A stretch of 35,935 nt of DNA from Selenomonadales bacterium. GTDB lineage: Bacteria > Bacillota > UBA994. Positions 1 through 35,935 of the stretch are shown here, piece by piece. Where the stretch lies: the NCBI GenBank assembly GCA_018335585.1, contig JAGXRZ010000022.1, positions 1 to 35,935 of the forward strand. Direction: 5' to 3'. Below the pieces are notes generated by a model. That model had not been told where the DNA came from, made no database searches, and saw only the letters and a program-made list of their open reading frames with translations. The position numbers and the translations under genes were made by a program. Position 1 is the first letter of the stretch. Each line of letters starts with the position of its first letter.

Positions 1-227
1 CTTTTTGTTTGACAAGAAAGTATTCGCCAGAGGTAGGGGGTTTCCCTTCATATTTCGAATATTATTTCCCTTTTCTTCTGATTTTTGCCTTGGGGTCAAT
101 TTTACTGTAGCTAAACGTCCTTGCCCCAAAAACCCTCGCTAACGCTAGGTTGTGCTGGGGTAAAATAAATCTACCACAGCCTCAAAACGCCCTATCTACC
201 GTCCTTTCTGGACATCGCAATTAGGTC
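1..227. repeat. Left copy of 227-base perfect inverted terminal repeat; probable end of a multicopy mobile element
   Basis: Bases 1-227 are the exact reverse complement of 35709-35935. The inner boundary at 227 falls inside an exonuclease gene, whose reading frame runs on into the repeat for nine foreign codons and then stops. This is what insertion of an element end looks like. The repeat contains two related motifs, TTTTACCCC and TTGACCCC (reading outward), reminiscent of the repeated transposase-binding sites of IS21-type ends, but no transposase is visible, so the family is not assigned. Read outward, a short ATG-initiated frame begins about 50 bases from the window edge and runs off it; it may be the start of a transposase. 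The identity is seen directly; the mobile-element reading is inference. Confidence 0.85.
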
Positions 228-522
228 GCAATACGCTCATATCAAAGCTGGCGTTATGCGCGATCACGCAGTTGTCCGCGAAATAGCCCCGAATCGTCGG
301 CCAGAGGTCGCCAAACAGCGGCTTGTCTTTGACGGCCTCCGGAGTGATGCCATGGATGGCTATGTTAATCCTATCAAAGAGCATATTGCGCGGCCGCACT
401 AGCCAAGAGCGCCGCTCGACAATCTTGCCGTCCGTGACGGTGGCAATGCCGACTGCGCAGATACTGCTGCGGTGGGCATTCGCAGTCTCAAAGTCCAGGG
501 CGACGAATTTCAGGTTATCCAT
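196..522 (-). pseudogene. DnaQ-like DEDDh 3'-5' exonuclease, 3' end removed by the terminal repeat
   Basis: The 108-residue frame begins as a DEDDh exonuclease (the fold of DNA polymerase III epsilon and related proofreading or maintenance nucleases). Exo I is seen as DFETA (D10, E12) and Exo II as HNASFD (D94). The Exo III motif with the catalytic His and last Asp is missing, because residues 100-108 (PNCDVQKGR) are read from the repeat at 1-227. Family domains are usually about 160-180 residues, so roughly half is gone and the product should be inactive. It starts at ATG 522, two bases after the stop of the upstream membrane-protein gene, so the two formed an operon. The rest of the gene may survive on the far side of the inserted element. 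Confidence 0.85.
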
Positions 523-524
523 CG

Positions 525-872
525 CTACACTCTAACCCCAAACAAGGCCATAAGTCTGACGTAGAGCCAGTAGGCCCCAATCATCACCACAGATGCTAAG
601 GCCAAGGAAGGGTAGAACCCCTGTTGCCTACGCAAAAAGAAGGTCATCGCGAGGAAGAAGATCGATGACGGCAAAATGATCCAGAAAATTGACTGCGACA
701 GACTGATTACTAGGTTAGTATCCTTGGTGTCTTCGTAGAGCCAGACCATGGCGAGAATGGAGTTAATGGGCAGGGAAACAATGATTGCGCCAAGCAGGGG
801 CATTCGCCTGCTCAACAGGGATACCACGGCAATCATAGACCCGGAGATGGCTGCGCGTATTAAGAGCTGCAC
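525..872 (-). CDS. DUF3147-like small integral membrane protein
   Basis: A 115-residue, very hydrophobic protein with about four membrane segments. The stretch around LGAIIVSLPINSILAMVWLYEDTKD matches my memory of the DUF3147 family, whose function is unknown. I place the start at GTG 872: a perfect AAGGAGG lies at 881-887, eight bases ahead of it. An in-frame GTG at 890 would put that site inside the gene. It is the first gene of a two-gene minus-strand unit with the broken exonuclease. No catalytic residues can be pointed to. Confidence 0.6.
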   Translation of the reverse strand: MQLLIRAAISGSMIAVVSLLSRRMPLLGAIIVSLPINSILAMVWLYEDTKDTNLVISLSQSIFWIILPSSIFFLAMTFFLRRQQGFYPSLALASVVMIGAYWLYVRLMALFGVRV

Positions 873-938
873 GAGGATATCCTCCTTCACGATGGTTACT
901 CGCTCTGCTTCGCGAGGGGTACTCAGCGAACCGAGTTA

Positions 939-967
939 ATCATATCGCGTGGCTAACGAACCCGCAA
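939..967 (-). promoter_or_regulatory. Candidate sigma-A promoter for the DUF3147/exonuclease unit
   Basis: On the minus strand, TTGCGG (967-962) and TATGAT (944-939) are separated by exactly 17 bases, about 70 bases upstream of the GTG at 872. The -35 matches the consensus only in its first half, so this is a moderate prediction. Confidence 0.4.
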
Positions 968-1046
968 CAAAGTTTCACCTAGAATATTGGTGATGGCGCG
1001 AAACATAGCAGACGGTTGTGCGTAGCAGTTACCAGAAGGAAATTCA

Positions 1047-1526
1047 TTGAGACGGGGGATGCAAGTGAGCTCAAAAAGCACATTGTTTACCAAAGCACCG
1101 ACAACGCGGCTGCGCGTAGCACCCAATGCACAGGCTGAGGTAGTGGCCGAGCTGCCTCAGGGCAGCGAGCTAGAGGTGCTAGGGCAGGCAGATGCGTTTC
1201 TGCAGGTATCGGTTTGGCATCCTCAACGTGGCCGGGTTGCAGGTTGGGTTCACAGGAGCTTTGTGGGGGGAGAGACCCCTAGCGCTACACCCGCGTTTGG
1301 TTCCCCGCCACAGGATGCCCCCCCGAAGTGTCACGCCTGCAGCAGCGAGAACTGGGCTATTGTTCCTTTCGCCAATGAGTTTGGCAGAGGTGCCTCCTAC
1401 TTAGCCCTCGGTTTCTTGGATGGGATTCCAGTGAAAGTCCGAGTGTGCCGCGGCTGTGGCCTAGTGGAGAGATGTCTAGATAAGGAAGGCAGAGCAGAGC
1501 TCGAAAAATGGCTCAATACTAAGTAA
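1047..1526 (+). CDS. SH3b-like domain plus C-terminal four-cysteine zinc-ribbon protein
   Basis: 159 residues. Residues 14-73 resemble a bacterial SH3 domain (RLRVAPNAQAEVVAELPQGSEL, then a GWVHRSFV ending), a fold that usually binds peptidoglycan or peptides. A proline/serine-rich linker (74-93) leads to C95-x2-C98 and C134-x2-C137, a probable zinc ribbon. There is no signal peptide, which is odd because most SH3b proteins are exported and zinc ribbons are usually cytoplasmic. The start is TTG 1047 with AAGGA six bases upstream; ATG 1059 is possible but less well supported. It stands alone between a divergent unit and the YtrA operator. The exact combination is not one I can name. Confidence 0.6.
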   Translation: MRRGMQVSSKSTLFTKAPTTRLRVAPNAQAEVVAELPQGSELEVLGQADAFLQVSVWHPQRGRVAGWVHRSFVGGETPSATPAFGSPPQDAPPKCHACSSENWAIVPFANEFGRGASYLALGFLDGIPVKVRVCRGCGLVERCLDKEGRAELEKWLNTK

Positions 1527-1564
1527 GATGGCGTGAGCTGGGCAATGCAATTCAGCGCTGCCGC

Positions 1565-1591
1565 TTGACATAGGGGGATTCTTGCTATAGT
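1565..1591 (+). promoter_or_regulatory. Promoter of the GntR/ABC operon
   Basis: A consensus TTGACA (1565-1570) lies 15 bases from TATAGT (1586-1591), which is preceded by TG at 1583-1584 and so forms an extended -10. The short spacer is offset by the extended -10. The promoter is overlapped on its downstream side by the palindrome at 1587-1614. Confidence 0.7.
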
Positions 1592-1614
1592 ATACTAGTT
1601 GACTAGTATACTAT
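1587..1614 (+). promoter_or_regulatory. YtrA-type GntR operator (13-base perfect inverted repeat)
   Basis: The arms ATAGTATACTAGT (1587-1599) and ACTAGTATACTAT (1602-1614) are perfect reverse complements separated by TG. The left arm covers most of the -10 box, so a bound dimer would block RNA polymerase. The position, 43 bases ahead of a GntR-family gene, points to autorepression of the whole operon. The symmetry is seen directly; the binding partner is inferred. Confidence 0.8.
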
Positions 1615-1656
1615 TACTATGCCTGCAAAGTGCTACGAGAAGGAGGTGAGTCCCTC

Positions 1657-2022
1657 ATGCGCTACAACGACCGTGAGCCAATCTACCTGCAGATTATGCA
1701 AGAGATTAAGACAGAAATAGCCCTAGGTCACTTAACACCGGGCATGCAGCTCCCCACCATTAAGGAGCAGGCGGCTTTAATGCGCGTTAACCCCAACACG
1801 GTGGCCAGGGTGTACGATTTGCTTGAACAGGAGCGGGTGATTACGAAACAGAAAGGGCTTGGGACTTTTGTAAGCACCAGCACGACATTAGCGGGGGACT
1901 TAAGGCGCGAACTTGCGGATGCTACCACAGCTCGCTTTGTGAGCGAAATGTCGCGGCTTGGGCTTAGCGCCTCAGAAATGCAGGGACATCTAAGGCAGTT
2001 TCTCGCCGGCCCATCTCTTTAG
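1657..2022 (+). CDS. GntR-family transcriptional regulator, YtrA subfamily
   Basis: 121 residues: an N-terminal winged helix (about 1-70; PIYLQIMQEIKTEIALGHL, then LPTIKEQAALMRVNPNTVARVY) followed by a short helical tail. The lack of a large effector domain is the mark of the YtrA subfamily, which in Bacillus represses ABC export operons answering to envelope-active antibiotics. The start is ATG 1657 with AAGGAGGTGAG at 1640-1650 and a six-base gap; an in-frame GTG at 1630 lies upstream of this site and is unlikely. It is followed after 27 bases by an ABC ATPase gene. The operator at 1587-1614 is the obvious target. Confidence 0.88.
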   Translation: MRYNDREPIYLQIMQEIKTEIALGHLTPGMQLPTIKEQAALMRVNPNTVARVYDLLEQERVITKQKGLGTFVSTSTTLAGDLRRELADATTARFVSEMSRLGLSASEMQGHLRQFLAGPSL

Positions 2023-2049
2023 GCGTAAACAGACAAAGGAGTGAGTATT

Positions 2050-2760
2050 ATGAGTGATATTCTGGTGGCGTCTAACCTTGTCAAGCGGTACGGCGAAGTA
2101 ACGGCTCTTAACGGTATCACCTGCCGCTTTCAGCGCGGCAAGATTTACGGGTTGCTTGGTCCTAACGCGAGCGGTAAGACGACATTCCTAAAGATTTGCG
2201 CGGCTCTTACTATGATTTTCCAGGGGCAGGTACTCATTGACGGCCTTAAGCCCGGGCTCGCTACCAAGGCTAAAGTAGCCTACCTGCCCGACGGCGACTA
2301 CTTCCTAGACTGGATGCGTGTGGGCGATGTCGTCGACTTTTTTAGCGACTTTTTCCCCGATTTTGACCGCAGTAAGGCCGGGCACCTCTTGCGCGAACTC
2401 GAACTAGACAACCGCACCGTAGCCTCTACCCTTTCTAAGGGGATGATGGCGCGCCTTAAGCTTGCGGTGGTGCTTTCGCGCCGCGCCAGGCTCTTCTTGC
2501 TTGACGAGGCCTTTGATGGCGTCGACCCGGTCACGCGTGAAAAGACTATTGACATCATCCTCGACACGTTCGACCGCGAGAGCACCATTATTCTCGCTAC
2601 GCACCACATTGACTACGTCGACAAGCTGCTCGACGAAGTTAAGCTTTTACGGCGGGGAGAGATAATCCGCGAGATTGCTGCGGATGAAATCAGGCAGATG
2701 AGCGGAAAGTCGATAGGGGAGTACTACTTAGAGGTCTTTCGCCATGAAAAAGCTCGTTAA
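2050..2760 (+). CDS. ABC transporter ATP-binding protein (YtrB-like)
   Basis: A 236-residue nucleotide-binding subunit of an ABC-2-type exporter. The P-loop is GPNASGKTT (Ala replaces the usual second Gly), the signature is LSKGM in place of LSGGQ, Walker B is LFLLDEAFD followed by GVD, and the switch His lies in ATHH. LSKGM variants are common in regulator-linked Bacillota ABC-2 ATPases. The start is ATG 2050, eight bases after AAAGGAGTG; a GTG at 2041 overlaps that site. The gene overlaps the next permease by 17 bases, implying translational coupling. It would power one or more of the three permeases that follow; substrate unknown. Confidence 0.9.
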   Translation: MSDILVASNLVKRYGEVTALNGITCRFQRGKIYGLLGPNASGKTTFLKICAALTMIFQGQVLIDGLKPGLATKAKVAYLPDGDYFLDWMRVGDVVDFFSDFFPDFDRSKAGHLLRELELDNRTVASTLSKGMMARLKLAVVLSRRARLFLLDEAFDGVDPVTREKTIDIILDTFDRESTIILATHHIDYVDKLLDEVKLLRRGEIIREIAADEIRQMSGKSIGEYYLEVFRHEKAR

Positions 2761-3439
2761 GTGGCAGTTCCGCCATTATCGCGACACTGCCACGCAAGTC
2801 ATGCTCGGCCTGCTTATCGTCACGGCCGTTCTGGCATGGCTAAGCTACACACTATTTAACCTCTCCGCTCAGCTAGTCGTTGCCGTGTTTCGTATGGTGC
2901 AATGGGGTGCCCTTGGCGGAGCGTTGGTGTTACACTACCTGCCGTATATATCTATGCACCAAGCAAAGCGGGATGCGCATACGCTGCCCCTGCATGTCCC
3001 GCTACCGCAGCGCTCCGCGCTGTTCGCGAAGATCATTGCAGTTGTGCCCCTGTTACTTAGTTACGTGACGACCAACTTTGTTTTATTCCATTTTATGGGT
3101 ACGGATTTGCCTCAGTTGCAGGAGCTCGCCCCAGAGAGGTCGTTAGTAAGGGCAGCGCTTTTCATCCTAATTGCGGCTCTCCTGATGAACGGCCTAGTGC
3201 TGCGAACGCTGCAGCGCCAGCTCGTGCGCTTACCTGTCCGTTGGCCCATTATCAACCTATTCTTCGACTTGGCCCTGCTCTTGGGGTATGCATCCATCGC
3301 AGGGCTGGTCATCGGCGTCTTGGAGGCCAGCGGCGTGTCGGCACAGGTGGAGGCTCTAGTTTTTGTCGTAGCAGGCCTAGCCTTAACCTACGCTAACGGC
3401 TACTTGCTCGAGCGCTACACTCCACAGCTTGAGTACTAG
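2744..3439 (+). CDS. ABC-2-type permease subunit, paralogue of the gene at 4220
   Basis: 231 residues with about six membrane segments and a short basic N-terminus (MKKLVKWQFRHYRD). It overlaps the ATPase gene, so it is the likely primary partner. By eye it aligns with the protein at 4220-4927 over its whole length: MKKLVKWQFRHYRD against MLKLVLWELQEYRG, NGLVLRT against NALVVRT, and LTYANGYLLERYTPQLEY against LTWLNAHLLEHVANRIEI. The pair therefore arose by duplication. I do not recognise a named permease family beyond this. Substrate unknown. Confidence 0.75.
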   Translation: MKKLVKWQFRHYRDTATQVMLGLLIVTAVLAWLSYTLFNLSAQLVVAVFRMVQWGALGGALVLHYLPYISMHQAKRDAHTLPLHVPLPQRSALFAKIIAVVPLLLSYVTTNFVLFHFMGTDLPQLQELAPERSLVRAALFILIAALLMNGLVLRTLQRQLVRLPVRWPIINLFFDLALLLGYASIAGLVIGVLEASGVSAQVEALVFVVAGLALTYANGYLLERYTPQLEY

Positions 3440-3467
3440 CACTGCCCAGTGAAAGGAGGAGTTTTCC

Positions 3468-4196
3468 ATGCTTCCAATCATGAAGTTCACCCTACGCGCA
3501 GTCGAAAGCAAGCTTTGGCTGTTACTTGGGTATGCCGCGCTTGGCATAGGCTCGCACTTAGTTGTGCCAGAGAATTGGCCACATGCTGTAACCTTGGCCT
3601 CTCTATGGTGGATAGGCTCTTGGGTGTCTGCGCTATACATTCTCCCGGATGTCGTTATCGTTAAAGGCGCGGAGTACTTAAGCCCCCTCTACCAACAGGT
3701 GCCGCGGAAGTCAATCTGCTATTTCATGTGCCACTACGGCATGGCTTTGGCGTGCGTCGCGCTGTTTGTCACTGGGTTCACAGCATTTGCCGGATTTGCC
3801 GCAACGTTCATGCCTGACGGCTTCAATGCCCTAGTCGCCCTAAACATCCTCTCTTTTAGCCTGTATACTACAGCCGTCGGCCTCGCACTCATGAGCCTAC
3901 TTGTGGTATTCGCCGTTGGCAAAGAGGGTCGGCCAAAGCTTGCCGCGCTCGTTGGAGTACTAATCATCGCCTATCTGCTGTTTTTTCACGCCGGGCCAGG
4001 CGTTTTGGCGCTAGCGGAGCTCGTCTTGTCCTCTTTCGTGAACTTAACTGAGGGCTTCGCAGGCGTTGCCGGTGACTCGGTTCTCCACATACCGCAAGCA
4101 CAGGCTATCCTGGATATTGCCTCGACAGCCACCCTGCTCCTTCTGCAATTAGGAGTCCTTGCCTTCCTGCTCAGCGGCAAGACAGATATGGCATGA
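3468..4196 (+). CDS. Integral membrane protein, second permease-like subunit of the GntR-linked ABC system
   Basis: 242 residues, with about six membrane segments and little charge outside the loops. It is preceded by AAAGGAGG eight bases before ATG 3468, and its end overlaps an ATG at 4193 by four bases. It does not visibly align with the paralogous permeases either side of it, so it may be a different half of a heteromeric translocation pore or an accessory subunit. The role rests on operon position and hydrophobicity only. Confidence 0.65.
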   Translation: MLPIMKFTLRAVESKLWLLLGYAALGIGSHLVVPENWPHAVTLASLWWIGSWVSALYILPDVVIVKGAEYLSPLYQQVPRKSICYFMCHYGMALACVALFVTGFTAFAGFAATFMPDGFNALVALNILSFSLYTTAVGLALMSLLVVFAVGKEGRPKLAALVGVLIIAYLLFFHAGPGVLALAELVLSSFVNLTEGFAGVAGDSVLHIPQAQAILDIASTATLLLLQLGVLAFLLSGKTDMA

Positions 4197-4219
4197 AAGC
4201 TGTGGGGAGGTCGTCTAGT

Positions 4220-4927
4220 ATGCTTAAGCTTGTTTTGTGGGAACTGCAGGAATATCGCGGCGTGGCTATGAAGATGATGTCTGGGATCTTTGCTGTCGCG
4301 GTGGTCGTGTCATTCACTGGTCACCTGGTTTTTGGTGCGGCTAGCGAGCGGGTAGTGGAGGGATGTCGCTTACTGCTAGTCGGTGCGCTCGCGGGAAATG
4401 CGGTTGCGCTGCACGTTTCCTACTTTAGCTTTAACTTGCCCGGCATTGAGGCTGGCGCAAACACCTTGATGCTGCACGCTCCGGTGGCGGCGTGGCGTGT
4501 CCTTGTGGCGAAACAAGTGGCCGCGCTTCCTGTGCTTGTCCTCTACCTAGTCACCGATACCGCGCTTACACTCGTGACGGGTTACGAGCATCTGCTCCCG
4601 CTGTACGACTGGCAGCGCATGCTCCTGTTCGCCTTGCTATATTTTTTAGGTGTAGCCTTGGCCTTGAACGCGCTTGTGGTCAGGACAGCAGCAAAAGCGA
4701 GAATTCGTTTTGGCAAAGCACTAGGCCTTATTGTTGATGGGGTCGTGTTTGCTGTTTCCTTTGCCTTGTTTGTTCTGCTTGTGTCGGGAGCTTACGTTCT
4801 TCCGGAGCTCGTAGCCGTAATGGCGGCGCCACTAGTGCAGGCTCTGCTCCTGCTTGTGTTGGCTAGCGCCCTAACTTGGCTCAACGCGCATCTCCTAGAG
4901 CACGTTGCCAACCGAATAGAAATCTAG
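4220..4927 (+). CDS. ABC-2-type permease subunit, paralogue of the gene at 2744
   Basis: 235 residues, about six membrane segments. I choose ATG 4220 over ATG 4193 because GGGGAGG lies at 4204-4210, nine bases ahead, and because translation from there (MLKLVLWELQEYRG) lines up with the start of the paralogue at 2744. It is the last gene of the GntR/ATPase/permease operon; 83 bases separate it from the DUF418 gene. Two similar permeases plus a dissimilar one under a single ATPase suggests a heteromeric exporter or two alternative pores. Confidence 0.72.
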   Translation: MLKLVLWELQEYRGVAMKMMSGIFAVAVVVSFTGHLVFGAASERVVEGCRLLLVGALAGNAVALHVSYFSFNLPGIEAGANTLMLHAPVAAWRVLVAKQVAALPVLVLYLVTDTALTLVTGYEHLLPLYDWQRMLLFALLYFLGVALALNALVVRTAAKARIRFGKALGLIVDGVVFAVSFALFVLLVSGAYVLPELVAVMAAPLVQALLLLVLASALTWLNAHLLEHVANRIEI

Positions 4928-5010
4928 ACGTGCCGTTTATGCAACTTTAGAAAGATTTACTCGTATTACCGGCTAGTGAGTTCTTAGTCTTGATGAGAGG
5001 GGTGCTGCGC

Positions 5011-6234
5011 GTGCAGAGACCAACCGGAGTCACGGAAAGGATAGAGGTCCTAGACATCATCCGAGGGTATGCGTTGTTTGGCGTTTTGCTCGTAAACATG
5101 GTGATGATTAACAGTCTGTTGATGGAGTTTGGTGCCGGCTTAGACCTCTTATCTCAACCCGCCCGCCTAGCGACTGCATGGGAGAGGACTACAGCGTGGA
5201 TTGTACAGATATTTTTCCAGGGCAAGTTCTACACCATCTTTGCTTTTCTCTTCGGCCTTGGGTTTTACTTGTTTTTAAACCGCAATGAGGCACAGGCGGG
5301 GACAAATCGGCGCCTGTTTGTGCGTAGAGTGTCAATACTCCTGGCAATTGGCCTGTTGCATATGATTTTCATCTGGTGGGGCGATGTGCTCTTCACTTAT
5401 GCGTTAATTGGCTTCCTGCTTATGCTGTTTCGCACCGCTAGTTTCGGCCAGATTCGCGCCTGGGCTACGGGGCTACTGCTCATCTCCTTTGCCCTGCTTC
5501 CCTTATCTGTTTTCATGGCGGCTCCGCAGTGGGCAGAAGGTGGCGCCGCATTGGAGGCAATGGCTCCTTTCCTTGAACAAGCTCGAGCTGTCTACCAAGA
5601 GGGGACTTATTGGGAATTAGTAGTACACCGCTGGCGCTACGAGTTTCTAGGCGTCCTGGTAAACGCAATTGCCATGATTCCCCGCATCCTCGGCTTATTC
5701 CTTGTCGGGCTCTATGTAGGAAAACTCGGCATCTTCCAGCGCGTGGCTGACCATTTGCCGCTGATTGCGCGGGCGAGAACCATAGGCTTGGTAGGCGGGG
5801 GGCTACTTACCCTGGCGCATGTCGGCTTACAGCTCGGCATCTTAGAGGGCTACCTAACGCCGGTAGCTTCTTCGGCGGCGTCTATGTTGCTCAGGGAAGT
5901 AAGCACGCCGCTGATTTCACTTTTCTACGTGACATGCATTATCGGCATCTGGCACAGTGGAGCGTTGTCGGGCGTATTCTCAGGTTTGGCCACGCTTGGC
6001 CGCATGGCGCTCACCAATTACCTCGTGCAGTGTGTCGTCCTCGCTTGGTTATTCTACGGGCATGGGCTTGGACTCATGGGGATGAGCATCGCCTACATGC
6101 CGGCCATAGCGCTTGCCATATACGTAGCGCAAATCGCGTTGAGCCGCTTTTGGCTTGAGCGCTACAATCAAGGCCCAGCCGAGTGGGTGTGGCGGCGTCT
6201 AACCTATGGTACGTCCACTAGCAGCTCTATTTGA
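5011..6234 (+). CDS. DUF418 family integral membrane protein (YeiB/YrkO-like)
   Basis: 407 residues with roughly ten membrane segments. The N-terminal RIEVLDIIRGYALFGVLLVNM is the hallmark opening of this family, and the C-terminal third, with its LGRMALTNYLVQ stretch, carries the DUF418 domain. Members are of unknown function and related by fold to acyltransferase-3 membrane proteins. The start is GTG 5011, six bases after GAGAGGGGTG; the in-frame ATG 4993 has no good site. The S9 peptidase follows, its ribosome binding site overlapping this stop codon, so the two are probably co-transcribed. Confidence 0.85.
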   Translation: MQRPTGVTERIEVLDIIRGYALFGVLLVNMVMINSLLMEFGAGLDLLSQPARLATAWERTTAWIVQIFFQGKFYTIFAFLFGLGFYLFLNRNEAQAGTNRRLFVRRVSILLAIGLLHMIFIWWGDVLFTYALIGFLLMLFRTASFGQIRAWATGLLLISFALLPLSVFMAAPQWAEGGAALEAMAPFLEQARAVYQEGTYWELVVHRWRYEFLGVLVNAIAMIPRILGLFLVGLYVGKLGIFQRVADHLPLIARARTIGLVGGGLLTLAHVGLQLGILEGYLTPVASSAASMLLREVSTPLISLFYVTCIIGIWHSGALSGVFSGLATLGRMALTNYLVQCVVLAWLFYGHGLGLMGMSIAYMPAIALAIYVAQIALSRFWLERYNQGPAEWVWRRLTYGTSTSSSI

Positions 6235-6245
6235 GGAGGAAAAGT

Positions 6246-8432
6246 ATGAAAACGAAGCTAAAACTCGACGACTACTATTCGCTGCTGACTCCGAGCCAAC
6301 AGCAGGTATCGCCAAACGGACAGCTGGTTGCTTACGTGCTGCAGGGGTTTCGCCGGCAAGAAAACGACCGCTACCAAAACCTGTGGCTAGCGAGTACAGA
6401 CGGCAGCAGCCCACCCCATCGCCTTACGCGGGGCCAAACCAAGGACAGCGCGCCGGCGTGGTCGCCTTGCGGCCGATACCTAGCGTTTATCTCTACGCGC
6501 GCACATGAACTTGAAGTCGCCCAAGCGTTAGCGGAGGGCGAAGCGAAGGATGCAGGCCAAAAGAAGGCGGGCGACGACAAACCGCGCCCGCAGATTTGGG
6601 TGTTTGACACGCGGCTAGGCGGCGAGCCTCGCCAGCTGTCGTGGCGTGAAGAAGGCGTCGGGGAGTTTGACTGGTCGCCCGACAGTCAAGCCATTGTGTT
6701 TTCCGCACGCGACCCAAACGCGGAGCAGCAGGCGTATCTTAAGAGCATTCGCGGCAAGGAAAGGGAAGGCGAGAAGGGGCCGCTAGTTATCGACCGCGTG
6801 CAGCATAAGCACGACTTAGAAGGGTATCTCGACGACGTCAAGTCGCATCTCTTTGTTGTTGATATGACATCACGGCAAGTAAGACGCCTAACCGACGGCC
6901 CCTGCAACGAAACCGAGCCGCGCTGGTCGCCCGACGGGCAATGGGTTGCCTTTGTCTCTAACCGCACAGGGGATGCCGACAACAACCGCCGCAACGACCT
7001 CTGGCTAGTTAGCCCTAGCGGAGCCGATGTGCGCCGTCTGACACATGGAGATTTCAACGCCGATTCGCCGCGTTTTTCACCGGATGGCCGCCATGTGGCC
7101 TTTGTAACCTCTTTGGTATCGGAAAACGCCTACGTGCTGCGGCACCTCGTGACTGTGGCTATAGACACAGCCGAGCATGTGTCCGAGCTAGCGACCTGCG
7201 TCGGACAGGGGTGGAGCGCGATTGGCGGCATTGTACCAGACGACGTTACCGGCGACGTTGCCGCGCACGCGCGTGTCTATCCCGTGCCAGAAAAGCGCAC
7301 GCCTCACCAAGTGCTGACGCGCGAGCTAGACCGCACCGTGGTCGGGGCTCCCGTCTGGGTCAGCGACCGCGAGCTACTCGTTGCGGTCGGCGACAGAGGG
7401 CAAACACGCCTGGTGTGGGCAGGGCTTAACGCCGCACCGAGCTTAGTGTTGCCTAAGTTAGAGCGTTATGCGACCTTAGCTAGCCATATAAGTTGCGCAG
7501 GTGGGACACTGGTCTTCGCCCACAGCAGCCCCTCTGGCATGTGGGAGCTTGCGGCTTTGCCCTTACCCGCACTGACCTTAGATGCGCCTGAGACTATTGC
7601 CATTTCGCTCACCCAACACAACTCTTGGCTTAGCGAGCGCGCCACCGCCCGCTATGAGCGGATTACTTATACCAGCAGCGACAACGCGCAAATCGAGGCT
7701 CTCCTCGCCTTGCCGCCTGACTTTGACCCCTCACTGGGATCCGCGCCGTTGCTAGTCAAGATTCACGGCGGGCCTATGGCTTACGACAGCCCAGACTTTC
7801 GCTTTGACACCCAGTATTTTGCCGGGCAGGGGTACATTGTCCTTTTGGTTAACTACCGCGGCTCCACATCTTACGGCGAAGCATTTTGCGAAGTTATCCG
7901 CGGCGATTGGGGGCCACGCGAACATGCGGACGTTATGCACGGCGTGCAAACGGCTATCGACATGGGCTATGCCGACGCGAACCGCCTTTTCTGCACCGGA
8001 TTTTCGCAGGGCGGCATAATGACTAACTGGGCAGTCGGGCATACCGACCGCTTCCGCGCGGCCGCCAGCGAGCACGGCATGTGGGACTACATCGCGGCGT
8101 TTGGCACCGACGACTGCCATCTCTGGTGGCAAGACGACCTAGGTGTGCCGTGGCAAAACGAGGCGCAGTACAGAAAGATTTCTCCCGCTTGCGGACTCTC
8201 AAGCATCAAAACTCCGCTACTTATTACCGCGGGTGAACTTGACTGGCGTTGCCCGCTCAGCCAGGCCGAACAGCTTTACGTATCGCTTAAGAAGCGCGGT
8301 GTGCCGACGCGCCTCGTCATTTACCAGGGCGAACGCCATGCTATTACGGCGCCTAAGCGCGCCATCGACCGCATTCGGCGCCTGTCGCAATGGTTTTTGC
8401 AGTACGGCGGACTTGCGCTGCACGACGAGTAA
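6246..8432 (+). CDS. S9 family peptidase (prolyl oligopeptidase / acylaminoacyl-peptidase type)
   Basis: A 728-residue cytoplasmic-type serine peptidase (no signal peptide). Residues up to about 430 form a TolB/WD40-like beta-propeller with repeated W-SPDGQ-VAF blades, which limits access to short peptides. An alpha/beta-hydrolase domain follows. The triad is readable: S587 in GFSQGG, D666 in AGELDWRCP and H698 in GERHAI. Such enzymes cleave oligopeptides or acylated N-terminal residues. The start is ATG 6246, five bases after GAGGAGGA; this site overlaps the DUF418 stop. A transposase fragment begins 28 bases after the stop, so the native downstream context may be lost. Confidence 0.93.
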   Translation: MKTKLKLDDYYSLLTPSQQQVSPNGQLVAYVLQGFRRQENDRYQNLWLASTDGSSPPHRLTRGQTKDSAPAWSPCGRYLAFISTRAHELEVAQALAEGEAKDAGQKKAGDDKPRPQIWVFDTRLGGEPRQLSWREEGVGEFDWSPDSQAIVFSARDPNAEQQAYLKSIRGKEREGEKGPLVIDRVQHKHDLEGYLDDVKSHLFVVDMTSRQVRRLTDGPCNETEPRWSPDGQWVAFVSNRTGDADNNRRNDLWLVSPSGADVRRLTHGDFNADSPRFSPDGRHVAFVTSLVSENAYVLRHLVTVAIDTAEHVSELATCVGQGWSAIGGIVPDDVTGDVAAHARVYPVPEKRTPHQVLTRELDRTVVGAPVWVSDRELLVAVGDRGQTRLVWAGLNAAPSLVLPKLERYATLASHISCAGGTLVFAHSSPSGMWELAALPLPALTLDAPETIAISLTQHNSWLSERATARYERITYTSSDNAQIEALLALPPDFDPSLGSAPLLVKIHGGPMAYDSPDFRFDTQYFAGQGYIVLLVNYRGSTSYGEAFCEVIRGDWGPREHADVMHGVQTAIDMGYADANRLFCTGFSQGGIMTNWAVGHTDRFRAAASEHGMWDYIAAFGTDDCHLWWQDDLGVPWQNEAQYRKISPACGLSSIKTPLLITAGELDWRCPLSQAEQLYVSLKKRGVPTRLVIYQGERHAITAPKRAIDRIRRLSQWFLQYGGLALHDE

Positions 8433-8459
8433 GTTCCTTTGGGACACAGGGAGGGGCAT

Positions 8460-8843
8460 ATGGGTACACGGGGTGTGGTAGACCGCAATCAGCTGTTTGT
8501 GCCGACGTCGCTTGAGGAATACGTCGCCAAAGATAACTTTGTGCGGATCATCGACGCAACAGTAGACGCGCTAGATATGGCTGCACTCGGCTTTGCCGAA
8601 CCAAAAGGAGCAGGCAGGCCACCCTATCCTGCGCGCGACCTTGTAAAGCTCTATGTGTATGGTTTCGTCAATCGCATTACTTCCTCGCGCAGACTCGAGG
8701 CCGAAACAAAGCGTAACCTTGAGGTTATGTGGCTGCTCCGGGGTCAGAGTCCAGATTTCAGAACCATTGCGGAGTTTCGCCGCAAGTATCCAGATGCCTT
8801 ACGGCACGCATTGAAGGCGGCCATGTCCGTTATGGATGTGTAG
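8460..8843 (+). pseudogene. Transposase N-terminal fragment (IS1182/IS5-like, DUF772)
   Basis: 127 residues corresponding to the N-terminal domain of IS1182-type transposases: RNQLFVPTSLEEYVAKDNFVRIID, then GRPPYPARDLVKLYVYGFVNRI and the PDFRTIAEFRR block. Full transposases of this group have about 450 or more residues with a DDE catalytic core; everything after about residue 120 is missing, so it cannot transpose. The start ATG 8460 has a GGGAGGGG site. No terminal inverted repeats were found around it. It marks an old insertion with loss of the 3' part and opens a patch of poorly conserved genes. Confidence 0.82.
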
Positions 8844-8899
8844 AACTGCCACGTGCATGGAAAGGCAGCACTGCAAGTTGATGAGGGAGGGTGAGAGAG

Positions 8900-9982
8900 G
8901 TGCAAGTGCAGAATGGTCGCAAATTGGCGGTCGTTCTCCTTGTTTACCTTGCCGTTTACTTGCCGATTGGGTTGCTCTCGCATGCGCGCGCCTACGTAAC
9001 GTTCGTGCACCATCGCCATCACGCGGTTCCGTTTGCGTTATCTGTCCTGGGCCTCGGTCAACCCGGGCTCGCACGGCTACACCACCATGCGTGGTACTGG
9101 CCGCCTTGGCGGTTGTCCACTGGACATGTAACCCTCGCCCGCGAATGGGAAATGGCTACTACCAACGAGTATCGGGCAACTATGGGGCTGTCTGCTGTTT
9201 GGGGTGCAACTGCCGAGAAAAAGCTCGCTTTGCATGGCTTTACCCAGATATACGAGCGATTAGTATGGAACAATGAAGGCCCGCTGTCAGGACATTCCGT
9301 GCTTACGCGAGTTGCTACGTCGACGAGCGAAAGCTACCGCTTTATCGAGGAACGATGGGATCCCAGCCAGCAGAAGTTGGTGTTGGCATATGCAACGCTT
9401 CACAGCACACTTCGTCACGTCTACAGCCGAGGACCAGTGTGGTTTATCTTTACTGCCACCACCAGCCGCCGTGTTGACTTGCGTAGCGGCGACGAGTTTG
9501 CGCGTGAAGCACTATCGGTGGTGCTATCACAGAGAGCATGGGACGAACTTCCACGCGGAACATTTCCCGGGCAATTGACGCCGGAAGATTCGCCAGCGGT
9601 GATGGAGTCCCTGGCAGTTCAAGTAGCGAAGGTGCGCCAAGCAGATCTCAGTATCCAGCCACCGAGTAGGCTCAGCAGCTGGATACGTGAGATAAACTTT
9701 CGTGATGCGGGCTTGTTGTTCCTTACCGACAGCTCGCTCGTGCCGCTGGTGTGGTCTGTCTTTCTCGAAGTCCCCACCCTGCCCCTCCGCTACTTGCTGT
9801 TCTTCCCGCTCGCCGCCTTGCCACAGTGGCTCGTTTTGCCGCTTGGGCTGGTCTACCCAGTGCTCTTGCTCGTGCTAGTCGGCTGGCTGGCAATGCGTTA
9901 CTGGTCGCCTAGGGCGTATCTCTGGTGGAAGTGGCTGGGTTTCGTCAATGCCCTGCTCTGGCTATTTTCGCTGTCGCCGTAG
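8900..9982 (+). CDS. Unrecognised membrane protein with large extracytoplasmic segment
   Basis: 360 residues that I cannot place in a family. Visible architecture: one N-terminal membrane helix (KLAVVLLVYLAVYLPIGLL), a polar region of about 240 residues rich in Trp and His that should lie outside the membrane, and three C-terminal helices (from about residue 280). GTG 8900 is nine bases after AGGGAGG; GTG 8891 abuts that site and is less likely. It sits between a transposase remnant and a hairpin repeat that begins three bases after its stop. No catalytic motif seen. Confidence 0.55.
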   Translation: MQVQNGRKLAVVLLVYLAVYLPIGLLSHARAYVTFVHHRHHAVPFALSVLGLGQPGLARLHHHAWYWPPWRLSTGHVTLAREWEMATTNEYRATMGLSAVWGATAEKKLALHGFTQIYERLVWNNEGPLSGHSVLTRVATSTSESYRFIEERWDPSQQKLVLAYATLHSTLRHVYSRGPVWFIFTATTSRRVDLRSGDEFAREALSVVLSQRAWDELPRGTFPGQLTPEDSPAVMESLAVQVAKVRQADLSIQPPSRLSSWIREINFRDAGLLFLTDSSLVPLVWSVFLEVPTLPLRYLLFFPLAALPQWLVLPLGLVYPVLLLVLVGWLAMRYWSPRAYLWWKWLGFVNALLWLFSLSP

Positions 9983-9984
9983 AA

Positions 9985-10013
9985 GAAGCAAAAGGGACGG
10001 AGCCTTTTGCTTC
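9985..10013. repeat. Dispersed hairpin repeat, copy 1
   Basis: The arms GAAGCAAAAGG (9985-9995) and CCTTTTGCTTC (10003-10013) are perfect reverse complements around GACGGAG. The repeat starts three bases after the stop codon at 9982. It is a full-length member of the family also found at 15572, 18223 and (half) 34871. It could act as a weak terminator or an mRNA 3' end stabiliser. Confidence 0.85.
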
Positions 10014-10055
10014 ATAGCAACAGCCCACACTAGGCTACAAAAGGAGTGGTTCTGC

Positions 10056-10340
10056 GTGGTTCGGATTGAAGAGCTTCAGCAGGTGCACAAACTCTGCATT
10101 TATCACCGCGATGCAGTTTTGCGCAGCGAGCGGTGTGGATGCTTCTATTGCCTACGTTGGTTTCTGCCGGCAGAGGTGACAGAATGGATAGACTCGCCAA
10201 GCGCAGATGATGATCAACCTGGTCAAACAGCGCTGTGCCCTCATTGCGGCATTGACGCCGTGCTACCGGGTACTTTGCCAATGGGCCCTTTGTGTTCGAA
10301 TCTTCTTCTCGCCATGCGGCGCTACTTCTTTGATGCGTAA
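10056..10340 (+). CDS. Small conserved zinc-binding protein (often named 'cytoplasmic protein')
   Basis: 94 residues, start GTG 10056 seven bases after AAAAGGAGTG. It contains CGCFYCLRWF and, later, ALCPHCGIDAVLPG: two CxxC pairs, probably one zinc site. The motif order HKLCIYHRD, CGCFYC, EVTEW, ALCPHCGID matches a widespread family of uncharacterised small bacterial proteins whose members read similarly (CGCFYCLRIF, ITEW, ALCPYCGID). Function unknown. The last 20 or so residues differ from what I expect for the family. It is an isolated gene in an accessory patch. Confidence 0.68.
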   Translation: MVRIEELQQVHKLCIYHRDAVLRSERCGCFYCLRWFLPAEVTEWIDSPSADDDQPGQTALCPHCGIDAVLPGTLPMGPLCSNLLLAMRRYFFDA

Positions 10341-10437
10341 CTGCTGTGACACCGCTAATTCCTGTCGGACGTCAATCAGTACGACCATGGAGCCCATCGG
10401 GATAGAGCAACTTACGCCTGGAGAGGAGGTAATCAGT

Positions 10438-10902
10438 GTGAATCGCAAACTGCAACTGCTGTTCCTATGGTTTGCGCCAGTATTGGCGGGGTTTACGCTC
10501 GGCTATGCTCTGCAATCCGGCCTGCTGCGGGCGCACTCGGCGCTAACCAGTGTAGCTCTGCTTGCTCTGTGGGCGCTCTTAAGCCACATGGTCCGTGCTC
10601 CGGAGGATTCGGCGCTGCGAAATGCAGTAACTGTCAATGTTCCTGCGTTTATTGTGCTGCTGTTGTTGCTGCACCAAGCGTACTCGCAAGGCGAATTCGG
10701 GTCGCATATATTCGGGGTCATGATGCAGATGTACTATCTCCCGGTGATTGCCTTGGCAGCGAGAATCGCCGCCCTAGGTTTTCCTGGTCGCATAGACGGA
10801 TGGCTACTCTACACGGTCAGCTTTGCCCTTATGTTGGTGGTCAGTTATATCGGCAGTGCCTGGAAAGGCGCTTCGCATTCTTTTGCAGAGCGTTTACGCT
10901 AG
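10438..10902 (+). CDS. Small unrecognised integral membrane protein
   Basis: 154 residues with about four or five hydrophobic helices and no recognisable motif. GTG 10438 is seven bases after GAGGAGGT (10423-10430); an ATG at 10387 in the same frame has no ribosome binding site. It is 97 bases after the small zinc protein and about 85 bases before the next gene. Nothing in the sequence gives its role. Confidence 0.5.
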   Translation: MNRKLQLLFLWFAPVLAGFTLGYALQSGLLRAHSALTSVALLALWALLSHMVRAPEDSALRNAVTVNVPAFIVLLLLLHQAYSQGEFGSHIFGVMMQMYYLPVIALAARIAALGFPGRIDGWLLYTVSFALMLVVSYIGSAWKGASHSFAERLR

Positions 10903-10987
10903 TTTTACAGTAGCTGAGGTATATTTTACATTGCTCTGATACGCTAACAGCGTTGCCTGCTGGAATAGCGATAAGGAGTGAAGAGAT

Positions 10988-13000
10988 TTGCGCAAGAGAA
11001 CTCTAATTACTATGGCCCTATTGATTGTGGTTGCCATAGCCCAGATTAGCTTACCTGTCGGTGCAGCGAGCCCCCCTATACGCGTGACCGTTAACGGCGC
11101 ATTCCTCGCGACGGACGTCGCTCCCACGATTCAGAACGGTCGTACGTTGGTGCCGATGCGCGCAATCTTTGAAGCCCTAGGCGCAGCTGTGCACTGGGAC
11201 GAAGCGACAAGCACTATCCGTGCCTACCGCCGCGAGGATGCGATTATCCTGCAGCTTGGCTCTCGCACGGCTTGGGTCAACGGGCCCTCACGCCAACTCG
11301 ACGTAGCCCCCATCGCGGTCGGCGGCCGCACGCTAGTGCCGCTGCGTTTTGTCGCCGAAGCCTTAGGCGCAGAAGTGAACTGGGTTGACGCCACGCGTAC
11401 CGTAACCGTACAACATACTCCCTACACACCAAAACCCATCGGCGGCACCATTACTTTTGGGGCGTTAAGCGAACCGGTCATACTCAACCCTATCATAAGC
11501 ACCGACACCGCATCAGCAGATATTCACGGCTGGATTAGCTTTGGCTTAATTCGTGCCGGAGCAGATTTGCTGCCGCGCAACAGCATTGCCGACCGCTGGT
11601 CGTGGGATCAAGCTAGTCTCACTTGGACGTTTTGGCTGCGACCGGATGTGCGGTTTAGCGACGGGCGTCCGTTGACCGCACGCGACGTTAAGTTTACTGT
11701 CGACACTATTCTCCACCCGGACTACGACGGTCCGCGCCGCATCAACGTCCTGCACGTGGCCGAAGTGACTACGGAAGGCGACCACATTGTGCGGTTTAGG
11801 CTGCGCCAAGTAGACGCCGCTTTTCTTTCTAACCTGTGGATTGGGATTATTCCACACCATATCCTTGGCACGGTTCCGGTGCGCGAACATCGCGCGCATG
11901 CCTTTGGCCGTCAGCCCATTGGCGCGGGGCCATATCTTTTGGAGCGGATTGTGCCCGGTCAGTTTGCGGTATTGCAGCGCAACCCAAACTTTTGGATGGC
12001 ACCGCGCCCCTATATTGAGCGCATCGTTTTTCGGCGTTACGTCGATATGAACGTTATGCAGGCGGCCTTCGAAGTTGGAGATATCGATTGGATGACCATT
12101 GTGCCTGACGCCGTGGACCGGGTGCGACGCGAGATGAATGACCGCGCAGACTTTCGCGAAATCCCCTCGCACGGCTACGATTTTATGGCGCTTAATCACG
12201 AACACGCAATACTGCATGACCGGCGCGTGCGGCAAGCGTTAAAGTATGCGCTTGACAGGCCAGCTGTTGTCAGGAATGTGTTGAATGGGCTAGGGACCGT
12301 AGTGAACTCGCACCAGTTACCTACATCTTGGGCTTCCGGTGCGCCGAACCTCAACGACTACGCCTATAATCCTAATCGCGCCCGTCAGCTCTTGGACGAA
12401 GCCGGGTGGAGAGTCCCCAGCGGAGCCCGCGACGGTCTGCGTCGCCGCGACGGGTCTCCTACCGGGGAGACTATGCGCCTCAACATCTTATGGAACACCG
12501 GCAACGTCATCCGCCAAGACATTGCCGCCATGGCGGTGCGGCAGTGGCGAGAGGTGGGCGTTGATGCTTCGGATGCTGCTCTGGAGTGGGCAGTCATGCT
12601 GGGACGATTTGAGCGTACGGAGTACGATGTGCTGATTATCGGCCGCGTCCCCGGCTTAGACCCCGACCCCTTTCGGTTCTTCCACTCCTCGCAGGCGGTG
12701 CGGGGCCCCGATAGGCGTGTCATGGGTGTGAACTACCAGCTGTTTAGGCATGCCGAGGTCGACAGGTTACTTGAAGCAGGACGGCTGACCGTTGACATGG
12801 CGGAGCGGCGCGCCATCTATCACCGCGTTGACCAGATATTGAACCATGAGCTCCCCTACATCTGGCTGTTCCAACGCATCACGGTGCGCGGCGTCTGGCG
12901 GCACGTGCAAGGTATTGTCGAAGTTCCCATTGCCGGAGGCCCGATTGGTATAGGCCCAGTATTGGGCGAGGCTCGGTACATTGTGGGCGCGGCTAGATAG
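10988..13000 (+). CDS. Secreted solute-binding protein (SBP_bac_5) fused to an N-terminal copper-amine-oxidase-N stalk domain
   Basis: 670 residues. Residues 1-27 are a Sec signal peptide with no lipobox Cys. Residues about 30-145 hold two copies of the stalk repeat (NGRTLVPMRAIFEALGA and GGRTLVPLRFVAEALGA, each followed by a VxW-D-T strand), the domain PF07833, common on exported proteins of Bacillota. Residues about 155-665 are an oligopeptide/nickel-type binding protein (GGTITFGALSEPVILNPI; W-FxLRPDVRFSDGRPLTARDV; RRVRQALKYALDR). The start is TTG 10988 with AAGGAG nine bases ahead. No DppB/C/D/F-like permease or ATPase genes are nearby, so it is an orphan. The stalk may tether it to the cell surface in place of a lipid anchor. 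Confidence 0.88.
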   Translation: MRKRTLITMALLIVVAIAQISLPVGAASPPIRVTVNGAFLATDVAPTIQNGRTLVPMRAIFEALGAAVHWDEATSTIRAYRREDAIILQLGSRTAWVNGPSRQLDVAPIAVGGRTLVPLRFVAEALGAEVNWVDATRTVTVQHTPYTPKPIGGTITFGALSEPVILNPIISTDTASADIHGWISFGLIRAGADLLPRNSIADRWSWDQASLTWTFWLRPDVRFSDGRPLTARDVKFTVDTILHPDYDGPRRINVLHVAEVTTEGDHIVRFRLRQVDAAFLSNLWIGIIPHHILGTVPVREHRAHAFGRQPIGAGPYLLERIVPGQFAVLQRNPNFWMAPRPYIERIVFRRYVDMNVMQAAFEVGDIDWMTIVPDAVDRVRREMNDRADFREIPSHGYDFMALNHEHAILHDRRVRQALKYALDRPAVVRNVLNGLGTVVNSHQLPTSWASGAPNLNDYAYNPNRARQLLDEAGWRVPSGARDGLRRRDGSPTGETMRLNILWNTGNVIRQDIAAMAVRQWREVGVDASDAALEWAVMLGRFERTEYDVLIIGRVPGLDPDPFRFFHSSQAVRGPDRRVMGVNYQLFRHAEVDRLLEAGRLTVDMAERRAIYHRVDQILNHELPYIWLFQRITVRGVWRHVQGIVEVPIAGGPIGIGPVLGEARYIVGAAR

Positions 13001-13032
13001 CAGCATCTCTGTTAGAAAGAGGGTGACTTACC

Positions 13033-13728
13033 ATGCAGTTTCGCGACAAACGTGTCATTGCGTTTGACTTGGGCTATACCCTAGTCACAAATGACCGAGC
13101 TAGCGTTCACCAACACTACTTGCTCCGCCACGGGGTGAGCGTGGAGCAAGAGGCGATTGCCAGGGCTTATCACGTTGTGATCAAAGAATTCATGCGCCGC
13201 TATCCAAAAGCTATATCTATGGACTGGCGACAGTTCCTCCCTTGGCTTCTTGGCAGAGTAAACTTCGAGCTAGGGCACCGTTTGGACTTGATTGAACAAA
13301 CAGAGTACATGTTTGGTATGAGTGCGGGAAGAGATCATATTTGGCGTCCATTTCCTTGGACAACCGATACTTTGCTCAAAATTGGGGAGCGAGGCTATCG
13401 TATTGCCTTGCTCTCTAATTGGGACTTAAGTGCAAGAGCGGTTTTGCGGAGCCTTGAACTTGATTCCTACTTTGAGGTTACTGTGATTTCAAGTGAAGTC
13501 GGCTGCGAAAAGCCCGATGCTAGGATCTTTCATGAACTGCTTAAGCAACTTCACTGCGGTCCAGACGAAGTCCTATATGTAGGCGACAACTACTATGACG
13601 ATGTTATAGCTGCACAGGCGGCAGGAATTGCGGCAGTTCTGCTGAATCCATATGGAAGCCTAGGGATCGAGGAGCTAGACTTTTCCCCGGTTGTGCCCGA
13701 TATTCGCTCGCTACTGGAGATGATCTAG
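13033..13728 (+). CDS. HAD-superfamily hydrolase
   Basis: A 231-residue phosphatase-like HAD protein with a helical cap inserted after motif I. Motif I is FDLGYT (nucleophile D12; the usual second Asp is G14), motif II S128 in LLSNWD, motif III K160 in CEKPDARIF, and motif IV VGDNYYDD (D185, D189/D190). Gly in the second position is seen in several FDLGxTL HADs and means the general acid must come from elsewhere, so phosphatase activity should not be assumed. The gene begins 32 bases after the solute-binding gene and is followed by a strong hairpin. Confidence 0.85.
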   Translation: MQFRDKRVIAFDLGYTLVTNDRASVHQHYLLRHGVSVEQEAIARAYHVVIKEFMRRYPKAISMDWRQFLPWLLGRVNFELGHRLDLIEQTEYMFGMSAGRDHIWRPFPWTTDTLLKIGERGYRIALLSNWDLSARAVLRSLELDSYFEVTVISSEVGCEKPDARIFHELLKQLHCGPDEVLYVGDNYYDDVIAAQAAGIAAVLLNPYGSLGIEELDFSPVVPDIRSLLEMI

Positions 13729-13734
13729 CTAACT

Positions 13735-13775
13735 AACGCCCGTTCCGTACGTAACACAACGTAGGGACGGGCGTT
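13735..13775 (+). terminator. Strong hairpin between the HAD gene and the ABC operon
   Basis: AACGCCCGTTCC (13735-13746) pairs with GGGACGGGCGTT (13764-13775) with one G-U pair, and TACGT (13748-13752) pairs with ACGTA (13759-13763) inside it, giving a stem of about 17 pairs with one bulge. Only three T follow, so termination may be incomplete. It lies seven bases after the HAD stop and just before the next gene's ribosome binding site. Confidence 0.65.
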
Positions 13776-13792
13776 TGAGAAGGAGTGAAGTT

Positions 13793-14707
13793 GTGAGTAA
13801 GATTATCGAAGTCGCGGGCCTAACAAAGAGCTATGGCCAAGTGCATGCTGTGCGCGGCATAGACTTCTACGTCGAGGAAGGCGCCTTTTTTGCCTTCCTT
13901 GGCCCAAACGGCGCAGGGAAGTCAACGACCATTGACATCATTTGTACTTTGCTCGCGCCGGACGGCGGGGCAGTAACCGTCAACGGCTACACATTAGGCA
14001 AAGATGACGACCACATTCGCGCGCATATCGGGGTGGTGTTTCAGCACGGCATGCTCGACGAGCTACTGACGGTGCGCGAGAATCTTGCATTGCGCGCTAG
14101 CTTTTACGGGTTTTCAGGGGCGAAGCTACGAGAACAAGTACAGCAGGCCGCACAAGCCGCCGAGGTCGAGGACTTCCTGACGCGGCCTTATGGCAAGCTC
14201 TCAGGTGGCCAAAAGCGACGCGCGGATATTGCGCGGGCGCTAGTACATACTCCCCGCGTTTTGTTTCTCGATGAGCCGACCGCAGGGCTTGACCCGCAGA
14301 CGCGCAAGCACGTTTGGCAGACTATCCGCAATCTCCAGCAGGAGCAGGGCATGACAGTTTTTATGACGACACACTACATGGAAGAGGCTGCTAATGCCGA
14401 TTACGTCGCTGTCATCAACCACGGCAAGATTCGCGCCAAAGGTCGTCCGGCAGAACTAAGGGAGCAGTACAGCAGCGACTTCCTGAAGCTGTCGTTCAAA
14501 GAGCTGGCGCCCTTAGAAGCTCTTCTCAGTAACGCCCAGGTAGATTACGAGGTTGTTGGGAAGCGCGTTGAAATCAAACTTCGGCGCACACTCGATGCCT
14601 TGCCCCTGCTCACACTCTGCGAAGCTCACTTAACTGGCTTTGAAGTCGTAAGCGGCAGTCTCGATGACGCCTTTATTGCCATTACGGGAGGGGAGTTGAG
14701 AGCATGA
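13793..14707 (+). CDS. ABC transporter ATP-binding protein (DrrA/multidrug type)
   Basis: 304 residues. P-loop GPNGAGKST, Q-loop in VVFQHGMLDELLTVREN, signature LSGGQKRR, Walker B VLFLDEPTAGLD, switch His in TTHYMEEA; the C-terminal 80 residues are the extra domain typical of DrrA-type exporter ATPases. GTG 13793 follows AAGGAG by seven bases. It overlaps the permease gene by four bases (ATGA). The pair should form an ABC-2 exporter of lipophilic compounds; substrate unknown. Confidence 0.93.
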   Translation: MSKIIEVAGLTKSYGQVHAVRGIDFYVEEGAFFAFLGPNGAGKSTTIDIICTLLAPDGGAVTVNGYTLGKDDDHIRAHIGVVFQHGMLDELLTVRENLALRASFYGFSGAKLREQVQQAAQAAEVEDFLTRPYGKLSGGQKRRADIARALVHTPRVLFLDEPTAGLDPQTRKHVWQTIRNLQQEQGMTVFMTTHYMEEAANADYVAVINHGKIRAKGRPAELREQYSSDFLKLSFKELAPLEALLSNAQVDYEVVGKRVEIKLRRTLDALPLLTLCEAHLTGFEVVSGSLDDAFIAITGGELRA

Positions 14708-15561
14708 GCATGCTAAGCTTTACGGATCGCAACCTCAAGGTGTTCTTCCGCGACCGTTTATCGGTGTTCTTTTCGTTGCTCTCTGTCTTTATCACGATTG
14801 GCATGTATGTGCTGTTCCTGGGCGACATGATGCAGCGCAACGTCGGAGAAGCAGCGGGGGCACGATTTGTCGCCGACAGCTGGATAATGGCCGGGCTGCT
14901 CGCCATGGTCGCGGTTACGGCTAGCATGGGGGCGTTAGGAACCATGGTAGAGGATCGCAGCAAGAAGCTGCTGCGCGACTTCCGCGCCTCTCCCCTCAAG
15001 CGCTCCACCCTAGTTGGCGGCTATATGCTTGGCGCACTGGTTGTGGGTCTAGTGCTTTCACTGCTTACCTTTGTACTCGGGCAGCTTTATATAGTAGCTT
15101 ACGGCGGGCAGTTTCTTAGCCTCGCGAACGCGATGAGAGTCTTAGGCATTATGATGCTAAATGTCGCTTCCAGCACGGCGATGATGATCTTTATGGTTTC
15201 ATTCTTTAGCTCTACTAACGCCTATGGTGCCGCAGCCTCCGTCCTAGGTGCGCTGATTGGGTTTTTGACGGGAATATATGTGCCTATTGGCGTATTGCCT
15301 GCAGGGGTGCAATACGCAGTCAAGCTCTTTCCTCCCTCCCACGGCGCGGCACTATTCCGTCAAGTGATGATGGAGGATGCCATGGCGCAAGTTTTCGCCG
15401 GAGCTCCGGCACAGGTCCTATCAGACTTTAGGCGTGGCTTTGGGGTAGTATTCGAGTATGGCGGCGTAACGGCCGACACCACGACGCACGTCCTAGTTCT
15501 CCTTGGCTCAACAGCCGTCTTCTTTGCGTTAGCAGTCTGGAACCTAACCCGCAAGTCCTGA
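14704..15561 (+). CDS. ABC-2-type permease partnered with the ATPase at 13793
   Basis: 285 residues with six predicted membrane helices. The N-terminus (FTDRNLKVFFRDRLSVFFSLLSVFITIGMYVLFLG) is the cytoplasmic-elbow/first-helix pattern of DrrB-like permeases, and the central MMLNVASSTAMMIFMVSFF, then LGALIGFLTGIYVPIGVLP, is the family core. It is translationally coupled to the ATPase through ATGA. A hairpin repeat begins inside its stop codon. Confidence 0.9.
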   Translation: MSMLSFTDRNLKVFFRDRLSVFFSLLSVFITIGMYVLFLGDMMQRNVGEAAGARFVADSWIMAGLLAMVAVTASMGALGTMVEDRSKKLLRDFRASPLKRSTLVGGYMLGALVVGLVLSLLTFVLGQLYIVAYGGQFLSLANAMRVLGIMMLNVASSTAMMIFMVSFFSSTNAYGAAASVLGALIGFLTGIYVPIGVLPAGVQYAVKLFPPSHGAALFRQVMMEDAMAQVFAGAPAQVLSDFRRGFGVVFEYGGVTADTTTHVLVLLGSTAVFFALAVWNLTRKS

Positions 15562-15600
15562 AGCAAAAGGCGAAGCAAAAGGGACGGAGCTTTTTGCTTC
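15560..15600. repeat. Dispersed hairpin repeat, copy 2, with a tandem partial unit
   Basis: A partial unit GAAGCAAAAGG (15560-15570) is followed by a full unit 15572-15600 with arms GAAGCAAAA (15572-15580) and TTTTGCTTC (15592-15600). The partial unit begins within the TGA stop of the permease gene. The full unit is the exact reverse complement of the copy at 18223-18251. Confidence 0.85.
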
Positions 15601-15607
15601 GTCCCTT
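15579..15607. terminator. Bidirectional terminator between convergent genes
   Basis: AAGGGACGGAGC (15579-15590) pairs with GCTTCGTCCCTT (15596-15607), with one G-U, around a TTTTT loop. It lies between the plus-strand permease (stop 15561) and the minus-strand transporter (stop 15615), where a shared terminator is expected. It is built from the repeat copy 2 plus seven extra bases, so the repeat seems to have been adopted as a terminator. Confidence 0.6.
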
Positions 15608-15614
15608 AGCTTTC

Positions 15615-16553
15615 CTAGCGCGTGGGCACAGGAGGTTGAACGGGCTGCGCGCCGGAAAAGAGAAACACTCCGTAGCGGAAGATGACATAGCACACCATCG
15701 CTACCACCCACATTTCCAGGACCATAATCGAGGCGGCCAGCAGGGGGATGCCACGCCCTGACTGATGCAGAAATGCATTCGCAGTCTTAAAAGCGATAGC
15801 GGCGATGACAAAAGGAAAAGTAAAGGCCGAAAAACTCGGCGCAAAGTGGAGTCTAAGGAGGCGCGGCATTGCACAGAGCACTCCGACCATGCTAAGAGTC
15901 GTGCAAGCGAGAAGCAAGTAAACAATGCCGATGTTTCGTTCCGGGAAACTTGCTAAGTAGCCAACCAAGGTAAGGCTACTAGGCGCGACTAAGATTGCGG
16001 TAGTCGGCAAGAGGGCGGCAGGTATTTGCTTAACCACCAGCAACCGATAAACTACCGCAGGCAGTAAGGTAAAGTAGGCGGCCAGCGCAAACCAAAACAG
16101 GGACTGCCCTAGTGGCCGCAAGCCAAAGCCTGTGGCGGTAATGCTAAATATACCTAGCCCGACATAGGGTATGAACCAGCTTGGCAATACGGCCTTAGCA
16201 GCAAAGGGCAAGGCGTGGCGGAGCGTGAAGGAGACAAGCAAACACACGTGCATAAGAAGTGCCGACCACCAGATGGCCAGCGCAAGGCTAGGCGCGTAAG
16301 GACGGATATAGGCAGTCAGCAGGGATAGCCCCATACTGAAGGTGGGTAACACTGCGGCAACAGGCGGCGTCCTAAGTGCCGTCCGCAGCTCCTCTGGATA
16401 TATGACTGCTTTTGCGACTAGGGCTACTAGAATCACTGCGGCCAAAACTCCGAGTGCATACCTATAGCTTGTGCCATACGACAGCAATAGGTTGCCAAGC
16501 GACGCTAGCCCGAGCATGAGTCCGGCGACAGGGTAGGGCAGTTTTTTCAGCAT
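15615..16553 (-). CDS. TDT/SLAC1-TehA family transporter
   Basis: 312 residues with about ten membrane helices (LPYPVAGLMLGLASLGNLLLSYG at the start, then LPTFSMGLSLLTAYI and WFIPYVGLGIFSITATGFGL). This arrangement matches the tellurite-resistance/dicarboxylate transporter family, whose members are anion channels or C4-dicarboxylate transporters; the substrate here cannot be read from sequence. ATG 16553 has a TAGGAGGGG site. It is 12 bases downstream of the C_GCAxxG_C_C gene, so the two are one operon. Confidence 0.85.
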   Translation of the reverse strand: MLKKLPYPVAGLMLGLASLGNLLLSYGTSYRYALGVLAAVILVALVAKAVIYPEELRTALRTPPVAAVLPTFSMGLSLLTAYIRPYAPSLALAIWWSALLMHVCLLVSFTLRHALPFAAKAVLPSWFIPYVGLGIFSITATGFGLRPLGQSLFWFALAAYFTLLPAVVYRLLVVKQIPAALLPTTAILVAPSSLTLVGYLASFPERNIGIVYLLLACTTLSMVGVLCAMPRLLRLHFAPSFSAFTFPFVIAAIAFKTANAFLHQSGRGIPLLAASIMVLEMWVVAMVCYVIFRYGVFLFSGAQPVQPPVPTR

Positions 16554-16565
16554 GGCAGTCCCCTC

Positions 16566-17048
16566 CTACGCCTGTGGATGTGGCGTAGCTTGCACGCGCA
16601 GCGCGACTTCAGGGTCGTCTAACAACTGCTCGGCGACCCAAGCGGTAACCTCACCCGTAATCTTGACACAATGCGCTTTGCGCTCAGCGCTCGCAAAGTC
16701 ATAGTCTTTGATAATCACTCTACAGCAAGTGCTGCCGTAGAGCGCTTTAACGTGGTCATGCAACCCAGCCGCAACCGGAAACATGCGCTCGTGCATAGGC
16801 TCGCCGTGGTTGCGGCCATAGGCCATGCCTAGTGCCATCGCTCCGCCGCTGATGGCACCGCATAAGCACTTAGACTTGCCTATCCCAATCGGGAACGCAG
16901 ATGCTAACTTGGTCACTTCCTTTGGCAGTGGCCAACCCAAAAGTTCGTTGATAGCGTGCACCACTGCTTCGGAACAGAAGAACTCGCCCCGCCGAAAATA
17001 CCCTTCTGCCTTTTCTCTTGCCGTAACGACCACTTGAGTTTTTTCCAT
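16566..17048 (-). CDS. C_GCAxxG_C_C family protein
   Basis: 160 residues. Conserved cysteines are C25 (FFCSEAV), C61 and C63 (CLCGAISGG), C108-C109 and C127, the spacing that names this family. The cysteines probably hold a metal or redox cofactor; members are often in anaerobes, sometimes as split-soret-like or redox proteins, but the function is not established. ATG 17048 follows GGAGGAGG by about eight bases; an upstream ATG at 17084 precedes that site and is unlikely. First gene of a unit with the TDT transporter. Confidence 0.85.
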   Translation of the reverse strand: MEKTQVVVTAREKAEGYFRRGEFFCSEAVVHAINELLGWPLPKEVTKLASAFPIGIGKSKCLCGAISGGAMALGMAYGRNHGEPMHERMFPVAAGLHDHVKALYGSTCCRVIIKDYDFASAERKAHCVKITGEVTAWVAEQLLDDPEVALRVQATPHPQA

Positions 17049-17082
17049 TACACATTCCTCCTCCAAGAATTTGACCCAGTCC

Positions 17083-17110
17083 ATTATATAACAAAATCAA
17101 ATAGATACAA
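17083..17110 (-). promoter_or_regulatory. Candidate promoter of the C_GCAxxG_C_C/TDT unit
   Basis: On the minus strand a perfect TATAAT (17088-17083) is preceded at 16 bases by TTGTAT (17110-17105). It lies 35 bases ahead of the ATG at 17048 and is AT-rich. The -10 is convincing and the -35 only partial. Confidence 0.55.
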
Positions 17111-17159
17111 TAAGAAAAATACATATTAACGCTCGAGCGGGAGGGAGTCGCGAATCGTG

Positions 17160-17188
17160 TTGACACCGCGGGTCGCGAGTGCTATTGT
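17160..17188 (+). promoter_or_regulatory. Promoter of the membrane protein/regulator/ABC operon
   Basis: A perfect TTGACA (17160-17165) lies 17 bases from TATTGT (17183-17188). The GTG start is 38 bases further on. It is divergent from the C_GCAxxG_C_C promoter. Confidence 0.7.
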
Positions 17189-17195
17189 ATAAATA

Positions 17196-17212
17196 AGTTT
17201 ATGACATAAACT
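17196..17212 (+). promoter_or_regulatory. Candidate operator for the winged-helix regulator at 17880
   Basis: AGTTTAT (17196-17202) and ATAAACT (17206-17212) form a perfect inverted repeat around GAC. It sits at the expected transcription start and touches the ribosome binding site at 17213, so bound protein would block transcription. Assignment to the regulator encoded in the same operon is inference. Confidence 0.5.
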
Positions 17213-17226
17213 AAAGGAGTGATCTT

Positions 17227-17883
17227 GTGGCACATTCGGAGTACGACAAACTGATAGACGACCTCGGCGTTATCCGTACGGCCATCGAGAAAAGCAGCGG
17301 CATCTTTCGCTTTCTCCGCTTGTCGCGCGCTATGGGCTTAGTAGGGCTATGGAGCGGACTAGGCATAGTGGTGCTGTCGCTTGCGATGTACGCCATCGAC
17401 ATTCGATATGGCGGGCTAGTTACCGCGCCAGCGTTAGTGCGCGGGCTCCTGTATGGTCTGGTTGGGCTCTTTGTCTTGGCAGTTGGGATAGGCAAAATTA
17501 TGCTAGTCATGGCGCAAGCCAAGAAGAGCTATCGCGATATCACGGTGCTCCGGCTAATCAATGAGGTCTACACCCCGCAGACCCTCCCCATCCTCATTCC
17601 GAGTGCTGTCGCGCTCGGAGGCGTGTTTCTTTTCCTCGTCAGTCGCGGGCTCGGTGTTTACATTGCGCCAGTCATGTCCATCCTGTTTGGCCTAGTCTTC
17701 CTCGCCTTTCACAACATTTTTTATCTCAGGAGCATGTTATACAGCGCTGCTTGGATGATTTGTGCCGGGGTAGTGCTGCTTTTTCTTGCGGAAAGCGCGC
17801 ATGTTGCCCTTGGCGTGGCCGTTACCTTTGGGCTTGGTTTTATGGCTCTGTACATGGGGGATAGGATCGGCGATAAGGTATGA
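17227..17883 (+). CDS. Integral membrane protein of the wHTH/ABC cluster
   Basis: 218 residues. A short cytoplasmic N-terminus (YDKLIDDLGVIRTAIEKSSGIFRFLRLSR) is followed by six hydrophobic segments in three pairs. GTG 17227 has AAAGGAGTG just upstream. The stop overlaps the ATG of the winged-helix gene (ATGA), so the two are translated together. That tight coupling, and the first position in the operon, suggest a membrane sensor or an anti-regulator for the DNA-binding protein. I do not recognise a specific family with confidence. Confidence 0.65.
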   Translation: MAHSEYDKLIDDLGVIRTAIEKSSGIFRFLRLSRAMGLVGLWSGLGIVVLSLAMYAIDIRYGGLVTAPALVRGLLYGLVGLFVLAVGIGKIMLVMAQAKKSYRDITVLRLINEVYTPQTLPILIPSAVALGGVFLFLVSRGLGVYIAPVMSILFGLVFLAFHNIFYLRSMLYSAAWMICAGVVLLFLAESAHVALGVAVTFGLGFMALYMGDRIGDKV

Positions 17884-18215
17884 CGGAGCGCGATACAACC
17901 GAGTTTGCCTTAGACAGCGTAATCCACGAGAAAGCAAGGCTTGCTGTACTTACGTATCTGGCTAGCAGCCGCGTATCGAGTGTGCCTTTTACCGAGCTCC
18001 GTGATGAGCTCAACCTCACCGCCGGTAATTTGTCGGTGCAGCTGCGCACGCTTGAGCAGGCGGGTTATGTCGAAATTGACAAGCGCATCGTGGGGCGCAA
18101 GCCAGTCACCTCAGTAAGCCTGACTGAAAGGGGGCATACTGGACTGCGCGAATATGTCCGGAAAATGGAAATCATCATCCAAAAACTCAGTTCGCCACTC
18201 AGGCCAGATTCATAG
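17880..18215 (+). CDS. Winged-helix transcriptional regulator (HTH_34, MarR/ArsR-like)
   Basis: 111 residues. The helix-turn-helix reads VPFTELRDELNLTAGNLSVQLRTLEQAGYVEIDKRIVGRKPVTSVSLTERG, followed by a helical end that probably dimerises. This is the compact winged-helix type that controls adjacent ABC genes in many Bacillota. It is coupled by ATGA overlap to the membrane protein before it. After it come a hairpin repeat (18223-18251) and the ABC ATPase gene. It likely binds the palindrome at 17196-17212. Confidence 0.85.
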   Translation: MTERDTTEFALDSVIHEKARLAVLTYLASSRVSSVPFTELRDELNLTAGNLSVQLRTLEQAGYVEIDKRIVGRKPVTSVSLTERGHTGLREYVRKMEIIIQKLSSPLRPDS

Positions 18216-18222
18216 TCTACAT

Positions 18223-18251
18223 GAAGCAAAAAGCTCCGTCCCTTTTGCTTC
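18223..18251. repeat. Dispersed hairpin repeat, copy 3 (reverse orientation)
   Basis: The exact reverse complement of 15572-15600. Arms GAAGCAAAA (18223-18231) and TTTTGCTTC (18243-18251). It lies eight bases after the regulator's stop and 30 bases before the ABC ATPase start, inside what should be one operon. A second TTTGCTTC follows at 18256-18263. Confidence 0.85.
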
Positions 18252-18281
18252 ACCATTTGCTTCAACAAAGGAGGGAAAACC

Positions 18282-19139
18282 ATGATTAATGTGCAAGGCT
18301 TGAGCCACAGCTACAAGCGCGGCGGGCCGTTTGCGGTCAAAGACGCTACATTTGCTATCGACAAAGGGGAGATTCTCGGTTTTTTAGGCCCTTCCGGCGC
18401 GGGTAAGTCAACTACTCAAGGGGTGTTGACCGGCCTGTTGCCGCTCCAGACAGGTCAGGTACAAGTCGCAGGCTTCGATATGCGCTACCCAAAGCGTGCT
18501 CTCTACAACCGCTTAGGCGTGTCGTTTGAGCAGTCTAATGTTTATGCTAAGCTGACGGCGCTCGAGAATTTGCGGTTCTATGCGCGCCTCTTCGACGTGC
18601 CTACGCGCGACCCCATGGAGCTCTTGCGCCTAGTTGGGCTCGACAACGTAGCCGACAAGCGCACCGGCGAGTTCTCCAAAGGGATGAAGCACCGCCTAAC
18701 TTTCGCCCGCAGCTTAATTAACAGCCCTGACGTTTGGTTCCTTGACGAACCGACAACCGGCCTTGACCCGGCGATAGCGCACGAGATTAAAGGCATCATT
18801 AAAGACCAAAACAACAGGGGCGTTACCGTCTTCCTCACCACGCACAATATGCAGGTCGCGGATGAGCTTTGTCATCGCTTAGCGTTTATTGTGGACGGAG
18901 AGATTAAGCTCATTGACTCGCCGCGCAACCTTAAGCTTAAGTATGGCGAGCGCGTAGTCGAGGTCGAGTACCGCGACGACGACGAGACGCTTAAGCGCGA
19001 GCACTTTTCGCTCGGCGACCCAGAGGAACAGGCGCGATTAAACGCCCGCTTAGCAAGCGGCAACATTGAGACCATGCACACAAAAGAGGCCACGCTCGAG
19101 GAAATCTTTATCACCGTAACGGGCCGAGGTCTAAGCTAA
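18282..19139 (+). CDS. ABC transporter ATP-binding protein
   Basis: 285 residues. P-loop GPSGAGKST, signature FSKGMKHRL, Walker B VWFLDEPTTGLD, switch His in TTHNMQVADEL; a C-terminal extension of about 80 residues resembles that of DrrA-type ATPases. The start ATG 18282 follows AAAGGAGGG. Its stop TAA shares a base with the next ATG (TAATG). It should energise the two permeases that follow. The hairpin repeat ahead may uncouple its expression from the two regulatory genes. Confidence 0.92.
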   Translation: MINVQGLSHSYKRGGPFAVKDATFAIDKGEILGFLGPSGAGKSTTQGVLTGLLPLQTGQVQVAGFDMRYPKRALYNRLGVSFEQSNVYAKLTALENLRFYARLFDVPTRDPMELLRLVGLDNVADKRTGEFSKGMKHRLTFARSLINSPDVWFLDEPTTGLDPAIAHEIKGIIKDQNNRGVTVFLTTHNMQVADELCHRLAFIVDGEIKLIDSPRNLKLKYGERVVEVEYRDDDETLKREHFSLGDPEEQARLNARLASGNIETMHTKEATLEEIFITVTGRGLS

Positions 19140-20173
19140 TGCAAAAGACACTGGCCTTGTTCCTGCAAGACGCTAGGCTGTCCCTTAAGGGAATCTACTT
19201 TTACATGGAGGTTCTTATTGCGGTTGTCTTTGTAGCGGTAATGCTCTTTTTGGTGCCCGAGAACTTCGAGCGCACACAGACGCTGCACGTGCTTCTTGAG
19301 TTATCTGAGCCTGCCCGCTCCGCCGTGGCACAACAACTTGCCGCAGAGGGCGCTAACGTGGTGCCAGCTCCTTCCCGCACTGAGCTAGAGCAGGCGATGC
19401 AGCGTAACCGAATGAGCGGAGGCTTAGTTGTATCTTCCGTCGGCGAAAAGCTAAAGTTCGAGCTAGTGCTGCAAGGTCACGAAAGCGAGCGCATCCGACA
19501 ACTGCAGCAGGCCTCACTTGAGGGGGCGTTTCTGGCACGTCTACCGAACGTTCGCGACGCGCTTACGACTACTACGCTGCAAATAGGCGCGCCGCGCCTA
19601 AGTGACAAGCGAGGCATTGTCCCCATCTACTTGACGATGAACGTAGCGCTGATGGGGCTGTTTATTATCGCAGCTTATGTCTTTCTCGACAAAGAAGAAG
19701 GCGTAATCAAGGCGCTGTCCGTTTCGCCGCTGGCCCCTTGGCAGTACCTAGCCAGCAAGATGATGGTGATGCTGTGCCTTGGGTTAGCTAGTGCGTTAGT
19801 GGTAGTTACGTTCCTTGGCGGCACGCCTAACCTCCTTTGGCTGGTCGGACTAGTTGTAGCCAGCAACTTGTTTGGCTCGGCGCTCGGGCTCCTCATTGCC
19901 AGCTACTTTGACTCCATGGTGCAAGCAATGGAGGTTCTATACACGTCCATGGTTGTGCTAATGTTCGCAGCCTACTCCTATCTGATGCCCGCATTCTCAC
20001 CCTGGTGGGTGCGCATACTGCCTACGTACTCCATGCTGTTTGCCTTTCGCGAGACGTTGCTGGTAGGGGGAGACATGCGGTTGGTGCTTATGACCATGCT
20101 CATGCTCTTATTGCTTGGGGCCGTTGCCTTCTACGCAGCAAATCGCCGCTATCAACGAACCATAGCGGCGTAA
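19139..20173 (+). CDS. ABC-2-type permease (ABC2_membrane_3), first of a pair
   Basis: 344 residues: an N-terminal membrane helix (YFYMEVLIAVVFVAVMLFLV), an extracytoplasmic domain of about 130 residues, then five helices from about residue 162 (IVPIYLTMNVALMGLFIIAAYVFLDKEEGVIKALSVSPL, the hallmark stretch). This is the layout of large ABC-2 exporter permeases. Start ATG 19139 overlaps the ATPase stop by one base. Probably forms a heterodimer with the next gene product. Confidence 0.88.
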   Translation: MQKTLALFLQDARLSLKGIYFYMEVLIAVVFVAVMLFLVPENFERTQTLHVLLELSEPARSAVAQQLAAEGANVVPAPSRTELEQAMQRNRMSGGLVVSSVGEKLKFELVLQGHESERIRQLQQASLEGAFLARLPNVRDALTTTTLQIGAPRLSDKRGIVPIYLTMNVALMGLFIIAAYVFLDKEEGVIKALSVSPLAPWQYLASKMMVMLCLGLASALVVVTFLGGTPNLLWLVGLVVASNLFGSALGLLIASYFDSMVQAMEVLYTSMVVLMFAAYSYLMPAFSPWWVRILPTYSMLFAFRETLLVGGDMRLVLMTMLMLLLLGAVAFYAANRRYQRTIAA

Positions 20174-20184
20174 GGAGGACGAAC

Positions 20185-21180
20185 ATGAAGCGAATACTCT
20201 CTATTGCGCGGCGCGACCTAAAAAGCGGTCTGCGTGACTTTCTGGTAGTTTACCTTATGCTCGCTCCAGTGCTTTTCGCTTTACTTCTGCGCCTCTTTGC
20301 CGGTGGCGTTGCCGCAAGTCCGCTTAGGGTAGCAGTGTTCGAGGACGGCGCGGCGATAGCTGCTGAGCTGGCGACTTTTGCGCATGTCGAGCAGTTCCCC
20401 ACGCGCGACGCCCTTGTTGAGCGCGTGTTGCGCATTGACGATGTACTCGGCGTCGTGGCTACGCCGGCGGGGAAAGAAATCATAGCGCAAGGCAACGAAA
20501 TGCCCGGCGCGGATGCAGCGTTGCGGAACGTCTTGCATCGCCTCGGCAGAGAGGAGGGCGACTTGCCTGTTATTGTGGCAGTTAGCGACATAGGGTTCGC
20601 AGTATCGCCTCTGCTTCTCCAAGGGGGGCTCCTCTTGGTAATCATGACGACAGTGTTTGGTGGTATGCTTATCTTGCTTAACCTCATCGAAGAAAAGATG
20701 AGCAACACCCTAAGCGCTATGAACGTCACGCCCGCGAGCCGCACGGAGTTTATCCTGGGCAAGGGCTTGCTTGGCTTTCTTACGCCCGTGTTTGGGGGAA
20801 GCGTAGCTGTCTATATCCTAGGGTTTAGGGACTTTAACCTGGCCATGTTCTTAGTGAGCATCGTGAGCTTAGCGTTTATTAGCTTAATCGTCGGCTTCCT
20901 GATTGGCATCACCAATGACGAGCCTATCTCGGGCATTGCCGCCATGAAGGGCGTGTTTGTACCTGTCTTTGCCTCGGTGCTGGGGGCGATGTTCTTAGCC
21001 GAGCGCTGGCAGTTTGTCCTCTACTGGTCGCCGTTTTACTGGGGCTACCTCAGCATGAACGCGATTTTGCTGGGTGAGGCGACGTGGGGGCAAGTTCTGC
21101 AGAACAGCGCGTTTATCCTAGCCATAACCGGCATCGTCTTTGCCTCCCTGCGCCCGCGCATAGCGCGTGGACTACGTTAA
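20185..21180 (+). CDS. ABC-2-type permease (ABC2_membrane_3), second of a pair
   Basis: 331 residues with the same layout as its neighbour: one N-terminal helix, an outer domain of about 110 residues, then helices beginning LLLQGGLLLVIMTTVFGGMLILLNLIEEKMSNTLSAMNVTP. ATG 20185 is six bases after AAGGAGG (20172-20178), which itself covers the stop of the previous gene. It is the last gene of the cluster; its stop overlaps by four bases the stop of the convergent aldolase gene. Confidence 0.88.
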   Translation: MKRILSIARRDLKSGLRDFLVVYLMLAPVLFALLLRLFAGGVAASPLRVAVFEDGAAIAAELATFAHVEQFPTRDALVERVLRIDDVLGVVATPAGKEIIAQGNEMPGADAALRNVLHRLGREEGDLPVIVAVSDIGFAVSPLLLQGGLLLVIMTTVFGGMLILLNLIEEKMSNTLSAMNVTPASRTEFILGKGLLGFLTPVFGGSVAVYILGFRDFNLAMFLVSIVSLAFISLIVGFLIGITNDEPISGIAAMKGVFVPVFASVLGAMFLAERWQFVLYWSPFYWGYLSMNAILLGEATWGQVLQNSAFILAITGIVFASLRPRIARGLR

Positions 21181-22049
21181 GGGGTTCCTCCGAACACTTT
21201 AGCGACTTCTTGGCGTTCTGCGGTTGTCAGCGGCAAAAGCGGGGGGCGGGGGTCGCCGCCGTAGTAGCCAAAGAGCTCGATGGCGGCCTTTAGGCCGGCG
21301 ACGCCAAAGCGCGCCGTGACGGCGTGGTTTGGCGCGAGGAGGCGCTGCTGCAGCACTCTTGCTTGCGCCAAATCGCCGGCGTTAAACAGCCTAACGATTT
21401 CTGTACACTCAAAAGGCAGGACGTTCGCGAGCGCCATCGTTCCGCCTACCGCACCCACCGTCAAAGACGCCAGCAAGAAGCTAGCTGAACCGGCGAGAGT
21501 AACGAACCCGCTTCGCACGTTTTGCACAATCTCGGCGATTTGCACGATGTTGCCGGAGCTGTCCTTTAGCCCGGCGATATTTGGATGCGTCGAGAGCTCG
21601 ATAACTAACTTCGCGCTTAAGTTAAGCCCCGTATTCTTGGGCATGTTATAGAGGAGCACCGGTATGGGCGAGGCTTCGGCCACGGTAAGAAAGAAGCGCT
21701 TCAGCGCTGCCTCCGAATATGTATCCTTGTAGTAGTAGGGGTTAAGCACCAGCGCGGCATCAGCACCGGCCGCGGCACAGGCGCGGGTCAAGCGCAGCGT
21801 GCCCTGCGTCGATTCTTCGCCCGTGCCCGCGATAACCTGAAAATTCGCCGGCAGCATTTCACGCGCCACTCGCACTAGCTCCGCCTTTTCCTCTCGCTCC
21901 AACAGACAAAACTCGCCGTTGCTGCCGCCGACGACTAAGCCGGACAGAGAGGTTGTTCCCCATTTGGCGACGTTTCCCGCAAACCTGTCCCAAGCGATAT
22001 CTTCTCCCGCAAAAGGGGTCGGCACCGGGGCGTAAATACCAGAGTACAT
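21177..22049 (-). CDS. DapA-family aldolase, 4-hydroxy-2-oxoglutarate aldolase (HOGA)-like
   Basis: A 290-residue TIM barrel of the DHDPS/NAL superfamily, with Schiff-base lysine K162 (IAGLKDSSG) and Y134 (LLYNMPKNTG). The active-site loop is GGSNGEF (41-47), not the GTTGE of dihydrodipicolinate synthase. That loop, the EESTQGT and ALANVLPFE segments and the C-terminal TARFGVAGLKAAIELFGYYGG closely resemble animal HOGA1, so cleavage of a 4-hydroxy-2-oxo acid to pyruvate plus aldehyde is likelier than lysine synthesis. Start ATG 22049 follows TAGGAGGTAG; an upstream in-frame ATG has no site. It is a single-gene unit after a terminator. Confidence 0.85.
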   Translation of the reverse strand: MYSGIYAPVPTPFAGEDIAWDRFAGNVAKWGTTSLSGLVVGGSNGEFCLLEREEKAELVRVAREMLPANFQVIAGTGEESTQGTLRLTRACAAAGADAALVLNPYYYKDTYSEAALKRFFLTVAEASPIPVLLYNMPKNTGLNLSAKLVIELSTHPNIAGLKDSSGNIVQIAEIVQNVRSGFVTLAGSASFLLASLTVGAVGGTMALANVLPFECTEIVRLFNAGDLAQARVLQQRLLAPNHAVTARFGVAGLKAAIELFGYYGGDPRPPLLPLTTAERQEVAKVFGGTP

Positions 22050-22081
22050 TGTTCTACCTCCTATGTGATTTATCGCCAAAC

Positions 22082-22120
22082 AAACGGCGAAGCGACTCTC
22101 CTGTAATCGCTTCGCCGTTT
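22082..22120 (-). terminator. Terminator downstream of the MacB/LolD-like ABC operon
   Basis: AAACGGCGAAGCGA (22082-22095) and TCGCTTCGCCGTTT (22107-22120) form a perfect 14-pair stem with an 11-base loop. On the minus strand a T-rich tail (TTTGTTT) follows. It lies between the ATPase stop (22147) and the aldolase start (22049). Confidence 0.85.
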
Positions 22121-22146
22121 TGCTGCTAATTCCTGCGCGACGGGGA

Positions 22147-22842
22147 CTAGTGTTCGCGCCGCACTATGCGCCGCAGTGTGCCATCCGCCAACTCGGCCGT
22201 AAAATCCGTGGCCCCGGCAACTTCGCTGTCGTGTGAGATGAGGATGATGGTGCGCTGCTCCGTGTCCACTAGATTGCGCAATAACTTAAGAATCTGCCCA
22301 CCAGTCTTTTGGTCTAGGTTTCCGGTCGGCTCGTCTGCTAGAATAACCTTGGGGTCGTTAGCTAAAGCCCGCGCTATGGCCACCCGTTGCTGCTCGCCGC
22401 CGGAGAGCTGAGCCGGGCGGTGGCGATAACGGCCCGAGCCTAGCTCCGCTAGCTGTAAGCATTGCTCAGCGCGTTTACGGCGCTGGGCCTTAGGATATCG
22501 CGCGAACTCGAGCGGCAGTTCTACGTTCTCGACAGCCGACAGGTTCGGGATGAGATTATACGACTGGAAAATGTACCCAAGCAGCTTGCGACGATGTGCG
22601 ACCAGACTCGCCTCAGAGAGATTGTGCATACTCTCGCCATGCAGATAGATTTCGCCACTGCTCGCACGGTCCAGCCCACCGATGACGTTTAGCAGAGTAG
22701 TCTTTCCGCTGCCACTTGGGCCGACGATGGAAGCTAGAATCCCCGCCGGAATTTCCAAGTCAACTTCGTCTAATGCGCGTACGACGTTGCCATGTAGTGT
22801 ATATGTCCGGCTTACTTTGCGTAGTTCCACGGCCTTATTCAT
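22147..22842 (-). CDS. ABC transporter ATP-binding protein (LolD/MacB type)
   Basis: 231 residues. P-loop [10 protein letters not shown]-loop in [21 protein letters not shown], signature LSGGEQQR, Walker [13 protein letters not shown], switch His in ISHD. The NLIPxLSAxENVELPL stretch is typical of the LolD/MacB/FtsE group, which works with FtsX-like mechanotransmission permeases, not translocating pores. ATG 22842 is seven bases after GGAGGTG. It overlaps the permease stop by eight bases and is followed by a strong terminator. Confidence 0.93.
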
Positions 22843-24145
22843 TGCGTAACACCTCCGCGGGCTTGAGTCGCAGTGCGAACAATGCAGGGAGTAACCCGCC
22901 AAGTAGGCCAAGCCCTAACGCCGCACCTAGAGCTTTGAGCATCAGGTCAATAGACAGACTGACAGAGACATTGCCTAGCTGTGCTTGCCAGACGCCGCCG
23001 CGCATAAGCGCCCCACCGAGTCCCCGCAGAGCCTGCATTCCGCCCTGCATGCCGCCTTGCAGCGGGCCGGCTAGGCGTTGTGTTTGCGGCAGGGCCTGGG
23101 CTAAAACCGTGGTGGCCAGAGACTGACCTACAGTCGCGAACAGCAGGATGCCCACCAAGGCGCCGATGGCTGCCAAGCTTACACTCTCCCAGGCAAATCC
23201 GGACAATAGGTCGCCGCTGCTTGAGCCTAGAGCCTTAAGCACGCCTATTTCACGTTGCCGCTCGCGGATGATGAGGAACATAGTGGCGCTAATGACGAGT
23301 CCCGTGGTGCCGAATGCTAACCATAAGCCCGTGTTTGTCGTGCCCCGCACGAGGTTCATAGCTTGGCTGACGCGCTCAAGCATCATTTCACCTTGCGAGA
23401 CAACGTCGGCACTTTCGCCTACGATTTCCTTGAGCGCCGCCACGACGCCCGACACATTAGGGAGGGAGTCGACCGTGATGTAAATCTGGGACAGCTGGTC
23501 GGGCATCTCAAGCACGCGCTGGGCTGTGTCAAGCGGTAAAAATACGCTGCCGTCTCCAAATTGAGTCCCGCTCGTGGCAATGCCAATTACGGTCATGTCG
23601 ACGCCGTTGACAGTAATTAGGCCGCCTAACTCAAGCGCACGGTTCTCGGCTATGGCGCTGCCGATGACGGCAACGTCCTGGCCTGCATCCTCCGCCGTAA
23701 AAGTGCGACCTGCTGTAATTTCGGCAGTGCCACCACCCATTAAGCGCAATCTCTGTCCCGGGACAATACCCATAACAGCCATGCGTTCGCGAAGGAGCGC
23801 TTCCACTATCGCCGGGTCGTTCATTTCCTGGCGGGTGGGCCTGCGCATCTGTTGAAAAACAACCATCGGCGCCACCTCTACTACATGCGGCACTTCTGAC
23901 ATGCCTTCAACCAGCGAGGCAGCCATAGGTTCGGCTCGCCCAAACCCGCCAAACGTACCTGCCGGACGAATCTCGACTAAATTACCCATTGAGGCTTCCA
24001 CCGTCTGCACTTGTTCCCCTACCGCCACATTGATGGCCATCATGGTGATACTAAGACAGATGGTCAAGCCGATGAGTAAGGCTACGGTAAGAGTACGAAC
24101 CTTGCTGCGCGTAATATTGCGCACGCCGCGGTAAACGTTATGCAT
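22835..24145 (-). CDS. ABC permease of the MacB/FtsX type
   Basis: 436 residues: N-terminal helix (SKVRTLTVALLIGLTICLSITMMAINVAVG), an extracytoplasmic MacB-like periplasmic core domain of about 230 residues, then three C-terminal helices with the characteristic REIGVLKALGSSSGDLL. The last two helices are separated by an unusual loop rich in Gly, Gln and Met (about residues 360-400). ATG 24145 follows GGAGGTG; a GTG at 24151 overlaps that site. Such proteins act in tripartite efflux or lipoprotein release; in a monoderm they more often serve peptide or antibiotic resistance. Confidence 0.92.
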   Translation of the reverse strand: MHNVYRGVRNITRSKVRTLTVALLIGLTICLSITMMAINVAVGEQVQTVEASMGNLVEIRPAGTFGGFGRAEPMAASLVEGMSEVPHVVEVAPMVVFQQMRRPTRQEMNDPAIVEALLRERMAVMGIVPGQRLRLMGGGTAEITAGRTFTAEDAGQDVAVIGSAIAENRALELGGLITVNGVDMTVIGIATSGTQFGDGSVFLPLDTAQRVLEMPDQLSQIYITVDSLPNVSGVVAALKEIVGESADVVSQGEMMLERVSQAMNLVRGTTNTGLWLAFGTTGLVISATMFLIIRERQREIGVLKALGSSSGDLLSGFAWESVSLAAIGALVGILLFATVGQSLATTVLAQALPQTQRLAGPLQGGMQGGMQALRGLGGALMRGGVWQAQLGNVSVSLSIDLMLKALGAALGLGLLGGLLPALFALRLKPAEVLRNE

Positions 24146-24236
24146 AGCCACACCTCCATGTACTTTCCACCATCTATGTTACCCGTGAGATGTCGCATAA
24201 GTATGGGAAAAGCGAATTTTTTCTGGGGGTATCTAA

Positions 24237-25148
24237 GTGACCAACCACGCGTTAGCGCGATATGTCGAGCTAGGCGAGCAGCGTCTTCTGGAAAGGGCGA
24301 AAGCGGCGCAAGCGCTACTTGCGGCGTGCACACTCTGCCCGCACCTCTGCCGTGTGAACCGTTTAGCGGGGGAGCGTGGGTTCTGCGGCATGCTGGCGCA
24401 GTCCGTGGTCGCCAGCGGCGAACCACACTTTGGCGAAGAGGCTGTGTTAGTAGGAAGGGGCGGCTCCGGCACAATCTTCTTCGCTGGCTGCACGTTACGC
24501 TGCGTCTTCTGCCAGAACTGGCAGATAAGCTGGGGAGGGGTAGGAGTCGCCCTAACGGACGAAAAGCTTGCCCGTGTCATGTTGAGCCTAGAGCGGCTAG
24601 GGTGCGCAAACATTAACCTCGTCAGCCCAACTCATTTTGTACCCCAGATTCTTGGGGCGCTACGCTTAGCCCTCTCGCAGGGCTTAAAACTGCCGTTAGT
24701 CTACAACACCGGCGGCTACGAACTGCCGGAAACGCTAGCACTCCTTGACGGCGTAGTAGACATCTATATGCCAGACATTAAGTACGCAGATGACAAGCCA
24801 GGCGGACTCTATTCCGCTGCCCCCGACTACGCCACCCGCACGCGGGAGGCGGTCCGCGAGATGCAGCGGCAAGTCGGGGATTTAGCGACCGATAAGCGCG
24901 GCCTCGCCTACCGCGGCCTCCTAATTCGGCACCTCGTTATGCCAAACGATGTGACGGGCACGGCCGAAGTGCTGCATTTTATTGCGCGGGAAATATCGCC
25001 GCGCGCTGTTGTGAACGTCATGGCGCAGTATCGCCCAGCGCACCTAGCTATTCGTCACCCACCGCTTAACCAGCCTGTACGTCAAAGCGAAGTCCGCGCG
25101 GCGAAAGAGCTAGCAAAGCAACTTGGCCTGCGGCCCATCGAGCCATAG
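24237..25148 (+). CDS. Radical SAM protein, PflX-like (pyruvate formate-lyase activase homologue)
   Basis: 303 residues. The radical SAM cluster motif C85-TLR-C89-VF-C92 is preceded by a second cysteine set C31-x2-C34-x3-C38-x11-C50 (CTLCPHLCRVNRLAGERGFC), the pattern of the COG1313 PflX group. No glycyl radical enzyme gene is in the window, so the substrate is unknown. GTG 24237 follows a GGGGGT site. The gene is divergent from the MacB-like operon and stands alone; an AT-rich promoter for the next gene follows. Confidence 0.88.
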   Translation: MTNHALARYVELGEQRLLERAKAAQALLAACTLCPHLCRVNRLAGERGFCGMLAQSVVASGEPHFGEEAVLVGRGGSGTIFFAGCTLRCVFCQNWQISWGGVGVALTDEKLARVMLSLERLGCANINLVSPTHFVPQILGALRLALSQGLKLPLVYNTGGYELPETLALLDGVVDIYMPDIKYADDKPGGLYSAAPDYATRTREAVREMQRQVGDLATDKRGLAYRGLLIRHLVMPNDVTGTAEVLHFIAREISPRAVVNVMAQYRPAHLAIRHPPLNQPVRQSEVRAAKELAKQLGLRPIEP

Positions 25149-25206
25149 CTGGGGCGTACGCTCGGCGCATGTAGAAAAGGGGGTGTAACAAAGTCTTTTT
25201 GTAGGG

Positions 25207-25212
25207 TATAAT
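25207..25212 (+). promoter_or_regulatory. -10 box of the MFS/GNAT/epimerase operon
   Basis: A perfect TATAAT at 25207-25212, 36 bases ahead of ATG 25248. The region 16-17 bases upstream (TGTAACA, about 25184-25190) is only a poor -35 match. Confidence 0.5.
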
Positions 25213-25247
25213 TTCGCTTAGCGTATGTGTTTTGGGGAGAGGAACTT

Positions 25248-26540
25248 ATGAGCAAGAGCGAAACTATGCCTAACGGCGAGCGCCATGTTAAAGCAAGCCC
25301 GCTGGCAGCACTAAGACACCGCAATTTCCGTTGGTTTTGGTCCGGACAGTGCGTGTCGCTGATCGGCTCTTGGATGCAGCGCGCGAGCCAAGCTTGGCTG
25401 GTGCTAGAGATGACAGACTCGCCGTTTTTGCTTGGGCTAATCGGCGTGATGCAGTTCTTGCCGGTTATGCTCCTGAGCCTTGTGGCAGGCGTGATTGCCG
25501 ACCGTTTGCCTAAGCGCAAACTCATCTTGGCCATGCAGCTTTCGCTTGGAGCACAGGCGCTTATCCTGTCGGCACTCGTCTATACCGGGCGGGTGGAGTA
25601 TTGGCATGTCCTTCTCTTAGCCCTGTGGCAGGGTGTAGCAACCGCTTTTGACACGCCGACGCGCCAGTCGTTTATTGTGGAGATGGTGGGCAAAAAAGAC
25701 TTAATGAACGCCATATCGCTTAACTCCGCTATCTTTAACGGCGCGCGCGTTATTGGCCCGGCGATTGGGGGCCTGGTCATGCACCATTTTGGCGCGGGGC
25801 TTGCCTTCTTGCTTAATGGCGTCAGCTATTTGTTTGTCTGCTATGCCCTGCTCATTATGCAGATCGACGGCTCGCCGCGCCAAGTGCGTGAGCGCTCTAT
25901 GCTGCGGGAAATTAAGGAAGGGCTGAATTACGCCCAGCGCACACCGCAAGTCCTAGAGGTTCTCTCCCTAGTCGGCTTAATCGGCATCTTTTCGCTGAAC
26001 ATGAGCATCCTTATTCCCGTGCTGGCGCGCGATGTCTTAGGGCAGACCGCGGCTGGCTTCGGGCTCTTAATGTCTTTTATGGGAGCAGGCGCGGTGTGTG
26101 GTGCTGGCTCACTGGCGTATCTTTCACACCTTGGTCCCAAACGCCAGTTGCTCTTTGGCGGGGCCTTTGCCATGACTGTTACCCAAATCCTGTTGTCGCA
26201 GGTTACCGGCTACTGGGCGTCTGTGGCACTGGTTTTCCTCTTGGGAGGGGGGCTTATCACCTACAGCGCTACCGCTAACTCGAGTTTACAGGTAGCCGCA
26301 CCCGACCACTTGCGCGGCCGCGTGATGAGCCTGCACAGTCTCTTAAACGGCGGCACATCGCCGCTTGGGAATCTATTCGCCGGCACGGTGACCGACCTCT
26401 TCGGCGCTGCGGGCGGCTTCCTGGCCTGCGGCGGCATAGGGCTGCTCTGCACGACCTTGCTTTATTGGCGGGGCGGCGCGCGTGCGGCAGGGAATGACAG
26501 CAGTCGTCGCGAAGAAAGTCCATCAAACACGACTCTCTAG
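25248..26540 (+). CDS. MFS transporter (EntS/MFS_3-like exporter)
   Basis: 430 residues and 12 predicted helices. HRNFRWFWSGQCVSLIGSWMQRASQAWLVLEMTDSPFLLGLIGVMQFLPV, followed by AGVIADRLPKRKL (motif A), is the typical opening of the MFS_3 exporters that include EntS and macrolide-type pumps. FDTPTRQSFIVEMV is a further family landmark. ATG 25248 has a GGGGAGAGG site. It is followed after 12 bases by the acetyltransferase gene and then by the epimerase gene. Substrate unknown; a drug or peptide-like metabolite is plausible. Confidence 0.9.
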   Translation: MSKSETMPNGERHVKASPLAALRHRNFRWFWSGQCVSLIGSWMQRASQAWLVLEMTDSPFLLGLIGVMQFLPVMLLSLVAGVIADRLPKRKLILAMQLSLGAQALILSALVYTGRVEYWHVLLLALWQGVATAFDTPTRQSFIVEMVGKKDLMNAISLNSAIFNGARVIGPAIGGLVMHHFGAGLAFLLNGVSYLFVCYALLIMQIDGSPRQVRERSMLREIKEGLNYAQRTPQVLEVLSLVGLIGIFSLNMSILIPVLARDVLGQTAAGFGLLMSFMGAGAVCGAGSLAYLSHLGPKRQLLFGGAFAMTVTQILLSQVTGYWASVALVFLLGGGLITYSATANSSLQVAAPDHLRGRVMSLHSLLNGGTSPLGNLFAGTVTDLFGAAGGFLACGGIGLLCTTLLYWRGGARAAGNDSSRREESPSNTTL

Positions 26541-26552
26541 GAGGGATGCTAA

Positions 26553-27005
26553 GTGGAATACACGATTAGACCGGTAAGGTGCGAAGACTACCAAGCACTG
26601 CAAGACATTGAACTAGCTGCGTTTGGCGCCTGCGGGTACTGCAACTATTTTCTCAAGATGATTCCGCACTTGTTCCCCACTTCGTGTCTACTGGCCGAAG
26701 TAAACGGCCAGATAGCGGGGTACAGCCTAGGCGCAGTCGACGGACACGACTTGGCGCGCGCGTGGATTCTCACGGCGGCAGTAAAGCCGCAGTTTCAAAA
26801 CCGAGGCCTAGGCCGCGAGTTGACGTGCCGCTTAATGCAGGCTATGGAGGAGCGCGGCGCGCGGTCCTTTATGCTTACCGTCGAGCCAAATAACCCGGCG
26901 CGGCAGCTGTACTTTCGCCTTGGCTTCAGTGATGTGAAGTTTGAGCGGGACTGCTATGGTCTGGGGCAGGACCGTTACTACATGGAAAGGAAGGTTGAGG
27001 CATGA
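26553..27005 (+). CDS. GNAT-family N-acetyltransferase (RimI-like)
   Basis: 150 residues. The acetyl-CoA loop is seen in VKPQFQNRGLGREL (QxxGxG variant), preceded by the beta-4 strand ARAWILTAAV, and the C-terminal NNPARQLYFRLGFSDV is the usual last motif. The N-terminal half has CGYCNYF, suggesting some divergence from ordinary RimI. GTG 26553 follows AGGAGGGATG. The stop overlaps the start of the epimerase gene (ATGA). Acetylation of a peptide, amino acid or protein N-terminus is possible. Confidence 0.87.
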   Translation: MEYTIRPVRCEDYQALQDIELAAFGACGYCNYFLKMIPHLFPTSCLLAEVNGQIAGYSLGAVDGHDLARAWILTAAVKPQFQNRGLGRELTCRLMQAMEERGARSFMLTVEPNNPARQLYFRLGFSDVKFERDCYGLGQDRYYMERKVEA

Positions 27006-28138
27006 AGATAATTGCTGCCGAAGTACGCGAGCTAGCCCTGCCGCTAAAGAAGCCATTTATCATCGCCTACAATACTTGGCACAGTATGCCTACGCTTATT
27101 CTGACGCTTACGACGGACGAAGGGCTCGTCGGCTATGGAGAAAGTGTGCCGGATGAAGGCGTGACAGGAGAGACTATTAGCAGCACCTTCGCCATGCTGC
27201 GCGACACACTCCTACCGCTAGTGCTTGGCCAAAGCGCGTTTGACCTAGAAGCGTTTCACCGCGCTGCCGAGGAGCGCGTGCACGGGGCCTATGCCGCTAA
27301 GGCGGCTATCGACATCGCTCTGCACGACCTAAAGGCCAAAGCCGCCGGCCTTCCCCTCTATAAGCTGTTTGGTGGGCACAGCCAAGACGTAACTGTCCCG
27401 GCGGTAATCAGCATTATTCCGCCGGAGGAAATGCCGCGTGCGCTTGCCCCTTACCAGGCAGCAGGCTACCGGCATTATAAGCTTAAGCTAGGCGGCGACC
27501 CCGCGGACGACATTCTGCGCGTAGCAAGAGCGCGCGAAATTCTAGGCGAAAAAGCGCGCATCAAGGTGGATGCCAACCAAGGCTTTGCCACCGCAGATAA
27601 CGCGCTAAAGGTCATGCAGGCTATATCATGCTACGATATCGAACTGGTCGAACAACCGGTAATGCATTGGGACTACGAGGGGCTAAAGCGCGTCCGCGAG
27701 CGCTCGGATATGTCGCTCATGGTAGACGAAGGCGTACGCACCGGGCGCGACTTGTGGCGGCTTTTATCTGTCACCGGCATCGACTGGGTGAACGTCAAAC
27801 TTATGAAGTGCGGCGGAATCTTGCCCGCCATGAAACTCGCTGCCTTAGCCGAGATTGCCGGTGTCAAGGTGCAAATCGGCTCTATGCTCGAGTCCAGCGT
27901 CGCCAGTGCGGCCGGGGCCCACTTGCACAGGGCGTTATCTGCGATTAGCGCCAGCGAGATGGTTGGCCCGCATCACTTTGCCGCGGACATCGGCGATTTT
28001 GCTTATGCCAAAGATGAAGTAGTATTTAACGAGCGCGCGGGACTAGGCATCGAGGTAGACAGCGAGCGCTTAGGCAGTCTCACTCTGCGTGGCGCGCGCG
28101 TCAGCGAGCAGGGTGACTATAGTAACCTCTCGCCGTGA
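27002..28138 (+). CDS. Enolase-superfamily enzyme, dipeptide epimerase / muconate cycloisomerase-like
   Basis: 378 residues with an N-terminal capping domain and a (beta/alpha)7-beta barrel. Catalytic residues are in order: K160-x-K162 (KLKLGG), metal ligands D190 (VDANQG), E217 (VEQP), D242 (VDEG), and K266 (NVKLMKCGG). This set is that of the MLE subgroup, which includes L-Ala-D/L-Glu epimerases used for recycling murein peptides, and cycloisomerases. The association with a GNAT and an exporter does not settle which. The last 69 bases overlap the 3' end of the convergent phosphoesterase gene. Confidence 0.88.
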   Translation: MKIIAAEVRELALPLKKPFIIAYNTWHSMPTLILTLTTDEGLVGYGESVPDEGVTGETISSTFAMLRDTLLPLVLGQSAFDLEAFHRAAEERVHGAYAAKAAIDIALHDLKAKAAGLPLYKLFGGHSQDVTVPAVISIIPPEEMPRALAPYQAAGYRHYKLKLGGDPADDILRVARAREILGEKARIKVDANQGFATADNALKVMQAISCYDIELVEQPVMHWDYEGLKRVRERSDMSLMVDEGVRTGRDLWRLLSVTGIDWVNVKLMKCGGILPAMKLAALAEIAGVKVQIGSMLESSVASAAGAHLHRALSAISASEMVGPHHFAADIGDFAYAKDEVVFNERAGLGIEVDSERLGSLTLRGARVSEQGDYSNLSP

Positions 28139-28930
28139 CAAGAACCGAAAGCCACCCGCTCCGTGGGCTAGGCCGCGGTTAATGTAAAGGTGTCCTTTCC
28201 CCTCGCGCGATAGCCCTTGGACATGGCTAGGCGGAAAGAGGCGGCCGGAGACGGTCGTCACCGCGCCAAGGAAGGGGAGCTTAACTTGCCCGCCATGGGT
28301 GTGGCCAGCGAGCGCTAAGGCGACGCGAGCGAGCATAGGCGGCGCATGTCTTTTGTTCCAGGGTTCAAACCACGTAGGAGCGTGCACCAAGAGAATAGTT
28401 ACGACGTCTATATCGCTAGGTAGCGCTTGTCTTAGGTTCGCGTGCCCCGTGCTGATATCGCCGACCCCCGCCAGATAGATCGCTTGGTCGCCTCTAGGCA
28501 GGCGCACATGGCTGTTGTCTAGCACAGTAACTCCGGCAGCACGCAAATGCGCGGCAATAAACGGCCAGTTCGAGCGGTGGTCGTGGTTCCCGCTTACGGC
28601 ATAGACCGGCGCCATTTGCACGAGTTCGCGCATAAACGGCAGTAAATTACCGGCTTCGCCAGCGCTACGGTGCACGAAATCGCCGGTGGCGACAATTAGG
28701 TCGACATTGGCAGCGCGAATCGCTTTAGCCTCGGGCCCGCCCGGTGCAAAAGCCCGCCCGTGCAGGTCGCTAATGTGTGCCATGCGCAAGCCTTGAAATG
28801 CGGCCGGTAGCCCACGGATAGGCACCTCCACGTATTCGACTGAGAGCGCAGTAGTCTCGTACACCACCCAGAGCAACAGGGCCGCGCCTGCCACGAGCAC
28901 CGCTAGCGTGAGAGGCCATGTCGTCACCAC
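28070..28930 (-). CDS. Membrane-anchored metallophosphoesterase (YkuE/YaeI-like)
   Basis: 286 residues. An N-terminal helix (TLAVLVAGAALLLWVVYETTAL) anchors the protein. The calcineurin-like metal site is complete: D55-L-H57, G-D84, G-N115-H116-D, a further VHAP His, and GHTHGGQ. Relatives of this type hydrolyse lipid-linked sugar nucleotides or phospholipids (YkuE, YaeI), and the enzyme should work at the membrane. GTG 28930 follows GGGGAGTG. The gene's end overlaps the convergent epimerase gene by 69 bases. Co-directional with the CoA-binding protein and RtcB upstream. Confidence 0.9.
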   Translation of the reverse strand: MVTTWPLTLAVLVAGAALLLWVVYETTALSVEYVEVPIRGLPAAFQGLRMAHISDLHGRAFAPGGPEAKAIRAANVDLIVATGDFVHRSAGEAGNLLPFMRELVQMAPVYAVSGNHDHRSNWPFIAAHLRAAGVTVLDNSHVRLPRGDQAIYLAGVGDISTGHANLRQALPSDIDVVTILLVHAPTWFEPWNKRHAPPMLARVALALAGHTHGGQVKLPFLGAVTTVSGRLFPPSHVQGLSREGKGHLYINRGLAHGAGGFRFLSRREVTIVTLLADARATQSETA

Positions 28931-28981
28931 GTCACTCCCCGAGTCCCGCTTTTTGCCTAGGCTTGCGGTGAGCCGTGGCCA

Positions 28982-29374
28982 CTATTCCCTGCTCTCCTCG
29001 GCTTTTTCACGCAACCCAAGTTCCACTAGTACACAGCTCTGCACAACTTGCATGCCGAGTCCTTGGCAGTGTTTAACTACTTCTTCGGCATCCGCTCCGG
29101 GCTGCAGCCATGCGTGCGTTACGCCTAGGCCAGCCGCCTCGGTAACATATTCGAGCCCTGTTTTAGGGTTAATAACCAAGCACAAGACGTCGGGCTGCTT
29201 TGGCAGGTCCTTTAGGCTGACATAGACGCCGTCGCCCCCGCGCGGGTGAACGCGGCTTACCTCGTAGCCTTTACGTAAGAGCTTCTGCACTATTTTATAA
29301 GCAAACTTCTCGGGGTTTAACACGTCGCCGACAACTGCCCAGTGGTTAAGCGCGAGAAATAGGTCTTTGTTCAC
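28982..29374 (-). CDS. CoA-binding domain protein (CoA_binding_2, YccU-like)
   Basis: 130 residues forming a single Rossmann-like domain: WAVVGDVLNPEKFAYKIVQKLLRKGYEVSRVHPRGG, then DLPKQPDVLCLVINP and AWLQPGADAEEVVKHC. These are the strand-loop signatures of the CoA-binding family related to succinyl-CoA synthetase alpha. No catalytic part is attached, so it probably senses or binds a nucleotide or CoA. GTG 29374 follows GAGGAGG by eight bases. It lies 35 bases after RtcB in the same direction. Confidence 0.88.
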   Translation of the reverse strand: MNKDLFLALNHWAVVGDVLNPEKFAYKIVQKLLRKGYEVSRVHPRGGDGVYVSLKDLPKQPDVLCLVINPKTGLEYVTEAAGLGVTHAWLQPGADAEEVVKHCQGLGMQVVQSCVLVELGLREKAEESRE

Positions 29375-29409
29375 CTTGGCAACCTCCTCTTTAGTGGTCG
29401 GGTCGCGTT

Positions 29410-30531
29410 CTAGTCTCCGCCCGCCTTAAAGTTGTATACAGTCTTTATAATATGCTGCACTTCGACCGTCTCGCCAATTGAGTTTAAGATTTGTTGCATG
29501 GGTTTGTAGGCCATGGGGGCTTCGTCTAGAGTGTCTGGGTCGACTGAGGTCGTAAATATCCCGGCCATGGACTGCTTGTATTCCTCTAGCGAGTAGGCGC
29601 GCTTAGCTTGGCTACGGCTAAGCAGGCGCCCGGCGCCGTGTGGCGCCGAGTAGTTCCAGTCGGGATTACCTTTGCCTACGGCAATAATGCTGCCGTCGCG
29701 CATGTTAATCGGGATAATTAGCACTTGCCCTTTGTGGGCTGCGACTGCGCCTTTGCGTAGGATGCCTGCTTTGACGTCGATAAAGTTGTGTGTCGTAACA
29801 AACTCATCTGCAAGGTCCCAGTTCATGCCGCGCGCAATGACCTCGGCGATGGCTTTTCTGTTGAGGTCGGCATACTCTTGCGCAATGGTCATATCCCAGA
29901 GATAGTCTTCTAAGTCGGGTCCCTCGACATAGGCCATGTACTTAGGCACCTTGGCGCCACCCTGACTTTTGCGCGCGAGGGCGCGTACCGCTACGTTTTG
30001 GTAGTGCTCGGCGATCTGCGTGCCTAAGTTGCGGCTACCCGTGTGGATACTTAAGTAGTTTACGCCTTCTTCCGACCGCGCCACCTCAATAAAGTGGTTG
30101 CCGCCGCCTAACGACCCAATGCTTAGCTCGATGCGGTTCATTTTCTTAATGTGAGCCGCGCATCTAAGCTCAGCGAGGCGGGCTTTCCCTGCTAGGCGGT
30201 GCGGCGCATGGCGCGTGTCAAAACCCGCGGGGACATTGCCGCGGATGACGCGGTCGAGCTTGGCAAAGTCGATAGGCCCTGCCGGGATGCGCGCGGCTAA
30301 CACGCCGCAACCAATGTCTACCCCTACGTGTCCGGGGACCACTTTATCTTTAATGGTCATCGTGGTGCCAATCGTGCACCCCATGCCGACGTGAGTGTCC
30401 GGCATAACCCTAATCTTTAAGCCTTCCACGAAGGGCTGGTTGCATAGTTCGTGCAGCTGCTGCATAGTGCCGTCGTCAACAGCGTCTAGGAACACTTTGG
30501 CCGAGTTAAACGCGCCCTTAATCGTGATCAT
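29410..30531 (-). CDS. rtcB: RNA-splicing ligase RtcB
   Basis: 373 residues, the shorter bacterial RtcB form. The enzyme joins RNA 2',3'-cyclic phosphate or 3'-phosphate ends to 5'-hydroxyl ends using GTP and manganese. Visible: MPDTHVGMG, VGVDIGCGV (metal ligands D72, C75), GSLGGGNHFIE, HTGSRNLG, and SAPHGAGRLLSR with H298 as the expected guanylylated histidine. ATG 30531 follows GGAGGTGAGCGG. No RtcA, archease or toxin gene is adjacent. The divergent neighbour is a DNA glycosylase-like gene, hinting at a nucleic-acid repair corner, but this is only context. Confidence 0.95.
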   Translation of the reverse strand: MITIKGAFNSAKVFLDAVDDGTMQQLHELCNQPFVEGLKIRVMPDTHVGMGCTIGTTMTIKDKVVPGHVGVDIGCGVLAARIPAGPIDFAKLDRVIRGNVPAGFDTRHAPHRLAGKARLAELRCAAHIKKMNRIELSIGSLGGGNHFIEVARSEEGVNYLSIHTGSRNLGTQIAEHYQNVAVRALARKSQGGAKVPKYMAYVEGPDLEDYLWDMTIAQEYADLNRKAIAEVIARGMNWDLADEFVTTHNFIDVKAGILRKGAVAAHKGQVLIIPINMRDGSIIAVGKGNPDWNYSAPHGAGRLLSRSQAKRAYSLEEYKQSMAGIFTTSVDPDTLDEAPMAYKPMQQILNSIGETVEVQHIIKTVYNFKAGGD

Positions 30532-30592
30532 CCGCTCACCTCCTGTCACCAGTATATTATGCTCCGGCCTAGGCGGCAACCAGAGAAGGGAA

Positions 30593-31807
30593 GTGACCGT
30601 TGCGTTGAAAGTAACCCGCGAACAAGCTCGCCGTTTTCTTATAGGGCGTCAGGGCTACCGGGCGCAGGGAATGCTATGGGCAGGGCAAGAGGGTGTTGCG
30701 GCAGCCATTCTGCACCTAGGGGCTGTCCAAATCGACCCCATTAACGTCTTTGAGCGCAACCACCACCATGCGCTCTTTACTCGCGTCGCCGGGTATCGCC
30801 CTGAAATGTTAGATGAAGAGCTCTACGGCAAGAAGGCTGCCTTCGAGTACTTCTGTAACGCCCTTTGTGTTCTGCCGATGCAGGAGTACCCCTACTTCGC
30901 GGTAAAGATGCGCCTGCTACGGGAGCAGTATTGCCCCACACCCGAAGAACAACAAGCCGCCGACAGGGTGCTGCGGCGGCTGGCCGACGATGGGGCTAAG
31001 ACTTCCCGCGAGTTTGCGAGCGGAGAGAAGATTCCAGGTTGGTGGGACGGCGGCGAGAAAAGGACTAAAGCGGAAAAGGCGGCGCTAGACTCTTTGCACT
31101 ACACCGGGCAGGTGATGATTACCGCGCGCGAGGGGCAGCATCGGCGTTACGACCTGCCTCACCGCGTTGTGCCTAGCCACCTGCTAGAGCAAAAAGTAAC
31201 TGAAGCGGAGTACCGCCAATACATGCTCGAAAAGTTTCTCGTCGCCTATGGCCTAAGTCAAACAAGCCTCTTTAGGTTTGGCTGGGCGGAAGCACCAAAA
31301 CCGGAGATTAAGCGCCTGCTACATGAGCTAGTGCGCGTAGGCAAAGTTGTGCCCGTGCAAATTGAGGGCGTAAAGCGGCCCTACTACTGCCACATTTCAC
31401 TCGTGCCAGAACTAGGCGCCGCTATGCTTACGCAGACGGAGAGCGCGGTGTTCGTTGCGCCGTTAGATAACTTGGCGTGGGACCGCGACCGTCTCACAGA
31501 CATCTTTGGGTTTACCTACCGTTGGGAAGTATACGTACCCGCAGCAAAGCGCCAATACGGCTATTATGTACTCCCCGTACTTCTAGGCGAGGAGTTCGTC
31601 GGCCGCCTTGAGCTAAAGGCCGAGCGCGCGCAGGGTTTGCTTACCGTGAGCAACCTGTGGCTAGACAAGGACACCCGCGGCGTACGTGAAGCCATTGCCG
31701 CGGCTACCGCGGAAATAGCCGCATACCTAGGCCTGCGGGAAAAACTCGATGGCTGCGCCAACCGTGCCTGGGCCGGTGTGTACACCGACAACAGGCCCCA
31801 CGTGTGA
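30593..31807 (+). CDS. YcaQ-like winged-helix DNA glycosylase (HTH_42 family)
   Basis: About 404 residues. ALKVTREQARRFLIGRQGY at the N-terminus and LGAVQIDPINVFERNHHHALFTRVAGY carry the Q-I-D version of the Q-x-(D/Q) motif known to be essential in this family, which unhooks DNA crosslinks or excises bulky alkyl adducts. Later signatures are FEYFCNALCVLPMQEYPY, FVAPLDNLAWDRDRLTDIFGFTYRWE and YVPAAKRQYGYYVLPVL. The start is uncertain: GTG 30593 is very close to the AGAAGGG site and TTG 30605 lies rather far from it. The 3' end overlaps the convergent DegV gene by 81 bases. Confidence 0.87.
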   Translation: MTVALKVTREQARRFLIGRQGYRAQGMLWAGQEGVAAAILHLGAVQIDPINVFERNHHHALFTRVAGYRPEMLDEELYGKKAAFEYFCNALCVLPMQEYPYFAVKMRLLREQYCPTPEEQQAADRVLRRLADDGAKTSREFASGEKIPGWWDGGEKRTKAEKAALDSLHYTGQVMITAREGQHRRYDLPHRVVPSHLLEQKVTEAEYRQYMLEKFLVAYGLSQTSLFRFGWAEAPKPEIKRLLHELVRVGKVVPVQIEGVKRPYYCHISLVPELGAAMLTQTESAVFVAPLDNLAWDRDRLTDIFGFTYRWEVYVPAAKRQYGYYVLPVLLGEEFVGRLELKAERAQGLLTVSNLWLDKDTRGVREAIAAATAEIAAYLGLREKLDGCANRAWAGVYTDNRPHV

Positions 31808-32578
31808 GACCGAAACCTCGACCCCAAAGATCTGCTGCAGCTTTGCTCTTAGACATTGCCCGGCCTCATCCGCCGCCCCGACTCCCACGCAGGCGCGCTT
31901 CGCTTTGCGCCCCTTTGACAGGTCTTGGAACAGGCTGGCAATCTGCTCGAGTGCCTGTTTTTGGCTGCGGGCTTTGCCGGCATCGATGTATATTCCGTCA
32001 TCCACGCGAATAATGGGCTTAATGTTGAGTAATGAACCGAGGAGGCTCTTGGCCTTGCCGATGCGGCCGCCCTTAGCGAGATACTCAAGGGTGTTTAGCG
32101 TAAAGACCACTTCGTGGTTAGCGCGTGAGATGTCTATGGCTTTTATAACCTCGTCGGCGCTCTTGCCTGCGGCGATAGCCTCGGACGCAGCCATTACCTG
32201 CACGGCGGTGCCCACGCTGATGGAGCGCGAATCCACCACGCGGATGTCGCGCTTAAGGTGTTCGGCTGCTTGTATGGCAGACTGGTGCGTGCCGCTAAGC
32301 CCGGCGGAGATATGTACGGAGACTATGCTGTCGTACCCTTCGGCGAAAAGCTTCTCGTAAAGCTCAATAAACTCGCCGGGAGATGGTTGGCTGGTGGTGG
32401 GGAGCTGCTTCGCCTCCGCTAACATCGGGTAGAACTTGTCGGGGTGAATGTCCACGCCGTCGAGATAGAGCTTGTCCCCAAAAATGACGTTGAGCGGGCG
32501 GACTGTGGCTTTAAGCTGCTTGGCTTGCGCCGGGGTCAGGTCAGCTGTGCTGTCTGTTACCAGGGCTATGCGTTTCAA
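31727..32578 (-). CDS. DegV-family fatty-acid-binding protein
   Basis: 283 residues. MKRIALVTDSTADL at the start, LPTTSQPSPGEF and SIVSVHISAGLSGTHQSA are the DegV signatures; the Ser-rich loops hold the carboxylate of a bound fatty acid. Relatives (FakB) deliver fatty acids to the FakA kinase, which is not in the window. Start TTG 32578 is preceded by GGAGGGG. The stop lies inside the convergent YcaQ-like gene. Monocistronic as far as can be seen. Confidence 0.93.
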   Translation of the reverse strand: MKRIALVTDSTADLTPAQAKQLKATVRPLNVIFGDKLYLDGVDIHPDKFYPMLAEAKQLPTTSQPSPGEFIELYEKLFAEGYDSIVSVHISAGLSGTHQSAIQAAEHLKRDIRVVDSRSISVGTAVQVMAASEAIAAGKSADEVIKAIDISRANHEVVFTLNTLEYLAKGGRIGKAKSLLGSLLNIKPIIRVDDGIYIDAGKARSQKQALEQIASLFQDLSKGRKAKRACVGVGAADEAGQCLRAKLQQIFGVEVSVSHVGPVVGVHTGPGTVGAAIEFFPQA

Positions 32579-32666
32579 GGGAACCCCTCCTGCAAAGTAG
32601 TACCGTAAGATAGACGAAGCCTAGCGCGGATAATGTTGCGCTCCGGCACAAAAACTTTCGTTTGCA

Positions 32667-32694
32667 TGAAAACTGTTTTGTCTTCTAGTGTGTC
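32667..32694 (+). promoter_or_regulatory. Candidate ECF-type promoter for the sigma/anti-sigma operon
   Basis: TGAAAAC (32667-32673), 17 bases of spacer, then TGTC (32691-32694) within GTGTCTAA. The layout resembles ECF promoters, which have an AAC-containing -35 and a CGTC-like -10. It lies 50 bases ahead of the sigma gene, where autoregulation is usual. Pattern-based inference. Confidence 0.45.
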
Positions 32695-32743
32695 TAATTA
32701 GTGAAGGTCGGAGTGAGAGCGCACGAAAGAGAAGGAGCGAAGT

Positions 32744-33262
32744 ATGGATACAGCGCAATTGGTTGTTAGGGCGCAAAGGGGCGATGAAGCGGCCTTCGCT
32801 GAACTAGTCAAGGCTTATCAGGCGCAGCTCTACCGCATCGCACTAAGCTACGTCAAAAACCGCGAAGACGCGCTAGATATCGTGAGCGAGTCGGTTTACC
32901 GCGCTTTTGTAAATCTGCGTAGCCTTAAGAACCCGTCGCATTTTAAGACATGGTTAATCCGTATAGTCATCAATCAGGCCGTAAATGTCATGCGACAAAG
33001 ACAACGGGTCGCAGTCACTGGCGACCTGTCCGTAGCACCGTTTATCCCGCATGGCCTTCGTTCTGACGACTTACTCGACCTTTACGCGGCAATTGACAAG
33101 CTCGACGAAAACCAGCGGGCTGTAATTATCCTGAAGTATTGCGAAGACCTTACACTAACACAGGTCGCACAAGTCCTAGAGCGTCCGCTAGGGACGATAA
33201 AGACGCACTTGCACGGCGCACTCAAGACCTTAAGGCTAGAGCTAAAGGAGGAATTCCAGTGA
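32744..33262 (+). CDS. ECF RNA polymerase sigma factor
   Basis: 172 residues. Region 2 spans about residues 10-75 (DEAAFAELVKAYQAQLYRIALSYVKNREDALDIVSESVYRAFVNLRSLKNPSHFKTWLIRI). Region 4 is at about 110-168 (LDENQRAVIILKYCEDLTLTQVAQVLERPLGTIKTHLHGALKTLR). ATG 32744 follows AAGGAGCG. The stop overlaps the anti-sigma start (GTGA), a coupling typical of this pair. Likely responds to envelope stress and reads its own promoter at 32667-32694. Confidence 0.94.
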   Translation: MDTAQLVVRAQRGDEAAFAELVKAYQAQLYRIALSYVKNREDALDIVSESVYRAFVNLRSLKNPSHFKTWLIRIVINQAVNVMRQRQRVAVTGDLSVAPFIPHGLRSDDLLDLYAAIDKLDENQRAVIILKYCEDLTLTQVAQVLERPLGTIKTHLHGALKTLRLELKEEFQ

Positions 33263-34266
33263 GCAACATGGAGGACTTAAGGGTGAAGCACATGGAGACC
33301 CAAATTCCTGCGGAGCTCGACGCGCGAGTTAACAGAGCCATATTAAGAGGAGCGAGTCATATGAAGAAGAAAAGAAGGCGTCAGTCATTGGTTAGGATGC
33401 TAAGTTCCATTGCCGCAGCGCTACTAGTATTTGTCGGGCTCTTAAACGGCTCGCCCGCGTTTGCCGAGTACGTCAGCGGCCTGCCGGGCGGCGAGACCAT
33501 TGTTAGACTGCTCATGTTTGTCGGTGACAGAGCCATCGGCGGCGAAATTACCGACGGACAGGATATTAGGCGCATTACGGTAGGGCGGCGTGCCGATTAT
33601 GAAAGCATCCAAGTGGATTTCACCGCGGGCTTTACCTTGACCCAAGGCGAACCAAGCGGCGTACCGGCTGGCACGGTAGGACACTTTACCGTAACGCGCA
33701 TGACGCACCCCGCAAGCATCGTTGTTCATGTGTCCGGTGTGCGCGGCTTCTCGGCCGCACAGTCGTTACCCGACCTCTCGCGCATGCGCTTTATCGGGAG
33801 CATTTACCGGCTTATCACGCTAGACGACAGTGCCCATCGGTTTGTAGTGACCTTTAAGCAGCCGGTGTCTGTTGAAGTGACGGAGCAACAGAATCCCGCG
33901 CGCATAATCTTCCGGGTGCGGGAAGATAAAGCGGCCACAGCACTCCCCGCTATGTATTCCCTGCGCACTGCGTCCATGCCGTGGGGCGAGGCAGTAGGTT
34001 CAGCCGAAGAGCAGCTTAAGTTCGAGTTCGGCAGCCAAGCAGCGAGAATGCTCAGGGATGCAGAAGGGCTCTACTTTGCAGAGGAAGGACTCTACGCGAC
34101 GCGCGCCGTAGCCGAAGCACGGCTCGCCGAGCTTAACAATGCCCAAATCGGGCTAGAACTACACATCGAGCAGCGCACAGCAGATCAATTGCCTAGGTCC
34201 ATAAAGCCAGCCACCAGCCGCCAGCCGCCAGCTACCGACGACAAGCGAAGGGCGACAGCCTTCTAA
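33259..34266 (+). CDS. Transmembrane anti-sigma factor (DUF4179-like)
   Basis: 335 residues. A cytoplasmic N-terminus of about 35 residues (IPAELDARVNRAIL, then a KKKRRRQ basic patch) precedes one membrane helix (SLVRMLSSIAAALLVFVGLLNGSPAFA) and a large extracytoplasmic domain, the layout of anti-sigma factors that sit beside ECF genes. GTG 33259 overlaps the sigma stop and follows AAAGGAGG. The last 20 or so residues (KPATSRQPPATDDKRRATAF) are encoded by one arm of an inverted repeat and look like a recent addition. Signal and mode of release are unknown. Confidence 0.8.
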   Translation: MSNMEDLRVKHMETQIPAELDARVNRAILRGASHMKKKRRRQSLVRMLSSIAAALLVFVGLLNGSPAFAEYVSGLPGGETIVRLLMFVGDRAIGGEITDGQDIRRITVGRRADYESIQVDFTAGFTLTQGEPSGVPAGTVGHFTVTRMTHPASIVVHVSGVRGFSAAQSLPDLSRMRFIGSIYRLITLDDSAHRFVVTFKQPVSVEVTEQQNPARIIFRVREDKAATALPAMYSLRTASMPWGEAVGSAEEQLKFEFGSQAARMLRDAEGLYFAEEGLYATRAVAEARLAELNNAQIGLELHIEQRTADQLPRSIKPATSRQPPATDDKRRATAF

Positions 34267-34394
34267 CGCCTAATCCCGCTGATAGCTGCGTGCTGACCGC
34301 TGAATGCCCTCAGTTCATAATTCACGATTCTGGATTCATGATTGCCCCCGGCTCACCGCTCAAAGCTCATAGCCGGCGGCTGGCGGCTGGTGGC
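34210..34394. repeat. Inverted-repeat cassette (24-base arms, 137-base centre)
   Basis: The left arm 34210-34233 and right arm 34371-34394 are reverse complements with one mismatch. Each is a run of GCCACCAGCCGCCAGCC type. The centre contains imperfect direct repeats TTCATAATTC and TTCATGATTG and no gene. The left arm is translated as part of the anti-sigma factor; the right arm lies 70 bases before the cupin start. Confidence 0.75.
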
Positions 34395-34463
34395 TTGAGC
34401 AGTGCCCACATCTGTGGTAACTTATAGACAGGCGAAATATTCTTAAAAGGGAGAGTGGCAAGG

Positions 34464-34823
34464 GTGATTACTAGGCGCATAGACATGCTGGTCACGGAAC
34501 ATGCCGAGCGTTTTGGCGGCAAAGGAATCCTGCGCAACACGCACTTTCTGCACCAGAATGATGCTTACGGCACAGGCAGGTTGTTCTCAAAGAGCGCGCT
34601 GGCTCCGGGCTGTTCTGTCGGCTGGCACAAACATGAAGGCGAGTGCGAAGTGTACTTTGTCCTATCCGGCGTAGCTAAGGTCAGCGACAACGGCCAAGAG
34701 CAGATTCTCTATCCCGGCGACGCTTTGCTTACCAAGAACGGCGAGTCGCACTTTATCGAAAACGCCGGCGACGAAGACCTAGAGTATATCGCCCTAATCT
34801 TGTACGACAAAACAAGCGCTTAA
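34464..34823 (+). CDS. Small single-domain cupin
   Basis: 119 residues forming one cupin barrel. Motif 1 is H55-K-H57-x4-E62 within GWHKHEGECEVYFVLSG and motif 2 includes PGDALLTKNGESH with H96, so a metal site of three His and one Glu is complete. Relatives act as sugar isomerase-like, dioxygenase or small-molecule binding proteins; nothing nearby decides. GTG 34464 lies eight bases after AAAGGGAGAG; GTG 34455 overlaps that site. A strong terminator follows. Confidence 0.87.
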   Translation: MITRRIDMLVTEHAERFGGKGILRNTHFLHQNDAYGTGRLFSKSALAPGCSVGWHKHEGECEVYFVLSGVAKVSDNGQEQILYPGDALLTKNGESHFIENAGDEDLEYIALILYDKTSA

Positions 34824-34838
34824 CTCCCCCGCAACAAA

Positions 34839-34868
34839 AGCAGCTAGGCCCCGGCCTAGCTGCTTTTT
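34839..34868. terminator. Terminator between cupin and ribbon-helix-helix genes
   Basis: AGCAGCTAGGCC (34839-34850) and GGCCTAGCTGCT (34853-34864) form a perfect 12-pair stem with a CC loop, followed by TTTT. A-rich sequence on the other side makes it usable from both directions, fitting the convergent genes around it. Confidence 0.9.
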
Positions 34869-35067
34869 ACGAAGCAAAAGGGACAGAGCTTACATCAGTC
34901 TTGCGGAAACTCTCTCGCTCAAAATCTGTCACGTACTTCTCCACGGCTTCCCGCACCACCGCGTTAACCGATGTGACGCGCTCTGTCTCAACCAAGGTTC
35001 TTAGCCTGTTAAGCAGACTCTCGGGCAGAGCAAAGGTTGCTTTTTTGAGCTTGCTTGAATGCACCAC
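34867..35067 (-). CDS. Ribbon-helix-helix (CopG/Arc-like) DNA-binding protein
   Basis: 66 residues. KKATFALPESLLNRLRTLVETERVTSVNAVVREAVEKYV is the beta strand followed by two helices of the RHH fold, which binds operators as a dimer. Antitoxins often have this fold, but no toxin gene is adjacent, so it may be an orphan regulator. GTG 35067 follows GGGGAGGG by seven bases; ATG 35091 abuts its own GGAGGAG and is less likely. The last residues (SSVPFAS) and the stop region are encoded by a half copy of the dispersed hairpin repeat, so the native C-terminus may have been replaced. It lies 38 bases after the rubrerythrin stop. Confidence 0.72.
   Translation of the reverse strand: MVHSSKLKKATFALPESLLNRLRTLVETERVTSVNAVVREAVEKYVTDFERESFRKTDVSSVPFAS
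34871..34893. repeat. Dispersed hairpin repeat, copy 4 (half)
   Basis: GAAGCAAAAGGGACAGAGCTT matches the left part of the repeat units at 9985 and 15572 with one change (GACAG for GACGG); the right arm is missing. It overlaps the last codons of the ribbon-helix-helix gene. Confidence 0.7.
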
Positions 35068-35105
35068 CGCAAATCCCTCCCCTACTCTCATCTCCTCCGT
35101 TTGGG

Positions 35106-35600
35106 TTACTCGACTATCTTAAATAGCTTTGGCCCGACGCCGCAAATCGCGCACTTGTCCGGCAGGGCTAGTTCAATATTGCCGCACACGGAACAGAGGT
35201 AGAATGTGTACTCCTTAGGCGAATCGTATTCCGCCAAGAGCTTAGCGTAAAGCTCTGCGTGCACTTTCTCTGCCTGCATAGCATACGAGAACGACCGCGC
35301 CGCCGCCTTTTCGCCGTGGGCCTCGGCGTTAGCTAGCATGGGTGGGTACATGCTCGTGAACTCCTCAGTCTCCCCGCGCACGCCCTCAGCTAAGTTTTCC
35401 TTAGTCGACCGCACGCCGTCAAGTGCCTTAAAGTGCGCCAGAGCATGAATTGTCTCGGCTTCGGCCGCCGCACGAAACATCTTGGCGGCGTTTTTGTTTC
35501 CCTCGGCCTCAGCTTTAGCGGCAAAAGCAAGGTACTTGCGGTTGGCCTGCGATTCACCCGCAAATGCTTCTTTGAGGTCGAGCTTAGTCTTCTCGTTCAT
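35106..35600 (-). CDS. rbr: Rubrerythrin (small form)
   Basis: A 164-residue non-haem di-iron peroxidase that reduces hydrogen peroxide in anaerobes. The four-helix domain carries E16 (GESQANRKY), E49-x2-H52 (EAETIH), E77 or E80, and E111-x2-H114 (AEKVH), the usual two ExxH pairs. The C-terminal rubredoxin-like iron site is C136-x2-C139 and C150-x2-C153. It is somewhat shorter than classical rubrerythrins of about 190 residues. ATG 35600 follows TAGGAGGAATT. The promoter region holds a palindrome. Confidence 0.94.
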   Translation of the reverse strand: MNEKTKLDLKEAFAGESQANRKYLAFAAKAEAEGNKNAAKMFRAAAEAETIHALAHFKALDGVRSTKENLAEGVRGETEEFTSMYPPMLANAEAHGEKAAARSFSYAMQAEKVHAELYAKLLAEYDSPKEYTFYLCSVCGNIELALPDKCAICGVGPKLFKIVE

Positions 35601-35636
35601 GGCTAATTCCTCCTACGCAATAAATGATACTGCATA

Positions 35637-35665
35637 ATCCTACCACCTGGTAGGGGAGGAGTCAA
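35637..35665 (-). promoter_or_regulatory. Rubrerythrin promoter with palindrome in the spacer
   Basis: On the minus strand TTGACT (35665-35660) and TAGGAT (35642-35637) are separated by exactly 17 bases. CCTACC (35639-35644) and GGTAGG (35649-35654) form an inverted repeat across the spacer and -10, a position where a repressor would act. It does not match the PerR box I know. Confidence 0.5.
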
Positions 35666-35708
35666 GTTGAGCCGAAGCGGACCCTAGAGTTCAAAAACGG
35701 CCTAGGGA

Positions 35709-35935
35709 GACCTAATTGCGATGTCCAGAAAGGACGGTAGATAGGGCGTTTTGAGGCTGTGGTAGATTTATTTTACCCCAGCACAACCTAGCGTTAGCGA
35801 GGGTTTTTGGGGCAAGGACGTTTAGCTACAGTAAAATTGACCCCAAGGCAAAAATCAGAAGAAAAGGGAAATAATATTCGAAATATGAAGGGAAACCCCC
35901 TACCTCTGGCGAATACTTTCTTGTCAAACAAAAAG
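35709..35935. repeat. Right copy of the 227-base perfect inverted terminal repeat
   Basis: Exact reverse complement of 1-227. The inner boundary at 35709 lies in non-coding DNA about 44 bases upstream of the rubrerythrin -35. The same end of the putative element faces inward at both window ends, so two copies in opposite orientation bracket the 35.5 kb between them. An ATG-initiated frame starting at 35885 (MKGNPLPLANTF) runs off the edge. Confidence 0.85.

Follow-up and report, generated by a model that had tools for sequence, protein, structure and literature searches.

A candidate membrane-coupled HTH_34 regulator at the head of an ABC export operon in a Selenomonadales bacterium

A 35,935-nt stretch of DNA from a Selenomonadales bacterium (contig JAGXRZ010000022.1; the whole analysed stretch is referred to as the window) carries a gene cluster that we read, with modest confidence, as a self-regulated export operon in which a membrane protein (MEM) probably relays an envelope signal to a winged-helix regulator (REG). 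All of its features lie on the forward strand, in the order promoter, inverted repeat, MEM, REG, ATPase and two ABC-2 permeases. The gene for MEM (218 aa; 17227..17883) has a GTG start and is preceded by a Shine-Dalgarno-like AAGGAG (17214..17219) read from the sequence. REG (111 aa; 17880..18215) starts with ATG within the MEM stop (ATGA), and this overlap is the sole basis for the translational coupling proposed in the first-pass annotation. The ABC ATPase (18282..19139) is nearest to DrrA, with a score against TIGR01188 of 228 that lies below the cut-off of 312.45. Both permeases (19139..20173 and 20185..21180) match ABC2_membrane_3, and permease 1 is weakly FLQE3-like (PF24686, 33.6, below the cut-off of 60). 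ORF coordinates and family matches confirm the earlier layout of regulator, ATPase and two permeases 3' of the membrane protein, and no toxin gene was recognised in the ten neighbouring proteins scanned.

The promoter consists of a -35 hexamer TTGACA (17160..17165), the perfect element reported earlier, and a -10 hexamer TATTGT (17183..17188), separated by a 17-nt spacer (10 of 12 hexamer matches in the promoter scan). In five aligned loci, TTGAC is invariant, as are the TA and final T of the -10 hexamer. The promoter count alone is unremarkable: the region has 4, and shuffled sequence gives an expected 2.5. Near the start of the predicted transcript lies the candidate operator, AGTTTATG-A-CATAAACT (17196..17212), a perfect 8-bp inverted repeat with arms at 17196-17203 and 17205-17212 separated by one base. 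It had been described as a 7-base inverted repeat at the transcription start; the repeat is real and sits approximately there, but its arms are 8 bases long. The 15-mer core GTTTATGACATAAAC (17197-17211) is the sole match in the window at up to 2 mismatches, and in the 2.34-Mb genome the perfect GTTTATNNNATAAAC occurs once, at REG's own promoter, with one further place at 1 mismatch. The same promoter and palindrome are found in 5/5 aligned loci, including that of G100, where MEM is only ~40% identical, and because both recur in all five they are beyond what chance would give. More broadly, the class motif [CG]TTTR-N5-YAAA[CG] lies 5' of 36 of 60 MEM genes compared with 1 of 325 control starts (shuffle mean, 0.12), and was not found in 31 of 80 discovery loci; 31 of the 61 MEM ORFs behind the motif count are in set A4, and the window-type MEMs are in A3. 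Conservation of the palindrome and enrichment of the motif uphold the idea of an operator belonging to the cluster and, together with the residue-48 association described below, strongly support 17196-17212 as the predicted binding site of REG. That REG might be an activator of the operon rather than a repressor seems very improbable, given that the operator is placed just 3' of the -10 hexamer, at the predicted start, a position from which a DNA-bound regulator should obstruct RNA polymerase.

REG scores 85.8 bits against HTH_34 (PF13601; cut-off 27). It also passes the ArsR model HTH_5 (PF01022; 27.6 bits, cut-off 22), but far under its HTH_34 score, and it falls short of the NCBIfam ArsR/SmtB model (26.7, cut-off 55) and of PadR (PF03551; 17.1 bits, cut-off 27). 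The nearest solved structure by sequence is 1ub9 (PH1061), with a profile match over positions 10-99. A literature search on HTH_34 (PF13601, PH1061/1UB9) for an operator, a membrane partner or the rule for residue 48 described below gave no relevant paper among those listed.

Residue 48 of REG (Ala, in LTAGNLSVQLR; codon 18021..18023) is placed where the likely recognition helix begins, and it varies in step with the outer base pair of the operator: Asp occurs with C·G, and Ala, Gly, Ser, Arg or Lys with G·C. This is the only REG column that fully separates the discovery set by operator type, and the rule fits 48/48 discovery loci and 22/23 further loci (23/24 if L117 is counted, whose contig is that of discovery locus L073). 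There is one clear counterexample (L128), and there are three mixed sites (L048, L126 and L157), all with Ala, which were excluded from the two-type counts, as loci without a motif were from the residue counts; L094 and L095 share an identical REG core. On the best tree, only 4-5 changes account for the association, and well-supported branches provide one independent pair; with so few independent switches the independent-pair test cannot reach significance. From this statistical association, residue 48 is predicted to touch the outermost operator base pair. Position 54 (Gln/His) was also considered as a specificity residue and dropped, as either residue can accompany either operator type.

MEM has an N-terminal helix (residues 3-23, predicted to be cytoplasmic) followed by six transmembrane (TM) helices. 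The structure model (mean pLDDT 86.5) supports all six and bears out the earlier description of a six-helix protein. No Pfam family (E<=1) or NCBIfam family was found for MEM, and among 16 MEM relatives there was no SdpI family domain at E<=0.1, nor were DUF1700, DUF1129 or DUF1048 listed. The window-type MEMs align with those of other phyla at an hhalign probability of 97.4 over 198 profile columns, and the layout of one N-terminal helix and six TM helices is common to both. Foldseek found no match at E<=0.001 for either of two MEM models. Similarity to the SatP fold (Z 6.3-6.7, rmsd 5.4-5.5 over 133-135 residues with one model; Z 7.5-7.9, rmsd 4.6-4.8 over 154-158 residues with the other) is below the tool's reliable level and was kept as a weak lead only, the fold searches with the two models having given no clear relative. 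No relative emerged when the MEM alignment was used for a genome scan, so REG was the query in a second scan; an apparent MEM match in G047 was dropped as it is antisense within another gene.

At 61 of 73 related regulators, an ORF with at least three TM segments lies upstream and nearly adjoins the regulator gene; the corresponding count for control genes is 25 of 360. Left out were 3 of 76 loci that had less than 500 nt upstream. These counts support the view that MEM and REG belong together. The two genes are also conserved together well beyond this genome: the pair recurs in many phyla, beside different downstream genes, such as those for M23 peptidase, CreD and tyrosine phosphatase, among others (the Pfam scan covered 20 of the 62 downstream genes found). 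Speaking against a MEM-REG partnership, only 7 of 20 further loci from a phylum search had an upstream ORF of at least three TM segments (6 of the 20 were not evaluated), and a clade with Arg at REG position 48 has the motif and lacks MEM. Plasmid matches were examined for 24 of 31 (ranks 1-20, 22-24 and 26). The gene that follows differs between loci, whereas MEM keeps its place beside REG, so the partner of MEM is more likely REG than the exporter. This bears on an alternative in which MEM serves the exporter as an accessory or immunity protein, or itself binds the toxic compound, and REG is an ordinary autorepressor that receives no signal from MEM. The location of MEM in an export operon agrees with such a role, and SdpI itself joins immunity to signalling (PMC1626106); however, MEM adjoins REG even where there is no ABC gene, and an ATPase match lies directly downstream of REG in only 22 of 76 loci. 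We consider it rather unlikely.

Loci that keep both the regulator and the ABC genes were compared in 12 clusters, defined by a close REG followed immediately by an ATPase with an identity of 48% or more, with genes placed by tblastn (the length-greedy ORF caller misplaced some). An intact MEM is present in 8 of them, 3 lack it or have it in reduced form, and in 1 it is unreadable at a contig edge, so the absence of MEM from most such relatives, named in the first-pass annotation as evidence against its proposal, was not seen. In the three exceptions REG and the ABC genes are kept: G002 has an in-frame 50-codon remnant of MEM that ends in ATGA, in G003 the gene is gone, and G062 has none. G002 and G003, two congeners, retain promoter and operator despite the deletion, and REG is therefore not dependent on MEM everywhere, a point also in favour of MEM as an exporter accessory. 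The leader-like remnant in G002, the existence of regulators without MEM and the HTH_5 score above cut-off would likewise suit direct sensing of a cytoplasmic ligand by REG, in the manner of ArsR and MarR proteins, with MEM as an independent membrane protein whose upstream position is retained chiefly to couple the translation of REG. We regard this as unlikely, and more so than an accessory role, as the relatives of MEM in different phyla share a single architecture and profile, beyond the needs of a mere leader.

Under the preferred reading, in which MEM signals to REG, a REG dimer on the palindrome at the transcript start would repress the single promoter of MEM, REG, ATPase and both permeases, with residue 48, where the recognition helix begins, reading the outermost operator base pair. 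The N-terminal helix of MEM, on the predicted cytoplasmic side, would probably dock REG. On an envelope signal, for example a membrane-active compound or lipid imbalance, MEM may withdraw or inactivate REG, and its release would yield more MEM, REG and ABC-2 exporter; the exporter would then clear the cause and repression would return.

A broader proposal, to which we give an even chance, is that MEM and HTH_34 regulators form a widespread, undescribed class of membrane-coupled one-component pair, a third beside SdpI/SdpR and HAAS-PadR, in which residue 48 sets the outer operator pair that is read. If so, an unnamed membrane protein beside 'transcriptional regulator' genes in many phyla would gain a role, and the operator rule would provide a predicted binding site, specificity residue and partner, allowing operators, and hence target genes, to be predicted for many unannotated regulators of this kind. 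It would also point to control, free of histidine kinases, of exporters and of wall and envelope genes such as those for CreD and M23 peptidases.

The arrangement had been considered one that could not be named as an established system, a view corrected by two named precedents. In Bacillus subtilis, the membrane protein SdpI receives a signal and sequesters the autorepressor SdpR at the membrane (PMC1626106), and sdpRI is described as coding both for the repressor that controls it and for a membrane protein with an anti-toxin role (PMC6818787). The MEM-REG operon likewise joins a small winged-helix regulator and a polytopic membrane protein, with autorepression suggested here by the operator, but the gene order is the reverse of that described, MEM lacks an SdpI family domain, REG belongs to HTH_34, an ABC exporter follows, and the ten neighbouring proteins scanned included no recognised toxin. 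HAAS-PadR systems, proposed as an alternative to two-component systems, pair a membrane-linked helical domain protein with a standalone winged-helix regulator (PMC11237479). There too, the membrane protein is tied to its regulator by gene neighbourhood, whereas MEM matches none of DUF1700, DUF1129 and DUF1048 and its membrane part is preceded by a single long N-terminal helix, and REG is under the PadR cut-off. REG is a clear member of HTH_34, with its profile matching PH1061, and the exporter recalls DrrA in its ATPase and, weakly, FLQE3 in permease 1, but both matches are under curated cut-offs and this locus has two ABC-2 permeases. By the sequence tests made, MEM-REG resembles SdpI/SdpR or HAAS-PadR in layout but is drawn from other families.

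Five genes make up the cluster: a six-helix membrane protein (MEM, 17227-17883), an overlapping regulator (REG, 17880-18215), and an ATPase (18282-19139) and two permeases (19139-20173 and 20185-21180) that match ABC families. A TTGACA-17-TATTGT promoter lies upstream, with an inverted repeat, the putative operator, at 17196-17212. The layout described in the first-pass annotation was borne out for all ORFs, promoter and repeat, except that the repeat has 8-base arms rather than 7. REG belongs to PF13601 (HTH_34; 85.8 bits against a cut-off of 27) and is the sole match to this family reported in its own genome, where a perfect GTTTATNNNATAAAC likewise occurs at one place, the operator. MEM matched no family in Pfam or NCBIfam. 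Neighboring genes include a second, DrrA-like ABC ATPase/permease pair (13775-15561) and, at 15615-17084, a divergent SLAC1/TehA-like transporter and a C_GCAxxG_C_C redox protein.

The first-pass annotation had also asked whether MEM and REG are kept together in other genomes, and they are. A REG alignment used as the query picked out 76 loci. Upstream sequence reached 500 nt or more at 73 of these, and at 61 of the 73 an ORF with three or more TM segments overlapped the REG match or ended within 80 nt of it, compared with 25/360 in a similar test of other genes at the same loci. By their record titles, the paired loci include Bacillota, Spirochaetales, Caulobacter, Brevundimonas, Planctomycetota, Pedosphaera, Anaerolineae, Actinomadura, Nonomuraea, Longimicrobiales, Zixiibacteriota and a Thermoplasmatota archaeon MAG. 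On plasmid records, where the distance limit was looser, such an ORF preceded REG in 21 of 24 loci opened and, where annotated, was mostly a 'hypothetical protein' immediately before a 'transcriptional regulator'. The phylum search gave only 7/20, with 6 of the 20 not evaluated. Judged from gene order, the pair is general. One locus (L071), from a record titled Pseudanabaena biceps, has a REG that falls with Brevundimonas in the tree, separated by almost no branch length, and its downstream phosphatase is of the same kind as at a Brevundimonas locus; it is likely to be contamination, and therefore no cyanobacterial case is claimed. In one HTH_34 clade (L032, 5600-9497; L033, 5764-9634; L034, 5798-9671), residue 48 of the regulator is Arg; its members lack MEM, have a G-type operator just upstream and are followed directly by the gene for a protein of 1185-1204 aa.

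The genes downstream of REG are more variable. An ATPase match follows directly at 22/76 loci, and elsewhere the next gene differs, specifying for example CreD (Bacteroidota), an M23 peptidase (Chloroflexota) or a tyrosine phosphatase (Brevundimonas). At two Bacteroidota loci (L144, 1180-3455, and L092), the pair precedes CreD, an inner-membrane envelope protein.

Among 149 related genomes, REG gave 14 matches, counting its own genome, and MEM gave five, of which one is its own genome and another a spurious antisense match. Promoter and operator are kept in the window and in G004, G002, G003 and G100, the last from a different family. The window, G004 and G100 each have an intact MEM (about 40% identical in G100). 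In G002 it is reduced to an in-frame 50-codon remnant, which aligns with parts of residues 31-48 and 192-218 and retains the ATGA end at REG; in G003, REG lies almost directly after the operator. No MEM match was found in a 13-kb stretch of G062, though REG and the ABC genes are present. The comparison was widened by six clusters from a genome scan (L038, L040, L042, L046, L048 and L053), in each of which REG adjoins an ATPase with identity of 48% or more; of 12 such clusters, MEM is intact in eight, missing or reduced in three and unreadable at a contig edge in one. Since some lineages have lost MEM, REG is usable without it. Upstream of the L027 regulator (4707-5021, minus strand) there is only an apparent C-terminal MEM remnant, which reads like a further loss.

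Both congeners without MEM carry, in divergent orientation immediately before the REG-ABC operon, genes for a Penicillinase_R (BlaI-like) repressor and for a membrane peptidase of the Peptidase_M56 (BlaR1-like) type (L024, 7991-9602, and L023, 2320-3646; both plus strand). The G002 pair was assigned by a Pfam run, and that of G003 from ORFs and a PF03965 search. One membrane sensor may have been swapped for another, and as G002 (L037) and G003 (L036) are each other's closest relatives in the REG tree, the replacement would be a single event.

The motif [CG]TTT[AG]N5[CT]AAA[CG] occurs between -120 and +15 of the MEM start at 36/60 loci, compared with 1/325 for the starts of other ORFs; the mean over shuffles was 0.12. 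A uniform scan recovered it at 49/80 discovery, 14/20 phylum and 9/12 plasmid loci, and at 3/12 further plasmid loci scanned later. The window clade carries GTTT...AAAC and most others CTTT...AAAG, and the two types accompany Ala or Gly, and Asp, respectively, at REG residue 48, which sits in an LT-x-GNLS motif at the start of the likely recognition helix. This correspondence was first noticed in the discovery set, where position 48 alone fully separates the operator types, and the other sets were scanned afterwards. The rule that Asp goes with an outer C.G pair, and any other residue with G.C, holds at 48/48 discovery and 23/24 further loci (22/23 without the duplicate L117), the exception being L128; three mixed sites, all with Ala, were left out. 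Arg (six cases) and Lys (one) go with G.C throughout, as expected because Arg-guanine and Asp-cytosine contacts are common. The rule should be read with caution: when the helix columns are left out of the REG tree, residue 48 changes five times and the operator four, with only one independent pair on well-supported branches.

Profiles of the window-type MEMs (16 sequences) and of 31 others align over 198 columns (probability 97.4), and one model of each (mean pLDDT 86.5 and 93.2) has an N-terminal helix followed by six TM helices. Conservation among the window-type proteins is highest in the first loop after TM1, which contains a YG...P motif (mean score 0.48), followed by the N-terminal helix and TM5 (0.44 each).

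Comparative genomics thus establishes a conserved promoter and operator, covariation of operator and REG, and a recurring MEM-REG pairing. The operon probably works as follows: REG, sitting at the transcription start, would repress it, MEM would modulate REG in response to the membrane, and the exporter would clear the inducer. No mention of HTH34 or PF13601 was found in the literature searched. SdpI/SdpR is a system in which a membrane protein sequesters an autorepressor (PMC1626106). MEM-REG probably works like this system and like HAAS-PadR (PMC11237479), but family tests place it outside both.
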